From contig JAURZE010000025.1 of NCBI GenBank assembly GCA_030653545.1, forward strand, positions 1-64,000: a stretch of 64,000 nucleotides of DNA, in the 5' to 3' direction. The notes below the pieces were generated by a model, which saw nothing but the letters and a program-made list of their open reading frames with translations, was not told where the DNA came from and made no database searches. Both the position numbers and the translations under genes were made by a program. Position 1 is the first letter of the stretch. Each line of letters opens with the position of its first letter. This DNA is from Nitrospira sp. Lineage in GTDB: Bacteria > Nitrospirota > Nitrospiria > Nitrospirales > Nitrospiraceae. Below are positions 1-64,000 of this stretch, piece after piece.

Positions 1-141
1 GTGCCGGAGTTGGTTGCGGCGATCGACGAGTTCATTCGGCTCAATAACAAGAACCCCAAGCCGTTCGTGTGGACCAAAACCGTCGACGACATTCTGAAGA
101 AGATCAAGCATTGTAAAGCCATGATTGAGACACCACACTAG
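1..141 (+). CDS. IS630-type transposase, C-terminal end (partial)
   Basis: The reading frame is open from the window edge to a TAG at 139-141 and gives 46 residues. It contains FIRLNNKNPKPFVWTKT followed by a DDILKKI-like helix. This matches the usual C-terminus of IS630-family DDE transposases, which typically end with an NPKPFVWTKTADEI-like motif. The DDE catalytic residues would lie upstream of the window, so it cannot be told whether the element is intact. The stop codon overlaps the stop of the convergent gene at 138 (shared CTAG). No terminal inverted repeat is recognisable just downstream because that DNA is coding. Confidence in the family is high; activity is unknown. Confidence 0.8.
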   Translation: MPELVAAIDEFIRLNNKNPKPFVWTKTVDDILKKIKHCKAMIETPH

Positions 142-872
142 AGAGAGTTGTCCTGTTGCAACTTGGCCAGCCTGGAGATGATCTGGGTGAGTCGCTCGGC
201 CACTTTCGGCGGAGGCGCCCCAAAGTCCACCCCAAATTCAGAGCCCTTCACCCATTGCACAGTGGCGCGATCAACGAGCAACGGCTCCGGATCTCCCGGC
301 ACAAACATGTGCAGGGTGAGGACCATCCCGACAGAGACCGGTGCATTCCCCGTCATGTGGCTCCCGCTCAGCGATAGGTCATTGATGATTCCTTCACCGG
401 CAATCCCGGTCCCCTGGTACCGGACCGGCACCGATCGCTCGAACCGTTGATGCTTTCGCGTGACCGGCTCGGCCATGCGATCTTTCTTCTCTTTCGCCCC
501 CGCGGGCTGACCGAGCACGCCTCGAATGGTCGCGATTAATGCATCTACCTTCACTGGCTTGTGGAGGAATGCCGCTGCGCCATACTCCCTTGCCTTCTGT
601 TCCGCCACCTCGGGGGCTCGCGCCGTCACTACAATAACCGGAATGGCCGACAGGAGCCGGTTATTCTTCAGACGCTCGAGGACGACAAACCCATCTCCCC
701 CCGGCAGTCCAAGATCCAATAGAATGACGTCAGGCTGGTGTTTTCGGGCCTCGCTCAGGGCCTGAATCCCGTCAGCCGCCCATATCGGTTGATAGCGATG
801 AGTGAGGAGCATCGAGCTGAGTAACGTCCAGCTCTCGAGCGCATCCTCGACGATAAGAATTTTTGCTTCCAC
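138..872 (-). CDS. Response regulator with C-terminal PilZ domain
   Basis: This is a 244-residue cytoplasmic signalling protein. The N-terminal receiver domain begins with AKILIVEDA, has the phosphoacceptor Asp in VILLDLGLPG (about residue 53), a Thr in VIVVTARA and the conserved Lys in LHKPV. A linker of about 20 residues leads to a PilZ domain with an RKHQRFER arginine cluster and DLSLSG, the c-di-GMP-binding signature. It probably couples a histidine-kinase signal to c-di-GMP. A longer frame reaches a GTG at 926. The GTG at 872 is preferred because AGGAGGA sits 7 nt upstream and the receiver starts right there. No kinase gene is adjacent in this window. Confidence 0.88.
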   Translation of the reverse strand: MEAKILIVEDALESWTLLSSMLLTHRYQPIWAADGIQALSEARKHQPDVILLDLGLPGGDGFVVLERLKNNRLLSAIPVIVVTARAPEVAEQKAREYGAAAFLHKPVKVDALIATIRGVLGQPAGAKEKKDRMAEPVTRKHQRFERSVPVRYQGTGIAGEGIINDLSLSGSHMTGNAPVSVGMVLTLHMFVPGDPEPLLVDRATVQWVKGSEFGVDFGAPPPKVAERLTQIISRLAKLQQDNSL

Positions 873-992
873 GCGAGCTTCCTCCTGTGAGTCGTCTACT
901 CCGTCATAACGGCGCGTGGAGACCACACCTCACGCATTCGTGGCAGTATGATCCGTCGCGGCCTGTTGACTGCTGGATTGAACCGAGACGGA

Positions 993-1328
993 CTAGGAAA
1001 AGGGAGGCGGTCGAGAAGTCAGCGATACGACGGCAAAGTTATTGGGCGGTGTGAGCGGAACTGAATCGACGGCAGGCCGCTGATGCTTTGCGTGGCCCGA
1101 AAGTAGAATGAGATTTGCGACTTGGCCATCATGCAAGAGGAGTGCGGAGGTATCTTCAGAGGAGTTGACCTCCTCCCCATCCAACAAGGTCGGTTGATGC
1201 AGCGGCGAGGCGGAGGATTCTTCGCAGATGGCGATATCGAGCAAGTAGGGCACGACACAGAGGACGAGCAGGCACAATCCGAAGGACGTCAGCCTACCGC
1301 CTCGAGAAAATGATCGCCATCGCAGCAT
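993..1328 (-). CDS. Small secreted protein of unknown function
   Basis: A 111-residue frame with an N-terminal basic stretch and a hydrophobic segment (about residues 15-32, FGLCLLVLCVVPYLL) that could be a signal peptide or membrane anchor. The rest is polar and has no recognised domain. The start is ATG at 1328, but no good ribosome-binding site precedes it. It lies head to tail behind the RR-PilZ gene on the same strand. The opposite strand carries shorter open frames, so coding potential is not certain. Confidence 0.45.
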   Translation of the reverse strand: MLRWRSFSRGGRLTSFGLCLLVLCVVPYLLDIAICEESSASPLHQPTLLDGEEVNSSEDTSALLLHDGQVANLILLSGHAKHQRPAVDSVPLTPPNNFAVVSLTSRPPPFS

Positions 1329-1377
1329 TGGGGCATTGTAGCAGGCAGTGCCGACATAAGATAAGGTTCATTGGGTC

Positions 1378-1560
1378 CTAGCCGTAATACTTACTCACGA
1401 CCGAGTAGGCCGGTCGAAGTTCGACCTTGAGGCGGAGCAGGTAGGGCCGGTCACTCGCCGCCCGCACGATCTGAGAAAATCGAAGAGGGTGTACTGTACA
1501 ATGATACCTTCTTCGATCAGACCTCGATCAATGACAGGAATCCAGACGAGCTATTACTCC
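1378..1560 (-). pseudogene. Frameshifted gene remnant
   Basis: Two consecutive minus-strand frames look protein-like but are out of register. The first reads LVWIPVIDRGLIEEGIIVQ and continues YTLFDFLR. The second, starting around 1470, reads IVRAASDRPYLLRLKVEL and ends PAYSVVSKYYG before a TAG at 1378-1380. Joining them needs one indel near 1470. No start codon or upstream portion is present, so this appears to be the 3' end of a decayed gene. The family is not recognised. The upstream boundary is approximate. Confidence 0.4.
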
Positions 1561-1614
1561 GTAGGGGGTGATAAGATATTTAGATGATTGAATGGTTTAA
1601 ACAAGGAGGTCGTG

Positions 1615-1968
1615 ATGCAAGTGTTTGAACGTATCGGATTCATGGGACTGAGTATTGCGTTGGTGGGTGCACTCACTGGAATGCCGGTCTTTGCGGCAGA
1701 TGCCCCAATCGAGGACGGGTCGAAGATCGTGATCTCGTCTCCGAAGGACGGGGACAAGGTCAGCGACAGCTTCGAGCTGAAGTATGAATTGACCAAGGGG
1801 TCCGAGGCCGCCCATGCCCACGTGTATTTGGACAATCAATATCAGAAGGGTTTCCCCGGATCGTTCAAGGGGTTGACCAAAGGCAAGCACCAGATCACCG
1901 TAACCGGCGCGAACAAGGATCACAAACTTGTCTCGGCTACCCAGACCATCACCGTCGAAGTGCAGTAA
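1615..1968 (+). CDS. Periplasmic Ig-like small protein
   Basis: A 117-residue protein with a clear Sec signal peptide (hydrophobic core IGFMGLSIALVGALTG, cleavage after VFAA near residue 28). The mature part resembles small beta-sandwich proteins: ISSPKDGDKVSDSFELKYEL, a central HAHVYLD segment and a final strand TQTITVEVQ. This pattern is shared with DUF4399/DUF6130-type secreted proteins in which His residues sit in one strand; the assignment is by pattern only. The start at 1615 is chosen because AAGGAGG lies 5 nt upstream. A longer frame from 1588 has no ribosome site. A strong hairpin follows, so it is probably monocistronic. Confidence 0.82.
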   Translation: MQVFERIGFMGLSIALVGALTGMPVFAADAPIEDGSKIVISSPKDGDKVSDSFELKYELTKGSEAAHAHVYLDNQYQKGFPGSFKGLTKGKHQITVTGANKDHKLVSATQTITVEVQ

Positions 1969-1995
1969 CACTACAGTCAGCCAACATCACTGCCG

Positions 1996-2023
1996 CCAGG
2001 GCCTCTTTTATAAAAGGCCCTGG
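1996..2023 (+). terminator. Hairpin terminator after the Ig-like protein gene
   Basis: A perfect inverted repeat CCAGGGCC/GGCCCTGG flanks an A/T-rich loop about 30 nt after the stop codon. No long T-run follows on the + strand, but the inner TTTTATAAAA makes it usable in either direction. Confidence 0.6.
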
Positions 2024-2138
2024 TGCGCGCCCATTCCTGATAGCCCTGTTCCTTCTCCCAGTTGACTCTTCTCTCGCCAGAACGTAGCTTTTCCCCGATT
2101 CAGCCGCATATAGCTTGTTCATGGGACAGAGAGTGGAT

Positions 2139-2684
2139 ATGGATTGGCTTTGGTTGATCGGGTTTCTCGTGCTGTTCGCGGCTTGTGGGGCTGCGTACTA
2201 TGTGTGGCAGGTGGTCGCGGCGCACACTCGGGACGACTTCCGCGCGCAGCAGCCCATGCTCCGGGTCACCAATATGTCTGCGATGACCGCGGGGAGTATA
2301 CTCACCCTCATTCCGCAGCTCGAAAATGTCGGGCGCGGGGTCGCGTACGATTGCGTCTTGCATCTCGGCGGGTGGGAGGGCAGCTTTTCGGTGAAGAAAG
2401 TCTATCCCCAGGGTCCGCGCTACCAGAAGCACGCGGCTTCGCTCGTGTTGGGGCCGGATACTCCGCTACGGGTGAAACCGCAGAGCCATGGCTATCTTCG
2501 ATTGAGTTATCGGGATCGGTGGGGACTCAAGTATGATTGTTGGTACCCGGTCACTCAATCTCCCAACACGACACCGCCGCTCTACAATGTGCAGATCGAT
2601 TTGGAGCATCCGGACGTCAACGAGCCGACTCCCTCGTTCTGGGAGATGCGGACACTCCTGCGAAATAGTACGCCTCCGGAGTGA
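2139..2684 (+). CDS. Membrane-anchored protein of unknown function
   Basis: One N-terminal transmembrane segment (WLWLIGFLVLFAACGAAYYVW, residues 3-23) is followed by about 160 soluble residues with a beta-rich composition. The text LIPQLENVGRGVAYDC and YLRLSYRDRWG suggests a beta-sandwich domain like those in proteins described only as having an N-terminal helix and an exposed C-terminal domain. ATG at 2139 places the TM helix at the N-terminus; ATG at 2121 and TTG at 2115 are alternatives. None has a strong ribosome site. No enzymatic motif was seen. It precedes the lipocalin gene by 68 nt. Confidence 0.7.
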   Translation: MDWLWLIGFLVLFAACGAAYYVWQVVAAHTRDDFRAQQPMLRVTNMSAMTAGSILTLIPQLENVGRGVAYDCVLHLGGWEGSFSVKKVYPQGPRYQKHAASLVLGPDTPLRVKPQSHGYLRLSYRDRWGLKYDCWYPVTQSPNTTPPLYNVQIDLEHPDVNEPTPSFWEMRTLLRNSTPPE

Positions 2685-2752
2685 GACTGTTCTCGGCGAT
2701 GGTCCAGGAGTTGTGGGGGGCTCTCACTGAGAAGTTTAAACAGGAGCCAGCT

Positions 2753-3304
2753 GTGAAATCTTTCGCACTCGCGGGCATGACTGCCATCTACATGGTGTTG
2801 TCGGCCTGCGCCGGCATGCAGTCTATAGCGCCGCTTCCGACGGCGTCGTCCGTGGATCTCGCCCGCTATGCAGGAACATGGTACGAGATTGCGCGGCTGC
2901 CGATGTGGTTTCAACGGCATTGCGTCGATTCCAAAGCGATCTACACGAGTCGCTCTGACGGCGCGGTCGGGGTTCATAACGAATGTGTGACTGAGAGCGG
3001 CGGGCTCGACCAGATCGACGGTGTGGCGACGGTGGTCGATCCGAAGACCAACGCGCGGTTGACGGTGGTCTTTGACAACTTCTTTGCGCGATTGTTCGGC
3101 TCATCCCGCGAAGGAAACTATTGGATTATCGATCTCGATCCCGACTATCGCACCTCCGTGGTGGGCACGCCGGATCGGCGTTTTCTCTGGATTCTCTCGC
3201 GTACGCCTCACATAGATGATGCGACGTACCAACGGTTGGTCGAACGGGCCAGGCAGCTTGGCTTTCCCGTATCGGACCTGATTCTCGCCAAGCGCCCATT
3301 GTGA
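2753..3304 (+). CDS. blc: Bacterial lipocalin (outer-membrane lipoprotein)
   Basis: A 183-residue Blc-type lipocalin. The signal peptide ends in a lipobox (VLSAC, Cys near residue 19), so it should be lipidated. The lipocalin signature GTWYEIARLP follows at about residues 42-51. Further family blocks are GVHNECVTESG, the central NYWIIDLDPDYRTSVVGTP and LWILSRTP. Blc proteins bind fatty acids or lysophospholipids at the outer membrane, often under envelope stress. The GTG at 2753 is chosen because CAGGAG precedes it by 6 nt and the signal peptide begins there; the longer frame to 2681 has no ribosome site. Length is normal for the family. Confidence 0.9.
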   Translation: MKSFALAGMTAIYMVLSACAGMQSIAPLPTASSVDLARYAGTWYEIARLPMWFQRHCVDSKAIYTSRSDGAVGVHNECVTESGGLDQIDGVATVVDPKTNARLTVVFDNFFARLFGSSREGNYWIIDLDPDYRTSVVGTPDRRFLWILSRTPHIDDATYQRLVERARQLGFPVSDLILAKRPL

Positions 3305-3500
3305 GCCGGTTTGTGCCTGCTTGACTCCGTCTTTTCGGGGAGCGATGCTGAAAGTGTCCCGGAGGTGTCGTATGAGACCGGGGTAGCCTTCTCACCGCTG
3401 TTCACGTATCCCTTCTTCTTGTCCGCTTCCATGCGCCCTGCTGGTTCCATACCCGCGAGGGCGTTTTTGTATCTCCCACCACTATCAAGGAGGTTGCACC

Positions 3501-3866
3501 ATGAAGACCTCACGAATTGTTGTGGCCGCATCCGCGGTCCTGCTGTTGGCCATCTCGCCGGCTTTCGCCAATCCCGATATGCTGCCGAAGCATCCCGGCT
3601 ATCCGATGGGTAACGCGATGGATCCAGTCAAAGGACAGTCTCTCGCGAACGACCCCGGTCAGACCAATGCGACGGGGGCAGCGTCGCTGGCGAACGCTGC
3701 GGTGTTCGATGACAGCCACTCCAAGCAGAGCTTATCGATCAATCACGATAATCAGCGGATTTTGGAGAAGCCCGGCGCCGGGGTGCTGCCCAGAGTACAG
3801 GGGCCCAACATCACGATTGAACCGCCGGTGAAAGAGGCGACGAAAGTGACCGCCACGCCGCAATAG
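3501..3866 (+). CDS. Small secreted protein of unknown function
   Basis: A 121-residue protein with a classic signal peptide (ASAVLLLAISPAFA, cleavage near residue 23). The mature part is hydrophilic, rich in Asn, Pro and Gly, and lacks a recognised domain. It reads as largely unstructured (MLPKHPGYPMGNAMDPVKG, IEPPVKEATKVTATPQ). AAGGAGG lies 7 nt upstream of ATG 3501, so the start is secure. It stands alone between the lipocalin and a small lipoprotein gene and has a hairpin just downstream. Confidence 0.72.
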   Translation: MKTSRIVVAASAVLLLAISPAFANPDMLPKHPGYPMGNAMDPVKGQSLANDPGQTNATGAASLANAAVFDDSHSKQSLSINHDNQRILEKPGAGVLPRVQGPNITIEPPVKEATKVTATPQ

Positions 3867-3880
3867 GTGCGTGACGTCGC

Positions 3881-3921
3881 GTGGCCGGACTGTGGATGGC
3901 GCGCTATCTCGGTCCGGCCAC
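3881..3921 (+). terminator. Hairpin after the 3501 gene
   Basis: GTGGCCGGAC and GTCCGGCCAC form a perfect 10-bp stem with a 21-nt loop, starting 14 nt after the stop codon. No T-run follows, so it may be an attenuating or transcript-stabilising hairpin and not a classical intrinsic terminator. Confidence 0.5.
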
Positions 3922-3980
3922 GGCTATGCGGACTCCGTTGATCGAACGGGCCCCGGTGGCGTTCTTCTGAAAAAACCGGC

Positions 3981-4009
3981 TTGTTCTTCCCTCGTCGTCG
4001 CAGTAGGAT
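3981..4009 (+). promoter_or_regulatory. Candidate sigma-70 promoter for the 4057 lipoprotein
   Basis: TTGTTC (3981-3986), a 17-nt spacer and TAGGAT (4004-4009) lie 47 nt before the ATG at 4057. Each box matches consensus at four of six positions. Confidence 0.35.
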
Positions 4010-4056
4010 GGCGCGGCTATTTCGTCGTGTTCTATTTATGTTGAGGAGGTATTGTT

Positions 4057-4344
4057 ATGTCAGATCGTTCACTGGGCCTGCGCGGCGTGATCACATTGGT
4101 TGGACTGCTCCTTGGCGGCTGTGCGAGCGACGGCGCAATGGGAACATCGGGAACATCCGGGAGCGGGTCGTCTTCCGGTAGCGGTGCGACGTTCGGCACA
4201 ACGAAGAACATCGACCGTATCGCCACCGGTTCGGTGGAAGACAACTTGGATGCCTGTATGGCACGCATTCCCAAAGATGCATCCGCCGGTCAGCGGATGT
4301 TGGCGGAGGAAAGCTGCCGCCGCGATCAAGCCAATCGCCGCTAG
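4057..4344 (+). CDS. Small lipoprotein
   Basis: A 95-residue protein with a signal peptide and lipobox LLGGC (Cys at about residue 22). A Gly/Ser/Thr-rich linker follows, then a short C-terminal part with two cysteines (LDACMARIP and AEESCRRD) that could form a disulfide. GAGGAGG lies 8 nt upstream of the ATG. No known domain was recognised. It is probably an envelope lipoprotein specific to the lineage. Confidence 0.72.
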   Translation: MSDRSLGLRGVITLVGLLLGGCASDGAMGTSGTSGSGSSSGSGATFGTTKNIDRIATGSVEDNLDACMARIPKDASAGQRMLAEESCRRDQANRR

Positions 4345-4357
4345 AACTTTGTGTTGT

Positions 4358-4391
4358 CGTAAGGCGGCGCGGGCAGGCGCGTCGCCTTACG
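4358..4391 (+). terminator. Hairpin after the 4057 lipoprotein
   Basis: CGTAAGGCG and CGCCTTACG form a perfect 9-bp stem with a 16-nt G/C-rich loop, 13 nt after the stop. There is no T-run. The rest of 4392-4554 holds nothing else recognisable. Confidence 0.5.
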
Positions 4392-4554
4392 GCAGGTCCC
4401 CGCCAGTCGTTCACCCTTCTCTCGCATTCTGAGTATGACCGTAGGGTCGGAAAGCTGCCGCTGTAGGCAGCCGCCCAAAGACGGGCTGTCGCACGTGCCT
4501 ACACGAAACTGTGGATTCGATGAAAGATACGCACAGCAATAGTTGGCATTGAGC

Positions 4555-6696
4555 TTATGTAGCCTGACGGGTTGATCGGGCTTTCGTGCGCGGTTTCTTC
4601 GGCGCCTTGGTCGAACGGTTTGTCTTCGGGGCGACGGGTGGGGGCGAAACGTGTCGTTGCCGGATGGTGTTCGGTTTCATTGGGGTTTGAAGAATTCTCA
4701 CAGAGGTTCCAAGATCTTCGATCAGCGCGCGCAAAGGCTCCGCAACCGACCAGGCCTGGGCAAAACATCCGCGTGGCTGATGCGGAGTCTCGGCATCAAA
4801 AATCTCGGAGACTTGTCCGAGACAGCCCTCGCCGAGATGAGCTTCGAGGCCATTCAAAAATCCTCTCGCTGCTGATCGTGATTTAGCATTCCGCCCGAAA
4901 CTCTTGATCCAGGCCGTCACCAGCGGCCCGAGGAGAAACGGCCAGACCGTGCCTTGATGATAGGCGCTGTCTCGTTCCAGCACGCCTCCTTCATAACGGG
5001 GACGATAGCGCGGATCGTCCGGTGACAAGGTGCGAAGTCCGACCGGAGTGAGGAGTTGTTTCTTCACGAGCCGGAGAACGTGTTGCGCACGATCGCGCGG
5101 GACCAGGTCCTTGCCCAGGGAGATGGCGTAGAGTTGATTGGGCCTGAGGGAGGTGTCGTTGCCTTCCGGTCCGTCGATGACGTCATACAGGTAGCCGCCT
5201 TGTTCGTACCAGAAGCGCTGCTGAAATGTGGCTATGGCTCGTTGCCGGTCAGCCCGGCATTGATCGGCGTACGATGCCTCGCCGAACAGGCGGGCGAGGG
5301 TTTCTCCGACACGCAAGGCATGCACCCACAAGGCTTGAATCTCTACCGGTTTGCCATGCCGCGGCGTGACGACCCAGTCACCGATCTTGGCATCCATCCA
5401 GGTCAACTGGGTACCGGGAGCTCCCCCGGTGATCAAGCCGTCTTCGTCCATTCGAATCCCGTAACGTGTGCCGCGCCGATAGCCATCGAGAATCTGTTTA
5501 ATGGCAGGCCAGGCCGTGTCGCGAACACGGGCGTCGTCCCGGGACGTAGCGAAGTAGCGATCAATGGCATGGATGAACCACAGTGAGGCGTCGATCGTAT
5601 TGTACTCCGGCTGTTCGCCGGCGTCGGGAAAGCGATTCGGGATCATGCCTTCTGAGATATGGGCGGCGAACGCGGCGATGATCTGCCAGGCGACCTCCAA
5701 TCGACCGGTCGCGAGGCAGAGTCCCGGCAACGAGATAAAGGTATCCCGCCCCCAGTCGGTGAACCAGGGATAGCCGGCGATCACCGTCTGCCGATCGCCT
5801 CGTTCGGACAGATAGGCGTCCGTGGCACGCCAGAGTGTGCCAGCCAGAAGATCGGCGGTCGGGGCAGCTTGCGTGAGCCGGGTCCGACGCGCCCGCTCAC
5901 GCTTGGTGAGGGCAGGGACATCGAGCCCGTCGAAGGCTTCGCTGGTGAAGGTCAAGGTCTCGGTAGATCCCGGTGTGAGGTTGAACGTGAACTCTCCCGG
6001 CGACCACCAATCTTCTGCATGGTCGAGTCCGCGTTGTTGCTCGACGGAGAACTCAACCTGGCGATACCATTCTGGGGCATGGCGATACTCGCCGGAATGA
6101 AGCGCTCGTATAGGAGGGAGATCGGTATAGGGCTGCCAGGTGACGATCCCTGCTTCGAGCGAAGATTCCGTCAAAAGCCTTCCATTCTCGTGATGCGTCG
6201 CGTGGTAGTCGCGCCCGCTGAGCTTCGGCCTTACGCGGAGAATCGCTCGCTGCTTTTTCTTGCCAAGCAATCTCCAGCGAACGATGACGAGATCACGTCC
6301 ATGGACCGTGAAGATCTCACGTTGGACTGTTGTGCTGCGGCACTCGAATGTCCAGGTTGGCCAGGGATCGGCAGTAAACCCTGTACAGAACTGATAGCCG
6401 GACGGATGGACAGCATCAGGATAGCAATTGGTGGAGAGCGGGAAGGATTGTCCGTCGAGATCGAGCCATTCTTCTATCTGATTCACCAGCACGAACCGTT
6501 CGCTCGGCGGCTTGCGCGCAGTCAATAAGAGCGCATGATATCGGCGAGTGTTGGCTCCCGCGACGGTGCCGGAGGAGAATCCTCCACGCCCATTCGTTTC
6601 GAGCCATTCGAGGCTGAGTGCGCGGTCCAGGTTCTGGCAATCTTGGGCGTTGATGTTCACAGCTGGCTCCTTGTTGTCAGCGCTCAGCTTCTTCAT
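4555..6696 (-). CDS. Glycogen debranching enzyme (amylo-alpha-1,6-glucosidase type)
   Basis: A 713-residue cytoplasmic enzyme of the bacterial/archaeal GDE family. The N-terminal domain begins with [20 protein letters not shown] and includes RRYHALLL. The C-terminal (alpha/alpha)6-barrel contains the family block [15 protein letters not shown] (about residue 312) and, later, the acidic [11 protein letters not shown] (about residue 625), where the second carboxylate is expected. It should hydrolyse alpha-1,6 linkages in glycogen-like polymers. The C-terminal 40 residues are Lys/Arg/Pro-rich, an unusual basic tail. ATG 6696 overlaps the upstream stop as ATGA, showing coupling to the GH63 gene; the longer frame to 6738 would overlap by 46 nt. 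Family confidence is high, exact substrate less so. Confidence 0.88.
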
Positions 6697-9371
6697 TCTC
6701 CCGACTGCTGGATCAATTTCGCGACCAATCCCGTCCATCCCGTCTGGTGGCTTGCGCCGATGCCGGCGCCGTTGTCGCCATGAAAATATTCATAGAAGGG
6801 CACGTGATTCTTCCAGTGCGGGTCGTCGTTGAATCGCGATGTTCCGCCGAACACCGGCCTTTTCCCGGAGGCATCTTCCAAGAAAATGTGGGTGAGCCGT
6901 CGGGACACTTCTGCCGCCACTTGCCAGAGTGTGGCCTGATGGCCGGAACCGGTCGGGTACTCCACCTTGTACTGATCGCCGAGGAAATAATGAAACTTCT
7001 GCAGCGATTCAATCAGGAGATAATTGACCGGGAACCAGATCGGTCCGCGCCAGTTGGAGTTACCGCCGAACAGTCCGGTGCTTGACTCAGCCGGCTCGTA
7101 GTCCACTCGGTGCTCATGACCCATCACGTGAAGAATATAGGGGTGGGCCTTGTGATAGCGCGAGAGCGCACGGATACCGTAGGGCGAGAGAAACTCCTCT
7201 TCGTTGAGCATGTAGCCGAGCACGGAACGTAATCGATCGCGGTTGACGAGCGAGAGAAAACGCCGGACGCCACCGTCATATGATTGAGTTTCGAGATGCT
7301 GCGCAAAGTCCGGCCGGTTTTCGATAAACCACTGCATGCGATGCTTGAAGCGCGGGAGGCTGTCGATCAATTCCGAGTCGAGCGTCTCGACTGCGAAGAG
7401 CGGAATCAGCCCGACCATGGAACGGACCTTCATGTGTCTCGTCTCACCGTTCGGCAGATGCAGCACGTCGTAAAAGAATCCGTCTTCACGATCCCAGAGT
7501 TCGATCTTTTCCCCGCCGATGTTGTTCATGGCCCGGCAGATATAGACAAAGTGTTCGAAGAATTTGCTGGCCACGTCTTCGTAGGCGCGGTTGTCCCGGG
7601 CGAGCTCCAAGGCCATGGTCAGCATGTTTAAGCAATACATGCCCATCCAGCTGGTGGCATCCGATTGCTCGATATGGCCGCCGGTCGGCAGCGGGGCGCT
7701 GCGATCGAATACGCCGATATTGTCGAGCCCCAGGAACCCGCCTTGGAAGATGTTCTTCCCGTCGGCATCTTTGCGATTGACCCACCAGGTGAAGTTCAGC
7801 AGCAGCTTGTGAAAGCAGCGCTCCAAGAAACGCCGGTCGCCGGCGCCGTGGCGTTTCTTGTCGATCTTGTAGACCCGCCAGGCAGCCCAGGCATGAACGG
7901 GTGGATTCACGTCGCCCAGGGCCCACTCGTAGGCCGGAATCTGTCCGTTGGGATGCATGTACCATTCACGCAACATCAGCACGAGTTGTTCTTTGGCAAA
8001 GGTCGGGTCGACGAGCGCGAGCGGGATGCAATGGAAGGCCAGATCCCACGCGGCATACCAGGGATACTCCCACTTGTCCGGCATCGAGATCACGTCGGCG
8101 TTGTAGAGATGTGTCCAGTCGGCGTTGCGGCCCCCGAGACGCGCGCGGGGAGGTTCTGGCATACCGGGGTCGCCTTTGAGCCAGCGATTGACCTCATAAT
8201 GATAGAACTGTTTACTCCAGAGCAGACCGGCGAACGCCTGGCGCTGCACCTGGCGAGCATCCTCTGAGAGCGTGGCCGGCGCGAGGCTGTCGTAGAACTC
8301 ATTGGCTTCTCGAAGGCGTGCGGTAAACACCGCATCGAATTCTTGCGCGGAGAATTCCGGAATCCGTTCTTCATTCGTGAATCGCAAGCGGATCGTTTTG
8401 GTCGTGCCGGGTTCCAGCCTACACGCATAGCGGGCGGCGGCCTTCGTGCCGACCTGATCCGGATTGACGGCATCTTTCTCTCCCGCCACCACATAGTCAT
8501 GGAAGCCGTCTTTCACGTACTTGGCGCCATCTTGGTCGCCATAGAGACGCCGGGTATTCGTTTCGTTCTCCGTGAAAAGTAGCGTCGGCTGCCCCTCGCA
8601 GAGCAATCGTCGTTGGCCGTAGTGGTCGTGATTCGTCTCGATCACGCTCATGCGGTTGGCTGGCTCCCCCTGTCTCAGTCTCGGGCGCCGGATGTCCGAT
8701 CCCCAAGACCAGGTGTTGCGAAACCATATTGTCGGCAGCACGGTGAGCTCTGCCGCTTCAGGGCCTCGATTGACGATCTGGATCCTGATGCAGAGATCTT
8801 CCGAGGTCGCCTTGGCATATTCCACGAATACGTCGAAGTAGCGATTGTCGTCAAAGACCCCGCTGTCGACCAGCTCAAATTCGGGGTCCTGGCGTTTTCT
8901 CAGGCGATTCTCTTCCACGAGCCGGGCATAGGGAAAAGCTGCCTGCGGATACTTGTAGAGGTATTTCATGTAGGAATGCGTCGGCGTGGAATCGAGATAG
9001 AAGTAGTACTCTTTGACGTCTTCACCGTGGTTGCCTTCATTGCCGGTGAGGCCGAAGAGGCGCTCCTTCAAAATGGGATCGTGTCCGTTCCAGAGGGCGA
9101 CGGCGAAACAGATCATCTGGTGGCGATCGCAGATGCCGGCGAGCCCGTCCTCATTCCAGCGGTAGGCCCGTGATCTGGCCTGATCGTGCGGGAAGGCTTC
9201 CCACGCAGTGCCGTGCGGACTGTAGTCTTCGCGTACGGTGCCCCAGGCTCGTTCACTCAAATACGGGCCCCAGCGTTTCCAATGGCGTTGACGCTGGGCG
9301 TCTTCATCAAGGCGTTGCTGCTCAGCGAGGAGCGGGGGGGGGACGGGAGGAGGCTGACGAGGAGAGGCCAT
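6693..9371 (-). CDS. GH63-family glucosidase (MGH1-type)
   Basis: An 892-residue cytoplasmic glycoside hydrolase. No signal peptide is present. The N-terminal half is a beta-sandwich-like region with [20 protein letters not shown]. The catalytic (alpha/alpha)6 barrel contains [19 protein letters not shown] around residues 433-451, where the general-acid Asp of GH63 is expected, and [15 protein letters not shown] near residue 777. Bacterial relatives act on alpha-glucosides or mannosylglycerate/glucosylglycerate-type solutes; the substrate here is unknown. AAGGAG lies 5 nt before ATG 9371. The gene ends in an ATGA overlap with the debranching enzyme gene, so the two products are probably made together for storage-glycan or compatible-solute turnover. 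Confidence 0.87.
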
Positions 9372-9493
9372 ACGACTCCTTCGGTAGAAACGGTATGGAA
9401 CTAGAGTCAGCCGGATCGGAAAAGTCTTACAGCAGCCTAGTCCTGGATGCCACTGGCCGTCAATCGAAGCCGGTACATGAATGCGATGATGGC

Positions 9494-9841
9494 TCAGGCG
9501 AGCGCGGGACGGCCAAGGGAGCGGAGGAAGCGGGTCCAGATGACCTGGTCGAGTTGCTGATGGGCGCGTATGGGAAGGCGGATAAATTCAACGCCGAACA
9601 CATAGCCCCTCACCCAGCGAATCTTAGCGAGATCAATCGCCAGAGAGGGTGACTGATCAGGCATCAAGACATTGAGCCGCACATAGCTGCCGGAGAGGAC
9701 GGTGCGATCGCACGAGATCGCGCAACCGGAGGCGGACAGGTCCGTCAACATGCCTTCGCCTACAAAAGGAGCCCCGCCAAATACGACGGGGTAGGTGACG
9801 GGAAAGCGATCGGTGGAGCGGGTCTGGAGAACGTGAGCCAT
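9494..9841 (-). CDS. PilZ-domain protein
   Basis: A stand-alone PilZ domain of about 115 residues. It has an N-terminal TRSTDRFPV arginine region, [10 protein letters not shown] (the D/NxSxxG c-di-GMP motif) and a closing strand [13 protein letters not shown]. It lacks any other domain, as in c-di-GMP adaptor proteins. The ATG at 9841 is preferred over GTG 9862 because an AGGGC stretch precedes it and the longer start has no ribosome site. It sits on the same strand just downstream of the secretin gene (90 nt away), so it may be co-transcribed with it. Confidence 0.85.
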
Positions 9842-9932
9842 GTGCTGCCCTGTGTGATCCACGACAGGGTAGCTGGTTGATGCATTGGAATACTACCCCT
9901 CAGAGGAGGGGCCAGGGAGCGCGCGCTGCCGG

Positions 9933-11492
9933 TTAGGGGGTCTTGTGAGCAGGCTCGACAGGGTTGGGCGCAGGTTGCTCGAGACGCTCGATGACGTCTT
10001 GCTTTAAACGCGTGGGTTCTTCGATCCGGTTATCGCGTTGAATGATCGTGAGTTCTTTCGCTTTCCGTTGGCTCAACTCGGCGATATCGCTTTCGTCGCG
10101 GATCAGGTGCGGGGTAAGGAAGACAAGGAGATTGAGTTTCTCGGTTTGCTTACTCTGAAACCGGAAGAGCCAACCTAGCCACGGAATGTCTCCGAAGAAC
10201 GGCACCTTGCGTTCACTGAGGGTGATGTTGTCTCGAACGAGTCCTCCCACCACGATGGTTTGGTTGTCTCTCGCGATGGTGGTGGTTTCCATCGAGCGCT
10301 TGGTGGTGGTAGGGCCGACCGGGATGGATGCCGTGCCTGACCCGATCGTCTGGGCCACGTTCTCGGCGATGGCGGTGATTTCCTGCTTGAGCTCCAGGCG
10401 GATCAGATCATCTTCCAGCACTTGCGGGGTCAATTCCAGTGTGACGCCGACGTCTTTCCGCTCGATGGTCACCAACGTACCCCCGGTGATGCCCTGAGCC
10501 TGTCCGGTCGGGAAAGGACGATTTTCACCGACGACGATTTTGGCCTTCTGGTTATCGGCGGCTAAGACCTGAGGCGTCGAAAGAATGTTTGTGTCGGTGA
10601 GGCTCATCAGGAGATTCAGAAACGCCCGGATGTTGACGGTGTTGAGAACGGTAACGGAGCCACCTGAGGCCACGCCGCTGATGGTTTGGGCGATGGCCGC
10701 CAGGTCTTCGGGGGCGCGATTGAGCCCTGCGATCCCTTGCACAGCACCTGATTTGCCGGCGCCGAGGACCTGCAAGGGATCGGTCCCGATCTGCCGGAGA
10801 CGATCGACCTGCACTTCCAGGATTACGGCCTCAACAAAGACCTGTTTCCTGCGGGTGTCCAAATCGCGAATGACCGATTGGATCCGGCTATAGGCCGATT
10901 TTGTGGCACTGACTACGATGGAATTGGTGGCTTTGTCGGCGAATACTTGCACGGGAGCTTCGAATTCTGTCAGGGGACGCAGGGGTGGCCTGGCACCGGG
11001 GGCTGTTTGCGCGACCGTTTGGGAGCGAGCGACGAGGTTGGTCAGGACCGCCGCCAGGTCGGTCGCATTCGCATGTTTGAGTTTGTACACATACACACCC
11101 CGTTCAGGAGGGAGTTCTCCCATCGGCACAATCTGATAGACGCTGCCTTTGGGAACGACGGCAATCCGGCTGACTTCCAGTGCGGCCACAAACATGCTGT
11201 AGGCCTGGTCCGGCGTGACTTTGGTGGGCGAGAACACGGAGATCTTTCCGCCCAGCTTCTTGATCGCCTCATCGAGGACGAAATTCTTGCCGGTCAATTC
11301 ACTGATGAAGCGAACAAATACAGGAATCTCGACTTCGTTGAAGTCGAGGGTGATTTTATTGGAAGCAGACGCGGCGGTTTCCGCATGGCTTACCGGGGGA
11401 AGCGGCCAAGCAGAGAGGACCACTGCCACCACAAGCCAAGCATATTTTGAGGGAATGCGCCGGCGCGCATTCGGCAATCGGTCGGTCAGCAC
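9933..11492 (-). CDS. gspD: GspD-like secretin, orphan
   Basis: A 519-residue secretin of the type II secretion/type IV pilus family. A signal peptide (AWLVVAVVLSAWPLPPVSHA) precedes an N0-like domain (ITLDFNEVEIPVFVRFISEL, about residues 48-115). An N1-like repeat (VYVYKLKHANATDLAAVL) is interrupted by a Pro/Ala-rich insert. The secretin core spans about residues 220-460, with the signature VPFFGDIPWLGWLF and a final strand LNLLVFLTPHLI. It forms an outer-membrane ring. The tail of about 50 residues is charged and Pro-rich. GspD proteins are often 600-700 residues, so this one has fewer N-domains. No other secretion or pilus gene lies nearby, which is unusual. Confidence 0.88.
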   Translation of the reverse strand: MLTDRLPNARRRIPSKYAWLVVAVVLSAWPLPPVSHAETAASASNKITLDFNEVEIPVFVRFISELTGKNFVLDEAIKKLGGKISVFSPTKVTPDQAYSMFVAALEVSRIAVVPKGSVYQIVPMGELPPERGVYVYKLKHANATDLAAVLTNLVARSQTVAQTAPGARPPLRPLTEFEAPVQVFADKATNSIVVSATKSAYSRIQSVIRDLDTRRKQVFVEAVILEVQVDRLRQIGTDPLQVLGAGKSGAVQGIAGLNRAPEDLAAIAQTISGVASGGSVTVLNTVNIRAFLNLLMSLTDTNILSTPQVLAADNQKAKIVVGENRPFPTGQAQGITGGTLVTIERKDVGVTLELTPQVLEDDLIRLELKQEITAIAENVAQTIGSGTASIPVGPTTTKRSMETTTIARDNQTIVVGGLVRDNITLSERKVPFFGDIPWLGWLFRFQSKQTEKLNLLVFLTPHLIRDESDIAELSQRKAKELTIIQRDNRIEEPTRLKQDVIERLEQPAPNPVEPAHKTP

Positions 11493-11691
11493 GCAGCCTC
11501 AATAAGATAGTGAGTCGATGGAATGGAGGATCCCTTTGACATGCAAGCTATCACACGAAGGCGGGTGAGACAACCGGAGCGGGTGTTTTGAGAGTCGAGC
11601 CCCTCGGTAAAATTGAGGGTTGCATGGTGCAATGATCTCCGGCCCTGCGAGGGAATCTCTTGTGCGGCTCGTGATGTGAGGAGCGTAAACC

Positions 11692-12432
11692 TCAGTGAGG
11701 CCCGCTTTCTCCGTCGGTGAAGGTGGCCGGCACCATAGGGGCTTTCATTCCATTGCGAAACTCATCCGGCTGATGTTCAGGGTTCATCCTTGTGGGTGAG
11801 GGGCAAAGTTTCCCGCGTGCCGCGCTCATGGCCAACGATTTCCCGAAATTTTCAGCCACGGCATGTTTGAGCAAGAGCCAGAGATCATCATCGAGGTCGT
11901 TGTATCCTTCGATGAGTGTAAGGAGTTCAGCTAAGGGATGGCGGCCTTGAGCCAGTGTGGTGACATCGGGGTGGAGTTCAGGGCCGGCGTGGTCGTGAAT
12001 AGCTTCACGCAAGGCGCGTGATTTTGCTTGGCATTCGCTGAGGGGCGCGAAGTCCGGTTGGTCGCGATGCACGAGTGACAGCAGTCGATCGAGTACGGTC
12101 AACGCTCGCATGCGCGCTTTCTCCTGTTGCGCGCGTTTGCGTTGGGCTTCTGCGGCCACTTGCAGCAGGGCCTCAAGTTCCTTCATCGACCCGATTTCTT
12201 CTGCGGCGGCGTTCGAGGTTTCCGACATCATTCCGACGAGTTCGATTGCCCGGGCCCTGAGGTCGGTGAAGTTCCGGCGAGAGGCGGTGATCTCTTCGAT
12301 TAAACTCTCGGACGGGAGCACGCCGGTGGTCCTGACTTGCTCGGCCACTTCCGAGAGCCGTTGCCCCAGTTGCTCAAAGTTTTTTGTGACGAGAGAAAAA
12401 TCCTGCAGGAGATCGGTGTGTGATGTGTCCAT
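11692..12432 (-). CDS. Coiled-coil cytoplasmic protein of unknown function
   Basis: A 246-residue, helix-rich, strongly charged protein with no signal peptide. Residues 1-130 show heptad-like spacing (FEQLGQRLSEVAEQVR, MKELEALLQVAAEAQRKRAQ). A second helical region (LAELLTLIEGYNDLDDDLWLL) follows. The last 40 residues are polar and probably disordered. No family recognised. The ATG at 12432 is chosen over ATG 12438 because GAGGGAGG lies 6 nt upstream of the former and directly abuts the latter. It may be a structural or signalling accessory; this is a guess. Confidence 0.65.
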   Translation of the reverse strand: MDTSHTDLLQDFSLVTKNFEQLGQRLSEVAEQVRTTGVLPSESLIEEITASRRNFTDLRARAIELVGMMSETSNAAAEEIGSMKELEALLQVAAEAQRKRAQQEKARMRALTVLDRLLSLVHRDQPDFAPLSECQAKSRALREAIHDHAGPELHPDVTTLAQGRHPLAELLTLIEGYNDLDDDLWLLLKHAVAENFGKSLAMSAARGKLCPSPTRMNPEHQPDEFRNGMKAPMVPATFTDGESGPH

Positions 12433-13065
12433 GGACATCCTCCCTCGGGTAAATGGTCAATCAGGTAAGACGCTGCGCTGTTCGGCATTCCTCATGTCGG
12501 AGTCCACGCGTACCAGCGCGGACTGACGGGATTACCTGATCATAGTCGTGCCGAAGAGCCAAGAATTGCGAACCAAGTGTCCGAATAAGAACAACGGAGG
12601 GATCAAATGGGAGATTGAGCCAATCGGCTGAGTGACTCAATCTGTTGGAGCGATCAGACATGCATGTGTGCCATGTGAAGGTGAAGTGCACACGACTATC
12701 CATGATGAAGCCGAGCCATCATTGTCTATATGCGCCGGTCAGTCAATACATCTCTTTGATTATTATGGCTCTATCGTACATTCCCAAACGACCCTAGATA
12801 TGAAATGCATCGAGTTTGGAGCGGATATGAGTTCGTTCCCGTTTCAGGAGAGAGCGTCTACCGCGATTAGTAGGGGAGGTGAATGAGTGAGAGGGGTCAT
12901 TCGGGCAATCAGGGTAAACCTCCACGAACGAGTGGCACGAAACCTGCGATCTCGTGCTCGCAAGAAAACTCATGACCAGATGGTGTCCGTCGATGGAATG
13001 CGCTCATGGAATGCCTGGAATCACCCGATAGATAGAGGAACGTGGGAAATACGAAGGCATAAATC
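12433..13065. other. 633-nt intergenic region with one small ORF
   Basis: This region separates the divergent genes at 12432 (-) and 13066 (+). It is visibly richer in A/T than its surroundings around 12700-12800. Several short frames cross it, none with family resemblance. Apart from the small ORF at 12883 nothing firm is visible. It presumably carries the two divergent promoters, but no box pair matched well. Confidence 0.5.
12883..12975 (+). CDS. Possible 30-residue small protein or leader peptide
   Basis: ATG 12883 is preceded by GGGGAGGT, one of the best ribosome-binding sites in the region, and opens a 30-codon frame ending in TGA. The peptide is polar (MSERGHSGNQGKPPRTSGTK at its start) and contains one Cys near the C-terminus. 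It lies 90 nt before the 13066 gene and could be a leader peptide for it. The evidence is only the ribosome site. Confidence 0.25.
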   Translation: MSERGHSGNQGKPPRTSGTKPAISCSQENS

Positions 13066-13455
13066 ATGGACTCTCAGCGGCTTCAAACAAAAGTTCAGGC
13101 GTTTGCCCATCGGCTTCTTGAGGAAGCCAATGGCGACCCTGTTCGAGCGCTCGGACTTTTGGTCCTGGTGCTGGAAGATTCTGAGCTTGAGTCGGCAGAT
13201 CATGCCCATCGGCTGGTTGCGGAAGTTCGTAAGGTTCTCCTTCCTCAAGACTTTTCCGAAGTCGGTCAGCCGGTTCAGCACCTTGCCGGACCTCCATCCT
13301 GGGAAGGCGTTCAGCACTGTCTGCGTTGCGGAAAAGTATTGTGTAAGAGCACAACGGATCAAGAAGGCGGGACGACCTATCCGTCCGGATACGTTTATGA
13401 GGTAGGTCCGAGATTTACCATAGAGGATTGTGACGATTTCGAGCCCTGCCAGTAA
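13066..13455 (+). CDS. Small cytoplasmic protein with Cys pairs
   Basis: A 129-residue soluble protein. The N-terminal half is helical and Leu-rich (VRALGLLVLVLEDSELES). The C-terminal half contains QHCLRCGKVLCKS, three cysteines in a CxxCxxxxC arrangement, plus two further cysteines near the end (EDCDDFEPC), so metal binding or disulfides are possible. No family recognised. The ribosome site before ATG 13066 is weak (GAAGG). A longer overlapping frame from 12887 in another phase looks non-coding. Confidence 0.55.
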   Translation: MDSQRLQTKVQAFAHRLLEEANGDPVRALGLLVLVLEDSELESADHAHRLVAEVRKVLLPQDFSEVGQPVQHLAGPPSWEGVQHCLRCGKVLCKSTTDQEGGTTYPSGYVYEVGPRFTIEDCDDFEPCQ

Positions 13456-13538
13456 GGCGTAGAGTTACCCGCCCCTCACCATTGCCACGACCCTGCCGAT
13501 ATTGTAGGACGGTCGGATGCCGTCCTGCCAGACTTGGG

Positions 13539-14507
13539 TTAGGCCGCCTCATCCTTCGCGTTGGGTTCGGCTCCACGCTGGTCCTTTACAAACACGCTTC
13601 CCTTGTGGGCTTTTGCGAGTTTTTTCAGCTCGGAGGCAATCTTGCTGACATCGCCGGGGTGATCGATCGCGCGGTGGCTGTTTGTCACGACCGCAATCGA
13701 TAAGCTCATCATGGGAAATTGTTCGTGATTCCCTTTCCGGTCGACGGAATCGATGTAGCCTTGCAGCCGGTCGTCGCGATCGTAAAAATCAGGAATCACC
13801 AGGTCAAACCGTTTAATCACGGTTTCACAAATCGCGTCGATATGATCGGGGTGGCTCATAAAGACAAAGTCATCACCGCCCACATGGCCGACGAACCCTT
13901 CTACTCCGGCAAGCTCACCGACGACCGTCGTGAGAATGCGACAGGCCACTACCAGCACCTCATCACCACGGCCGTATCCATACCGGTCATTGAACGACTT
14001 GAAATTGTCGACATCAAGGTACGCCAATGCGAAGGGATTCCCGCTCTCAATGCGGGCGGTCGTTTCGAACAGGATGCTGGTGTTGCCGGGAAGCCGGGTG
14101 AGCGGATTGGCGTCCAGTGACCGGGTCAGCCGGCTCAAGCAGAGGCGCACCCGATGGACGATTTCGTCCGGGCGATAGGGGAGGCAGACATAGTCATCGA
14201 CGTCGACGCTGCCCCAGTCGACATCATTGAGGCGGATGTCGCGAATCAGCACGATCAACGGCAGTCGTCCGAGAAAGGGATCGTTCTTCAGATGCCTGGT
14301 GAGAGATTCTACCGACCGGCCGCTCGTCCCCTCAGCTGCCAGGATGACATGGGGGGGATTGTGTACAAGCTCGTGCAACGCGATGGTAGTCAGATCTCCG
14401 CCAACCACCTGAAAGCCGGCTTTCGTGAGGAGGCCGGAAAGGATGGCAATTTCGCCAGGATCGTTGTGAAGAATCAGGACACGCTGGGCGGCAGTAGACT
14501 TCGTCAT
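13539..14507 (-). CDS. GGDEF-domain protein with degenerate receiver
   Basis: A 322-residue protein. Residues 1-125 have a receiver fold (QRVLILHNDPGEIAILSGLL, LPLIVLIRD) but the position expected for the phosphoacceptor reads VILAAEGTSG, with no Asp, so phosphorylation is unlikely. Residues about 150-300 form a GGDEF domain with the signature GHVGGDDFVF (GGDDF) and substrate-region text ALAYLDVDNFKSFNDRYGY. GGDDF departs from GG(D/E)EF; such domains may be active or may bind nucleotide only. ATG 14507 overlaps the HDOD stop as ATGA; the longer frame to 14765 lies inside the HDOD gene and is spurious. It is the third gene of a signalling operon. Confidence 0.85.
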   Translation of the reverse strand: MTKSTAAQRVLILHNDPGEIAILSGLLTKAGFQVVGGDLTTIALHELVHNPPHVILAAEGTSGRSVESLTRHLKNDPFLGRLPLIVLIRDIRLNDVDWGSVDVDDYVCLPYRPDEIVHRVRLCLSRLTRSLDANPLTRLPGNTSILFETTARIESGNPFALAYLDVDNFKSFNDRYGYGRGDEVLVVACRILTTVVGELAGVEGFVGHVGGDDFVFMSHPDHIDAICETVIKRFDLVIPDFYDRDDRLQGYIDSVDRKGNHEQFPMMSLSIAVVTNSHRAIDHPGDVSKIASELKKLAKAHKGSVFVKDQRGAEPNAKDEAA

Positions 14508-15340
14508 AGATAGTCGTCGATCGCAAGGAATTCTTCTGAGGCTCTGGAGACGCACCCTGCCAGCGATTCCGTATCGAGCCCAACCAAATCCCATGCCTGC
14601 CTGGAGAGGGGCGGAACCCATTCGTCGCCGGGGTTTCCGCAGGCCATGCCTTTGACAAGCACATCCGCGACGTGCACGACGGCTGTTTGCAGCTGGGCAT
14701 CCTGTGCCGCTCCCGGTTGGTGGTGGAAGAGAATCGGTTCTCGGAGCGTGGCCGGCAGGTGCCATGCGTTGGCCAGCCAGCCGCCGACATCGGCGTGAGA
14801 CACCTCGTACAGATCCTGTTCGACGTGCATCATCGGGCGATCGCCGGATGGATTGGCGGCCCTAATCTTTTTCCCCACATCCGGCCATTTCACATACAGA
14901 ATGACTTTGCCGATGTCATGAAGCAATCCCGCGACAAAGACTTCTTCGACATTTTTCATCTCCAACCGTTTACCCAGGAGTTGCGCGGTAATCGCGACAC
15001 CCAATGAATGCCGCCAGAGCTGACCAAGTCCGGCATCTTTCATGATGTCATGCGCAGTCGCACAGAGGGTCAACCCTTTGACAACGTTCAGCCCCAACAC
15101 GACGACGGCGTGGGGAACCGACGCGATGCGAGAGGGGAATCCGTAAAAGGGTGAATTGGCCAGTCGCAATACCTTTGCCGCGAGGACCTGATCTTTCTCG
15201 ATCAAGGAGCCGATCTCTTCTGCGGACACGTTCGGCCGTCCGATCATGGAGGCGAGCTTTTGCACCACGTGCGGCAAAGTCGGCAAGTCACCAAGTTGCT
15301 CAATGCGGTTTCGAAAGTCGGTCGCCGCTGATGGACTCAT
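14504..15340 (-). CDS. HDOD-domain signalling protein
   Basis: A 278-residue protein. The HDOD domain covers about residues 8-205, with LPTLPHVVQKLASMI, ADSP-equivalent LRLANSPFYG, and VFVAGLLHDIGKVILY, where an HD pair is retained. HDOD proteins act in signal transduction next to GGDEF or receiver proteins and mostly lack phosphodiesterase activity. Translation begins at ATG 15340, overlapping the upstream stop (ATGA); a longer frame to 15439 runs into the upstream gene. The downstream GGDEF gene is coupled by another ATGA. Confidence 0.88.
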   Translation of the reverse strand: MSPSAATDFRNRIEQLGDLPTLPHVVQKLASMIGRPNVSAEEIGSLIEKDQVLAAKVLRLANSPFYGFPSRIASVPHAVVVLGLNVVKGLTLCATAHDIMKDAGLGQLWRHSLGVAITAQLLGKRLEMKNVEEVFVAGLLHDIGKVILYVKWPDVGKKIRAANPSGDRPMMHVEQDLYEVSHADVGGWLANAWHLPATLREPILFHHQPGAAQDAQLQTAVVHVADVLVKGMACGNPGDEWVPPLSRQAWDLVGLDTESLAGCVSRASEEFLAIDDYL

Positions 15341-15672
15341 GACGCAGAGGCCCCTTTCTCGAGATCGGCGGTTCCATGGGTACTGTGAAGATGTTCTCGC
15401 AGAGCTGTGAGAATGGTCTGTTGAAGCGGGTCCTGGCATACGTGTCGAAATCGATGCTCCAACTCGACTTCCAACTCAGCTAGCGTTTTGCCTCCGGCCG
15501 ATCCAGCCTCGCCCTCAACAAAGACGGACGGAAGGTCCAGCTTCTTAAACCGTGCGATCATCACGTCATCCAGGACCGCCCCTTCAGCAACCACAGGTAA
15601 TCCGGCTGAGTTGGTGACCGGCTTCGCGAGGACCATTCCCGGCAACAGTTCGGTCAATATCACTCGTTTCAT
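15337..15672 (-). CDS. Small protein with HD-GYP-associated N-terminal-like domain
   Basis: A 111-residue cytoplasmic protein. The first 50 residues (LLPGMVLAKPVTNSAGLPVV, then LDDVMIARFKKLDLPSVFVEG) match the short beta-rich module often found before HD-GYP domains or as a stand-alone partner of HDOD proteins. A Glu-rich helix (LAELEVELEHRFRHV) follows. It is the first gene of the three-gene operon and couples to the HDOD gene by ATGA. The role is presumably regulatory or structural; not demonstrated. Confidence 0.75.
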   Translation of the reverse strand: MKRVILTELLPGMVLAKPVTNSAGLPVVAEGAVLDDVMIARFKKLDLPSVFVEGEAGSAGGKTLAELEVELEHRFRHVCQDPLQQTILTALREHLHSTHGTADLEKGASAS

Positions 15673-16159
15673 CAGAAGATTCTCCGCGTCCCTGCATCGT
15701 CAAAACACTCCTGTCCTTCCAGGGCAAGGAAGCAAGAGAGAGGAGTGAGACACATCCACTCCGTGCCTCTCTTATCGGAGCTTTTGCTCCATTTCTGAAG
15801 GTTTGCGCTGCTTCTGTTCTATTGACACTTGGGTGGAGACGACGTGAGGACGACACTCAGCGCATGATTTGATGATGGATCAGGTGTGGGGTAGTCACAG
15901 TGACCGGTCTTAGCAGAATTCCGCAGTTCCGTTCAAAAATGGTAAGTCGATCGAGAGCCGTCGATGGAGAGGTTTGGCAAGTTGTCAGTAATTCAACGGG
16001 TTGCACATAGGGCCTTAGGGCGTAGAGAGGGCACCTAGCTTGCAGTCTCGTGGGCGGTTTGACCCTTATATGCGGAATGATCACCGAGTATCTACGATTG
16101 GTACAAATCAGCCATCGGTGCGGCTTATAACCTTGTTGTGATCTGCTAGAGTTACTATC
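15673..16159. other. 487-nt divergent intergenic region
   Basis: This lies between the HDOD operon (-) and the giant TPR gene (+). A minus-strand open frame of 140 codons crosses it, but it has no ribosome site or recognisable protein character and runs into the start of the TPR gene. The region should hold two divergent promoters; no convincing box pair was found. Confidence 0.5.
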
Positions 16160-19100
16160 GTGCGTGCTGATAAGAAAACTCCACTCAAAGCCGACAAGAA
16201 GATTGCGTCCCGTAGTCACAAGCGGGGCGTGATCGGGTATAGCAAGAAGTCCGCTCTTCTCGAAGACGCCATTACCCAAATGAACGCGGGGAAGTATGGG
16301 CGGTCGTCAGCCGCGCTGAAAGAATTGCTGGCGCTCGATCCGGCGAATATGGAGGCGCGCCGGCTGTTCGCCACGCTTCATCTTCGATTGGGGAGCCTGC
16401 TCCCGGCGAGGCAGGCCTTCGAATCACTGGCGAACGAGGCGCTTGAACGGCAAGACTACTGGCTTGCTGAATCGTTACTCCGCGAGTATCTCGCAGCCGG
16501 TCCCCGGTGTGTGCCATTCATTGAAAAACTGGGGTCGGTATACCAGGAAAAGGGAGATGCGCTCGCCGCGTCCGAAGAGTTTGCCAAGGCCATCGACATT
16601 CTTATCGAAGATCCGGACCCTGACCGTCCTGCCTTACCTACTGAGCTGTATGCCAAGATTCGGGAGCTAGCCCCGGCTAGTTCTCCTGCATTCCGTCTCG
16701 CATCACTCTTCGACGCGCAGACAGGAGAGTTAATTGCTCGCGCGGCGGTTGCGCCGAGCTCGAATCCTGAGGAGGTGCTAGCCCCGCCTGTGACGATGGA
16801 ACCATCGGAGTCCACAACATCGAATCAATCGACCGCGATGTCTGATCCGGTTTCCGGCGTCATGCCGTGGGATGATCTCCCAGCGGGTACTTCGGTATTG
16901 CCAGCCCAGAGCTTCCAGCCTGAGAGCCCAGATCAGGTCGCTTCATCGACAGCTGAGTTGCCCGCAGCATCGGAGGCTTCTTCACTTGCGGACGAGTCAT
17001 TCGCTCTGCGGGACGGTTTCATTGATGAGGTTCCGGCAGAGCTGAGCGTCAGTCCATCTTCCCAAGGTTCGAGCAGTGACAGTTCAGCCCCGATTGCCCA
17101 TCAAGGCGCAGCGTCCACCGGATTTTCGCGCACGCATGAGGAGATGCCTGCTACGACTACTGCGTCGCCGGGTTCGGAGTGGGGCGCGGCTTCTCTCCCG
17201 ATATCGCAAGCTTCATGGAACACGGATTCGAATGAGGCAACGAGCGTGGCTGATGCGGTGCAGCCTCCTCAATCGGATGTGTCCATTACGTTGCCGAGTC
17301 CTACCTCGGATGCTTTTCTCGCTCCTCTGCCCTGGGAGCAGGTTCAGGAAGCCACGGTTGCGATTTCTCAACCGGACGGGGAATCCCTCTCGGCGGGTTT
17401 CCAGGGGGTAGAGTCCGCCTCCTCGGTCTCACCGGAAATCGCACCAATCGAGGTCGGGTCTTCTGATGAGTCAGGGGAGAAGCAAAAAGAAGAGTCTTCA
17501 CTACTGGCTGGGACGGGGACAACCCTCTCGTTAGCCACAACAGAAGAATGCTCACCGGATGTGGCTTGGTCGGCACCGGATGTGGTGGCTACTGAGCCGT
17601 CAAGTTCTTACTCGCCTTCACCAGAGCCATCGCAGACGATTTCTGCCTCGGGGGAACCGCAGTCAGATGTGCTGGCTGAATCTGTGCCGTTGCCCATGCC
17701 ATGGGAACAGATACAGGAATCGCCGGTCAGTATTGAGGGGTTCACTCAGGAGTCCATCGCTCTGGCCGGAACGACACCGGATCCACTCTCGACTCAACTC
17801 CAGGAAGCTGTTCCTCCTGTAGTCGGCGATCAGGTTATATCTGCGGCTATCGCGAGTTCTCCCGAGCCTGGCGGTCTGGAGTCGCGCGACGCGTCCTTCC
17901 TGCTGGACGATGTGCGGTCTTCGCCGGAGAGTCTCGCTGCTTACGAGCCGAGCCCGAAGACGAAGATCGGTGAGTTTTCGTGGGCCTCAATTTTCAATAG
18001 TGCTTGGAAGTTTGGCTCGTCGTCTCCGGCCCCGCACGATTCCCTCCAGCATTCTTCGCCGGTTGAACCGCCTGAGGTTGCAGAATCGGCCATATCCCAA
18101 GAGGCCGTGGGTACTCCTGTCCTGCACGAGGAACAGACGCCAGCTGTCTCCCCGGGTGCGATGTCGGAATCGATGCCGTTGTCTGGGGATCAGATTCAGG
18201 ATGCGCCGACTACGATCCCGTTCACTGATAGTGCCCTGAGCACATCAGGGGAGTTTCTGGAGGAGTGTACTGTTGCGGCCGTCGAGCTTCCCGAAGAAGT
18301 CGTCGCTCTGGAAGTGCCAGCGGTGGTTCCGGTCATTCAGGATGAACAAGCGGATGTGGTCGCCTCCGAGGAGACGTCAGAAGTAATGCCAGCGTCTGCC
18401 AGCTTGGCAGAGCCGGCGGTCTCGTCCATGCCTTGGGATCAGGCCGAGGATACACCTGCACCGATTTCATCCGTTGACAGTGCCATGGGTTTAGCCGTGG
18501 AGCCGCTGGTGGAGTCACCAGCGATGCCGGTTGAGTCCATTAGCATGCTTGACGACGCAGCCGTTTACGATGCTCCGCAAGTCGTGCCTCCAGTCGAAGC
18601 GCCAGCAGTATCGACAGCTGTTGTGATCGAGGAATCTCGGTCTCTCGAGGTTGTTCAAGTTGAGTCGGCAGAGGTTGCGTTTCGCTTCAAGGATTCCAAT
18701 CGCGCCGGAGCGGAGCCGACGGCAATCAGTGAGAGTCTCCAGGCACAACCTCAGGCGTTACCAGATGAAAAGCTGATCGACTCACAACCAGCTGCGAGTT
18801 CGTCACTGGCCGATGACCGTTTACCGGTTCATTCCGAGGAGTTTCGAATCGTTTCACCAGCAGAACCTTCGCCTGTCGTCCAGGAGTTGGTCAAGCCGGA
18901 CGCGCCGGTTTCGAGTGCAGCGCCGGCTCTTGCACCCGCGCCCTCTCCGGAATCGGTTCCGCCAGTGTTGCCGCATGAGTTGTTACCGGTACTCCAGACG
19001 TTGGTTGACCAACTGTCAGTGGTGACTAAAACCATTCCCGCGATCTCTGCAGAGACGAAATCCTCTGAGGTTGTCTCGCGCGACCAGGAGGTTGTTCCAG

Positions 19101-21091
19101 AGGCCGCATCCTTACGAGAGCCATCAAAGGCGCCAAGTTCAGCGGAGCTTGCGGCGAATCCCTCCTCAGCGCAGATGCCTCCGACTGAAGAGGGCCCCCC
19201 GTCGCAGTGGAAGACCGGCGATGTGGCGGTTCACACTCATCGCCCTTCAGCCAAGAAGCGAAAACCTTCGATCGAGCCAGCCTCCGAGGCCCCGGCTGTC
19301 ATACCTCCAGCTGACGAATCACCGGCAGTCCCCGCTGATTCGATCCCCCATCTGGCGTCGACGGTCGTTGAGACGGCGGTGCCGGCTACTCCAGCCGTTC
19401 AGGAAAAAGAGGAGTGGGTCAGAACCGGTGAGGCCATTCGGTTCATCGATCCGGTTGTCGCCGAGCCCGTCCATCTGATGCCGCCCCCTCCTTCTGCGTC
19501 GCACGACGAATGGCCGACGGTCTCTGTTCCGTCTACGGCTGCGTCGGCCGTCGATGTGCTCTTCCAGTCATCGGGCCGTCATACGCGAACCGAGGCGACT
19601 GAGCGAACAGCTGCTCTTAAGCCACGTCCACGGTTGAGCGCGAAGCTGGCACGCGTTCGTATTGGCCTGTCGGTGTTCATCGGTTCCTGCTTCTCGACGA
19701 CGCGTGCGCTCGTGACGTCGATAGTAGGTCTGGCGGTATTGTCTGTGGCGATCGTGACAATGGCCATTGGGGTCGTGGGTCTGACCTGGTTGGTGATGGA
19801 AGAAAAACCGAGCCCGGCATTTCAAAGTCTGACGACGTCACCTCAACGCGCCATGATGGATTCCGGCAAAAACGGATACCTGCTCTTGCTCGGATTCGAG
19901 GCGGATGCCACGGCGGATCCGGTTCAGGTAGGGTACGAGCGAAAACCGGATGTCAAGGATGTAGGGATGGCCGCGGTTTGCCATGGTGAAAATGAGGGCA
20001 TGGCAGGAGCTAATCAGAAAAACGCGTCTGCGAGTGTGGCGCAGGGTTGGTACAGGTCGGCAGATCCAGCCGGGCAGTTCATGGTCCAATCGGACAGCCT
20101 GAAAGGCTGGACGAGTCAGGCGACGGTGTCCCTCGGCCGTTACCGGCAATGGCTCAAGATGCCGTTTGAGGATTGGGGGCATGGTCAGGCGGTGACACCG
20201 CCCTGTGCGGCGATCCTCTTTGCGCATCGACTGCATGTGGCGGAAGGTTTTAGCCAAGGGGCTGTTCCCGAGGCTGGAGTTGAGCGGCTGGAAGGTGACA
20301 TGGAAGCCTGGCGGACCACGCTCAGCCAGGCGAAGACCCTTCCGGTCAAGATGATGGCGCTCCAGGCGATCAACGATGATATTGCGGTTGCCTCAGGGCT
20401 GCTGGTCAAGCCGGACTTCGACGGCAAGGCGCTTCCTCGGATCACGAAGATGCTTCGCCCGCTCGATCCGGTCGAGTCGTCGATGCGATGGCCGATGCAG
20501 AGTCAGTTGGTTTTGGCGACCAAGTCGTACGGGGCACAACTCGATGCTGACCGGGGTGAGGACGTGCCGTTCCATGTCAGCGTGGCCAGTATGCTTCCGC
20601 TGCCGAAGCAAAGACGATTCAACGACTACGCTGAATACTACGAATCGTCATATAAGGCTGCCGGAGAAGGTCGGTATGGCGCGATGCCAAAGCGCTCCAC
20701 GTATATCAAACATCCGGCGACCAGCGTCATGGACTATGTAACAAATCCGATTGAAAACATCATCGGCATTGATCCGCTTCCGGCATGGGATCACTACAAT
20801 GGCTTGGTTGTCGACACCGATGCGCGTCTCCGTCTGGCGAGTCTGCAAGCCTGGCTACGACGCGGTCCGCAGGATGCCGATCTGCTTGCGCGGATCGCGA
20901 AAGCCGGTCAACGCTTTTATGATCCCTATACGGGCCTTCCGATGTTGGTCAATCTCAAGAGAGGGGTCATGTATAGTGTGGGCCACGATGGTAAGGACCA
21001 AGACGCAGACCCACAGCAGGACGTTGTCGTGTCCATCCCAATCAATCAACCTGCGACAGCTACTGCCAAGCCTGTTCCGAAGTCGAAGTAA
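16160..21091 (+). CDS. Very large TPR / low-complexity / single-TM envelope protein
   Basis: A 1643-residue protein starting at GTG 16160 (weak ribosome site). Residues about 30-160 form TPR-like helices (ALKELLALDPANMEARRLFA and following). Residues about 190-1150 are Ser/Pro/Glu/Val-rich, acidic and probably disordered, with a recurring PWEQxQE-like motif near residues 233, 388, 512, 671 and 756. A basic stretch precedes one transmembrane helix at about 1187-1213. The C-terminal 430 residues are predicted outside the membrane and end with YDPYTGLPMLVNLKRGVMYS followed by GHDGKD, which resembles the C-terminal segment of GspG-like pseudopilins. This layout (cytoplasmic TPR, long linker, outside domain) suggests a membrane-spanning scaffold; no family is recognised for the whole. 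Confidence 0.82.
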   Translation: MRADKKTPLKADKKIASRSHKRGVIGYSKKSALLEDAITQMNAGKYGRSSAALKELLALDPANMEARRLFATLHLRLGSLLPARQAFESLANEALERQDYWLAESLLREYLAAGPRCVPFIEKLGSVYQEKGDALAASEEFAKAIDILIEDPDPDRPALPTELYAKIRELAPASSPAFRLASLFDAQTGELIARAAVAPSSNPEEVLAPPVTMEPSESTTSNQSTAMSDPVSGVMPWDDLPAGTSVLPAQSFQPESPDQVASSTAELPAASEASSLADESFALRDGFIDEVPAELSVSPSSQGSSSDSSAPIAHQGAASTGFSRTHEEMPATTTASPGSEWGAASLPISQASWNTDSNEATSVADAVQPPQSDVSITLPSPTSDAFLAPLPWEQVQEATVAISQPDGESLSAGFQGVESASSVSPEIAPIEVGSSDESGEKQKEESSLLAGTGTTLSLATTEECSPDVAWSAPDVVATEPSSSYSPSPEPSQTISASGEPQSDVLAESVPLPMPWEQIQESPVSIEGFTQESIALAGTTPDPLSTQLQEAVPPVVGDQVISAAIASSPEPGGLESRDASFLLDDVRSSPESLAAYEPSPKTKIGEFSWASIFNSAWKFGSSSPAPHDSLQHSSPVEPPEVAESAISQEAVGTPVLHEEQTPAVSPGAMSESMPLSGDQIQDAPTTIPFTDSALSTSGEFLEECTVAAVELPEEVVALEVPAVVPVIQDEQADVVASEETSEVMPASASLAEPAVSSMPWDQAEDTPAPISSVDSAMGLAVEPLVESPAMPVESISMLDDAAVYDAPQVVPPVEAPAVSTAVVIEESRSLEVVQVESAEVAFRFKDSNRAGAEPTAISESLQAQPQALPDEKLIDSQPAASSSLADDRLPVHSEEFRIVSPAEPSPVVQELVKPDAPVSSAAPALAPAPSPESVPPVLPHELLPVLQTLVDQLSVVTKTIPAISAETKSSEVVSRDQEVVPEAASLREPSKAPSSAELAANPSSAQMPPTEEGPPSQWKTGDVAVHTHRPSAKKRKPSIEPASEAPAVIPPADESPAVPADSIPHLASTVVETAVPATPAVQEKEEWVRTGEAIRFIDPVVAEPVHLMPPPPSASHDEWPTVSVPSTAASAVDVLFQSSGRHTRTEATERTAALKPRPRLSAKLARVRIGLSVFIGSCFSTTRALVTSIVGLAVLSVAIVTMAIGVVGLTWLVMEEKPSPAFQSLTTSPQRAMMDSGKNGYLLLLGFEADATADPVQVGYERKPDVKDVGMAAVCHGENEGMAGANQKNASASVAQGWYRSADPAGQFMVQSDSLKGWTSQATVSLGRYRQWLKMPFEDWGHGQAVTPPCAAILFAHRLHVAEGFSQGAVPEAGVERLEGDMEAWRTTLSQAKTLPVKMMALQAINDDIAVASGLLVKPDFDGKALPRITKMLRPLDPVESSMRWPMQSQLVLATKSYGAQLDADRGEDVPFHVSVASMLPLPKQRRFNDYAEYYESSYKAAGEGRYGAMPKRSTYIKHPATSVMDYVTNPIENIIGIDPLPAWDHYNGLVVDTDARLRLASLQAWLRRGPQDADLLARIAKAGQRFYDPYTGLPMLVNLKRGVMYSVGHDGKDQDADPQQDVVVSIPINQPATATAKPVPKSK

Positions 21092-21319
21092 TCTCACCGG
21101 TTTCCTGTCTCACCGCACAGTCGTGACGCTGTTGACCGCCGCGTTCTCGTCGCCAGTCGGTGTCAACCTCAGGCTCCTTAAGACGTTTAGATAAATATGC
21201 GGCTTTCTCTGACTGTGAGTCGTGTGGAATGCACGTCTTGACCTAGAGAGCAGATCTCATGACAATTAGGCGCACGGCGCAGGATCGTGTTTCGTCAGCA
21301 TCGAGGTGAGGAGTTGCGA

Positions 21320-21931
21320 ATGGCTCTCTCTCGTAATCTGACACCGGCCCACAGTGGTCAATGCTATCTGGGGGGGAGGATCTCGACTCTGGAGGAGACA
21401 CGGGCGCTGGATCGATTTTTAGCCGGGGTCGAACGCCGCGCGTTTCGGATGGCACAGATCGCCACGGGACACGATGACGAGGCGTTGGATCTTGTGCAGG
21501 AGGCCATGCTCAAGCTGGTCGAACGGTATGGTGCGCGCGATGAAGCGGAATGGGGGCCGCTGTTTCATCGGGTCTTACAATCGAAGATTCACGATTGGTA
21601 TCGGCGGACAAAAGTCCGGTCTCGCTGGCGTTTCTGGTTGGGCCGCGACGAGGGCGGCGAGGAAGCCGGCGATCCACTGGACACGATCGCTGATACGACG
21701 ACTCCGACGGCTGACCACCAACTGAAGGTCAAAGAAGCCTCGGCGGCGCTTGATGCGGCATTGCGTACGCTGCCTTTCCGCCAGCAGCAAGCGTTCTTAC
21801 TGCGGGCTTGGGAAGAGCTGGATGTGGCGCAAACCGCGGCGGCGATGGGCTGCTCTGAGGGGAGCGTGAAGACACACTATTTCCGTGCCATTCATGCGCT
21901 TCGAACGCGATTAGGAAATCATTGGCCATGA
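21320..21931 (+). CDS. ECF-type RNA polymerase sigma factor
   Basis: A 203-residue sigma-70-family protein. Region 2 covers about residues 30-100 (AFRMAQIATGHDDEALDLVQ, EAMLKLVERYG, IHDWYRR) and region 4 about 140-195 (RTLPFRQQQAFLLRAWEELD, AAAMGCSEGSVKTHYFRAI, a helix-turn-helix). A charged insert joins them. GAGGAG lies 6 nt before ATG 21320; the longer frame from 21287 lacks a site. The stop overlaps the next start (ATGA). In other bacteria a similar sigma gene precedes DUF3619 and DUF3106 genes, as here, so the neighbours are probably its regulator and targets. Confidence 0.88.
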   Translation: MALSRNLTPAHSGQCYLGGRISTLEETRALDRFLAGVERRAFRMAQIATGHDDEALDLVQEAMLKLVERYGARDEAEWGPLFHRVLQSKIHDWYRRTKVRSRWRFWLGRDEGGEEAGDPLDTIADTTTPTADHQLKVKEASAALDAALRTLPFRQQQAFLLRAWEELDVAQTAAAMGCSEGSVKTHYFRAIHALRTRLGNHWP

Positions 21932-22281
21932 ATCAGGATCTGCATCACAGCGATCATGAGTTTGTCGGCCAGGCCAAGGTGGTGTTGGATCGTGCCGTCG
22001 GCGAGGTAGATCATGCGACGGCCCTCCGACTGCAGCAGGGACGGCTGTCCGCGTTGGATGCCTATGCGCGCCGGTCTCCTTGGCGTACCTGGGTTTCCGG
22101 CCTGGCAGTAGCCTCGCTTGCGGCGCTGGCCGTGCTGCTCTGGGCACAACTGGCGGCGCCTCCTCAGCATGCGGCCGTGTCGTTGGATGATTTCGAGCTC
22201 GTCACGTCAGTCGAGAATGTCGAGCTAGCCGAAGATCTCGAATTTTTTCATTGGCTGGCCGGTGATGACCAGGCAGGGTAG
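21928..22281 (+). CDS. DUF3619-like single-pass membrane protein (possible anti-sigma)
   Basis: A 117-residue protein with a cytoplasmic N-terminal part (about 45 residues), one transmembrane helix (TWVSGLAVASLAALAVLLWAQ, about residues 53-73) and an acidic outside tail (VENVELAEDLEFFHWLAG). This layout and its position directly after an ECF sigma gene match DUF3619 proteins, which may serve as anti-sigma factors. It lacks a zinc-binding HxxxCxxC motif. Start ATG 21928 overlaps the sigma stop. Confidence 0.72.
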   Translation: MNQDLHHSDHEFVGQAKVVLDRAVGEVDHATALRLQQGRLSALDAYARRSPWRTWVSGLAVASLAALAVLLWAQLAAPPQHAAVSLDDFELVTSVENVELAEDLEFFHWLAGDDQAG

Positions 22282-22600
22282 CGGGCAGACGTGCTTGGGC
22301 TGGATGTGCTGCGCGTTGCTGTGGACGGCGGGATCGTCGGCTGCCGCGCCGCCTGAGGCCGCGCAGGCTCCGGATGCCGAGTTCCTGGAATTTTTAGGAA
22401 ATTGGCACACGGGCGATGGCCGATGGGTCGACCCGTTTCATGCGGCTGAATTATCGGGTGCCGAGGCGGTGGCGCCCCAAAAGGACCAGCGATCCGGGCC
22501 GACGCAAGAAACCCCGCGAACGAATCGACGGGAAAGTCGTGAAGGGTCTGATCAGCAGGGGACCCGTCCAATCGATCCCATGCGAGAGATGAAGCGATGA
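22265..22600 (+). CDS. Small secreted protein in the sigma/DUF3106 operon
   Basis: A 111-residue protein with a signal peptide (LGWMCCALLWTAGSSAAA) and a short conserved-looking block DAEFLEFLGNWHTGDGRWVDP near residues 37-57. The C-terminal half is charged and low in complexity. It overlaps the upstream gene by 17 nt and the DUF3106 gene by an ATGA-type overlap. Small proteins with a FLEFLG..DG.WVDP block occur next to DUF3106 genes elsewhere; the function is unknown. Confidence 0.68.
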   Translation: MTRQGSGQTCLGWMCCALLWTAGSSAAAPPEAAQAPDAEFLEFLGNWHTGDGRWVDPFHAAELSGAEAVAPQKDQRSGPTQETPRTNRRESREGSDQQGTRPIDPMREMKR

Positions 22601-23127
22601 TGGGATTTATGCTCAACATTATTCTGCTGTTTGGATGGAGCCTCGCGGCATGGGCTCAGGCTGAATCCCAAGGTGTGCCGTGGAGCCAACTGAATCAGCA
22701 GGAACAACAGCTGTTGCAGAAGTTCAATCAGGGCTGGGATCAGCTGCCGGCTGATCGTCAGGAACGTTTGCGCAACGGCGCGCAACAGTGGTCGAACATG
22801 AATCCTGATGAACGCACCGAGGCGCGGCAGCGGTTTCAGGAGTGGCGACAGATGTCTCCGGACGATCAACAGCGATTGCGCGACCGGTTCCAGCGATTCC
22901 GCGAGTTGCCGCCGGACAAACGTGAGGCCATTCGCAACGCGCGGCAGTGGTTTCGGTCGTTGCCGCCTGAAGAGCGTCACGAGATGCGTCAGCGCTGGAA
23001 GAATATGACGCCCGACGAACGGCGCACGCTTCGCCGGCAGTTCAAAAAGAACTTCGATGCCGACGGGTCTGCTCCATCGTCGAATCAGTTCCCGCACCGC
23101 GACCGGCCGTTCCGTCCCAACCACTAA
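22597..23127 (+). CDS. DUF3106 periplasmic protein
   Basis: A 176-residue secreted protein. A signal peptide (MLNIILLFGWSLAAWAQA) is followed by about 130 residues of imperfect helical repeats built around LPxDxRERxRxxxxxWxxMxPDE, for example QLPADRQERLRNGAQQWSNM and SLPPEERHEMRQRWKNMTPD. This is the DUF3106 pattern, resembling CpxP/Spy-type helical periplasmic proteins only in general character. The C-terminus is basic. It is the last gene of the sigma operon and a plausible envelope-stress effector; this is inference. Confidence 0.83.
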   Translation: MMGFMLNIILLFGWSLAAWAQAESQGVPWSQLNQQEQQLLQKFNQGWDQLPADRQERLRNGAQQWSNMNPDERTEARQRFQEWRQMSPDDQQRLRDRFQRFRELPPDKREAIRNARQWFRSLPPEERHEMRQRWKNMTPDERRTLRRQFKKNFDADGSAPSSNQFPHRDRPFRPNH

Positions 23128-23240
23128 GCGATTCCTGATGCGTGCTTGACAGTGCCGCACGCATTCCACAGAATCACTGGGGTGTGAGTCTTGTGTCTGG
23201 AACACGTCCAGACTGCGCGTCTATTTCAGGAGATCAATCG

Positions 23241-23924
23241 ATGAAAAGCGAAATTCTTTATCCCGGAGCGTTCCCGATGGTGCGTGTTGAGTTGGCGGCC
23301 GGGGAGCACATCAAAGCCGAATCGGGTGCCATGGTAGGTTCGTCACCGACGGTGGATGTCGAAAGTAAGATGGAGGGCGGGTTTCTCGGGGCGCTCTCGC
23401 GCAAGCTTTTGACAGGGGAAAAGTTCTTCTTCCAGACTTTGAGGGCCAGTCGGGGACCGGGCGAAGTGTTGCTGGCGCCGACAGTGCCGGGCGAAATCGT
23501 CATTCTGGAGCTCGACGGCGTGAACGAATACATGGTGCAGAAAGACGGATTTCTGGCCGGGGCCGACTCCATCACGATTGAGAGCAAGATGCAGAGTTTG
23601 AGCCGCGGACTCCTGGGTGGCGAAGGATTTTTCATTCTGAAGATCGGCGGCAAGGGGATGCTGGCGGTGAATAGCTTCGGCGCCATTCATAAGATCGAGC
23701 TCAGGCCGGATCAGGAATACATCGTGGACAACAGCCACCTTGTGGCCTGGTCTGCGACGACGTCGTACAACATCGAGAAAGCCGCGTCTGGTTGGGTCGC
23801 CAGCTTCACGTCCGGCGAAGGGCTGGTGTGCCGGTTCCGCGGGCCGGGGATTGTGTATATCCAGAGCCGCAATCCGGGCAGCTTCGGGGCCTGGATCAGA
23901 CAATTCATCCCGGTCTCCGAGTAG
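23241..23924 (+). CDS. AIM24 / TIGR00266 family protein
   Basis: A 227-residue soluble protein of the AIM24 family (TRAP-like beta fold). Family blocks are PMVRVELAAGEHIKAESGAM, the Gly-rich GGFLGALSRKLLTGEKFFFQ, SRGLLGGEGFFILKIGG and the closing VYIQSRNPGSFGAWI. The biochemical role of bacterial members is unknown. AGGAGA lies 7 nt before ATG 23241; the longer frame to 23142 has no site. A dispersed intergenic repeat follows immediately. Confidence 0.88.
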   Translation: MKSEILYPGAFPMVRVELAAGEHIKAESGAMVGSSPTVDVESKMEGGFLGALSRKLLTGEKFFFQTLRASRGPGEVLLAPTVPGEIVILELDGVNEYMVQKDGFLAGADSITIESKMQSLSRGLLGGEGFFILKIGGKGMLAVNSFGAIHKIELRPDQEYIVDNSHLVAWSATTSYNIEKAASGWVASFTSGEGLVCRFRGPGIVYIQSRNPGSFGAWIRQFIPVSE

Positions 23925-23925
23925 C

Positions 23926-24087
23926 GGATGCTGAAAGCGACAGCGAACTTCGTTCTCGGCTCGATCCAATCCTCAACGTACCCCGCGCGAGGAACGAGCT
24001 GTCTTGGCAACTCGGGGTGGGTGGAAGCCAGTCACGCCTCCGGTTTCTGCTCGCCTGCGGCCTCGTTCGAGACCATTTTGAGCAGCC
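23926..24087. repeat. Dispersed intergenic repeat, copy R1
   Basis: The segment begins GGATGCTGAAAG, contains CTTCGTTCTCG and CCTCAACGTAC, and ends TTTTGAGCAGCC. The same landmarks occur at 39861-39996 in the same orientation. The ends of the family are imperfect inverted repeats. It fills almost the whole gap between the AIM24 stop and the M48 start. Boundaries are approximate; the middle diverges from R2. Confidence 0.55.
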
Positions 24088-24100
24088 GGGTAAGCTCTAA

Positions 24101-25246
24101 ATGACCACTGCTTTTTCTCCCAACGCACTTTGTTTCGGTGAAGAGTTTCCGGCCACCGGCGCGCCTTGTCTTGTCCAGATCGAAGGCGATGGGCTCGCGA
24201 TCGCTTATGAGCCGGCAGGATCGACGGCTCCATCTGAGCGAGTGCTCTTTACGGGGGTGGCGGTGTCCGCCGGTGGGCTGGATCATGATCATCTGGTTGT
24301 GAAATGGGGGGAGGGCCTGCAGGCCCGCACGTTGTATCTCAAACATCCCGACCTTATCCGGGCCTTCCGTGAAGCGGCGCCGGATCACTTGAGTCAGCCG
24401 TTTGAGCAGGCCGCGGAGCGAGTGCGGCAGGTACGCCACCGGCATCGTGTCATGTGGGGGACTGTCGCTGGCTCGATCATGGCTGTGGCGCTGGGGCTCT
24501 GGTTCGGAGCTGATCTGTTGGTGGAGATGGCGGTGAGCCGGATTCCGGTCGAGTGGGAGCAGAAGATTGGCGAAGCGGCCTACAAGGATTTTCTGAGCCA
24601 TCAAGACGTGATGAAAGAAGGCCCTGCCGTCAAGGCGGTCGAAGAGATGACGCAGCGTCTAGCCGAGCAGATTCCGAACAATCCTTACAAGTTTCAAGTC
24701 ACCGTGGTGAAGAGCGACGTCGTCAATGCGTTTGCGCTACCAGGCGGCTACGTCGTCGTGTTTACCGGCTTGATGAAAAAGGCGGACAGTGGAGAAGAAG
24801 TCGCGGGTGTCTTGGGCCATGAGCTCAACCACGTGCTGCAACGCCACGGGATGGAGCGCATGGTGAAAAGCCTGGGCATTATGACCGTGGTTGCGATCAT
24901 CGTCGGCGATCAGCAGGGGCTGATCGGATTGATGCGCCAAGTCGGCGTCGAACTGCTGACACTCAAGTTCGACCGCGCGCAGGAAATGGAAGCCGACCTG
25001 ACCGGGCTGCAGTTGGTGTATCGCGCCAAGATCGATCCCAAAGGCATGATCACCTTTTTCCAAAAGCTCTCGGAGAATGACGAGGGACGGTTGGAGTGGC
25101 TTTCCACCCATCCGATGAGCAGCGCCAGAGCCGATCGTCTAAAGGCTGAATTGGCGGCTCTTCCGAAGCGCTCTCCCGAGCCCTTCACGTTTCAGTGGAG
25201 TGAGGTGCAGGGTGCGCTCGGAGTTTCGCCCGTTGCGGCACCGTGA
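24101..25246 (+). CDS. M48-family membrane metalloprotease
   Basis: A 381-residue protein. A cytoplasmic N-terminal domain of about 115 residues precedes one TM helix (residues 117-141). The M48 peptidase domain carries HELNH (zinc-binding HExxH, residues 240-244) and the third-ligand Glu in EMEADLTGLQLV near residue 296. VNAFALPGGYVVVFTGL and the C-terminal STHPMSSARADRLKAEL are typical of the BepA/Oma1-like branch, so a role in envelope quality control is plausible. The start lies 14 nt after repeat R1, so its ribosome site (GGTAAG) is formed by the repeat boundary. The stop overlaps the next gene (GTGA). Confidence 0.9.
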   Translation: MTTAFSPNALCFGEEFPATGAPCLVQIEGDGLAIAYEPAGSTAPSERVLFTGVAVSAGGLDHDHLVVKWGEGLQARTLYLKHPDLIRAFREAAPDHLSQPFEQAAERVRQVRHRHRVMWGTVAGSIMAVALGLWFGADLLVEMAVSRIPVEWEQKIGEAAYKDFLSHQDVMKEGPAVKAVEEMTQRLAEQIPNNPYKFQVTVVKSDVVNAFALPGGYVVVFTGLMKKADSGEEVAGVLGHELNHVLQRHGMERMVKSLGIMTVVAIIVGDQQGLIGLMRQVGVELLTLKFDRAQEMEADLTGLQLVYRAKIDPKGMITFFQKLSENDEGRLEWLSTHPMSSARADRLKAELAALPKRSPEPFTFQWSEVQGALGVSPVAAP

Positions 25247-25773
25247 TTGCCAAGGGCCAGACGCACATCGGCGTGATCGCCGATACTCATGGCCTGTTTG
25301 ATCAGGCGATCATTGCGCATTTCGCAGGTGTCGCAGCCATCCTCCATGCCGGTGATATCGGCGATCCTGAGGTCATTCGGCAGCTCCAGCGGATCGCCCC
25401 GGTCATCGCCGTGTCGGGCAACGTCGATGAGTTCGAAGATAGCGGATTCCCCAGGTCGCGCGTGATCCGCCGTGCCGGGGTGACGATTGGAATCCGCCAC
25501 ATCCTGTTCGAGCGCGGGAAGCTGACCGTGGAAGCAAGAGAGTGGTTGGACAAAGAACAGCTCGACGTCTGCGTCTTCGGCCACAGTCATCGTCCGACCA
25601 TTGAGCGCTATGGCCCAACCCTGTTGTTCAATCCCGGGTCAGCCGGACCGAAACGGTTTTCCCTGCCGCGCGGCGTCGGGATGCTGACCTTCGTTGGAGG
25701 GCGGATTGAGCCCAGAGTCATCCCGCTGCAGCGGAAGGCTGATGGAAAGCGCGACGATCGTCACTCGCGCTGA
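25243..25773 (+). CDS. YfcE/MJ0936-type metallophosphoesterase
   Basis: A 176-residue calcineurin-like phosphodiesterase. Metal-binding blocks appear in order: GVIADTHG (residues 10-17), HAGDIGD (about 35-41), SGNVDE (about 57-62) and FGHSHRP (about 111-117), with NPGSAGPKR completing the fold. Family members hydrolyse phosphodiesters with Mn or Ni. The start is GTG 25243, overlapping the protease stop, so the two are translated together. The Lys/Arg/Asp-rich tail is slightly longer than usual. Confidence 0.9.
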   Translation: MIAKGQTHIGVIADTHGLFDQAIIAHFAGVAAILHAGDIGDPEVIRQLQRIAPVIAVSGNVDEFEDSGFPRSRVIRRAGVTIGIRHILFERGKLTVEAREWLDKEQLDVCVFGHSHRPTIERYGPTLLFNPGSAGPKRFSLPRGVGMLTFVGGRIEPRVIPLQRKADGKRDDRHSR

Positions 25774-25869
25774 AACAGGAATGGTATGCTGACTCTCACC
25801 GTCGTGCAGTGGACATTGTAGAATTCATACGTGGCGATCTCTTTGTGGCTGCGTGTCGCAGATATTTGT

Positions 25870-25900
25870 TTGAGATTTTGCCGCCGAATTGGTCTATACT
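25870..25900 (+). promoter_or_regulatory. Candidate promoter for the DUF3015 gene
   Basis: TTGAGA (25870-25875) and TATACT (25895-25900) lie upstream of ATG 25962. The spacer is 19 nt, slightly long. The surrounding DNA is A/T-rich. Confidence 0.4.
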
Positions 25901-25961
25901 TGTAGAAATTTCCCGATAGATTTATTCGGGGAGTCGGTAATTTATCCACTAAGGAGGGCTT

Positions 25962-26474
25962 ATGATGAAGAGAGTGCTCTTGGCATCGTTGGCTGTGGCC
26001 TTCATGGGTATGCAGGCGGGCTTGGCGATGGCGGCAAATCCTGACACAGGACCGGGTTGCGGCCTGGGTAAGCTGGCTTGGCAGAATTACCCCCACCAGA
26101 AGGTCATCGGTGTCCAGACTATGGAAGCAACCACCAATGGACTCATGGGGAATCAGACGTTCGGGATCAGCAGCGGGACCTCCGGCTGTACCAATGATGG
26201 GAAGTTCTGGGCGCAGGAGAAGGTCAATGTATTTGCCGCGCTGAACTTTGAAAACCTGGCGCAAGACATGGCTCAGGGGCAGGGTGAACACCTGACTTCC
26301 CTGGCGACGTTGATGGGAATTCCGGCGGCGCAACAGCCGGCGTTCTTCGCGATGACTCAGGAGAAGTATGCCTCCCTCATGTCGGCAGGCGAGACTTCTC
26401 CGGTTGCACTCGTGAAAGCGTTGAATGACGCGGTGGCTACGCATCCGATGCTGGCCAAGGTTTCCGCCAACTAG
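25962..26474 (+). CDS. DUF3015 secreted protein
   Basis: A 170-residue protein with a signal peptide (cleavage after LAMAAN, near residue 26). The mature part shows the DUF3015 pattern: GPGCGLGKLAW, TNGLMGNQTFGISSGTSGCT (two conserved Cys) and EHLTSLATLMGIP. AAGGAGGG precedes tandem ATGs at 25962 and 25965. DUF3015 genes are often beside DUF4105 genes, as here; the function is unknown, probably envelope-related. Confidence 0.88.
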   Translation: MMKRVLLASLAVAFMGMQAGLAMAANPDTGPGCGLGKLAWQNYPHQKVIGVQTMEATTNGLMGNQTFGISSGTSGCTNDGKFWAQEKVNVFAALNFENLAQDMAQGQGEHLTSLATLMGIPAAQQPAFFAMTQEKYASLMSAGETSPVALVKALNDAVATHPMLAKVSAN

Positions 26475-26485
26475 TTGGTATCTCC

Positions 26486-28438
26486 GTGGGGTTCTGGTTG
26501 CAACTACTGGGACCCCACGGTTTCTTCAGAGTCTTCCCGATCACCTTCCTGCTCGTCCTTCTCATGGGTCTGGTTCCGCCTCACGGAATCAGCAGCCCGC
26601 TCGGTGATCAGTCTTATCTGAACGAATTGCTCAATCGCGCTGCAGCTCTGCGCCTCGCAGAGCAGCGTGAGTGGCAGGTGCTCCTCCATTACCGCCGAAC
26701 ATGGCTCGGTGGAGTGGAGAGCATGCAAGACGATCCGGGGTTTTTTCTTGCCCCCCAAGGGAAAACCGAGCCGCAGGCCGAGCTTGCCGCCACGCTGACC
26801 AAGTTTTTTGTCGACGATGTCGTCGGTCGCTCGAAGCAGCCTGCGCAATGTGCTTTCGTCGGCCGGTATCACTGGTTGAAGGAGCGGCTTCAGTTTGACG
26901 ATGTGCGATTGCCCCCTCTGCCTTGTGAGCGGTTCAGAAAGTGGTTCGATGAGTTCAACGCCGAGGCGATCAGTCTCATCTTCCCGACGGGGTTCATGAA
27001 CAATCCCTCGTCCATGTTCGGCCATACGTTCCTACGAGTCGACGGCAAGGACCAGACGCCGCAAACGAGAATTCTGGCCTACACCATCAACTACGCGGCA
27101 CAACTTCCCCCCGATGCTGGCATCGAGTATGCGTTCAAGGGCGTGGTCGGCTCCTATCAAGGCTACTTCTCGACGATCCCGTATTACCTCAAGGTGCAGG
27201 AGTATCGGGATATCGACAATCGAGATATCTGGGAATACCGATTGAAGCTGACCGAGCAACAGGTGACTCGCCTCTTGATGCACACCTGGGAGTTAGGGAA
27301 TGCTTATTTTGACTATTACTTTTTTGGTGAAAACTGCGCCTACCACATTCTCTCCTTGATAGAGGCGGCTGAACCATCCGCCCATCTGCTGGATGCCTTT
27401 CCTGCCTATACGATTCCAGTCGACACGGTTCGGCTCCTGCGAGAAGCGGGGCTTGTTGGAGAGGTGATTTCCCGACCATCCCGCAGTACCCTCGTGCGTC
27501 GAAAGCGCACGTCGATGACCGATGATGAGCAAGGGTGGCTCGATCGCTTGATCAGGAACCCTGAAGGGTTGAAGGAGGATGGATTTCGAGCGCTTCACAT
27601 TGAGAGGCAAGCCTTCGTCTTGGAGACGGCCTCGGATTATCTACTCCAGCACAGTGCCGGAGCAGGGGAGGACGGGGCTCCGTATCGAGAGAAAAACAGG
27701 ACCATTCTGAGAGCCAGAAGTGAACTCAAAGTCACCCCATCGGCGGTACTGATTGAGCCTTATGTGAAACAACCTGACCTTGGTCACAGGACCAGCCGGC
27801 TTGGCCTCGGGGCCGGATGGAGAAACCAGCGAGCATTTGAGGAAGTGAGCTTCCGTGGCGCGTACCACGATCTGCTCGATCCGGAAACTGGGTACACTCC
27901 GGATGCGCAGATCGAGCTGGTGTCTGTCGGGATTCGCCATTATCACGATCAGTCACAGGCGCGTGTCGAACGGTTTGGTTTGGTCAACATTACGTCTCTT
28001 GCGCCGATCCATGCGCTTTCATCTGTTCCCTCTTGGAAGGTCAATGTCGGCATGAACACGATCCGGCACAACGGCTGCCAGCTCTGCAGCAACGGCGTGG
28101 CGAGCGGTGGGATTGGGGCTGCCGTGGAATCCAGTCTGTTCAAACGAGAAGTGTATTTTGCGTTTGCCGAGGCCGAAGCCAACTACAGCCGCGCCTATGA
28201 AGAGCGTCACCGTATCGGCGGAGGCGGCACGGTGGGGATGTTGACCGATCTGACGGACCGCTGGAAGCTGATGCTCTCCGGGTCATATCTTCGTTATGCA
28301 CTGGGCGACAAGTCCGAGGATATCCGCTGGTTTGCCGGGTCCCGCTATACCTTGTCGCAGAACTGGGCGTTGCGGGTGGAATATAATCACCGTGACCGTG
28401 ATAACGACGTCCTGGTGAGCGTTCAGGCATTCTTTTAG
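26486..28438 (+). CDS. DUF4105 (Lnb-type) envelope protein with C-terminal barrel-like region
   Basis: A 650-residue exported protein. A signal segment (FPITFLLVLLMGLVPPHGI) is followed by an N-terminal domain and a DUF4105 core around residues 165-320. That core has IFPTGFMNNPSSMFGHTFLR and FGENCAYHILSLIE; the conserved Ser/His and Asn/Cys residues are those expected of this NlpC/P60-like superfamily. From about residue 420 the sequence alternates hydrophobic and polar residues and ends RVEYNHRDRDNDVLVSVQAFF, suggesting outer-membrane beta-strands. It begins with GTG 26486, 11 nt after the DUF3015 stop. Confidence 0.85.
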   Translation: MGFWLQLLGPHGFFRVFPITFLLVLLMGLVPPHGISSPLGDQSYLNELLNRAAALRLAEQREWQVLLHYRRTWLGGVESMQDDPGFFLAPQGKTEPQAELAATLTKFFVDDVVGRSKQPAQCAFVGRYHWLKERLQFDDVRLPPLPCERFRKWFDEFNAEAISLIFPTGFMNNPSSMFGHTFLRVDGKDQTPQTRILAYTINYAAQLPPDAGIEYAFKGVVGSYQGYFSTIPYYLKVQEYRDIDNRDIWEYRLKLTEQQVTRLLMHTWELGNAYFDYYFFGENCAYHILSLIEAAEPSAHLLDAFPAYTIPVDTVRLLREAGLVGEVISRPSRSTLVRRKRTSMTDDEQGWLDRLIRNPEGLKEDGFRALHIERQAFVLETASDYLLQHSAGAGEDGAPYREKNRTILRARSELKVTPSAVLIEPYVKQPDLGHRTSRLGLGAGWRNQRAFEEVSFRGAYHDLLDPETGYTPDAQIELVSVGIRHYHDQSQARVERFGLVNITSLAPIHALSSVPSWKVNVGMNTIRHNGCQLCSNGVASGGIGAAVESSLFKREVYFAFAEAEANYSRAYEERHRIGGGGTVGMLTDLTDRWKLMLSGSYLRYALGDKSEDIRWFAGSRYTLSQNWALRVEYNHRDRDNDVLVSVQAFF

Positions 28439-28538
28439 CCAGATATGCTAGACGGAGCGGTTCCTTGCGATGGTCCGGTGAGGTGAAATTGATGCCATTT
28501 CTTCAGCTCAAGCTCGAAACATGCGCCCCTATCACGAA

Positions 28539-28567
28539 TTGACAGACGGTATGTCCACCACTATACT
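28539..28567 (+). promoter_or_regulatory. Strong sigma-70-type promoter
   Basis: TTGACA (28539-28544), a 17-nt spacer and TATACT (28562-28567) form a near-perfect promoter. Transcription would begin near 28574, giving an 80-nt leader before ATG 28655. It is the best promoter match noticed in the window. Confidence 0.75.
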
Positions 28568-28654
28568 CCCGCCAAGTGATTCCTACTGAAAGGTCGGGTG
28601 GGTCAATCACACAACTTACTCACAACTCACTAATTTATTAAACGAGGAGGAATC

Positions 28655-28981
28655 ATGAAGCATGCGTATCACGTGTTGTCCCTTGGATTGATTGTTGCGG
28701 CTGGTCTGAGCTTGACTGGTTGTCAGATCGTTGCGACTCCGGCGGCGGGCTGGATCTTCACCGATGTGAAGTACGGTGATGTGGCGACGACGGCGACTGC
28801 GGCAACGAAAGAGGGCAAGGCCTGCGCGACCTCAATCCTCGGATGGGTTGCGACCGGTGATGCGAGCGTCGCGGCGGCGAAAGCAGCCGGCGGCATCTCC
28901 ACGGTGGCCTCGGTCGATCACACGGCCCACCAGATCCTCGGCATTGTTGGTGACTATTGCACGATCGTCAAGGGTAGCTGA
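28655..28981 (+). CDS. TRL-like lipoprotein
   Basis: A 108-residue protein with a lipobox LTGC (Cys near residue 23). The mature part has the TRL-like pattern: GWIFTDVKYGDVATTAT, GKACATSILGWVATGDASVA, AAKAAGGISTVASVDH, and a final Cys. It should be anchored in the envelope. GAGGAGG precedes the ATG, a strong promoter lies upstream and an intrinsic terminator follows, so it is a short, probably highly transcribed single-gene unit. Function unknown. Confidence 0.85.
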   Translation: MKHAYHVLSLGLIVAAGLSLTGCQIVATPAAGWIFTDVKYGDVATTATAATKEGKACATSILGWVATGDASVAAAKAAGGISTVASVDHTAHQILGIVGDYCTIVKGS

Positions 28982-29001
28982 TCCTCGACTATCCGCAATC
29001 G

Positions 29002-29045
29002 AAAGGGCCTTTGGGGCGCAAGTCCCAGAGGCCCTTTTATTTTTG
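29002..29045 (+). terminator. Intrinsic terminator after the TRL-like gene
   Basis: AAAGGGCCT pairs with AGGCCCTTTT across an 18-nt loop and is followed by TTATTTTT. It starts about 20 nt after the stop codon. This is a textbook Rho-independent terminator. Confidence 0.85.
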
Positions 29046-29124
29046 CCAGCGCTGCTGGCTCAATGGAGCGAGAGGTATCCTCGACGCCTGGTTTCTCTCC
29101 CAGGCGTTTGCAATTATCCTTCCT

Positions 29125-29739
29125 TTGTCCCTTGCCCTCCTGATGGTATTCACGCGAGTCGGCCTGGTTTCAGCCGCTGAGACCGGGGACGTTGCCCTTA
29201 GCCTGTACACTCTGGGTGCATTTCCTTCAAATCAGGGCCTCTTTGCCCAAGGGAGCAACCCATCTGACACCAGAATTACCAACGGGGCTGGAGCCGGCAT
29301 CAAGGTCGCGGTGTTTCCACGCAATTTGGGCAAGAGCATCGGGATCGAACTGGAGTCCTCCGGTCACGGGAACGAGATCACCTTTTCTTCCCCGATACGC
29401 GCGGGATCCTTAGCCAGTACGAACCTCTGGGTCTTTAATTCGATGGTGAATCTGATTCTTCGCTACCCCGGGAAGACGGTAGTGCCCTACATTGGCCTCG
29501 GGGGCGGTCTTTCGAACGGAGTACTTACCCATGCCAACATACCGGGTCGGTCGGACCCGGATCTTGAAGGTTCCTGGACATTCGGCTCTCAATTTTTCGG
29601 CGGGGTGCAAGGCAATCTGAGTGAGCAGGTGTTTCTGTTCAGCGAGTACAAATACTTCTCGGCCACCTATCATTGGAAGCAACTCGCGCTGGACTTTCGC
29701 TCTCAGTATGCCGTGTTTGGCATCGGGCTGCGCTTCTAA
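29125..29739 (+). CDS. Outer-membrane beta-barrel protein (paralogue A)
   Basis: A small barrel of about 204 residues with a signal peptide and C-terminal Phe (VFGIGLRF). It contains NLILRYPGKTVVPYIGLGGG and FLFSEYKYFSATYHW, which match the protein at 45124 closely (MLRYPGEMVQPYIGVGGG, FVFGEYKYFGTKYSF). The start is uncertain: the open frame extends to 29011 but that passes through the terminator. TTG 29125 gives a sensible signal peptide, and ATG 29143 would shorten it too far. No strong ribosome site was found. It precedes the polyene locus, and its paralogue follows the locus. Confidence 0.75.
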   Translation: MSLALLMVFTRVGLVSAAETGDVALSLYTLGAFPSNQGLFAQGSNPSDTRITNGAGAGIKVAVFPRNLGKSIGIELESSGHGNEITFSSPIRAGSLASTNLWVFNSMVNLILRYPGKTVVPYIGLGGGLSNGVLTHANIPGRSDPDLEGSWTFGSQFFGGVQGNLSEQVFLFSEYKYFSATYHWKQLALDFRSQYAVFGIGLRF

Positions 29740-29922
29740 GTCGTCGCGCTCCGAAGTCAGGCACGATGCGCATCCTCGAAGAGGATCCGTTTATCAGCTG
29801 GGTGATGCCAAGCGCACGACTGGGCTTGACGGCATGGATTGCCGACGGAGGGTGTGGGATGTCAGACTGTCTGATGGCCGAACCTTTGTGCGTGTAAGGA
29901 ATCCAATATCTGAGCCGCCATT

Positions 29923-29941
29923 CCTGATCTGTTGGATCAGG
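29923..29941 (+). terminator. Short hairpin before the polyene operon
   Basis: CCTGATC and GATCAGG form a perfect 7-bp stem with a 5-nt loop. No T-run follows. It may end upstream transcription or sit near the operon promoter; weak evidence. Confidence 0.3.
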
Positions 29942-29962
29942 AGCCGATAGCGCATCGCCCAC

Positions 29963-29991
29963 TTGCCCGTCCGAAACAGTCCTGCTACAAG
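29963..29991 (+). promoter_or_regulatory. Candidate promoter of the polyene operon
   Basis: TTGCCC (29963-29968), a 17-nt spacer and TACAAG (29986-29991) lie 31 nt before GTG 30023. Four of six positions match in each box. Confidence 0.35.
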
Positions 29992-30022
29992 AGTGGCCGT
30001 CAGGCGTTTCAGGAGGCCTATC

Positions 30023-30826
30023 GTGAGTTATTCCACAGATCCAGCCGGCGACCGCTCCGAGGCCCAGGTCCCGATGGTGCCGGTGGCACCGCATCCTCCG
30101 TTGCGCCGCTATTATGCCGAAGGCGACGAACGGCAAGTGTTCTTGAACGAGCTGTTCGATCGCACGGCCTACCAGTACCGCAATATCGATAAAGCGACCG
30201 GATTCGGATCCGGCATGTGGTATCGGGCCAAGGCGTTGCGTGAAGCCGGACTCAAGCCCGGTATGCAGGTGCTGGATGTCGCCTGCGGGCCGGGGTTGGT
30301 CTCGCAATGCGCGCGCGAAATCGTCGGCCTGTCCGGTTCGGTCGTCGGGCTCGATCCCAGCATCGGCATGTTGCGGGAAGCGCAGAAGGGGCCTTGTCAG
30401 AATTTTGTACGGGGCATCGGCGAGCAGTTGCCGTTTCCCGATCGGACGTTCGACTTTCTGAGCATGGGATACGCCCTCCGCCACGTTTCCGATCTCAAGA
30501 CCGCGTTTTCAGAATATCGCCGGGTCTTGAAGCCTGGAGGGATCGTGCTGCTCCTGGACATCTGTCGCCCGCGGTCGCCCCTTTTCCTGTCGCTGTCGCG
30601 GTTCTATATTAAGACGGTGATGGGGATGGTGTTTGCTGCGTCGACCGGCAATCGTGATATGAAAACACTGATGGAATACTGGTGGGACACCACGGAGTAT
30701 TGTGTGCCGTCGGAGACGATTCTGGAGGCATTGAAAGAAATCGGGTTTGCCGATTGCTCGTTGCATGAACTCTTCAACGGACTCCTGCGGGACTACCGGG
30801 CGGTGAAAGTCGAGAAGCCCACATGA
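30023..30826 (+). CDS. SAM-dependent methyltransferase (polyene locus)
   Basis: A 267-residue class I methyltransferase of the UbiE/MenG type. SAM-binding motif I is VLDVACGPG (about residues 84-92), followed by VVGLDPSIGML, QLPFPDRTFDFLSMGYALRH and LKPGGIVLLLDI. Methyltransferases in aryl-polyene loci modify the aryl head group; that is the likely role here. AGGAGG lies 6 nt before GTG 30023; the longer frame from 29963 lacks a site. It is the first gene of the biosynthetic operon, and its stop overlaps the ACP start. Confidence 0.87.
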   Translation: MSYSTDPAGDRSEAQVPMVPVAPHPPLRRYYAEGDERQVFLNELFDRTAYQYRNIDKATGFGSGMWYRAKALREAGLKPGMQVLDVACGPGLVSQCAREIVGLSGSVVGLDPSIGMLREAQKGPCQNFVRGIGEQLPFPDRTFDFLSMGYALRHVSDLKTAFSEYRRVLKPGGIVLLLDICRPRSPLFLSLSRFYIKTVMGMVFAASTGNRDMKTLMEYWWDTTEYCVPSETILEALKEIGFADCSLHELFNGLLRDYRAVKVEKPT

Positions 30827-31095
30827 CAGATTCATTCGCCTCGCCTTTGGAGCGGGACCTGGCTGGCTTGATCGTTCAGACGCTCAAGTTGAAGGTCGAT
30901 CCCGCCACGATTGATCCGACGCAGGCGCTGTTCGGGGACGGACTCGGGCTCGACTCCATCGATGCCTTGGAACTCTCGCTCGCCATTTCCCAAACATACG
31001 GCTATCAACTCAAATCGAGCGATCCGGAGATCAAAGCGATCTTTTCCTCCCTGCGGGCGCTGGCCGGCGCGATCGAGAAAAACCGTACGAAGTGA
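30823..31095 (+). CDS. Acyl carrier protein (polyene locus)
   Basis: A 90-residue ACP. The phosphopantetheine attachment Ser is residue 45 in GLGLDSIDALELSLAI. The N-terminal helix (LERDLAGLIVQTLKLKVDP) and loop are standard. It starts with ATGA at the methyltransferase stop. Many aryl-polyene loci carry two ACP genes; only one is seen here. It should tether the aryl starter or the growing polyene. Confidence 0.93.
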   Translation: MTDSFASPLERDLAGLIVQTLKLKVDPATIDPTQALFGDGLGLDSIDALELSLAISQTYGYQLKSSDPEIKAIFSSLRALAGAIEKNRTK

Positions 31096-31108
31096 ATCAT
31101 GTGGTGCC

Positions 31109-32455
31109 ATGCACGACGCTCCACTGATTGGCCCCTACAATCCGGAAGACGTGTTGGCGTGGGAGGGCGATGGCCCACGCACCGCCCGGCAGTTCTTATC
31201 CGATGTCACCCGCCTTGCCGATTCTCTGCCTGATCGTCCGGCGGTCTTGAATCTCTTGTCCAGCCGGTATGAGTTTCTGGTCGGCTTCGCGGCGGCGATG
31301 CTGCGGGGGCAGGTGACGTTGCTGCCCCAGAGCCGGGCGTCTCAGACATTGCGCCGGATCGCCGGCGACTATCGTGAGAGTTATTGTCTGACCAATCAGG
31401 ATGAACCGGTCGAGGGGATTGAGTCCGTGGTCCTGCAGCGGCACGGAAGCCTCGCCGGATGGCCGAAGCGGATCCCGCATATCCCGCTCAATCAAGTCGC
31501 GGCCATCGCGTTTACCTCAGGCAGCACCGGCCAACCGATGCCGAACCAAAAAACCTGGGGGGCCTTGACGGCGGTCGCCCAGGCGACGGGAGCCAGGCTT
31601 GGCCTAAAGGTCGGCGAGCCAGCATCGGTGGTGGCGACCGTGCCGCATCAGCATATGTTCGGGCTGGAAGCTTCGGTGATGTTGCCAATCATGCAGGGGT
31701 TGGTCATGCATGCGGGGCGACCGCTCTTTCCTGCCGACATTCGTGACGCCTTGGCCGGGGTGGCGGGGACGCGCATTCTCGTGACGACGCCGTTGCATCT
31801 CCGTGCCTGTGTGACCGAAGGCCTGCGCATGCCGCCTCTTGGATTGATCCTCTCTGCAACCGCGCCGTTGTCCCGAAGTCTGGCGCAAGAAGCCGAACGG
31901 CATTTTCACACCCACGTGCATGAAATATTCGGTTTTGCCGAGGCGGGCAGCGTGGCGGAACGGCGAACGATCGAGGGTGATCGCTGGCGACCGTTGGACG
32001 GGGTGCGCCTCGCACAGGACCAGGCGGTGTGGACAGTGCAGGCCGACTATCTGCCGGTTCCGGTCCGGGTGCCGGACCGCATCACCGTCGATGCGGAAGG
32101 GCAGTTCGTGGTGCATGGCCGGGAAGCCGATCAGATCAATATCGCCGGCCATCGCGTCTCGCTCGGCGATCTGAACCAGAAACTGCTGGAGATCGAGGGA
32201 GTGCAAGACGGAGTCTTTTTCCTGCCCGAAGAGGGGGCCGATCTGGTGACCAGACTGATCGCCTGTGTGGTGGCACCGGGGAAAACCGTAGAAGAGATTC
32301 AGCAGGCGTTGCGCCGGCAGATCGATCCCGTGTTTCTTCCCCGTCCGCTCCTGCTCGTGCCGCAACTGCCCCGCAACGGGACGGGCAAATTGCCGCGCGA
32401 GGCCTTGTTGCTGTTCGCCAAGCAATATGCGAGAGGGTTGCCGCATGAAGCATGA
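31109..32455 (+). CDS. Acyl/aryl AMP-ligase (polyene locus, ApeH-like)
   Basis: A 448-residue adenylate-forming enzyme, shorter than typical acyl-CoA synthetases as in aryl-polyene and xanthomonadin loci. The ATP loop reads AFTSGSTGQPMPNQKTW (about residues 134-150). Later blocks are HEIFGFAEAGSVAERR, VHGREADQINIAGHRVSL and the C-terminal LPRNGTGKLPRE, whose Lys should catalyse adenylation. It probably activates hydroxybenzoate and loads it on the adjacent ACP. ATG 31109 lies 13 nt after the ACP stop; the much longer upstream frame is the ACP gene read out of phase. Confidence 0.88.
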   Translation: MHDAPLIGPYNPEDVLAWEGDGPRTARQFLSDVTRLADSLPDRPAVLNLLSSRYEFLVGFAAAMLRGQVTLLPQSRASQTLRRIAGDYRESYCLTNQDEPVEGIESVVLQRHGSLAGWPKRIPHIPLNQVAAIAFTSGSTGQPMPNQKTWGALTAVAQATGARLGLKVGEPASVVATVPHQHMFGLEASVMLPIMQGLVMHAGRPLFPADIRDALAGVAGTRILVTTPLHLRACVTEGLRMPPLGLILSATAPLSRSLAQEAERHFHTHVHEIFGFAEAGSVAERRTIEGDRWRPLDGVRLAQDQAVWTVQADYLPVPVRVPDRITVDAEGQFVVHGREADQINIAGHRVSLGDLNQKLLEIEGVQDGVFFLPEEGADLVTRLIACVVAPGKTVEEIQQALRRQIDPVFLPRPLLLVPQLPRNGTGKLPREALLLFAKQYARGLPHEA

Positions 32456-32771
32456 ACGTGTCGTCTCGATCAGCCGGGATCATCCGGCTCTGCCCGGCCA
32501 CTTCCCCGGCCATCCGGTCGTACCCGGCGTGGTGATCTTGGACGAAGTCATCGAGACGCTACGTCTTCAAGCGGGGCAGGCGCTGGTCGTCACCGGCCTG
32601 CCTTCGGTGAAGCTCTCCTCTCCGCTCTTGCCGGGCCAGCCACTGACCATCGAGATCGAACAGGACGAGACTGACATGGCGGTCTTTACCTGCCGAGTTG
32701 ATCAACGGATCGTGGCCGCCGGCTCGATGCGCGTTCAACTCCCGGCCGCCGGGCTGGCGAGAAAGCCATGA
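32445..32771 (+). CDS. Hotdog-fold 3-hydroxyacyl-ACP dehydratase, ApeI-like
   Basis: A 108-residue hotdog protein. The signature ALPGHFPGHPVVPGVVILDE (from about residue 14) matches FabZ/ApeI-type dehydratases, with the catalytic His in HFPGHP. It would remove water from 3-hydroxyacyl-ACP during polyene extension. ATG 32445 lies inside the end of the ligase gene (11-nt overlap); an upstream alternative at 32427 is less likely. It couples to the acyltransferase gene by ATGA. Confidence 0.85.
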   Translation: MKHERVVSISRDHPALPGHFPGHPVVPGVVILDEVIETLRLQAGQALVVTGLPSVKLSSPLLPGQPLTIEIEQDETDMAVFTCRVDQRIVAAGSMRVQLPAAGLARKP

Positions 32772-33664
32772 CGGTCGCCTGGAAACAGCAAGCGGAGCGC
32801 GGCAGTCCGGTCGCAATACGTCTCATGGCCTGGGTAGCGCAGTCGTTGGGGAGGCCGCTCGCCCGCGCGCTGCTCTATCCAATTTGTCTCTACTATCTCT
32901 GCGGCTCGCAGCAGGCGAACCGGGCCCTTCGCCGGTATTATGAGCATCTCCAGGGCCGTGCCCCAAGCTGGCCGGCGCTTTTTCGTCACTATCACTCGTT
33001 TGCCTCGACGCTTCTGGACCGGGTGTATTGTTTGCGGGGCCGGTTTGATCTGTTCGATATCCGCGTTCATGGGCTTGAAGTGTTGGATGGGGTGTTGGCG
33101 CAGGGGCGCGGCTGTCTCTTGCTGGGGTCGCATCTTGGCAGTTTCGAGATTGTAAGGGCGGTCGGGCTGTCGCGGGAGCAGATAGCCGTCAAAGTGCTGA
33201 TGGACGAGCAGAATGCCCCCTTGATCCGAGCCTTGATACAGGAATTGAATCCCGCTGTCGCCGAGACGGTGATTCAAGTCGGCGGGGTGGATACGATGCT
33301 GCAAGTTCAAGAATGCCTGGCCCGCGGCGGCGTGGTCGGCATCATGGGCGATCGGCTGATGGCGGAGGATCAATCGGTGCGCTGTGAATTTCTCGGCGAG
33401 ACCGCGGCGTTTCCGACCGGATCCGTGCGGTTGGCGCATGTCGTCCGCGCGCCGGTCGTGCTGTTTTTCGGACTCTACCGGGGAGGCAACCGGTACGACA
33501 TTCATTTAGAATTATTGAGTGAGTCCCTTCGGCTGCATGCGGACGATCGGCAAGAGGATGTGCGGCGCTGGACGCAGACATATGCGGAGCGGCTGGCGCA
33601 TTACAGTCGAGAAGCACCGGACAATTGGTTTAATTTCTATGATTTTTGGCAGGCCTCTTCGTAA
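32768..33664 (+). CDS. LpxL/HtrB-like lysophospholipid acyltransferase
   Basis: A 298-residue inner-membrane acyltransferase. The HX4E motif is HLGSFE (His122), and GIMGDRLMAEDQ lies near residue 197. The N-terminus has a hydrophobic segment (ALLYPICLYYLCG). In aryl-polyene loci such enzymes transfer the polyene acyl chain from ACP to a lipid acceptor, anchoring the pigment in the membrane. ATGA overlap at the start and a 26-nt overlap with the next gene show tight coupling. Confidence 0.88.
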   Translation: MTVAWKQQAERGSPVAIRLMAWVAQSLGRPLARALLYPICLYYLCGSQQANRALRRYYEHLQGRAPSWPALFRHYHSFASTLLDRVYCLRGRFDLFDIRVHGLEVLDGVLAQGRGCLLLGSHLGSFEIVRAVGLSREQIAVKVLMDEQNAPLIRALIQELNPAVAETVIQVGGVDTMLQVQECLARGGVVGIMGDRLMAEDQSVRCEFLGETAAFPTGSVRLAHVVRAPVVLFFGLYRGGNRYDIHLELLSESLRLHADDRQEDVRRWTQTYAERLAHYSREAPDNWFNFYDFWQASS

Positions 33665-34253
33665 AGCCATCACCGGTATCTCTTTCTTGCTCCTGCTCGG
33701 CAGCGGGGCTCTGGCGGCGGTCGATGTCCCCACTGCGCCGTGGACGATCGACGGGCTGGTGGCGCTCCTCAAGGAGCAGCGCGAGCCCTCCATGCGGTTT
33801 GAAGAAGCGACCTACTCGTCATTGTTGACCGAACCGTTGAAGGTACGGGGCCTGTTGCGGTTCACTCCGCCGGCGACGATGGAGAAAGCCATTACCGAGC
33901 CGTTTCGCGAGCGGTACGTGATTGACGGAGACCGGGTGTTGTTTGAGAGCGAACGGAAAGGGATCAAGCGGTCGATCTCGCTCGAAGACTATCCCGCGCT
34001 CCGCAGCTTTGTCGACGCCTTCCGCGCGAGTTTTACCGGCGACGCGGCTCGGCTGCAGAAAGTGTATGACGTCACGCTGGAGGGCACCCGCCGCCAATGG
34101 ACGTTCTTGCTGCGCCCTCGCGAGGCGGGCGGCCAGTCGATGGTGGATTACATCCTCTTCACCGGATCGGAGGGCCGGGTGGCGACGATTGCCATTCGTT
34201 TGCCGGACGGAGATCGATCGGTCATGACCGTGCTGCGGGAATCCACACGATGA
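33639..34253 (+). CDS. LolA-like periplasmic carrier protein (polyene locus)
   Basis: A 204-residue secreted protein: signal peptide (AITGISFLLLLGSGALA) followed by a LolA-type half-barrel with LLKEQREPSMRFEEATYSSL, LKVRGLLRFTPPATMEK and FVDAFRASFTGD. LolA-like proteins are regular members of aryl-polyene loci and are thought to shuttle the lipid-linked pigment or precursor. ATG 33639 lies within the acyltransferase end; the longer frame back to 33519 is a shadow. The stop overlaps the exporter start. Confidence 0.82.
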   Translation: MIFGRPLRKAITGISFLLLLGSGALAAVDVPTAPWTIDGLVALLKEQREPSMRFEEATYSSLLTEPLKVRGLLRFTPPATMEKAITEPFRERYVIDGDRVLFESERKGIKRSISLEDYPALRSFVDAFRASFTGDAARLQKVYDVTLEGTRRQWTFLLRPREAGGQSMVDYILFTGSEGRVATIAIRLPDGDRSVMTVLRESTR

Positions 34254-36571
34254 GCCGGCGGTTCGGTGTGATGGGGCTCTGGACTCTGGCGATGGTCTGC
34301 GGACTGTGGCTGGCGGCGACGCAGGTGTCCGTGCATAGCGAGCTGGCCGACCTGTTGCCGGAAGGCACGACGGCGACCCAACGGTTGCTCCTCACGCAAG
34401 TGCGAACCGGCGTGGCAGGCCGGCTGATGCTTCTGGCCATCGAAGGTGGAGATCCGGATGATCTGGCTCAGGCCAGTCAAGAGTTCGGTACGCGACTTCG
34501 TGCGACCGGGCATTTCAACATCATCGGGAATGGCGCTCAGGCTCTGTCGAAACAGGATCAGGAGCTGCTGTTCCGGTCTCGCTATCTGTTGAGTCGGCAG
34601 GTGACTCCGGAGGCATTCTCGGTGGAATCCTTGCGTCAATCGCTGGAACAACGGCTTGACGACCTCCGTTCCCCCCTGGCATCCATGATTAAAGAGACGA
34701 TTCCAGGAGATCCGACGGGAGCTTTTCTGGGGATCCTCAAAGACTGGGCGGGGCAGGAGGGGCCGGCGAAACATCGCGGTGTCTGGATGTCGGAGGATCA
34801 TACGAAGGCCTTGCTGGTCGCGGAAACGAGAGCGACAGGGTTTGACGCTGATGCGCAGGCGACGATTCAGCAGGACATCCGCAAGACGTTCGAGGCGTTG
34901 CCGGGCCGTTCTGCGTCGCTTCGTGTGGTGATGAGCGGTCCCGGTGTGTTTGCCGTGGAGATCAAGCAGACCATCGAAGCGGAGATCTGGTGGCTCTCAA
35001 CCGCTGCGTCTACACTCGTCGTGCTCTTTCTCTATGCGAGCTATCGGTCGGTGACGTTGGTCCTGCTGAGCGTGATCCCGCTGTCGACCGGCATTGTCGC
35101 GGGCGTGTTGGCCGTCAATAGTTGGTTCGGCTTTATTCACGGTATCACGCTCGGTTTTGGCATCACCCTGCTGGGGATCGTCGACGATTACCCCATCCAC
35201 TTATTCAGCCATTTAAATGTGCGAGGCTCCGCGCCGGCTGTGATCCGGGCGATCTGGCCGACGATGCGCCTGGGTGTACTTACCACGGTGATCGGGTTTT
35301 CCTCCCTGCTCCTGTCCGGATTTCCTGCCTTGGCGCAGTTGGGCCTCTTTGCGGTGGTGGGACTCGTCACGGCGGCGCTGGTGACCCGGTATGTGCTATC
35401 GGTCTGTGTCCCGCCGGCGTTTATTCCACGGGATGTGCCGCAAAAGATCGTTCCGGCGGTGGCACAGCTCACCCGGGCCAAGTGGCTGGTGCCGGGGGCG
35501 GTCGTTCTTGCGACATTCATGCTGTTATGGTCTGATACACCTCTGTGGCAAACGGATCTTGCGAGTCTGAGTCCGGTGTCGGACGCCAGGAAGCGGCTGG
35601 ATGAGCAGCTCCGTCAGGACCTGGGCGCGCCGGATGTCCGGGATTTGCTCGTCATCGAAGGACCGACGGCTGAAGATGTGCTCCAACGCGGGGAAGCCGT
35701 GATATCTCAATTGGAACAACTGCGAACCGGCGAGATGGTGGCGGGCTACGACCTGGTTTCCTCATATCTGCCGAGCCGCCGCAGTCAGCAGGCCAGGCAG
35801 CAGGTTCTTCCTGAGCGGAGCGTGCTGGAACATAACCTCCAGACCGCGCTATCGGGGCTGCCGTTCGCACCCGGACTCTTTACTCCGTTTCTTGACGCGA
35901 TCGATGCTGCGCGGACACAACCGATGATCGACCGCGACACATTCAAAAGTACCGCCGTGGGAATGAAGCTGGGGTCATTGTTGATTGAGCAACAGGGCCA
36001 ATGGTCTGCCGTGGTGCCGCTACGGGGAGTGGCAGACAGGGCGCGCCTCGCCGAAATCGTGGCAGGCTGGCACGCTCCTGGAGTGGCCTACGTGGATCTC
36101 AAGGAGGAGTCCAACCTGTTGATGACGGCCTATCGCGATCGAACCCTTGCGATCGTGGCCTGGGGGCTGCTGGTGATTGCCGTCGTGCTGGCGGTCGGGC
36201 TGAAGTCGATCAGCGTGCTGCGGCCGGTCCTGTTACCCATGATGAGCGCACTGGTTGTGGTCGTCGCCCTCGTGAACGCGGCGGGCGAATCGCTCTCGCT
36301 TTTTCACGTCGCGACGTTTCTGCTCGTCATCGGGCTCGGCCTCGACTACGCGCTGTTTCTCAACCGGCCGGAGGGCACGGGCGAGGAGCGCGCACGCACC
36401 CTGTATGGTTTACTGGTTTGCAGCGCCACGACGATTCTCGTGTTCGGTGTGCTGGCCTGTTCGGCGATTCCGGTGCTGCACGCGATCGGCCTGACCGCTG
36501 CGATCGGATCGTTCTGCTGCCTGCTGTTTGCCGGGATGATGGCGGATGAGGGGGCTCATGCCGAGGCCTAA
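34250..36571 (+). CDS. MMPL/RND-family exporter (polyene locus)
   Basis: A 773-residue inner-membrane exporter. It has TM1 near residues 5-24, a periplasmic loop of about 220 residues, TM2-6 around 245-410, a seventh TM near 412-432, a second loop, and TM8-12 from about 635 to 765. The MMPL-type blocks ITLGFGITLLGIVDDYPIHL and FLLVIGLGLDYALFLNRPEG hold the Asp residues used for proton coupling. It should move the polyene or its lipid to the periplasm. The start overlaps the LolA-like stop. A duplicated KS fragment overlaps its 3' end. Confidence 0.9.
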   Translation: MSRRFGVMGLWTLAMVCGLWLAATQVSVHSELADLLPEGTTATQRLLLTQVRTGVAGRLMLLAIEGGDPDDLAQASQEFGTRLRATGHFNIIGNGAQALSKQDQELLFRSRYLLSRQVTPEAFSVESLRQSLEQRLDDLRSPLASMIKETIPGDPTGAFLGILKDWAGQEGPAKHRGVWMSEDHTKALLVAETRATGFDADAQATIQQDIRKTFEALPGRSASLRVVMSGPGVFAVEIKQTIEAEIWWLSTAASTLVVLFLYASYRSVTLVLLSVIPLSTGIVAGVLAVNSWFGFIHGITLGFGITLLGIVDDYPIHLFSHLNVRGSAPAVIRAIWPTMRLGVLTTVIGFSSLLLSGFPALAQLGLFAVVGLVTAALVTRYVLSVCVPPAFIPRDVPQKIVPAVAQLTRAKWLVPGAVVLATFMLLWSDTPLWQTDLASLSPVSDARKRLDEQLRQDLGAPDVRDLLVIEGPTAEDVLQRGEAVISQLEQLRTGEMVAGYDLVSSYLPSRRSQQARQQVLPERSVLEHNLQTALSGLPFAPGLFTPFLDAIDAARTQPMIDRDTFKSTAVGMKLGSLLIEQQGQWSAVVPLRGVADRARLAEIVAGWHAPGVAYVDLKEESNLLMTAYRDRTLAIVAWGLLVIAVVLAVGLKSISVLRPVLLPMMSALVVVVALVNAAGESLSLFHVATFLLVIGLGLDYALFLNRPEGTGEERARTLYGLLVCSATTILVFGVLACSAIPVLHAIGLTAAIGSFCCLLFAGMMADEGAHAEA

Positions 36572-36698
36572 ACGACCGATGACACCGTTGACGCTCTCGG
36601 CCTACACGCTGGTCACGGCGAATGCTTGTTGCAGGATCGACGTGGTCGCTACCGCCGGCCTGGATTGTTGTGGCGAACGAGGGCAACCCAATGCCTAA
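36558..36698 (+). pseudogene. Truncated duplicate of the ketosynthase 5' end
   Basis: ATG 36558 overlaps the end of the exporter gene and opens 46 codons. The first part (KRPMTPLTLSAYTLVTAN) equals the N-terminus of the full ketosynthase, then the frame diverges to a Cys-rich tail and ends at TAA 36696-36698, just inside the full gene. This looks like the original coupled start, separated from the rest of the gene by a duplication. Confidence 0.75.
36566..36624 (+). repeat. 59-nt direct repeat, copy 1 (ketosynthase 5' end)
   Basis: This stretch matches 36693-36751 at 57 of 59 positions; the mismatches are in the codons around CTGGTC versus CTCGTG. The copies start 127 nt apart. Confidence 0.9.
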
Positions 36699-37902
36699 AC
36701 GACCGATGACACCGTTGACGCTCTCGGCCTACACGCTCGTGACGGCGAATGGGCGCGGAGTGGGCGCCGTGTCTCAGGCCTTGCGCGGGCGCCGTTCGGG
36801 GCTGACGCCGTGCGATTTCGAAGATGTGCTGCTCAAGACCTACATCGGGCGAGTCGCGGGGCTTGAAGAGTTTTCGCTCGGCCATGACTTAGAGCCCTTC
36901 GATTGCCGGAACAATCGACTAGCCTGGTTGGGGCTCCAGCAGGACGGATTTATGGTCGCGGTGGCAGAAGCGAAACAGCGGTATGGTGCCGATCGGATCG
37001 CCGTGGTGATGGGCACCAGCACCTCGGGTATTCTGGAAACCGAGCATGCGTACCGGAATCGCGATCCACTGACCGGTTCGTTGCCGCCCTGGTACACCTC
37101 ACGCTATCGCTATACGCACAACATGTTTTCGTTGGGTCATTTCGTGCGGGCCTGCGTGGGTCTGCAGGGGCCGGCCATGGTCATCTCGACGGCCTGTTCG
37201 TCGAGCGCCAAAGTGTTTGCGACGGCTGCGCGCTTTTTGCAGGCCGGTCTCTGCGATGCGGCCATTGTCGGAGGCGTGGATAGTCTGTGCCACACGACAT
37301 TGTACGGTTTTTCCGCTCTGCAACTGCTCTCGACGAGCCCCTGCCGGCCCTGCGACGAAGATCGCGACGGGCTCTCGCTGGGCGAAGCGGCGGGGTATGT
37401 GCTCCTCGAATCGAGCGAGCGGGTGGGCCGGAAGGGAGCCATCGCATTGCTGGGGTACGGCGAAAGCTCCGACGGGTATCACATGTCGCATCCTCATCCG
37501 GAAGGCGCCGGTGCGATTCGCGCCATTCGCCAGTCGCTGGATCGGGCCGGCCTGCAGCCGCCAAACATCGACTATATCAACCTGCATGGAACGGCGACTC
37601 GAGCCAACGATTCGGTCGAGGACAAAGCGGTGTACTCCATTTTTGGTGATGGGCCGGCCTGCAGTTCGACGAAAGGCTGGACCGGACACACGTTAGGGGC
37701 GGCAGGAGTCACGGAGGCCGTCATCGCGACTCTGTGTCTGAAGCAGGGATTCATCCCCGGCACGCTCAATTGCGAACGGGTCGATCCGACGTTGCGCAGC
37801 CGCATTCTCCGTGAGAACGAGGACCGGCCGATCAGGCGTGTGGTGAGCAATATTTTCGGATTCGGCGGCAATAACTGCAGTCTCGTGTTGGGAGCGCTGT
37901 GA
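36691..37902 (+). CDS. Beta-ketoacyl-ACP synthase, FabF-like (polyene locus)
   Basis: A 403-residue condensing enzyme. The active-site Cys is in ISTACSSSAKVF (about residue 168) and the two His are in NLHGTATRAND (about 298) and KGWTGHTLGAAG (about 333), so it should be catalytically competent. It would extend the aryl starter with malonyl-ACP. The ATG at 36691 is preceded by GAGGGC. The frame stays open upstream to 36622 without better starts. Its 5' end is duplicated at 36566-36624, so the usual overlap with the exporter gene has been lost here. The stop overlaps the next start (TGATG). Confidence 0.9.
   Translation: MPKRPMTPLTLSAYTLVTANGRGVGAVSQALRGRRSGLTPCDFEDVLLKTYIGRVAGLEEFSLGHDLEPFDCRNNRLAWLGLQQDGFMVAVAEAKQRYGADRIAVVMGTSTSGILETEHAYRNRDPLTGSLPPWYTSRYRYTHNMFSLGHFVRACVGLQGPAMVISTACSSSAKVFATAARFLQAGLCDAAIVGGVDSLCHTTLYGFSALQLLSTSPCRPCDEDRDGLSLGEAAGYVLLESSERVGRKGAIALLGYGESSDGYHMSHPHPEGAGAIRAIRQSLDRAGLQPPNIDYINLHGTATRANDSVEDKAVYSIFGDGPACSSTKGWTGHTLGAAGVTEAVIATLCLKQGFIPGTLNCERVDPTLRSRILRENEDRPIRRVVSNIFGFGGNNCSLVLGAL
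36693..36751 (+). repeat. 59-nt direct repeat, copy 2
   Basis: This is the copy inside the intact ketosynthase gene, 57/59 identical to 36566-36624. The 68 nt between the copies resemble neither gene and start CTTGTTGCAGGAT, a 13-mer also found (reverse complement) at the right edge of repeat R2 near 39994. Confidence 0.9.
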
Positions 37903-38702
37903 TGCAGGTTGGAATTCTCGGCGTAGGACTGCTTGCGGCAGGCCTCGATGGCTGGGTGACCGGGCGCGAGGTGTTGGCCGGTAAGCGGCCGTTTGATCCG
38001 CGTACGTTGCCGGACCCGGATGCCTCGCTGCTGCCTGCGAACGAGCGGCGGCGGAGCAGCGATTGTGTTCGGTGGGCCGTGCAGGTGGCGCAGGAAGCTA
38101 TGGCTCAATCCGGGCTCGATCCTCAGGAGGTTGCGACCGTCTTTGCGTCTTCCGGCGGAGAGATGGAGGTGCTGGATAAGCTATGCCGGGCGCTGGCAAC
38201 CACCGAGCGGGTGGTCTCGCCGACGCTGTTTCATCAGTCCGTGCACAATACGGCGGCGGGCTATTGGGGCATTGCGACGAGTTGCCAGCAGTCCTCGACG
38301 GCCTTGTCCTGTTATGACGACTCCTGCGCGGCCGGGCTGTTGGAGGCCGTTACTTATGCCTGCGTCGAAGAGTGCCCCGTTCTCTTTGTCGTCTACGATC
38401 TGCCGGCTCCGGCACCGCTCAGCGGCGCCCGGCCGATCGCCTCAGCCTTTGCTGCGGCCCTGGTGCTCACGCCTTCAGTGAGTCAGGCACTCGCGATCGC
38501 CGATGTGACGTTGACGGCCGCCGCCGGTCGTGACGTGAGCCACGCGTTCAGTCAGGAATTCGAACGGCTCAGGCTCGATAATCCGGCTGCCCGGTTGTTG
38601 CCGGTGCTGCAGGCGCTCGCCATGGAGCGCCGCGCCACGATCAATCTGAACCTGTTGGACGATCAACGGCTGATCGTAGAGGTTAAGTCCTGCCGCCACT
38701 GA
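37902..38702 (+). CDS. KS-like chain-length factor (ApeC type)
   Basis: A 266-residue short thiolase-fold protein, much shorter than a full ketosynthase. The central block HQSVHNTAAGYWGIATSCQQ (about residues 104-123) matches the small beta-ketoacyl-synthase family used as chain-length partner in aryl-polyene loci; a Cys is present in TSCQQ. It probably forms a heterodimer with the preceding ketosynthase and sets the number of extension rounds. ATG 37902 shares its A with the upstream TGA. Confidence 0.85.
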   Translation: MQVGILGVGLLAAGLDGWVTGREVLAGKRPFDPRTLPDPDASLLPANERRRSSDCVRWAVQVAQEAMAQSGLDPQEVATVFASSGGEMEVLDKLCRALATTERVVSPTLFHQSVHNTAAGYWGIATSCQQSSTALSCYDDSCAAGLLEAVTYACVEECPVLFVVYDLPAPAPLSGARPIASAFAAALVLTPSVSQALAIADVTLTAAAGRDVSHAFSQEFERLRLDNPAARLLPVLQALAMERRATINLNLLDDQRLIVEVKSCRH

Positions 38703-39130
38703 CGAAAGACGAGATCGGTCGGCTGCTCCCGCATGGCGGGTCCATGTGCCTGCTCGATACGGTGGAGGCCTGGGACGAGACGACGATCCGCTGCCGGACG
38801 GCCACGCACCGGGACCCGAACCATCCGCTCCGCCACCATGGTCGCCTCTCGGTGTCGGTCGGACTGGAGTATGCCGCCCAAGCCATGGGTGTGCATGTGG
38901 GGCTGCTCGATCGTGGTCGTCAGACGGAAGGGCGGATCGGCTATGTCGGAAGCGTCCGGGACGTCACCTTCGACGTCGATCGGCTCGATGATACGGTGGT
39001 CGATCTCATTATAGAAGCGGCGCGGCTGGCTGAGGGGGATCAGAGCTATATGTATCGGTTCACCGTCGCGCTCGGAGATCGAACCGTCATCGAGGGGCGC
39101 GCGTCGATCTTTATCAAGGCGGTGGCATGA
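38690..39130 (+). CDS. Hotdog-fold dehydratase, ApeP/XanG-like, probable CTG start
   Basis: A 146-residue hotdog dehydratase. The frame is open from 38687, and the conserved motif DEIGRLLPHGGSMCLLDTVE lies partly upstream of the first ATG (38744). Family members have this LLPH..xMCLLD block at their N-terminus, so translation must begin earlier. CTG 38690 is preceded by AGAGG at 7 nt and overlaps the upstream stop; no ATG, GTG or TTG is available in frame. Later blocks are GLEYAAQAMGVHVGLL and VEGRASIFIK-type ending. It partners ApeI in removing water from 3-hydroxyacyl-ACP. ATGA joins it to the reductase gene. Confidence 0.8.
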   Translation: MPPLTKDEIGRLLPHGGSMCLLDTVEAWDETTIRCRTATHRDPNHPLRHHGRLSVSVGLEYAAQAMGVHVGLLDRGRQTEGRIGYVGSVRDVTFDVDRLDDTVVDLIIEAARLAEGDQSYMYRFTVALGDRTVIEGRASIFIKAVA

Positions 39131-39855
39131 TGGCACAGAAGCGCGCATTGGTCACGGGAGGCAGCGGCGACATCGGTGCCGCGATCTGCGAGAGGCTCGC
39201 CGCGGACGGTTATGCGGTCATCGTGCATGCGTATCGGCACAGCGGATCGGCGAAGCAGGTGGCAGAGAAGATCACGGCCGGAGGAGGGGCGGCGACGGTG
39301 GCGACCTTCGACATTGTCGATGGTGCCGCCACAGGACAGGCGCTGCAGGTCCTGCTTGCCGACGGGCCGATCCAGGTGATCGTCAATAACGCAGGCATTC
39401 ATGACGATGCTCCGATGGCCGGGATGACGGAAGCGCAGTGGAGGAAGGTTGTCGATCTGTCGTTGAACGGATTCTTCCACGTCACTCAACCGTTGTTGCT
39501 GCCGATGGTCGGCACCCGTTGGGGTCGGATCGTCTCGATCTCGTCACTGGCCGGAGTAACCGGGAATCGCGGACAGACGAATTATGCGGCGGCCAAGGCC
39601 GGTCTCCACGGAGCCAGCAAGTCGCTGGCGATCGAACTCGCGTCGCGCGGCATCACGGTCAATGTTGTCGCGCCCGGCTTGATCGAGTCGTCGGCGACGC
39701 GACAGTCATTCAAGCCAGAGCAGGTCGATGCGATGGTGCCGATGAAGCGAGTGGGGACGCCGGAAGAAGTCGCGGCGCTCGTCTCGTTCCTGGCGTCCGA
39801 ACAGGCGGGGTATATCACCGGCCAGATCATTGGCATCAACGGAGGCATGGCGTGA
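39127..39855 (+). CDS. fabG: 3-ketoacyl-ACP reductase (FabG-like, ApeQ role)
   Basis: A 242-residue short-chain dehydrogenase. NADPH-binding motif TGGSGDIGAAI is at residues 10-20, NNAGIHDD near 87-94, the catalytic Ser in IVSISSLAG and the Tyr/Lys pair in TNYAAAKAG. The ending SEQAGYITGQIIGINGG is typical FabG. It reduces 3-ketoacyl-ACP in each polyene extension cycle. It is the last coupled gene of the main operon; repeat R2 follows within 6 nt. Confidence 0.92.
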   Translation: MMAQKRALVTGGSGDIGAAICERLAADGYAVIVHAYRHSGSAKQVAEKITAGGGAATVATFDIVDGAATGQALQVLLADGPIQVIVNNAGIHDDAPMAGMTEAQWRKVVDLSLNGFFHVTQPLLLPMVGTRWGRIVSISSLAGVTGNRGQTNYAAAKAGLHGASKSLAIELASRGITVNVVAPGLIESSATRQSFKPEQVDAMVPMKRVGTPEEVAALVSFLASEQAGYITGQIIGINGGMA

Positions 39856-39860
39856 AAAGC

Positions 39861-39996
39861 AGGATGTTGAAAAAGGCCTCCGGCTTCGTTCTCGCGTCGT
39901 TCAGACCCTCAACGTACTGCGGCCTTGCCTGCGGAACGGCGCGTCTCGGCGCGCCGGGGTTGGGCGGGTGAGACAGTGACCTTTTTGACCATCCTG
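39861..39996. repeat. Dispersed intergenic repeat, copy R2
   Basis: The element starts AGGATGTTGAAAAAGG and ends CCTTTTTGACCATCCT; the two ends are imperfect inverted repeats (mismatches in the middle). Internal landmarks CTTCGTTCTCGCGTCGTTC and CCTCAACGTAC match R1 (23926-24087). It has no ORF of its own and could fold into a long hairpin. It sits between the main polyene operon and the glycosyltransferase. Confidence 0.6.
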
Positions 39997-40036
39997 CAAC
40001 AAGACCAGTTAGGCAACTACGCTTGTGATAGGCACA

Positions 40037-40879
40037 ATGATGGTAGGACATCTCTTGGTGACTGAGCAGCATTCTGAGCTACACGATAGTGCCCAATCCT
40101 ACTGGGTCGTGATTCCGGCCTACAACGAAGCGGCGACGGTTCGTGATGTGGCCCTGCGTGCCAGACAGCAGTGCGCCAATGTGATTGTGGTGGATGACGG
40201 TTCGACCGATGGGACTGATAAGGCTCTTATGGGGCTGGACGTTACGGTTCTACGCAACGAAGAGAATCTCGGGAAAGCCGGCAGTCTCTGGAAGGGATTT
40301 CAGCACGCTCTCGCGCAGGGAGCGGCCGGCGTCATCACGCTGGATGCCGACGGGCAGCATGCCCCCGAAGAAATTCCGTTGTTTCTAGCGGCCGCGGCTC
40401 AGGACTCGAGCCTGTTCTTGCTCGGTGCCAGGCGGCGGGATCAGCGAAGGGCATGGTTCTGGCGGTATTTTGCCAATCGAGTGGCTGATTTCTGGATCGG
40501 ATGGGCGGCTGGATTCCCGGTCGAGGATAGTCAGTCAGGGTTTCGGCTCTATCCCACGGTGGTGCTTCAAGGGGTTGCGGTTCCCTACGATCGTGCGCGG
40601 AGTTTCGTGTTTGAGAGTGAGATTTTGATCGAGGCCGTCCAAAGAGGATTCTCTTGCCGGTCGGTGCCAGTGACGGTCTTGTCCCGCTCGGGACCTCGTC
40701 CCAGCCATTTCCGTCCGCTGGATGACATCGCCGGTATTACTCGGATGGTGGCCTGGAAAATATTGTCACGCGGTTTCAATCCGAGTGGCTTGTGGCGCGT
40801 GTTGAGGCGGGCCGAGCCGCTTTCGGATCCGGATCGAGTCTTGCGGGCGCCTCATGACCAGAAGACGGAACGTAGGTGA
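40037..40879 (+). CDS. GT2-family glycosyltransferase (DPM1/DPG-synthase-like)
   Basis: A 280-residue GT-A enzyme. The nucleotide-binding start VVIPAYNEAATVRD, the VIVVDDGSTDGT acidic motif and DADGQH (DxD-type) are in order, followed by VEDSQSGFRLY. There is no C-terminal membrane domain, only a short hydrophobic patch. In aryl-polyene loci a GT2 enzyme often glycosylates the lipid or head group; this is the expected role. ATG 40037/40040 and GTG 40025 are possible starts; none has a strong ribosome site. Repeat R2 separates it from the main operon. Confidence 0.85.
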   Translation: MMVGHLLVTEQHSELHDSAQSYWVVIPAYNEAATVRDVALRARQQCANVIVVDDGSTDGTDKALMGLDVTVLRNEENLGKAGSLWKGFQHALAQGAAGVITLDADGQHAPEEIPLFLAAAAQDSSLFLLGARRRDQRRAWFWRYFANRVADFWIGWAAGFPVEDSQSGFRLYPTVVLQGVAVPYDRARSFVFESEILIEAVQRGFSCRSVPVTVLSRSGPRPSHFRPLDDIAGITRMVAWKILSRGFNPSGLWRVLRRAEPLSDPDRVLRAPHDQKTERR

Positions 40880-40934
40880 GGACTTCGGTCGAGGCGTCCT
40901 CTGCCGTATTTCCTCGGCAGAGGACGGAACGATC

Positions 40935-41345
40935 TTACATACCGACTGCGGTCAAGCGTACCCGGATTTCATTATCCAACCGCTGAATCCAACCCGTGTA
41001 GTTTTCATGGATGGTGTGCTTGTCGGCGTTGTACTTCAGATTGGTGCTGTCTTTATACAGAATGCTGTAGTTCTTCGATGAGAAGGGAATCGTCACGATT
41101 GCTGTATGGCTTCTCACGTTGAGCGTCCCGACGATCTCTCCCGGCTTGGCTACGGCCATCACCCACCCAAGCTTCACGCCCGCTTCGATGATCGCTTTCT
41201 GGACCTGGTCTTGCGATGCGTCTTTCCCCGTGGCTGTTTGTACGGCAGCTTCTTTGACCTCATAGACCTGACCGCCGCCTCGGCAACCCACTGCAACGAC
41301 CATGGCTAAGCAAACCACCACAACTCCGGATCGCAGTCTTTTCAT
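40935..41345 (-). CDS. Small lipoprotein at the end of the minus-strand arm
   Basis: A 136-residue protein with lipobox VAVGC (Cys near residue 21). The mature part has alternating strands (VGTLNVRSHTAIVTIPFSS, YSILYKDSTNLKYNADKHTI) and ends with a charged helix. No named family is recognised. AGGAGGGGGA precedes ATG 41345. It lies 18 nt after the deacetylase stop on the same strand, so it may be co-transcribed with the chorismatase/halogenase arm. Confidence 0.75.
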   Translation of the reverse strand: MKRLRSGVVVVCLAMVVAVGCRGGGQVYEVKEAAVQTATGKDASQDQVQKAIIEAGVKLGWVMAVAKPGEIVGTLNVRSHTAIVTIPFSSKNYSILYKDSTNLKYNADKHTIHENYTGWIQRLDNEIRVRLTAVGM

Positions 41346-41363
41346 CGCTCCCCCTCCTATTGA

Positions 41364-42314
41364 TTAGAACTGCTCTGGTTGAAATCTTCCTGCTCTTCTT
41401 ACCCCACTGGTCCTCACGTCAAGGTGTCGCGTTGCGGTATCGGTCATGCGGGCCGGCGTATATCCGATCTCAAGGATATGATCGAATAACTGGTTCACCA
41501 GAACCAAGTTCTCCGGCCGCATCCGGTTCTGATTCCATTTGGACATGGAGCGGGGAAAAGCTTGTTCGGTGGCCAGCACGAATTCGCCGGGGTGGCAGTA
41601 AAAGACGAGGTGGCGTGAGCGTGCTCCGATCCATCGGATCATGCGCTGGAACTTGCTGAGGCCGACCGTGCGCAGGGTGGCCAGATTGACCGGAAACAGA
41701 CAAGACGATGGCGGCATTTCCACGATGCTGCTGTCGCCGTGATGATTCAGATTGCTGCGTGACGGGCGGTAAGGGTCCCTGGGCGCGCTGAAATATTTGA
41801 GATAGTGGACACGGCCGAGTCCCATGTCGAATCGCCTGGCGGGAACGGAGGAGTCGTAGTGATAGCCTTCTTCCTCGAGGACCCGGAGCGTGGTTTCGCC
41901 GATCCACAGATTCGGCGCCCGGAACACGACCGGCCTGACGCCGGCCGCTTTCTCCACGGCATCCGTTGCCCGCCGGATCCATTGCCGCTGTTGCTCGTAG
42001 GACGCGATACGGAAGTCCTCATCCTCTTCCAGCCCCCCGTGCGCCCAGCCGTGGGTGCCGAGCTGGTGCCCGCGGTGGAGGCATTCGCGGACGAGCTCCG
42101 GATAGGCTTCGGCAAATCGGCCGGCAAAGAAGATCGTCGCTTTGATGCGGAAGCGGTCGCAACAGTCCAGGAGTGCCGCCAGCCCGACATGCGAACCGGG
42201 GACCCAGTCGCAATCGATGGTGAAGTAGAACTGCTTGCCCGGCTTTGCGGTCCGTCCGGCCTCCTGTCCGTTGATCGGCAGGGCGGCTCGCCGGGATGGT
42301 TCCGTACAGCCCAT
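41364..42314 (-). CDS. Polysaccharide deacetylase (NodB fold)
   Basis: A 316-residue NodB-type enzyme with no signal peptide. The metal-binding motif 1 is YFTIDCDW (DxD), motif 2 is HQLGTHGWAHGG (HxxxH-type), then VVFRAPNLWIGE (motif 3), and a C-terminal His in VFYCHPGEF. These are the residues for a metal-dependent de-N-acetylase. The substrate is unknown; next to a polyene/glycolipid locus it may act on a sugar placed by the GT2 enzyme. It lies 73 nt after the chorismatase gene on the same strand. Confidence 0.85.
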   Translation of the reverse strand: MGCTEPSRRAALPINGQEAGRTAKPGKQFYFTIDCDWVPGSHVGLAALLDCCDRFRIKATIFFAGRFAEAYPELVRECLHRGHQLGTHGWAHGGLEEDEDFRIASYEQQRQWIRRATDAVEKAAGVRPVVFRAPNLWIGETTLRVLEEEGYHYDSSVPARRFDMGLGRVHYLKYFSAPRDPYRPSRSNLNHHGDSSIVEMPPSSCLFPVNLATLRTVGLSKFQRMIRWIGARSRHLVFYCHPGEFVLATEQAFPRSMSKWNQNRMRPENLVLVNQLFDHILEIGYTPARMTDTATRHLDVRTSGVRRAGRFQPEQF

Positions 42315-42387
42315 TACAGACCTGTCCGGGGTGTGGTGAGTGCGCGGATGTCAGGCTGTGAGGATTGGCATGGAGACATGGCGTGAC

Positions 42388-43434
42388 TCAGTCTGTGGTG
42401 ACGACCCCTTCGATCTCAACCAGCAGTTCCCTGCGGCAGAGATCCCCCTGGAGATAGACGATCTGGCTCGACGCGAACAGCGGAATGCTGAGGGCTTGTT
42501 GGATGGCTTCGAGATGATCGGGCTGACGGACGTAGACCTTATATCGACCGCGTGATGGCTGATGGCGGCGCGTTGTTCCCGATAGTTCCTCGGCATGGGC
42601 AACCAGGGCGCGCAGGTTGTCGACGGTCTCACGCGTCTGGCTTTCAGGGAGGCCCATGTGGCGGCTCTCGTGTCCCACCACGCTGGCCGTGCCGGAGATG
42701 AATAGTTGGGTATGAAGATCCGATTGGAGGAGCGTGGCGCGCGCAAACGACGGGCTGCAGGGACCGTAATGTTCCGGGTATTCATAGGCATGGACTTGGC
42801 GGGGATTGCCCAGATGGGTGGCCGGATGAGTGCCCGCAAGCACATAGAGCTGGAGAGGACCTGACCTGGTGCCGACGGCTGTTCCGGCCGGAAGTGACCC
42901 GGGGAAGCCTTGAAGCGTCCCGGCGAGCGCCTGATAGCGTCCGACGCAAAACTGGCGATAGCGCTCAAGGCCTTGTTCGTTTTCGTTGATCCTCGGGAAA
43001 TAATTCCAGATGCGCCAGAGATACGGATAGCCTAACTCCTGGACGTGATGGAGGAGTTGCCGGTACGCCCGTTCCGTCGTGCCCTGCAGCCCCGCATCCG
43101 GTTCTTCTTCAAGTTGAAGGGTACCTGCGAGCATATCACCGCTCGCGGCGGCGGAGAACTCGTCGGTCCGGTGAATGGTGACGGGTTGGTCGCTGGTCCA
43201 CACTTCCAGCTGTGAGCGGCCGTCCAATTGGGGAAGGTCCAGCGTGATGACGGGGCAGGAGACTGCGGGATACACCGATGCGCCAAACGATACGATGGCC
43301 AGCGGTGTGTCGACGGAAGTGGCCAGCCAGTGAGAGAGCGCGGTGGCCTCGACATAGTCCACCCGCAGGTGGCCGTCGGGGTCGAGTACCCGCTGGGGCG
43401 CTCGCTGTGTTCGCAGGGCGTGGCGCTGTCTCAT
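42388..43434 (-). CDS. FkbO/Hyg5/XanB2-type chorismatase
   Basis: A 348-residue protein of the chorismatase family (RidA/YjgF-related fold). Diagnostic blocks are YLWRIWNYFPRINENEQGLE, RYRQFCVGRYQAL, VHAYEYPEHYGPCSPSFARA and FISGTASVVGHES. Known members convert chorismate to a dihydroxycyclohexadiene, to 3-hydroxybenzoate (Hyg5) or to 3- and 4-hydroxybenzoate (XanB2). Next to a polyene operon the XanB2 role, supplying the aryl starter, is the best reading; which product is made cannot be decided by eye. ATG 43434 has a weak site (GGGAC). The halogenase-like gene ends 16 nt upstream. Confidence 0.87.
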   Translation of the reverse strand: MRQRHALRTQRAPQRVLDPDGHLRVDYVEATALSHWLATSVDTPLAIVSFGASVYPAVSCPVITLDLPQLDGRSQLEVWTSDQPVTIHRTDEFSAAASGDMLAGTLQLEEEPDAGLQGTTERAYRQLLHHVQELGYPYLWRIWNYFPRINENEQGLERYRQFCVGRYQALAGTLQGFPGSLPAGTAVGTRSGPLQLYVLAGTHPATHLGNPRQVHAYEYPEHYGPCSPSFARATLLQSDLHTQLFISGTASVVGHESRHMGLPESQTRETVDNLRALVAHAEELSGTTRRHQPSRGRYKVYVRQPDHLEAIQQALSIPLFASSQIVYLQGDLCRRELLVEIEGVVTTD

Positions 43435-43450
43435 ATCGGCGTCCCGATCG

Positions 43451-44815
43451 CTAATTCGGCGCGTTGGCCTGGTTCACGGCGTAATCTTGGACTTCGGTCA
43501 CGGTCGTTCTCGTGCCCTGCTTGCGGCGGCGGGCCACGGCCCAATTTTCTTTCCAATTCAATACGAAAACGATGTAGTACACAACTTTAAAGCAGAAAAG
43601 AGGGATGCGCGCTTGCGATTGAACGAACACATCCCCGGCCAGCAAGGACAGCACCGCCCGCTCGATCTTTGGAGGCCGCCTGGTTGAAACAAACATGGAC
43701 TGAAAGGCCGGCTGGTTGAATCGATGGATAAACCAGGAAAAGGTCTTGATGCCCCGGCGGACCAGGCGCTCGAATTCCTGAAGGTGCGCGGCATATTCAG
43801 GCGACTTCCGAAGATAGGCGTCGACGACTTTGGCTCCTCGTGTGCCGCTATTGAGCGCCAGGTGGACTCCGCTGGAGAAGATCGGGTCGATGAAGGCGAA
43901 CGCGTCGCCGATCATTAGATAGCCGTCGCCTGACATCGTGTCCCGCCGATAGGAAAAATTCGCAGCGGCATAGGTTTGGGTCAGGGGCTTGGCCCTTTCC
44001 ATGCGTTGAGCAATCGGAGGGGATTGGCGAAGGGTATCCAGGAGAAATTGATCCAGAGGAACCGTTCTCGATTTAATATAGTCCGGATGGCAGACGACTC
44101 CGACGCTGGTGGTGCCATCCTTGAAGGGGATCAACCAGCACCAGCCGTCGTTCAACCAGCCGGCGGTGATATTGCCTTCGTCCTTATCGGGAAGCCGCCC
44201 GACCCCCTCGAAGTGACCGAAGATCGCCGCGCTGCTGTGCTGCTGGCTTCGGCGCTTGCCGCCGAGCTGGTTCGAGAGAAAGGTGTCGCGGCCGCTGGCG
44301 TCAACGACAAACTTCGCGTCCCAGGTTTGTGGACGCCCTTCACGATCCTCTGTGTGGACGAGCGAACTCTGCCCGGAGCGGAATTCGACGCGCTGGGCTT
44401 TGACTCCTTCGTGGACCGTCACGCCTTTGCTGATCGCGTTCTTCAGGAGAATGGCATCGAACTCGGAGCGCTTGACTTCGAACGCGTAGGGCTGGGATTC
44501 ATCGAATGCTTTGGAAAAATAATACATATGGGATCGTCCATAGCGGTGCGAAATCATCTCGGCGCCGTATTTGATAATGCCGATCTGTTCGACTTCCGCG
44601 AGGACCCCCAATTGTTTCAAGATGGGGAGTGATTGAGGCAGGAGCGATTCCCCGATGTGGAATCGCGGGTGGGGATCCTTCTCTAGAATGTGCACATTCC
44701 AGCCCTGTTCGGCCAACAGAGCGGAGATTGTGGATCCCGCCGGCCCGCCGCCGACGACAAGCACATCACAGGTCACGAGTGTTTGAGCTGATTCACCGGC
44801 AATTGAGTGACCCAA
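43451..44815 (-). CDS. FAD-dependent oxidoreductase, halogenase-like
   Basis: A 454-residue flavoprotein. FAD motif VLVVGGGPAGS is at residues 18-28, WxWxIP-type GWCWLIPF near residue 224 (a hallmark of flavin-dependent halogenases) and GDAFAFIDPIFSSGVHLAL near residue 305. The C-terminal 80 residues are basic with a hydrophobic stretch (FKVVYYIVFVL), which may attach it to the membrane. Xanthomonadin loci contain a related enzyme and their pigments are brominated; oxidation without halogen is also possible. It starts at TTG 44815 with AAGGAG 7 nt upstream. Confidence 0.85.
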   Translation of the reverse strand: MGHSIAGESAQTLVTCDVLVVGGGPAGSTISALLAEQGWNVHILEKDPHPRFHIGESLLPQSLPILKQLGVLAEVEQIGIIKYGAEMISHRYGRSHMYYFSKAFDESQPYAFEVKRSEFDAILLKNAISKGVTVHEGVKAQRVEFRSGQSSLVHTEDREGRPQTWDAKFVVDASGRDTFLSNQLGGKRRSQQHSSAAIFGHFEGVGRLPDKDEGNITAGWLNDGWCWLIPFKDGTTSVGVVCHPDYIKSRTVPLDQFLLDTLRQSPPIAQRMERAKPLTQTYAAANFSYRRDTMSGDGYLMIGDAFAFIDPIFSSGVHLALNSGTRGAKVVDAYLRKSPEYAAHLQEFERLVRRGIKTFSWFIHRFNQPAFQSMFVSTRRPPKIERAVLSLLAGDVFVQSQARIPLFCFKVVYYIVFVLNWKENWAVARRRKQGTRTTVTEVQDYAVNQANAPN

Positions 44816-45123
44816 GGGAGAACTCCTTCAGTGAAAGAGATGTCGCGCGGAGTATACCCAAGCGGTTCAGCCATGGCTAGTTGTGAGGTGCATGAATGTT
44901 CCAACCTCGTCGACAAAGGCGTAGGCTCTTCACAACTTGACCGGGCTTCAGACGCATGGTACTTGTTGCCGCCCGGAGGAACAGCATTCCTAATATAGGG
45001 AGTAACGTTCAGACGAGAGCGTTGCGTCCATTTGCCGGGCACACATCGTCCGAACCGGGCAGTCGCTTTATGCTTGGAGTCGCTCTGTCTCCCCTCCTAA
45101 GACACAATGAACGATCCGCAATC
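44816..45123. other. 308-nt divergent intergenic region
   Basis: This separates the minus-strand polyene arm from the rightward beta-barrel gene. It contains the minus-strand promoter candidate at 44851-44879. Short open frames cross it but none looks coding. A rightward promoter was not found with confidence (TTGACC at 44937 lacks a good partner). Confidence 0.5.
44851..44879 (-). promoter_or_regulatory. Candidate promoter of the halogenase/chorismatase arm
   Basis: On the minus strand TAGCCA (44879-44874), a 17-nt spacer and TATACT (44856-44851) lie 36 nt before the TTG start at 44815. The -10 box matches well, the -35 at four of six positions. Confidence 0.5.
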
Positions 45124-45828
45124 ATGATGATTCTGCTGGTCCGTATCCTCCTCATTGCTTGGACTCTCACTGCCGGATTCGGGGTAGGGTTTGCCCAGGA
45201 GACCGGAGATCCTGTGCCGCCCCCAAAGATTGAAAGTAAGGTCGATCTCTATCTGAGCGGCCATGCGATGGGATTTTTCCCGCAGGACAACAATCTCACG
45301 GTTGGCGGGGCAAGTGTCCCGCGGACCGATATCCGCGGCACTTTCGGCGCCGGCATAAAGTTCGAAGCCTATCCGTGGTTTACTAACAAGATTCTTGGCG
45401 GAGAAATTGAAGCGTTCGGTCTTGGGGGCAGCGTGCGGGCTCCACGCACCACGTCCGGATCAGGGACTACTCAGGCGCAAGGGAACCTGATCGCCGTGAA
45501 TACGATGTACAACGTCATGCTGCGGTATCCGGGCGAGATGGTGCAGCCGTATATCGGGGTCGGCGGAGGCACCTCGATGGGAGTGCTCTACGATGCGTCG
45601 ATCCAACACGGCAATCTGGCGCTCACGGGAACTTCCGGCGATATGGCCTTCGCCTATCAGTTCTTGGGCGGCATCAAAGCATTCGTGACAAAGCGGCTGT
45701 TTGTATTCGGCGAGTACAAATATTTTGGAACGAAGTATAGTTTTGACAGTGAAGGGGCCGGCAACTCCAAAGTGAAGCTCGACTTTCAGACTCAGATCGT
45801 GTCGGGTGGTGTCGGCTGGTCGTTTTAG
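45124..45828 (+). CDS. Outer-membrane beta-barrel protein (paralogue B)
   Basis: A 234-residue exported barrel: signal peptide (LLIAWTLTAGFGVGFAQ), alternating strands, and a terminal Phe (GGVGWSF). The blocks VMLRYPGEMVQPYIGVGGG and FVFGEYKYFGTKYSFD match paralogue A at 29125. OmpW/OmpA-like small barrels have this form. Tandem ATGs at 45124 and 45127 are both possible; the frame to 44956 has no ribosome site. It is transcribed away from the halogenase arm, so the polyene locus is bracketed by two related barrels. Confidence 0.82.
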   Translation: MMILLVRILLIAWTLTAGFGVGFAQETGDPVPPPKIESKVDLYLSGHAMGFFPQDNNLTVGGASVPRTDIRGTFGAGIKFEAYPWFTNKILGGEIEAFGLGGSVRAPRTTSGSGTTQAQGNLIAVNTMYNVMLRYPGEMVQPYIGVGGGTSMGVLYDASIQHGNLALTGTSGDMAFAYQFLGGIKAFVTKRLFVFGEYKYFGTKYSFDSEGAGNSKVKLDFQTQIVSGGVGWSF

Positions 45829-45951
45829 TTACAGAACGAATATCGTTCGATCGAGGCTCCTATCAGCATCCTCGACCAATTCTTTGTCTACCGTCCTGAA
45901 CCATGGGAAGACCGCGACTGGAGAGGCGCGAGCGGCCTTCCGCTGGAAGAT

Positions 45952-46623
45952 GTGTGGTTTCAGTCGGCGGACGGCACCAAGCTTTTCGGCTGGTATGTCG
46001 AAGCACGCGCGGATGCCGGCGTGCTGCTCTGGTGTCATGGCAACGCCGGGAGCGTCATTCACCGGCTTGAAAACCTGCGCGAGCTCTATCGGCTTGGATT
46101 GTCGATTTTCGTCTTCGACTATCGAGGATATGGTCGAAGCCAGGGCAAGCCGTCGGAAGACGGGCTCTACCAAGACGCGATCGGCGCCTACGACTATCTT
46201 ACCCGGGTGCGGCAGATTCGCTCGGAGCGGATTATCGTGTTCGGCCGGTCGCTGGGCGCTGCCGTCGCGACCGATCTTGTCTCCCAGAAGCCGGCAGCAG
46301 GATTGATTTTGGAGTCGCCGTTCCCGTCGATTGCCGCGATCGCAAAACATCACTACGGCGGCATGCCGGTGCATTGGCTGCTCGGGGCGGAATTCAATCT
46401 CATCGATCGCCTTCCGCAGCTGTCCCTTCCCACGCTCGTGATCCACGGCGATCGGGACGAGATCATTCCTATCGAGTTCGGCCGCCAGGTCTTCGAGGCC
46501 GCCAAGCCGCCGAAATGGTGGTATGCGATAGCCGGCGCGGATCACAACAATACTTATCAAGTCGGCGGGAGCGTGTACTTTCGCCGGTTTGCTGATTTCG
46601 TTCGAACTGCGATTGCAGCTTAG
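45952..46623 (+). CDS. Alpha/beta hydrolase (BEM46-like), start uncertain
   Basis: A serine hydrolase of at least 223 residues. The oxyanion motif WCHGNAGS, the nucleophile elbow FGRSLGAA (GxSxG), the acid in IHGDRDEIIP and the His in GADHNNTY form the expected triad. The first usable start is GTG 45952, but the frame is open to 45829 and reads ISILDQFFVYRPEPWEDRDW there, which looks like the family's usual N-terminus. No ATG, GTG or TTG lies in that extension, so either a rare start is used or the original one was lost. Substrate unknown. Confidence 0.8.
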   Translation: MWFQSADGTKLFGWYVEARADAGVLLWCHGNAGSVIHRLENLRELYRLGLSIFVFDYRGYGRSQGKPSEDGLYQDAIGAYDYLTRVRQIRSERIIVFGRSLGAAVATDLVSQKPAAGLILESPFPSIAAIAKHHYGGMPVHWLLGAEFNLIDRLPQLSLPTLVIHGDRDEIIPIEFGRQVFEAAKPPKWWYAIAGADHNNTYQVGGSVYFRRFADFVRTAIAA

Positions 46624-46784
46624 CCGACCAGTGCGCGCGTCCATGAATTATGCATTTGGTGATTGGTCGCCACATTTGGTACAGTGCGCCGGGCATCGCG
46701 CGCGCATCCCGGTCCGGGGCAGTTGAAACGAGGCATGACGGAATGACGATCAAGATAGAAGACGTAACGACCGATCAGAGAGCT

Positions 46785-47654
46785 ATGCGATTTGGCGTTC
46801 TCATTTTGCTGGCGTTGCTATGGCTGCCGGGCTGTGCCGGCCGGCCCGGCGCGCCGACCGCGCTGCTCGAACCGGCTACGCCGCCTGTGCTGCTCGCGGC
46901 TGCATCGGGGGCCTCGAAGCCCGCCTCAGATGCTACGGAGAAGCCGTCCGATGATTTGTTCGATCCCTTCGCGAAATCCGGCGAAGACGGCATCGAGGAA
47001 TATGATCCGTGGGAGCCCCTCAATACAAAAGTCTTCGAATTCAATCGACAGGTCGATCGCTGGGTCTTAAAGCCGGTGGCGCAGGGCTACAACTTTGTCA
47101 TGCCGAATCCGGTCCAGATCGGGATCAGCAACTTTTTTTATAACCTCCGGTTTCCGCCCCGTTTCTTCAATAATATTTTTCAGGGGAAAGCGAAGGGTGC
47201 GGGCATTGAGGTTGGCCGGTTTCTCGTCAACTCCACGGCGGGAGTCGGTGGGTTGTTTGACGTGGCCCAGCATCTTGATCTGAAGACACCTGAAGAAGAC
47301 ACCGGCCAGACCCTCGGGTTCTATGGAGTGAAGCCAGGGCCGTATGTGATTCTCCCGCTGCTGCCACCGTTCAACCTCCGCGATCTGGTTGGCTATGTGG
47401 GAGACATCGCGCTCAATCCGATCAACTGGCTGGTGGCGCCTATCATTGAAGTGCGTGGCGTGCCCTCGGTGATTGCCCATAAGAATCGGACTACGAGTAC
47501 GGTCGTGCAGCTTGGCGGCCGGGTATTTGAAATAGTGAATGACCGTTCGTTGAACCTCGAAAAGTTCCAGGGGGTTGAGGAAGCCACGCTGGATCTGTAC
47601 GCCGCCGTCCGCAACGCCTATCTCCAAAAGCGTGCCCGGGCGATCCGCGAGTAA
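46785..47654 (+). CDS. mlaA: MlaA (VacJ) phospholipid-transport lipoprotein
   Basis: A 289-residue outer-membrane lipoprotein. The lipobox LWLPGC gives Cys near residue 16. After a Pro/Ala/Ser-rich linker the MlaA domain starts at YDPWEPLNTKVFEFNRQVDR and includes ISNFFYNLRFPPRFFNNIFQ, FLVNSTAGVGGLFDVA and VILPLLPPFNLRD. MlaA removes misplaced phospholipids from the outer leaflet. Its usual partners MlaBCDEF are not adjacent. ATG 46785 gives a standard signal peptide; ATG 46743 and the frame to 46650 would place extra residues before it. Confidence 0.9.
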   Translation: MRFGVLILLALLWLPGCAGRPGAPTALLEPATPPVLLAAASGASKPASDATEKPSDDLFDPFAKSGEDGIEEYDPWEPLNTKVFEFNRQVDRWVLKPVAQGYNFVMPNPVQIGISNFFYNLRFPPRFFNNIFQGKAKGAGIEVGRFLVNSTAGVGGLFDVAQHLDLKTPEEDTGQTLGFYGVKPGPYVILPLLPPFNLRDLVGYVGDIALNPINWLVAPIIEVRGVPSVIAHKNRTTSTVVQLGGRVFEIVNDRSLNLEKFQGVEEATLDLYAAVRNAYLQKRARAIRE

Positions 47655-47803
47655 CCGCAAAGAACGACGTCGAACCGCTTCATGTCCGGCCGCTGGCGGC
47701 CGGCCCGTCGGCGTTACGCGCCGGTATGCTTCAGTTCTCCCTGTAGGTCTCCGACAAGGAGATGCGGGCCTTGTGAATCAACCTGCAAGGCGGCATCTCT
47801 CTT

Positions 47804-48511
47804 ATGAATACTCCTGCATTCAGTCAGAGCCCGGGCTTTTCCGCCGCCGTCCATACGGCGCCGCCGGAGGTGTCGGTCTACGATGCTGCGCGCATCATGC
47901 ATTGGCGGAAGGTCGGGGTCGTGCTCGTGGTGCGGCATCATCGACCGGTGGGAATCGTCACCGATCGGGATCTGACGACCCGGGTCGTGGCCAATGGCCT
48001 TGACCCCCGGGCGACGACGCTCGGTCGGATCATGACCGCGCCGTTGGTGACAGCGGCGGCTGAGGCGTCCGATGAACAGGTATTGCACGTGCTGGCGCAG
48101 AGCCTGGTACGACAGGTTCCGCTGGTCGACGGCGAAGGGAATGTGGCCGGGTTGGCTTCCTGGAACCTCACCGAAGCCGCTAACGGCTCGGGTCCCTTCG
48201 GTGCCAGGCTGGTTCGATCGACGGCGATGGTCCCGATGGTAAAGCGCCGGAAGTTCAGGCGGGTACTCTTCGGTTTGCAGCAGGAGGTCCGTCAGCACGC
48301 CCGTTGGATCGGAGCCACCATCGCGTTGGCGGCGATCGGTGCGGTCATCTCTCTGGTCGCGGTGGGCTACTGGAGCCCGTGGAGTTCGGCTTCTGTCGCG
48401 TCACTGCACGTGACGGAATCCGCCCGATCAAGCAAGCCCTCTACGGAGGCAACGCAGTCCCCTCATGCCGACCCGAAACCTGGGCCTCCTTCGTCGACCC
48501 CGACTAGATAA
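47804..48511 (+). CDS. CBS-domain protein with C-terminal TM segment
   Basis: A 235-residue protein. Two CBS motifs cover about residues 8-128 (VYDAARIMHWRKVGVVLVVR, RPVGIVTDRDLTTRVVANGL, and ASDEQVLHVLAQSLVRQVPL). A basic linker leads to one TM helix (WIGATIALAAIGAVISLVAVG, about 167-187) and a Ser/Pro-rich tail outside. CBS pairs bind adenine nucleotides; tethering to the membrane suggests a sensor. The ribosome site (AAGGCGG) is moderate. A hairpin follows. Confidence 0.83.
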   Translation: MNTPAFSQSPGFSAAVHTAPPEVSVYDAARIMHWRKVGVVLVVRHHRPVGIVTDRDLTTRVVANGLDPRATTLGRIMTAPLVTAAAEASDEQVLHVLAQSLVRQVPLVDGEGNVAGLASWNLTEAANGSGPFGARLVRSTAMVPMVKRRKFRRVLFGLQQEVRQHARWIGATIALAAIGAVISLVAVGYWSPWSSASVASLHVTESARSSKPSTEATQSPHADPKPGPPSSTPTR

Positions 48512-48537
48512 TACCCATCAACCAGTCTTCGTGAACG

Positions 48538-48569
48538 GCGCAGGCATTCGCACGCGAATGCGCGCCTGC
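48538..48569 (+). terminator. Hairpin after the CBS gene
   Basis: Nested arms GCAGGC/GCCTGC and GCATTCGC/GCGAATGC form a stable G/C-rich hairpin, followed by a weak CTTTC. It begins 27 nt after the stop codon. Confidence 0.5.
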
Positions 48570-48717
48570 CCTTTCGGGACCATCGGGTTGACCGTACTTC
48601 TTGCTCATTCATCGGGGGCAGCGCCCGTGGCCAGCCGGGGCAATCGGGACGGATGCGGTGGATCTCACTGTTATGATCGCGCCCGGTTGATCCAGCCGCC
48701 ATTCGAACGATCTGCCG

Positions 48718-48748
48718 TTGGCGTCCTCAGTTCTATTCCTACTATAAT
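48718..48748 (+). promoter_or_regulatory. Candidate promoter for the FecR-domain gene
   Basis: A perfect TATAAT (48743-48748) is preceded by TTGGCG (48718-48723) with a 19-nt spacer. The start codon lies at 48810. Confidence 0.5.
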
Positions 48749-48809
48749 GACGGATGCTTGGCGACCGGAGGAGTTGACGTCCGCCTGATCGATCGACGAG
48801 GAGGTCTCT

Positions 48810-49886
48810 ATGCGTCCTGATCTGAGCCTGCGAAGAGCGCTCATCCTGTTGTGGACCGGGGCGGTGATCGTGATCGCGTTATTCGGTGGGGCGACCTCTT
48901 CCGGGGCCGCCGGGCCGCCGGTTGCCTCTGCCACTGCGACCCTGAATATCATCGCGGGCGACGTGAAAGTGGTTCCTTCTGAGGGCGGCCCGGCTCGGGC
49001 CGCGAAAGACGGCATGAACCTGGCCGTCGGAACGCATGTGGTGACCGGTCCTAAATCCACGGCGCTGGTGACCTTCCTCGACGGCAGTACGTTGACCGTA
49101 CAACCTGACTCGGATGCGACGGTCAAGCAGGCCGATCTCAGCAAGAAGCAATCGACTGTCAGGATCAAGGTCAATCTGGGTACCGTGTGGGCTCGTGTCG
49201 CCAAGCTGGTGGATTCAGGATCGAGCTTCTCGCTCGAATCCAACAGCGCGACAGCCACGGTCCATGACGGCCTCATCGGCGCCAGGCAGGAGGCCGATGG
49301 CACCTTTACCTGCTGGACCCGCGCCGGCAATCTTTTTCTTGTCGACCCGAGCGGCCGCATCATCTCGGAACTGCAGCCCGGCCAAATGGACGTCGTGAAA
49401 ACCGGCCAGCCGTCTAACCCGCATCCGTTTTTCTCCAATGACAGCGCGCTGCGTGTGGCGACGTCGTCGGGCGTCTTGCCTTTAACCCTGATGGCAGACA
49501 AAGTCCGGTTGGCGGGATTTGTCTCTCCCCGGATTGAGGTGAATCAGGTATTCGGCGCGTTTACCGGGCTGACGGAACAGGGCGGGCGCGTGGTCGAAGT
49601 CCCGGCCGGTGTCGCGGCGCCCTTCACCCTGATCGTGGAAGGGGAAATCAGCGGCTCGTTCGAGGTGACGATTGCAGGGCTGCACAAGGGCGTGCAGGTC
49701 TCCCAACAGCGGCTTTCCGGGACGATCAAAAAAGGAGAGCGGCTGGTGAGCACGATTCTGCCGCAACTTGATGACGCGACGGCGGGCGATCCGAAGACGG
49801 CGAAAGTGGTCGGTCTCACGGCGACACCCTTTCAGCCGATGGATGCCCCCCTGCCGGGCGTGCTCTTGCTGTCTCCCTGGGAGTGA
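48810..49886 (+). CDS. FecR-domain secreted protein
   Basis: A 358-residue protein with a signal peptide (ALILLWTGAVIVIALFGGA) and a FecR domain at about residues 45-170. That domain has LNIIAGDVKVVPSEG, LAVGTHVVTGPKSTALVTFL, DGSTLTVQPDSDATV and NSATATVHDG. The C-terminal half is beta-rich without a named family. GAGGAGG precedes the ATG. The convergent neighbour encodes a CHASE2 adenylate cyclase; FecR-domain and CHASE2-cyclase genes are often paired, so it may be the envelope-side partner. This is inference. Confidence 0.85.
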   Translation: MRPDLSLRRALILLWTGAVIVIALFGGATSSGAAGPPVASATATLNIIAGDVKVVPSEGGPARAAKDGMNLAVGTHVVTGPKSTALVTFLDGSTLTVQPDSDATVKQADLSKKQSTVRIKVNLGTVWARVAKLVDSGSSFSLESNSATATVHDGLIGARQEADGTFTCWTRAGNLFLVDPSGRIISELQPGQMDVVKTGQPSNPHPFFSNDSALRVATSSGVLPLTLMADKVRLAGFVSPRIEVNQVFGAFTGLTEQGGRVVEVPAGVAAPFTLIVEGEISGSFEVTIAGLHKGVQVSQQRLSGTIKKGERLVSTILPQLDDATAGDPKTAKVVGLTATPFQPMDAPLPGVLLLSPWE

Positions 49887-49911
49887 GCGGGCTGAAGACG
49901 GCAGCCCACGG

Positions 49912-51981
49912 CTATTTGGTTGTCAGGATCGTGACCCCGTTCCAATCAGGCGGGGGAGGAGTTGCGGCAAACTCCCGGCTGCGGCGCAGGTAGAGAGCGC
50001 TCGGGCCGTCTCCCGGATATTCGGCCAGGAGCCTGTCGAAGAGTTCGACCGCCGCCGCCCATTGCCCGGCGTGATACCGTTCGATGCCGCTCGCATACTG
50101 CTCCAGCAGCGTCCCCGTTTTCGGATCGAGCTGATGCCGGTAGGACACCACCTCATACACCGCCAGCGGTTCGGTTCGTCCTTTCACTTGTACTCGGTCG
50201 AGATACCGATACGTGAACGACTCCCCGGCGGCGTTCATTGTCGCCTCGCTGACCAGCACTCTGGTTCCATAGTCTTTGTTGACGCCTTGCAGGCGGGACG
50301 CAATGTTGACGGCGTCTCCGAGGACGGTATATGCGAGCCGGTCACGCGATCCCATATTCCCCACCACCATCGGGCCGGTGTTGATCCCGATACCCAGGTC
50401 AAGTTGCGGATTGCCCCGTTCTTTCCACTGCGTGCGCAGTTCGTGCAGCCGCTGGACCATATCAAGAGCCGTGGCGCAGGCCCTGGCGGCATGGTCTGGC
50501 TGATCCATCGGCGCATTCCAAAACGCCATGATCTCGTCGCCGATGTATTTGTCCAGCACGCCGTCGTGCCGGAACACGATCTCCGTCATGGCGCTCATAT
50601 AGTCGTTCAGAAGCGCCACGAGGGCTTGTGGATCCATGGCTTGTGAGAGGGTCGTGAATCCGCGAAGGTCGCAGAAGAAGGCGGTCATCGTGCGGGTTTC
50701 ACCTCCCAGCGTGAGACGCTCGGGCTGGTTCAGCACCCACTGACTGACGGAAGGCGAGAGGTAGCGCGCCATGACGTCCCGCATCGTCCGTTGCTGCGCT
50801 TGTTCGAAGAGCAGGCGATAGACTTGGCTGACTGCAAAGCCGAGTGCCAGCGCGGCGGGCGGATAAATCAGATTCAAGAGCGTCCCCTGATCGAAGAGGA
50901 TCCCGCCGGTCAGGAGATACAGGAACAGCAATCCCAACAATCCCATCGCCGCGCGAATGGGGCGGAGCAGCGCCGCGAGCCAGGTTCCGATCAACGCAGC
51001 CGCGCACACGAGCAGGCTCGTCGCCGGTGCAGAGCTCGGCGCGAGATAGCGTTGGCCGAGAATCGTTTCGACGATGTTGGCCTGGACTTCCACGCCCCAC
51101 ATTCTGGTTTCCGCCGTTGTGGGCGTGGCAAACTCGTCCACGCCGCGAATGGTCAACCCCAGCAGCACGATTTTGTCTCGTACGAGGTCGGGCTCGAACG
51201 ACTTGTTGAGCAGGTCCACGAAAGGAAGAATGGTAAACGCACCGCCTCGCTCCGGACTCGATGGAGGCCCGAGGAAGTTGATGAGCATGCGGCCGTTGTC
51301 GATCAATGGAATGGCTCGCCCCGCTCCATAGGCGGTCTCGTCCGTGGCGTCGGTGTCGAGCACGGCCGGCCGCCGGACATAGCGCGCGACGGCTGAAAGC
51401 GCCAATGCCGGATGCACCTGCCCATTCGCTTCCAATAAGAGGGGTAGACTGCGGACCACGGTATCGCGATCCGTGGTGACGTTGACCGTCCCCTCTGCCA
51501 CTGCCGCGGACCGGATGGCGGCGGCTGGAGACACGAACACCTCGAACTCCTGCGCGACCCCGGGTCGTGGATGAAGCGCTTTGGGTCCTTGCGCTTCAAG
51601 CGGCGCAATCACGTTGCCCATCTGTTGCATGGCGGCGATGAGATGCGGGTCGTCCGGTTTGGCCGCGTCGAAGAAGATATCGAGCACGACCGTGCGCGCG
51701 CCGGCTGCGCGCAGGGCCTCCAGGGCCTGCGCATAGAGCGTGCGAGGCCAGTTCACCAGCGGGCCATATGTCGGGAGGAGTTCGCGGTAGCTGCGTTGAT
51801 CGATGCCGACGATGACGGTGGTCCGGGATTGTTCGCCGGCCCGGGCGGCAAAGAGAAAGTCCGTGCTTTGTACCTGCGCCGTTGCGAAGACCTGTCGATG
51901 GTACGCCGTGATCAGCAGTGCGCCGACGGCCAGCGCGAGCGCCGTGCTGACGAGGAGTCGCTTCATCAACGTGCCGTTCAT
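49912..51981 (-). CDS. CHASE2-domain adenylate/guanylate cyclase
   Basis: A 689-residue membrane enzyme. TM1 (about 8-26) precedes a CHASE2 extracytoplasmic sensor (about 35-320, with VIVGIDQRSYRELLPTYGPL, VVLDIFFDAAKPDD and VRDKIVLLGLT). Three TM helices follow at about 325-395. The class III cyclase domain (about 435-620) holds metal-binding FFCDLRGFTTLS (Asp) and KYIGDEIMAFW (Asp), GIGINTGPMVVGNMG and TVLGDAVNIASRL, so it should be active; substrate choice (ATP or GTP) is not assigned. A TPR-like C-terminus (YHAGQWAAAVELFDRLL) completes it. Confidence 0.9.
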   Translation of the reverse strand: MNGTLMKRLLVSTALALAVGALLITAYHRQVFATAQVQSTDFLFAARAGEQSRTTVIVGIDQRSYRELLPTYGPLVNWPRTLYAQALEALRAAGARTVVLDIFFDAAKPDDPHLIAAMQQMGNVIAPLEAQGPKALHPRPGVAQEFEVFVSPAAAIRSAAVAEGTVNVTTDRDTVVRSLPLLLEANGQVHPALALSAVARYVRRPAVLDTDATDETAYGAGRAIPLIDNGRMLINFLGPPSSPERGGAFTILPFVDLLNKSFEPDLVRDKIVLLGLTIRGVDEFATPTTAETRMWGVEVQANIVETILGQRYLAPSSAPATSLLVCAAALIGTWLAALLRPIRAAMGLLGLLFLYLLTGGILFDQGTLLNLIYPPAALALGFAVSQVYRLLFEQAQQRTMRDVMARYLSPSVSQWVLNQPERLTLGGETRTMTAFFCDLRGFTTLSQAMDPQALVALLNDYMSAMTEIVFRHDGVLDKYIGDEIMAFWNAPMDQPDHAARACATALDMVQRLHELRTQWKERGNPQLDLGIGINTGPMVVGNMGSRDRLAYTVLGDAVNIASRLQGVNKDYGTRVLVSEATMNAAGESFTYRYLDRVQVKGRTEPLAVYEVVSYRHQLDPKTGTLLEQYASGIERYHAGQWAAAVELFDRLLAEYPGDGPSALYLRRSREFAATPPPPDWNGVTILTTK

Positions 51982-52043
51982 GCGGGGAGGATTCTAACAG
52001 GACGGGGAGCGACTGTCTTGAACGATCTCAGCAGCACGCGCGC

Positions 52044-53231
52044 TTAGATCACTCCGAGTTCTCGACCAACCTTTTCAAAGGCGCCGATAGCCTGTTGCAA
52101 TTGCGCTCTCGTATGCGCGGCAGACATCTGGACGCGGATGCGCGCCTGGCCCTTCGGCACCACTGGAAAACTGAATCCGACGACGTAGACGCCTTCCTGC
52201 AGGAGACGATCAGCCATGGTGGTGGCGAGCGTGGCGTCACCCAGCATCACCGGAATGATGGGGTGATGGCCCGGGACGAGCCGGAATCCAAGCGCGGTCA
52301 ATCGCTCGCGGAAAAAAGCGGCATTGTCACGCAGTTGTGCGCGCAACGCATCGCCCTGTGCGACCAGCTTCACCGCTTGCAGCGCGGCTGAGGCAATCAC
52401 CGGCGGCAGGGCGTTGGAAAAGAGGTATGGCCGCGAGCGCTGACGCAGCAGCTCGACGATTTCCGCCCGTCCCGAGGTGAATCCTCCGGCTGCGCCGCCG
52501 AGGCTCTTCCCGAGCGTGCTCGTCACGATATCAACTCGATCGACCACTCCGAAATGCGCCGGCGTCCCGCGTCCGTTCGGACCCAGCACCCCGGTCGCGT
52601 GGCTGTCATCCACCATGACGATGGCGTCGTAGCGATTGGCCAGCTCGACAATCTCATCGAGCTTGGCGAGATCCCCATCCATCGAAAAAACACCGTCGGT
52701 CGCGATCAGGCGCAGCCGGCAGGAACGGGTTTCTTGTAGTTGCGTTTCAAGCTCGGCCATGTCGGCATGGGCGTATCGAAGGCGCTTCGCCTTACAGAGC
52801 CGAATCCCGTCGATCACGCTGGCATGATTCAGCGCGTCGCTGATCACGGCGTCCTTTTCACTCAGCAGCACCTCAAACAGGCCCCCGTTGGCGTCGAAGC
52901 AGGAGCTATAGAGGATCGTGTTTTCAGTGCCGAGGAAGGTGCTGATCGCCTGTTCCAACTGCACGTGCAGATCCTGGGTGCCGCAGATGAAGCGCACCGA
53001 GGCCATGCCGTAGCCGTGTTCGGTGAGTCCAGTGGCGGCCGCCTTTAGGATATCGGGATGGTTGGCGAGACCCAGGTAGTTGTTCGCGCAGAGGTTGAGC
53101 GCCGGGCCCTGCGCGACCCGGATATCGGTTCCTTGCGGGCTGAGGAGTTGTCGCTCCTGCTTATAGAGACCGGCCGCACGGATGTCGGCGAGTTGTTGCG
53201 TGAGCACTTTCTTGAGTGACTGGTACGCCAT
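52044..53231 (-). CDS. kbl: 2-amino-3-ketobutyrate CoA ligase (glycine C-acetyltransferase)
   Basis: A 395-residue PLP enzyme of the alpha-oxoamine synthase family. Blocks are [30 protein letters not shown], the PLP-contact [13 protein letters not shown] and the PLP-Lys in [15 protein letters not shown]. It converts 2-amino-3-ketobutyrate plus CoA to glycine and acetyl-CoA, finishing threonine breakdown begun by Tdh. It lies 7 nt after tdh on the same strand, forming the standard two-gene operon in tdh-kbl order. Length is normal. Confidence 0.94.
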
Positions 53232-53238
53232 GGCTGGA

Positions 53239-54273
53239 TCAGGGAAACAAAACTACCTTGCCGCACTGTCCGGAATTGATCAACTCAAACCCCCGGGCGT
53301 AGTCGCTCATCGGGAAGGTATGCGTGACGATCGGCTTGATGTTGAGCCCCGCTTTGAAGAGCCCGGCCAGGCGATACCACGTGCTGAAGAGGCGCCGGCC
53401 TGTAATGCCGTGCACGCGAATCCCTTTGAAAATAACTTCGTTGGCCAAGTCGAACGAGATCGGACCGGTCGGAATGCCGAACAGTGTCACCCGTCCGCCG
53501 TTTTTGACGGCGCCGAACGCCTGGTGCAAGGCGCTGGGATGACCGGACATTTCCAACGACGCGTCAACGCCTTCGCCGGCGGTGATCTCGCGAATCGCCG
53601 CCGCGATCTGCTCGGGCGTCTGGGTCTTGGCGTTCAACACGTAGTCTGCGCCGACCTGTTTGGCCAGGCCGAGGCGATAGTCACTCACATCCGTGGCAAT
53701 GATCGTCGCCGCGCCGGCGGTGCGGGCGACGGCGGTCGAGAATAATCCGGTCGGTCCGCAGCCGGTGATCAGGACGGTATGGCCGGTCAGGTCTTCCGCG
53801 AGGGCGGCATCGACCGCATTGCCGAGCGGTTCCTGGACCGAGGCGTATTCCGGTGGTATGGACGGGGATGTGTTCCAGAGCACATTGTCGGGCAGCACGA
53901 CATATTCGGCAAATGAGCCATCGCGATCGACTCCGAGGATGCGATAGTTTCGACAGACATGGGCCTGACCGGTGCGGCACTGGAAACAGTGGCCGCAGGT
54001 AATGTGTGATTCGGCTGCGACATAGTCGCCGAGCTTCACCCGCGTGACATCTTTCCCGACTTCGACAACCTCGCCGCACATCTCATGGCCGATGATGCGG
54101 GGCGGATGAATGCGGCTGTGCGCCCAGGGGTCCCAGTTGTAGATATGGGCATCGGTGCCGCAGAGCGAGGTGGCTTTGATCTTCACGATGACATCGTTCG
54201 GTCCTGGAGTCGGGTCCGGACAAGTCATTGCTGTCAGCCCGGGGCCAGCGGATGTTTTCACGAGTGCGCGCAT
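53239..54273 (-). CDS. tdh: L-threonine 3-dehydrogenase
   Basis: A 344-residue zinc-dependent MDR-family enzyme. Catalytic zinc ligands lie in [17 protein letters not shown] and [15 protein letters not shown], structural-zinc cysteines in [20 protein letters not shown], and NAD binding in [11 protein letters not shown]. The NWDPWA block is typical of threonine dehydrogenase. It oxidises threonine to 2-amino-3-ketobutyrate, the Kbl substrate. The start is ATG 54273. Confidence 0.94.
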
Positions 54274-54363
54274 GGCTGTATTCTAACGTAACCCTGTGAA
54301 GGAGGCACGTGCTTGCCGAAAAAACGGGTTGCACTCGATCACGGGGCTGAGTAGGATGCCTCT

Positions 54364-55359
54364 ATGTACCACCCCGCGCCCAGTCCTCTTGCCTTGCTGG
54401 CCGGCGCCCTCGGTCTCTGTCTCCTTCCGCTCAGTCTCATGCCAGTCAGCCAGGCGGCAGGATCCCCGTCAGAAGCCTCTCCTGCGCCAATCGGCACGCG
54501 TTGGGTCAAAATTGACCTGGCGACGGCCGATGCGTCCGGCGATATTCAAGTGGGGAAACCGTTTGACTTGTCGATCGCTGTTGGCGGGGTGACCCAAGGC
54601 GGCGCGCCACTGGTGGCGATTTGCGAATCGGTTCTGTTTCAGAAGCACGTGGTCGCGTTGGAGCCTGACACCGTCGAGATGGTGATGAAGGGGTCGGCCA
54701 CGATGGAGCCGATTCCAGCAGGAAAACTCTCGGTCCCTCCCAAAGCCGCCAGAGTGCAAGTGACCATTGCCCGTGTGAAGAAAGACAAGTTCGAGCGAGT
54801 GCTCACGCGCGTGGTCTATGTCACCATGGGGAAACAGGAGGCGGCCAACGAAGGTAGCGATACGCCGCTGCCGAGTTCGGAGGAGCCGTCGGGCGGGGAG
54901 TCGGCGCAGGACGAAGTGCAGCCGGACGCCTTGCCGGTCTCGGGTGGGCTGGTGGTCGAGGAAGATCTGCTTCCTATGCCGACACCAGGGCAGGGCAAGG
55001 CCTATTGGCAGCAGATCAGTCATCTGGTAAGCCGCAGCTGGAGCCGTACGGTCCGCCATGTGCGGCACGCACCGACGAGCGAGACGGTGCGGGTGAAGTT
55101 CCGGCTCTACCCCAGCGGACGCGTGCAGTTGATTCAGATTGAAAAAGGATCCGGTGCGCGGGAAGTCGATGAGGCGGGGATTTATGCGGTGGTCCATGCC
55201 CAGCCGTTCCCCCCGTTTCCGGATAATATCGAGTCGGAAGCGGTCGATGTCCATGTGCGGATGCGGACGGGGGCGAAGACCGGAGCACGAGAGGTGCAAT
55301 CGATTACGAACAAACAAGCCGCCTCGCCTGAGGCCGGTGCCGGGTCGTCTAAAAAGTGA
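54364..55359 (+). CDS. Exported protein with TonB-type C-terminal domain
   Basis: A 331-residue protein: signal peptide (LALLAGALGLCLLPLSLMPV), a beta-rich N-terminal domain with a FDLSIAVGGVTQG start, a long acidic Ser/Pro/Glu linker, then a TonB C-terminal-like domain (about 215-305: VRVKFRLYPSGRVQLIQIEK, AREVDEAGIYAVVHAQPFPP). It lacks the N-terminal TM of true TonB and no exbB/exbD is near, so an energy-transduction role is unlikely. The start ATG 54364 is supported by the signal peptide, not by a ribosome site. Confidence 0.78.
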   Translation: MYHPAPSPLALLAGALGLCLLPLSLMPVSQAAGSPSEASPAPIGTRWVKIDLATADASGDIQVGKPFDLSIAVGGVTQGGAPLVAICESVLFQKHVVALEPDTVEMVMKGSATMEPIPAGKLSVPPKAARVQVTIARVKKDKFERVLTRVVYVTMGKQEAANEGSDTPLPSSEEPSGGESAQDEVQPDALPVSGGLVVEEDLLPMPTPGQGKAYWQQISHLVSRSWSRTVRHVRHAPTSETVRVKFRLYPSGRVQLIQIEKGSGAREVDEAGIYAVVHAQPFPPFPDNIESEAVDVHVRMRTGAKTGAREVQSITNKQAASPEAGAGSSKK

Positions 55360-55412
55360 CGGGACTGAAGTGCGGGGCAGTGTTCTCGGGCAGTTCATCT
55401 CATGGAGGGTGC

Positions 55413-56024
55413 ATGTATCAACGGACAATCGTGAAAGCTGGCGTCTTGTGTGCGGTGTTACTGGCCGGATGGCCGGCGGGGGCAGGGGCCGAGATGGCCC
55501 GATGGGACCTGGATCCTGATCATTCCATCATTGAATTCCGTGTCGCCCACATGGTGGTCTCAAAGACCGCGGGCAAGTTTATGGACTATACGGGTCTGGT
55601 GGAGATGGATGCGGAAGCGCACCAGTTCAAGACGATCGAAGCGACGATCAACACGGGGTCGGTCAATACCAACCAGGAGAAGCGCGATGCGCATCTCCGG
55701 AACGCGGATTTCTTCGATGTCGAAAAGTTTCCGACCATGACCTACAAGATGAAGAGCTACAAAAAGACCGGCGAGGGCTATACGGCGCTCGGTGACCTGA
55801 CGCTCCATGGAGTGACGAAAGAGATCACGTTAGTCGGCACCTTTAACGGTGTGAGCAAAGATCCCTGGGGCAACACCCGCGGGGGATTTACCGCCGAGGG
55901 AAAAGTGAATCGTAAAGACTTCGGCATGGTCTGGAATAAAACGCTCGACACCGGCGGATTCGTCGTCGGCGACGAGGTGAATATCCGGCTCGATATCGAG
56001 TGCATCAAGGCCAAAAAGCCGTAG
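55413..56024 (+). CDS. YceI-family periplasmic protein
   Basis: A 203-residue protein: signal peptide (VLCAVLLAGWPAGAGAE) and a YceI lipocalin-like barrel with LDPDHSIIEFRVAHMVVSKT, EKRDAHLRNADFFDVEKFPT, LTLHGVTKEITLVGTFNG and KVNRKDFGM. Family members bind isoprenoid-type lipids such as polyprenyl or quinone-like molecules. GGAGGG precedes ATG 55413; the frame to 55356 overlaps the upstream gene and is not favoured. A strong hairpin follows. Confidence 0.92.
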   Translation: MYQRTIVKAGVLCAVLLAGWPAGAGAEMARWDLDPDHSIIEFRVAHMVVSKTAGKFMDYTGLVEMDAEAHQFKTIEATINTGSVNTNQEKRDAHLRNADFFDVEKFPTMTYKMKSYKKTGEGYTALGDLTLHGVTKEITLVGTFNGVSKDPWGNTRGGFTAEGKVNRKDFGMVWNKTLDTGGFVVGDEVNIRLDIECIKAKKP

Positions 56025-56046
56025 CCATTTCCCGCTCCTCCTCGAT

Positions 56047-56077
56047 CCCGGCCGGCTCACCATGTGAGCCGGCCGGG
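56047..56077 (+). terminator. Long perfect hairpin after the YceI gene
   Basis: A 14-bp perfect inverted repeat (CCCGGCCGGCTCAC and its complement) with a 3-nt loop starts 23 nt after the stop. No T-run follows, but the stem is very stable. Confidence 0.65.
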
Positions 56078-56109
56078 GCACTTACCTATCGCGATTCATC
56101 GGAGAGTCT

Positions 56110-57108
56110 ATGAAGGCCATGGTCCTCGACCATGTTGGAGATGTGGCGGGCAGCCCGTTGCAGCTTCGCGACATCCCCATGCCGCTGCCGGGTCCTGGCG
56201 AAGTGCTGGTGAAGGTGCATGTCTGCGCAGTCTGCCGCACCGATCTGCATGTCATCGAGGGAGAGCTAGCCGATGTGAAGCAGCCGCTGGTGCCGGGGCA
56301 TCAGGTCGTCGGCACGGTTGCGCGATTGGGGGCCGGGGTGATGGGGGTGCAGGAGGGCGATCGCGTCGGGATCGCCTGGCTCCAGGGCACGTGCGGGGTC
56401 TGTGATTTTTGCAAGAGCGAGCGGGAGAATTTGTGTCTGAAAGCGCGATTTACCGGCTATCAAGTCGATGGCGGCTATGCGGAATATGCAGTCGTGCCGG
56501 CGCGGTTTGCCTATCCCATCCCACCGGGTTTTACCGATGACGAGGCGGCTCCGCTGCTCTGTGCCGGCATCATCGGCTATCGCGCATTGCGATTGAGCGG
56601 CATCAAGCCGGGCCAGCGGCTCGGGCTCTACGGGTTCGGCGCCTCCGCGCATATCGCGATCCAGATCGCGCGTCATTGGGGTTGCCAGGTGTACGTCAGT
56701 TCGCTCAAGACCGAGCATCAAGCCCTTGCGCGCGAGCTGGGTGCTGTGTGGGTCGGGGGTGCGCACGATGAGCCGCCTGACAAGCTCCATGGGTCCATCA
56801 TCTTTGCGCCGGCCGGTGAGCTGGTGCCTCCGGCATTGCGTGCATTGGAGCGGGGCGGCACCCTCGCGCTGGCCGGTATCCACATGTCGCCGATTCCGTC
56901 ACTGAACTACGATCGCGACATTTTTGGGGAGCGTATCTTGCGCAGCGTTACGGCCAATACGCGCCAGGACGGCATCGAGCTGTTGCGCGAAGCAGCCGCC
57001 ATTCCGATCAAACCCCATACCGTCCGCTTTCCCTTGCTGCAAGCCAATCAGGCGCTGCAAGCGCTCAAGGCTGGGGCGTTTCAAGGCGCCGCCGTCCTCA
57101 CGATCTGA
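56110..57108 (+). CDS. Zinc-dependent alcohol dehydrogenase
   Basis: A 332-residue MDR enzyme. Catalytic zinc ligands are in [16 protein letters not shown] and [10 protein letters not shown]; structural-zinc cysteines are in [17 protein letters not shown]; the cofactor site is [18 protein letters not shown]. It belongs to the branch with a VPGHQ motif that oxidises or reduces simple alcohols and aldehydes; the substrate is not known. It is preceded by the hairpin after the YceI gene and may be a single-gene unit or run on into the 57160 gene. Confidence 0.88.
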
Positions 57109-57159
57109 TCCCGCACCCATCTAGCATTCGATCATGCAGATTAGGTAGATTGAGCGGCT

Positions 57160-57750
57160 ATGCGTCACATCATGTCAGCACTGATCGTCACCCTGGGGAT
57201 CGGCTTCGGCGGAGCCGCCTGGGCTCTGGAGTTTACCGCCGATCGCATCACTAAGATCGACGGCCGCACGGGCAAAGCCAACATCTATTACCGCGACAAC
57301 ATGTGGCGCATCGAGCATCACACGATGGGGCCGGTGAACGTCAGCATTGTGCGCAAAGACAAGCAAGTCGTGTGGATGCTGCTGTCACGGATGAAACATT
57401 TCAAGACCATACCCTACAGCGCGGATCAGGATTTGTGGGTGACGGAGAAGTTGGACGGGGAAGTGTCCCGCGAGGAAATCGGGCAGGAAGTCCGCGAGGG
57501 CCATCCGACGATCCTCTATGAAGTCGTGACGAAGCATGGGGAGCGTACCGAGGTCTATTATCAGTGGCTGGCGACGGACATTCATTTCCCTATGAAGCTG
57601 GCAAAGAAGGACGGGAGTTGGATCGTGGAATACCAACATGTGAAGCTACGGGCGGTGACAGATTACCTCTTCCAGCTCCCGCTGAACTTTCAGCCATTGG
57701 AAGATTTCAATAAAGGTGCGGAGCCGGAGAAGATTGAACCGGGGATGTAG
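57160..57750 (+). CDS. Secreted LolA-fold-like protein of unknown function
   Basis: A 196-residue protein with a signal peptide (IVTLGIGFGGAAWALE) and a beta-rich mature part: FTADRITKIDGRTGKANIYY, MWRIEHHTMGPVNVSIVRKD, KQVVWMLLSRMKHFKTIPY. This outline (short strands, a membrane-lipid-like half barrel) resembles LolA/DUF4412-type proteins, but no signature is decisive. It lies 51 nt after the alcohol dehydrogenase and 19 nt before the SUMF1-like gene on the same strand. Confidence 0.72.
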   Translation: MRHIMSALIVTLGIGFGGAAWALEFTADRITKIDGRTGKANIYYRDNMWRIEHHTMGPVNVSIVRKDKQVVWMLLSRMKHFKTIPYSADQDLWVTEKLDGEVSREEIGQEVREGHPTILYEVVTKHGERTEVYYQWLATDIHFPMKLAKKDGSWIVEYQHVKLRAVTDYLFQLPLNFQPLEDFNKGAEPEKIEPGM

Positions 57751-57769
57751 CAGGCAAGGAGGCCGGATC

Positions 57770-58711
57770 GTGAGAAAGACGGGGTTCATCAGTGCAGTCT
57801 GGATCGCAGGTTTGGTGGGAGCTGCTGGATCGGCATGGGCGATGGATGTGGGCGATGTGAAACAGGAGTGGACGGCAGAGGGGCGCAAGTTGGCCGCCGA
57901 ACGCATCAAGCTGCCGGCGTACGACGACATGGTCCATATTCCGGCGGGGCCGTTCACGATGGGCAGTGATAAGAAAACGGATAAGAATGCCTATCTGGTG
58001 GAGATGCCGCAGCGCTCGGTCTACCTCGATGCCTATGACATCGATAAATACGAAGTGACGACCGTCCAATATTTGAAATTCGCCTTGGCGACCAATCGTC
58101 CACCTCAAGTGGATTGGAAGTTTGACGGTGGCAACTTTCAAGACACCATGGTGTCGCATCCCATCATGCACGTAACGTGGTATGAAGCCGATGAGTACTG
58201 CAAGTGGGCCGGGAAGCGGTTGCCGACTGAAGCCGAGTGGGAGAAGGCGGCCCGCGGCAATGCCGATACTCGCATTTATCCTTGGGGCAACGAAATGGCC
58301 GGCCTATCACGGGCGAACTTCGGCCGGACTGGCCTGTCAGGTCCGGTGCGCGATCGCCCGGAGCGGCTCTTGCTCTATCCTCCGATCATCTCGGTGTTCA
58401 AGTACGACAACGCCGCGAGCCCGTATGGCGTGTTTCAGATGGCCGGCAACGTCGCCGAGTGGGTGGCCGACTGGTACGACAAGGACTATTACAAAACCGC
58501 ACCGGACAAGAATCCCAAGGGGCCCGACAAGGGCTCGCAGAAGGCGTTCCGTGGCGGAGGCTGGATCGACAGCACGCCGAGCGTGCGGGTCTCACAACGC
58601 AACGGCACGGACCCCAAGACCTCGATGAATTGGATGGGTGTTCGCTGTGCCCGCGATGCGAAAGACGGCGCCGCGCCGGAGACCACGCCGGCGCAGCCGA
58701 TCGTGCCATAG
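57770..58711 (+). CDS. SUMF1/EgtB/PvdO-fold secreted protein
   Basis: A 313-residue exported protein. After a signal peptide (AVWIAGLVGAAGSAWA) the formylglycine-generating-enzyme-type fold spans about residues 55-300: MVHIPAGPFTMGSD, DAYDIDKYEVTTVQYLKF, HVTWYEADEYCKWAGKRLP, TEAEWEKAARG, MAGNVAEWVADWY and AFRGGGWIDS. The two active-site cysteines of true FGE in the RCAADxxP-type motif are not both evident; the end reads MGVRCARDAKD with one Cys. It may therefore be a non-catalytic or differently acting member. AAGGAGG lies 7 nt before GTG 57770. Confidence 0.85.
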   Translation: MRKTGFISAVWIAGLVGAAGSAWAMDVGDVKQEWTAEGRKLAAERIKLPAYDDMVHIPAGPFTMGSDKKTDKNAYLVEMPQRSVYLDAYDIDKYEVTTVQYLKFALATNRPPQVDWKFDGGNFQDTMVSHPIMHVTWYEADEYCKWAGKRLPTEAEWEKAARGNADTRIYPWGNEMAGLSRANFGRTGLSGPVRDRPERLLLYPPIISVFKYDNAASPYGVFQMAGNVAEWVADWYDKDYYKTAPDKNPKGPDKGSQKAFRGGGWIDSTPSVRVSQRNGTDPKTSMNWMGVRCARDAKDGAAPETTPAQPIVP

Positions 58712-58738
58712 GCGAGTGCAAAGGATTGTTCTTGCAAG

Positions 58739-58819
58739 ATAAACAAGCGCAAGCTGCTCGCCAAAGCGATTGGTGGGTCCAAGAATCTTCGCTTTGGCGC
58801 TGAAGCTGAGGACTTATGA
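58739..58819 (+). pseudogene. hicA remnant
   Basis: The frame ATA-AAC-AAG reads INKRKLLAKAIGGSKNLRF and then diverges to a TGA at 58817. This is the N-terminus of HicA-type toxins (KxKLLxxxxxGSKNxRF). The expected start codon is ATA in place of ATG, and everything after helix 1, including the catalytic GSHH His, is missing. It overlaps the hicB-like start by 4 nt, keeping the hicA-hicB order. Confidence 0.65.
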
Positions 58820-59037
58820 CGCATTACCACATCAACATTTTTTACAGCAAGGCGGATGGCGGGTACATTGCCGACATTCCTGACCTTGAAGCCTGTTCGG
58901 CGTTCGGCAAGACGCCGGCTGAAGCGCTGAAGCAAGCCGAAATAGCAAAGTGTGCCTGGTTGGCTGCTGCCCGCGCCGAGCGGAAGCCTGTTCCTAAACC
59001 CCGCTATCGTCCCGCTATCTATCAGACTGGTGCTTAG
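58816..59037 (+). CDS. hicB: HicB-family antitoxin-like protein
   Basis: A 73-residue HicB-type protein with a partial RNase-H-like fold: INIFYSKADGGYIADIPDLE, ACSAFGKTPAEALKQAEIA and a C-terminal Pro-rich tail. It has no DNA-binding extension. The neighbouring hicA is broken, so this is an orphan antitoxin, perhaps able to protect against incoming HicA. The ribosome site (GAGGAC) is moderate. Confidence 0.85.
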   Translation: MTHYHINIFYSKADGGYIADIPDLEACSAFGKTPAEALKQAEIAKCAWLAAARAERKPVPKPRYRPAIYQTGA

Positions 59038-59102
59038 GTCTGCCTGGCGAACGCCTTCAGCTGCTGCATCTCGGCGCGCATACCATCCTGGCCGCGGCAG
59101 AC

Positions 59103-59318
59103 ATGCCTTACCTTGCGCTCTCCCTCGAAGGCCCCCGCTGGGTGCTCTATGCCGTCAAAGGCAAGCTGGGTAAAGGAGAAGATCTCGTACCGGGCACGAT
59201 GCTCGATCTGAAGTCGATGCAAGAAGCCGGCGAAGAAATCTACAACATTCCGGTGTCCGATGAGAAAATGAAGAGCGTGGTGGAGTCAGTATACGGAGAG
59301 TTACCGGAGGTGGAGTGA
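59103..59318 (+). CDS. Small protein or fragment of unknown function
   Basis: ATG 59103 opens 71 codons with protein-like content (PYLALSLEGPRWVLYAVKGK, DLKSMQEAGEEIYNIPVSDE). The frame continues open upstream beyond 59030 into the hicB gene and looks coding there too (LLHLGAHTILAAADM), which suggests that it is the 3' part of a longer, truncated gene. No ribosome site. Family not recognised. Confidence 0.4.
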   Translation: MPYLALSLEGPRWVLYAVKGKLGKGEDLVPGTMLDLKSMQEAGEEIYNIPVSDEKMKSVVESVYGELPEVE

Positions 59319-59594
59319 GCATCGTCTAAATCGCACAACGTCATTAGCAGGATCAACAAAACTTGCGCATAGCCGAATTCTTTGGTTTCTAGACTCCACT
59401 CATGGCTCCAAAAAGTTGAAGGCCATCCTCTGATTGAGAGCCCCGTCGAAGTCCTACCTCAGGACATTCAGCACGAGGAACCATCTGTAAAAATGGAGGA
59501 TCTGTGATGGTGGAGGTCATGATGAATCATAGTGGGTCAAGGGGGCGCCAGGTTGGCACCAGCACCTGTGAAGGTAGCGTTAGCATCTTCTGAC

Positions 59595-60596
59595 TTACGG
59601 GAAAAATTGAAATGCTCCGACTTTCGTTTCCCTGCGTAATGAATCCACAGCGTCCTGAAATGGCTCACAATCGTGCAAAGTCTTATACGAATCAGTGAGC
59701 ACGTTGAAACCACTGTCGATTACTTGCTTGACCGCAAGGATCAGCTTTTCTGAGTATTCAAGGATGTCTTGTTGGATTACAGATTTTTCCGCAAACTCTC
59801 GAATGGTATTCGGTTCACTGGGCGAACTTGCAGAATGACGAGTGATATGTTCTTCCACGATAAGAGGCCATTGGTTCGGTAAAAAGGTATAGAACTCTGT
59901 TTCGGTTTTATGTGGAAACCCGAACCACCAGAAGGAAAAATTCCCAAGGTGCGCCAATTTGTTTCGATATAGGAACAACAGAGTTGCCCATTCTTTGTCA
60001 GGGCCATCCCGTAGAAGTTCAGAAACTAATGAGACGTGCAGTTTTTCCAGAAGGGCCTTTCTGGGCGGGGCGATGGTTGCCACCGGGGGGAAAGGAGTTG
60101 TTGCAAAATCCATCAAGTCGGTGAAGGAGGCACGACCCACTTTGATTTTAGGCATTTCACCGGAAAAGAAGATCGCCGCAACCTCTGCGAACTGGTCGAG
60201 AGTACCTGTGAGTAGCACAACTAGATTTCTGAATGAGCGCCGAACTTTGTGGGAAGCCTTGGGGTCCCAAGCTTCCTCCCTTACTTTCTTCGCGGGGGAA
60301 TAGGAACTGGCGTGATCTTTCTTAATGGCGCCAAACAGTTCATCTATTTCTTCAAGCGAATCCCTAATCCCGCGAGCAAGATTTCCAAGGTAAGGAAAGA
60401 GAATGCCACTTGTATCAGAAAGGAATCGGGGGGATTGGCCATAAGAAAAGTAATTCGCGGCACAATAAAAGTGATAGAGGGTTGCTGGAATGATTTTGTT
60501 TTGGTGTGCAGCTTCCCATATAGATTCGGGACGATTTATGACAAGTGAACTGGTTTGAACGGCAACGCTGTTTAGGTCACATTCTTGCAGTCTCAT
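59595..60596 (-). CDS. HEPN-like accessory protein
   Basis: A 333-residue soluble protein, predominantly helical and visibly richer in A/T codons than its neighbours. The block LLFLYRNKLAHLGNFSFWWF (near residue 212) contains RNxxxH-type spacing (R-N-K-L-A-H), the RX4H motif of HEPN domains found in toxins and defence proteins. No other domain is recognised. The start is ATG 60596 with GGAG 8 nt upstream; the frame to 60614 lacks a site. It lies in an accessory stretch beside toxin-antitoxin genes. HEPN assignment rests on the motif and helical context alone. Confidence 0.65.
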   Translation of the reverse strand: MRLQECDLNSVAVQTSSLVINRPESIWEAAHQNKIIPATLYHFYCAANYFSYGQSPRFLSDTSGILFPYLGNLARGIRDSLEEIDELFGAIKKDHASSYSPAKKVREEAWDPKASHKVRRSFRNLVVLLTGTLDQFAEVAAIFFSGEMPKIKVGRASFTDLMDFATTPFPPVATIAPPRKALLEKLHVSLVSELLRDGPDKEWATLLFLYRNKLAHLGNFSFWWFGFPHKTETEFYTFLPNQWPLIVEEHITRHSASSPSEPNTIREFAEKSVIQQDILEYSEKLILAVKQVIDSGFNVLTDSYKTLHDCEPFQDAVDSLRRETKVGAFQFFP

Positions 60597-60711
60597 TCTT
60601 CGGCTCCATTGCACGGGGGATACTCCAATGTGATGGAGGCATCATGCACTTGACGGACAAGGGATTGCTTATCGGAGAACAGTGGTGATCCGCTGATTAA
60701 GAGTTACGGCC

Positions 60712-60969
60712 TCACTTCTTAAAAATCAGCCTCGGCTCGGTCATGTTCCCCATCGAGACTGCTACCAACTCCCACCCGCTTGATCCAAACTCGTTCAGCT
60801 TGGATTGCATATTCTGCGTGTCGGGAAGCACCTCGACGATTTGGTACTGAAACCGCTTCGGCTCCTGCGCCTTCGCGGTGAACGGCTGCCCCATGAGCAG
60901 CAGGAGGCCCAATGCGCCAAGGCTTACGCCCGTGATCAGCCACGCTATTGATAGACGTGCGTTCTGCAT
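60712..60969 (-). CDS. DUF4177-like small membrane-anchored protein
   Basis: An 85-residue protein: TM/signal segment (IAWLITGVSLGALGLLLLMG) and a small domain FQYQIVEVLPDTQNMQSKLN with EFGSSGWELVAVSMGN. The pattern of a start strand followed by N-x-x-G-x-x-GWELVxV is that of DUF4177. GAGGTGACCT precedes the ATG. Function unknown. Confidence 0.72.
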   Translation of the reverse strand: MQNARLSIAWLITGVSLGALGLLLLMGQPFTAKAQEPKRFQYQIVEVLPDTQNMQSKLNEFGSSGWELVAVSMGNMTEPRLIFKK

Positions 60970-60996
60970 AGGTCACCTCACTCAGCTTATTGTTAT

Positions 60997-61055
60997 GGAT
61001 GCGCGATGCGCCAGTTGTGGCCGGTACCGAGATCGACTTTGAGCGGGACGGAGAG
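60997..61055. repeat. 59-nt duplicate of the polA 3' end (copy A)
   Basis: This matches 61662-61720, the last coding part of polA, at 57 of 59 positions (differences in GCGATGCG/GCGACGCG and GGTACC/GGTGCC). It is not joined to the rest of polA. The copies enclose hicB and hicA. Confidence 0.9.
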
Positions 61056-61086
61056 TGTGGTAAACGAACGGCCACCCTTGGGTGGG

Positions 61087-61296
61087 TCACGCAAAGGCAA
61101 GACGGCCTTTAGGTTCAGGAATCGGGCGGCCAAGATCCTTTGCCGTTTCAATCCATTCCTGGATCACAGTTTCAACGTGCGCCAGGGCTTCCTGGTAGGT
61201 CGCGCCATCGGCCGCACATCCGGGCAATTCCGGCACTTCGGCAATGAAGGCCTGATCGTCCTTGCTCCAATAGATGATCACTTCGTATTTACTCAT
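61087..61296 (-). CDS. hicB: HicB antitoxin
   Basis: A 69-residue HicB-type antitoxin. Blocks VIIYWSKDDQAFIAEVPELP and GCAADGATYQEALAHVETVI match the family; the C-terminus PIPEPKGRLAFA is short. There is no added DNA-binding domain. ATG 61296 overlaps the end of hicA by 8 nt, so the pair is co-translated in toxin-antitoxin order. It should neutralise the HicA at 61289. Confidence 0.9.
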   Translation of the reverse strand: MSKYEVIIYWSKDDQAFIAEVPELPGCAADGATYQEALAHVETVIQEWIETAKDLGRPIPEPKGRLAFA

Positions 61297-61549
61297 CTAC
61301 CTCGCCTCCCAGCTGATATCGAAGAATTACTTGGCGAACCTGTTTCACTTGATATGGCTTCGCATGAGCGCCTTTGGACTGGAGATTTAAAATCTCCTCA
61401 ACCCCGGGCTTTGAGTAAATATGATGGCTCCCACGAATCCGCTCTTCAAAGCCCAACTCCAATAATAAATGTCGAAGTCCCTCGAACGGAATATTAGCGT
61501 CCGATGTCCCGCGCAAAATTCGTTCGAGTAGTTTATCTGACCGAGTCAC
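61289..61549 (-). CDS. hicA: HicA toxin
   Basis: An 86-residue HicA-type mRNA interferase with a dsRBD-like fold. The catalytic His is in IRGSHHIYSKPGV, preceded by LRHLLLELGFEER and followed by HAKPYQVKQVRQVIL. All parts are present, unlike the remnant at 58739. A consensus promoter lies upstream (61598-61626). HicA cleaves mRNA when freed from HicB. Confidence 0.9.
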   Translation of the reverse strand: MTRSDKLLERILRGTSDANIPFEGLRHLLLELGFEERIRGSHHIYSKPGVEEILNLQSKGAHAKPYQVKQVRQVILRYQLGGEVDE

Positions 61550-61582
61550 TCGATTGTCTGATGGCTTGAAGAATAATTAGGC

Positions 61583-61599
61583 ACTCGTCCTGGACGAAT
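61583..61599. promoter_or_regulatory. Palindrome at the hicA-hicB transcription start
   Basis: ACTCGTCC-T-GGACGAAT is an inverted repeat with 7 of 8 arm positions matching. It covers the region just downstream of the -10 box of the hicAB promoter, a usual place for an operator. The local HicB lacks a recognisable DNA-binding domain, so the binder is unclear. Confidence 0.4.
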
Positions 61600-61626
61600 T
61601 CTATAGGTGTCTTCTCACCCTGTCAA
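61598..61626 (-). promoter_or_regulatory. Promoter of the hicA-hicB operon
   Basis: On the minus strand TTGACA (61626-61621), a 17-nt spacer and TAGAAT (61603-61598) lie 49 nt before the hicA ATG. The -35 box is perfect and the -10 matches at five of six positions. Confidence 0.7.
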
Positions 61627-61657
61627 AATCCGGTTCTCAGAGTCTTCCGGTCACGGA

Positions 61658-64000
61658 CTACGGATGCGCGACGCGCCAGTTGTGGCCGGTGCCGAGATCG
61701 ACTTTGAGCGGGACGGAGAGGTGCAGTTGCTTGCCGACGCCTTCCATCTCGTGCTTCACCAGCCGTTTGGCTTCGTCCAGTTCCTTCTCCGGCACTTCGA
61801 AAATCAATTCGTCGTGGACCTGGAGGATCATCTTCGTGTGCGGCATCTCGTGATGGAGGGCCTTGCTCACATTGATCATGGCGACTTTGATCAAGTCGGC
61901 GGCTGAACCCTGGATGGGACTGTTCACCGCCATGCGTTCGCCGAATCCGCGCTGTACCGGATCGCCGCTCTGTAATTCTGGAATCGGCCGCCGCCGCCCC
62001 AGGATCGTGGTGGTGAAACCTTTCTCTTTGCCTTCGGCGATATTCCGATCCATCAAGGCGCGCACGCCGGCATATTTTTCAAAATAGGTCTCAATGTACT
62101 TCTTGGCCTCTGCCTGCGGCACGCCGATGTTCTGCGAGAGGCCAAAGGGGCTGATGCCGTAGACGATGCCGAAGACCACACTCTTGGCCGCCCGCCGCAT
62201 TTCGCGCGTGATCTGGGAAGCGGGGAGGTGGAAAATGTCCATGGCCGTGGCCATGTGAATGTCTTCGCCCTTCTCAAACACTTCGAGCAAGCGCGGATCC
62301 TGCGACAAATGCGCGAGGATGCGCGGCTCGATCTGACTATAGTCGGCGCAGAGTAGGGTGTGGCCTTTCGGCGCGATGAAGGCTTCGCGAATGCGCAGGC
62401 CGTAGTCGCCCTTGACCGGAATATTCTGCAGATTGGGATCGGTCGATGACAACCGGCCGGTCGCGGCGACGGTTTGATTCAGCGACGTGTGGAGCCGCTT
62501 GGTTTCGGGATTCACGAGTTCCGGCAAGGCATCCACGTAGGTCGATTTGAGTTTGCTGATGCTGCGATAGGTCAGGATCTGCGCAGGTAAATCATGCTGG
62601 GTTGCGAGCTGCGTGAGCGTGTCTTCGTCGGTCGAATAGCCGGTCTTGGTCTTGCGGCCCGGCTTAAGGCCGAGTTTCTCGAAAAGTATGACTGCCAGCT
62701 GTTTCGGCGAATTGATGTTGAACTCGCCGCCCGCCAGGCCGGCGATGGTCTCCATCATCTTGTCGAGTTCGTGCTCCAGTTCCTTGCTCAAGACCTTCAG
62801 ACCCTCGACGTCGAGCAGGAAACCGTTTCGTTCGATCTCGGCCAGCACCGGCACGAGCGGCATTTCAATCTCATGGAAGAGTGTCAGGCTGCCCTGGGCG
62901 GTCAGTCGCTCGATCATCACCGGGGCCAGCTGGGCCAGCACGGTGGCCTGCTCGGCGGCTTCGTCTCGTGAGCCGGTCTCTTCATCGAAGAGCGATTGCG
63001 GGGCCTTGGCCTCGGTGTGTGAGTCGCCCAGGCGATGGCCCACCGCTTCCATGGCGATGGTCGCGAGGCTGTGGTCGCGGCGATTGGGGTTGAGCAGATA
63101 GTCCGCGACCATCGTATCGAGATAGGGGCCGGCGACGGTGACGCCGATGCGATGGAACGCGAGCAGCGTGGCTTTCAGGTCATGGACGACCTTGGTGCGC
63201 GTCTGGTCATGCAACAGGGTCGTGATCGGGCGCATGTAGGTATGCACGTCGAGCGGGAAAAAGGCGGTGTGGCCTCCCGATGAGAGCGCGAACCCGAGCA
63301 CGTCGGCACGGACGCTGGCCCCGCCTGAGAGCAGGCATTGCACGGCGAGCGGACTTCCTGCCGGGAGGCTTTTGACGAACCGTTCTGCGGAGGGCTCGTC
63401 TTGGACGATCGTGAGTGCTGCCGCCGGGGTCTCCGGTGGCTTGGTTGCCGGTTGAAGCGTCTTCAGCAGGGCGGTGAATTCCAGTTCGCGGAGCAGGTCG
63501 GTGAGTTGATCCTGGTGCGGCGGCTTGACCCGGAAGGCCTCCGCGTCGAATTCGACCGGGCTGTTCACGTCGATGGTCGCGAGCTTGCGGCTGAGCCGGG
63601 CGTTGTCGGCCTGTTCAATCAGCATCGCTTTGATGCGGGGCGGCGTGACTTCCTCGACGCGGCGGAGCAATTCGTCGATCGTGCCAAACTGCACGATGAG
63701 CTTGATCGCGGTTTTTTCACCGATACCTTTGACGCCGGGGATGTTGTCCGAGGCATCGCCCATGAGCCCCATGATCTCGATCACCCGCGCCGGTTCAACG
63801 CCGAATTTCTCGACACATTCGGGTTCGCCGGACCATTTATCTTTCACCGGGTCGTAGATGCGAATGTGCGGCGTGACGAGCTGCAGCATGTCCTTGTCGC
63901 CGGTGACAATGACGACGTCATCGCCGGCGCGTTCGGCTTTTTGAGCGAGGGTGCCGATCAGATCGTCCGCTTCGTAGCCGGCCTGCTTCACGGCGGGAAT
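61658..64000 (-). CDS. polA: DNA polymerase I (5' part beyond window)
   Basis: About 780 C-terminal residues are present; the start lies past 64000. The first part is the end of the 5'-nuclease domain (VVIVTGDKDMLQL, LMGDASDNIPGVKGIGEKTA). A vestigial 3'-5' exonuclease domain follows: the places expected to carry the DxE and other acidic ligands read PLAVQCLL and HDLKATLLAFH, so proofreading is probably absent. The polymerase domain is complete: CADYSQIEPRILAHLS (motif A, with Pro where Leu is usual), RRAAKSVVFGIVYG (motif B) and ILQVHDELIFEVP (motif C). It serves in repair and Okazaki-fragment processing. Its last 59 coding nt are duplicated at 60997. Confidence 0.95.
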   Translation of the reverse strand: MPAVKQAGYEADDLIGTLAQKAERAGDDVVIVTGDKDMLQLVTPHIRIYDPVKDKWSGEPECVEKFGVEPARVIEIMGLMGDASDNIPGVKGIGEKTAIKLIVQFGTIDELLRRVEEVTPPRIKAMLIEQADNARLSRKLATIDVNSPVEFDAEAFRVKPPHQDQLTDLLRELEFTALLKTLQPATKPPETPAAALTIVQDEPSAERFVKSLPAGSPLAVQCLLSGGASVRADVLGFALSSGGHTAFFPLDVHTYMRPITTLLHDQTRTKVVHDLKATLLAFHRIGVTVAGPYLDTMVADYLLNPNRRDHSLATIAMEAVGHRLGDSHTEAKAPQSLFDEETGSRDEAAEQATVLAQLAPVMIERLTAQGSLTLFHEIEMPLVPVLAEIERNGFLLDVEGLKVLSKELEHELDKMMETIAGLAGGEFNINSPKQLAVILFEKLGLKPGRKTKTGYSTDEDTLTQLATQHDLPAQILTYRSISKLKSTYVDALPELVNPETKRLHTSLNQTVAATGRLSSTDPNLQNIPVKGDYGLRIREAFIAPKGHTLLCADYSQIEPRILAHLSQDPRLLEVFEKGEDIHMATAMDIFHLPASQITREMRRAAKSVVFGIVYGISPFGLSQNIGVPQAEAKKYIETYFEKYAGVRALMDRNIAEGKEKGFTTTILGRRRPIPELQSGDPVQRGFGERMAVNSPIQGSAADLIKVAMINVSKALHHEMPHTKMILQVHDELIFEVPEKELDEAKRLVKHEMEGVGKQLHLSVPLKVDLGTGHNWRVAHP
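61662..61720. repeat. 59-nt direct repeat, copy B (inside polA)
   Basis: This is the copy within the intact polA 3' end; see copy A at 60997-61055. The copies start 665 nt apart. Confidence 0.9.

Follow-up and report, generated by a model that had tools for sequence, protein, structure and literature searches.

A TPR protein with a long acidic arm and a repeated tryptophan motif, a candidate envelope scaffold of Nitrospiraceae

Introduction

What role might be played by a 1,643-residue envelope protein that carries a short motif repeated along an acidic region? The question is raised by one gene in a 64,000-nucleotide stretch of DNA (the window) from a Nitrospira genome of 3.94 Mb. Nitrospira are major nitrite oxidizers and include the comammox bacteria, and to our knowledge little is known about the organization of their envelope. 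A literature search found no paper on this protein in Nitrospira. An earlier note, made from the sequence of the window, had proposed that the protein is a scaffold that runs from the cytoplasm to the periplasm and that the motif is a docking site. Here, we examine the domains of the protein, the conservation of its motif, its distribution across the family Nitrospiraceae, and its genomic neighborhood, and we weigh the scaffold proposal against four other explanations.

Results

Domain layout

The open reading frame has 1,643 codons and no internal stops, and its G+C content (58.8%) is close to that of the window (58.9%). The GTG start codon is supported by the sequence VRxxKK, which nearly all of the 31 full-length orthologues have at this position, shortly (a few codons) past an upstream stop. 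From the N terminus to the C terminus, the protein comprises a tetratricopeptide repeat (TPR) superhelix, an acidic arm, one transmembrane segment, and a helical ectodomain of 430 residues (Table 1). This is the cytoplasm-to-periplasm order that the earlier note described, and it is supported by the sequence, AlphaFold2 (AF2) models, the charge pattern, and conserved cysteines in the ectodomain. The topology would be N-in/C-out. The scaffold function, however, is something that we only infer.

Table 1. Features of the long-form protein and the neighboring secretin gene (coordinates are those of the window)
Feature	Coordinates	Strand	Residues	Sequence	Basis or remark
Whole open reading frame, long form	16160..21091	+	1643 in total		Single-pass envelope protein, putatively N-in/C-out
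TPR superhelix (helices)	16244..16702	+	29-181		Pfam, AF2, PDB matches, conservation
Acidic arm, rich in S/A/P/E/V	16727..19519	+	about 190-1120		Composition, AF2 disorder
Motif copy 1	16856..16900	+	233-247 (W237)	GVMPWDDLPAGTSVL	
Motif copy 2	17321..17365	+	388-402 (W392)	APLPWEQVQEATVAI	
Motif copy 3	17690..17734	+	511-525 (W515)	LPMPWEQIQESPVSI	
Second conserved island	17975..18016	+	606-619	FSWASIFNSAWKFG	Predicted short helix, 608-619
Degenerate motif copy, no W	18167..18217	+	670-686	ESMPLSGDQIQDAPTTI	Sequence inspection
Motif copy 4 (fifth loose copy)	18422..18466	+	755-769 (W759)	SSMPWDQAEDTPAPI	
Third, weaker island	19409..19444	+	1084-1095	EEWVRTGEAIRF	
Transmembrane segment, predicted	19706..19798	+	1183-1213		Single hydrophobic stretch
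Putative periplasmic ectodomain, ends DPYTGLPM...YSVGHDGKD	19799..21088	+	1214-1643		Model, cysteine conservation
GspD-type secretin, divergent neighbor	9933..11492	-	519 in total		

The N-terminal region matched TPR models from Pfam at residues 37-158, at weak scores that fall below the gathering thresholds. An AF2 model of residues 1-640, built from 23 orthologues, gave a confident superhelix of nine helices (pLDDT of about 95) at residues 29-181. It matched designed TPRs, MamA, and PilF in PDB, and this region is predicted to have a TPR fold. This is the most conserved part of the protein (86% mean column identity across 13 orthologues), and it includes an invariant cysteine, Cys117.

The same genome encodes a 666-residue TPR protein (L003:952-2952; G000:C22:342 kb) that is homologous to this TPR segment. 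Residues 3-169 of that paralogue match the profile of SgmX, a regulator of type IV pili in Myxococcus, at 135 bits, which is below the curated cutoff. However, the part of the paralogue that matches SgmX is not the part that is homologous to our protein, and we know of no comparable arm, transmembrane segment, or ectodomain in SgmX. We treat this link as a lead only.

The arm, which the earlier note had put at about 950 acidic, low-complexity residues, measures about 930 residues, with 15.4% D+E, 3.4% K+R, and a net charge of about -111. The segment of it that lies within the model of residues 1-640 was disordered, and the arm is predicted to be disordered and probably lies on the cytoplasmic side of the membrane. 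The only modeled arm segment that AF2 predicted as a helix of at least four residues is the second conserved island, FSWxSxFxxAWKFG, which is kept in most orthologues. As for the claim of a single transmembrane segment, we found one hydrophobic stretch, most likely residues 1183-1213. It is preceded by a basic juxtamembrane stretch that contains the conserved sequence CFSTTRA.

A conserved motif in an otherwise divergent arm

The earlier note had counted five loose copies of a PWEQ motif. Four of these carry the tryptophan; the fifth is degenerate and lacks it. A peptide that represents the motif is APMPWDQVQESVISI. We considered whether the motif might be a chance similarity, given that the arm is of low complexity and that copy 1 in our protein fits the motif loosely. 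When we scored the pattern [MLIV][PSA]W[DE][QDEH] in the arms of 65 non-identical orthologues, at least one motif was present in 64 of them, and there were 136 copies in all, versus 1.44 expected from the same arms after shuffling. Furthermore, the best consensus, APMPWDQVQES(V/T)(I/V)SI, extends over about 15 residues and is common to several genera. This excess of copies and this conserved consensus refute a chance origin, to which we give next to no credence. Absence from the orthologues was what the earlier note named as evidence for chance; instead, the motif persists, and the arm sequence around its copies cannot be aligned among orthologues.

The motif also seems to be specific to this protein. 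The core MPW[DE][QDEH] has no occurrences outside the arm, and a search of the source genome with a DNA pattern (up to 2 mismatches) found the motif in this gene only. The number of copies per protein varies from 1 to 6. In one species (L110 and L054), a 71-residue unit that bears the motif was recently duplicated in tandem, with the first two units being 94% identical in DNA, which indicates that the arm acquires motif copies by tandem duplication. The conservation of the motif within an otherwise unconserved arm, together with its variable copy number, fits a repeated docking site, and this is probably its role.

The one arm that lacks a strict match to the motif is from L114 (contig CAADGK010000052.1), which is titled Nitrosospira. 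Both this contig and L104, which is titled Anaerolineales, contain a Nitrospira-type gene with Nitrospira-type neighbors, and they are probably misbinned or misnamed.

If the motif is a docking site, its ligand might be the TPR domain of the same protein. Short peptides are known to bind in TPR grooves, no other part of the protein is as conserved as this domain, and the pattern searches found the motif nowhere else in the genome. Contacts between head and arm would then assemble the protein into multivalent clusters at the membrane or into a condensate, and there is a precedent in PodJ, which forms condensates in vitro (PMC8980812). On the other hand, the AF2 model of residues 1-640 left the three W-bearing copies that it covers unordered, with low confidence, and did not dock the motif onto the TPR domain; given the shallow alignment, this counts only weakly against self-assembly. 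We consider self-assembly rather unlikely, and the same goes for its corollary that motif copy number would set the valency.

An ectodomain without known relatives in protein family databases

The earlier note's outside domain of 430 residues can be delimited to the segment that follows the transmembrane stretch, and it is probably periplasmic. We searched the domain with HMMs and modeled its structure, both of which that note had suggested. Pfam and NCBIfam gave no family, and we found no curated family name for proteins that consist of a transmembrane segment plus this ectodomain. The model is mostly helical (pTM 0.80, mean pLDDT 75), and Foldseek found no match to its fold in PDB at E ≤ 0.001; sequence searches of PDB, started either from the ectodomain or from its profile, also found no relative. 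Two cysteines, Cys1274 and Cys1349, are present in all 31 of 31 orthologues, and four aligned paralogues of the short form (described below) have no cysteine at these positions. This pattern suggests a periplasmic disulfide between Cys1274 and Cys1349.

The end of the domain had been described as pseudopilin-like. By eye, it does share a short and superficial ending, DP..G......YS.G.DG, with the major pseudopilin GspG. However, there was no match to HMMs for pilins or pseudopilins, neither blastp nor hhalign showed any similarity to the GspG that this genome encodes, and inspection of the sequence revealed no prepilin peptidase motif at the transmembrane segment. We therefore rejected this reading.

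Some Nitrospirota proteins have the ectodomain alone on its own transmembrane segment, in about 470-540 residues. These short forms are homologous to the long form across the entire ectodomain, at 32-34% identity, but they lack the TPR domain, the arm, the motif, and the cysteine pair at the long-form positions. In a tree of ectodomains, long and short forms are divided by a branch with 100/100 support. Outside of Nitrospiraceae, our sample of the phylum yielded one match to the ectodomain, a full-length standalone relative from another family (G099; hhalign probability 97.6, E = 3.5e-12, 371 columns). No relatives of the ectodomain were found on plasmids. The long form may thus have arisen when a TPR-plus-arm region was joined to an older protein with a transmembrane segment and an ectodomain, with a root that is not firmly placed.

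In several genera, the short paralogue adjoins, in divergent orientation, genes that on reading their sequences resemble those for a BtuF-like ABC importer, for a TonB-type receptor, and for cobyrinate synthase. Examples are L067:6006-7607 (G000:C22:380 kb) in the source genome and L066, L177, and L179.

Distribution and the type IV pilus

The earlier note had also suggested a phylogenetic profile of co-occurring genes. Among 117 Nitrospiraceae genomes with completeness of at least 90%, the ectodomain is present in 109. Judging by the lengths of the open frames, about 102 of the 117 genomes have the long form and seven have the short form alone (here about 450-540 residues). The type IV pilus secretin PilQ tracks the ectodomain better than GspC or FliF does: both PilQ and the ectodomain are present in 107 genomes, both are absent from 6, and the genomes are discordant in two cases each way. 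In other words, PilQ is missing from 6 of the 8 genomes without the ectodomain and from just 2 of the 109 genomes with it (P = 2.4e-7, Fisher's exact test, phylogeny ignored). The genomes that lost both are mostly reduced and include strongly reduced ones of 1.7-2.0 Mb. If only genomes of at least 2.2 Mb are considered, the association has P = 0.006, again with phylogeny ignored. Co-loss is confounded by genome reduction, and we regard it as a lead.

Two other observations bear on the link to pili. The gene is located outside any pilus operon. Also, sister families that do not contain this protein have secretin matches, either PilQ or another type, so pili may not need it. Flagella are not favored as the partner, as FliF is absent from 19 genomes that have the ectodomain. 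Our guess, from the co-loss with PilQ, is that the machinery of the type IVa pilus is the likeliest client.

Neighboring genes

Upstream, in divergent orientation, is a GspD-type secretin gene. This pairing was detected in 78 of 110 loci, a set that includes duplicate or truncated loci. Elsewhere in the source genome, an operon for type II secretion (L175; G000:C22:194000-208000) encodes GspC, GspE, GspG, GspH/I/J-like proteins, and a PilM/GspL-like protein, and no GspD was seen in it. We found three secretins in this genome: one beside the gene under study, one in the PilMNOPQ cluster, and one in a third cluster. Because the operon has no GspD and the secretins are all elsewhere, the secretin in the window is probably the missing GspD.

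The protein might therefore be an accessory or assembly factor of type II secretion that serves the adjacent GspD, much as GspAB or ExeAB do; the interaction of ExeAB with the secretin ExeD spans the periplasm (PMC4098917). However, a good match to GspC is missing from about 38 of the genomes that carry the ectodomain. These include nearly all of the genus that contains N. defluvii (g12), and a GspD orthologue is absent from the two genomes of that genus that we checked (G113 and G164). N. defluvii itself (G113) has kept the long protein, and the neighboring type of GspD is gone. Conversely, another genome (G254) has the window's type of GspD, yet it has only the short form. Type II secretion is dispensable for retention of the protein, so we reject a strict coupling and consider a role as its accessory factor improbable.

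Alternatively, the protein might act as a sensor in the envelope, with the arm relaying signals from the ectodomain to the products of adjacent HDOD/GGDEF or ECF sigma factor genes. HDOD, GGDEF, and ECF sigma factor genes occur in the window and lie near the gene in 21-24 of the 110 loci, including those of the N. defluvii clade. However, such neighbors were not detected in about 80% of the loci, and no signaling domain was found in the protein. We consider a sensor very improbable.

The genes downstream encode an AIM24-like protein, an M48 peptidase, and a phosphoesterase. A gene for a PilZ-domain protein (9494-9862) adjoins the secretin gene. Also, at about 30-45 kb of the window, there is a run of open reading frames that are ketosynthase-, dehydratase-, acyltransferase-, and exporter-like; by eye, it looks like an aryl-polyene-type lipid cluster.

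Discussion

With middling confidence, we propose that the protein is an envelope scaffold of Nitrospiraceae, with its N terminus inside and its C terminus outside, that works in the manner of FimV/HubP or PodJ; clients would dock on the motif, and our guess for the likeliest client is the type IVa pilus machinery. Everything N-terminal of the single membrane helix, TPR domain and acidic arm alike, would lie in the cytoplasm, and this helix would anchor the protein in the inner membrane. The 430-residue helical domain, which is probably disulfide bonded, would lie in the periplasm and would fix the assembly to a periplasmic structure. The disordered arm would act as a tether that bears the motif one to six times and the amphipathic FSWxSxFxxAWKFG element once. 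These sites would most likely dock a cytoplasmic client, and the number of motif copies may set the affinity or avidity for it.

Two families of proteins are natural comparisons, and both are thought to act as membrane-tethered hubs (PMC12918733 for FimV/HubP; PMC8980812 for PodJ). FimV/HubP proteins are polar landmarks that cross the membrane once. They join a periplasmic domain to a cytoplasmic TPR region and to a long cytoplasmic stretch that is acidic and unstructured, and in HubP this stretch contains imperfect acidic repeats (PMC12918733). Our protein also has an extended acidic arm (15.4% D+E versus 3.4% K+R), but the arrangement is reversed: the TPR domain is N-terminal, on the opposite side of the arm from the C-terminal cytoplasmic TPR region (the FimV domain) of FimV/HubP, and the periplasmic domain is C-terminal. 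Also, its repeat is a short motif with a tryptophan instead of an acidic repeat block. The protein had no LysM or FimV match, and none of seven genomes of the family had a match to the FimV_core profile above the cutoff.

PodJ, a polar scaffold from Caulobacter, is N-in/C-out, with a cytoplasmic interaction domain, a disordered region that binds PleC, a transmembrane segment, and a periplasmic domain (PMC8980812). The sequence of our protein predicts a similar arrangement with a disordered cytoplasmic region. However, PodJ has cytoplasmic coiled coils and, in the periplasm, a TPR region and a peptidoglycan-binding domain. In our protein, the TPR domain would be cytoplasmic, and the periplasmic domain belongs to an unrelated helical family with no match in Pfam; neither Pfam nor NCBIfam identified a periplasmic TPR or peptidoglycan-binding domain. 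With no LysM, with its TPR domain at the other end, and with no known peptidoglycan-binding domain, the protein belongs to neither FimV/HubP nor PodJ.

More speculatively, the protein may represent an undescribed class of envelope or pole organizers that arose within Nitrospiraceae, separately from FimV/HubP and PodJ. Such an organizer would couple a TPR domain and a disordered arm to a periplasmic domain specific to the family, and a tunable number of likewise family-specific docking motifs would recruit the pilus or another polar machine. If so, FimV/HubP and PodJ would be joined by a third, independent way of building a membrane-tethered disordered hub. In any case, a protein that is kept in almost all Nitrospira, with a repeated motif that is precisely conserved, offers a directly testable handle.
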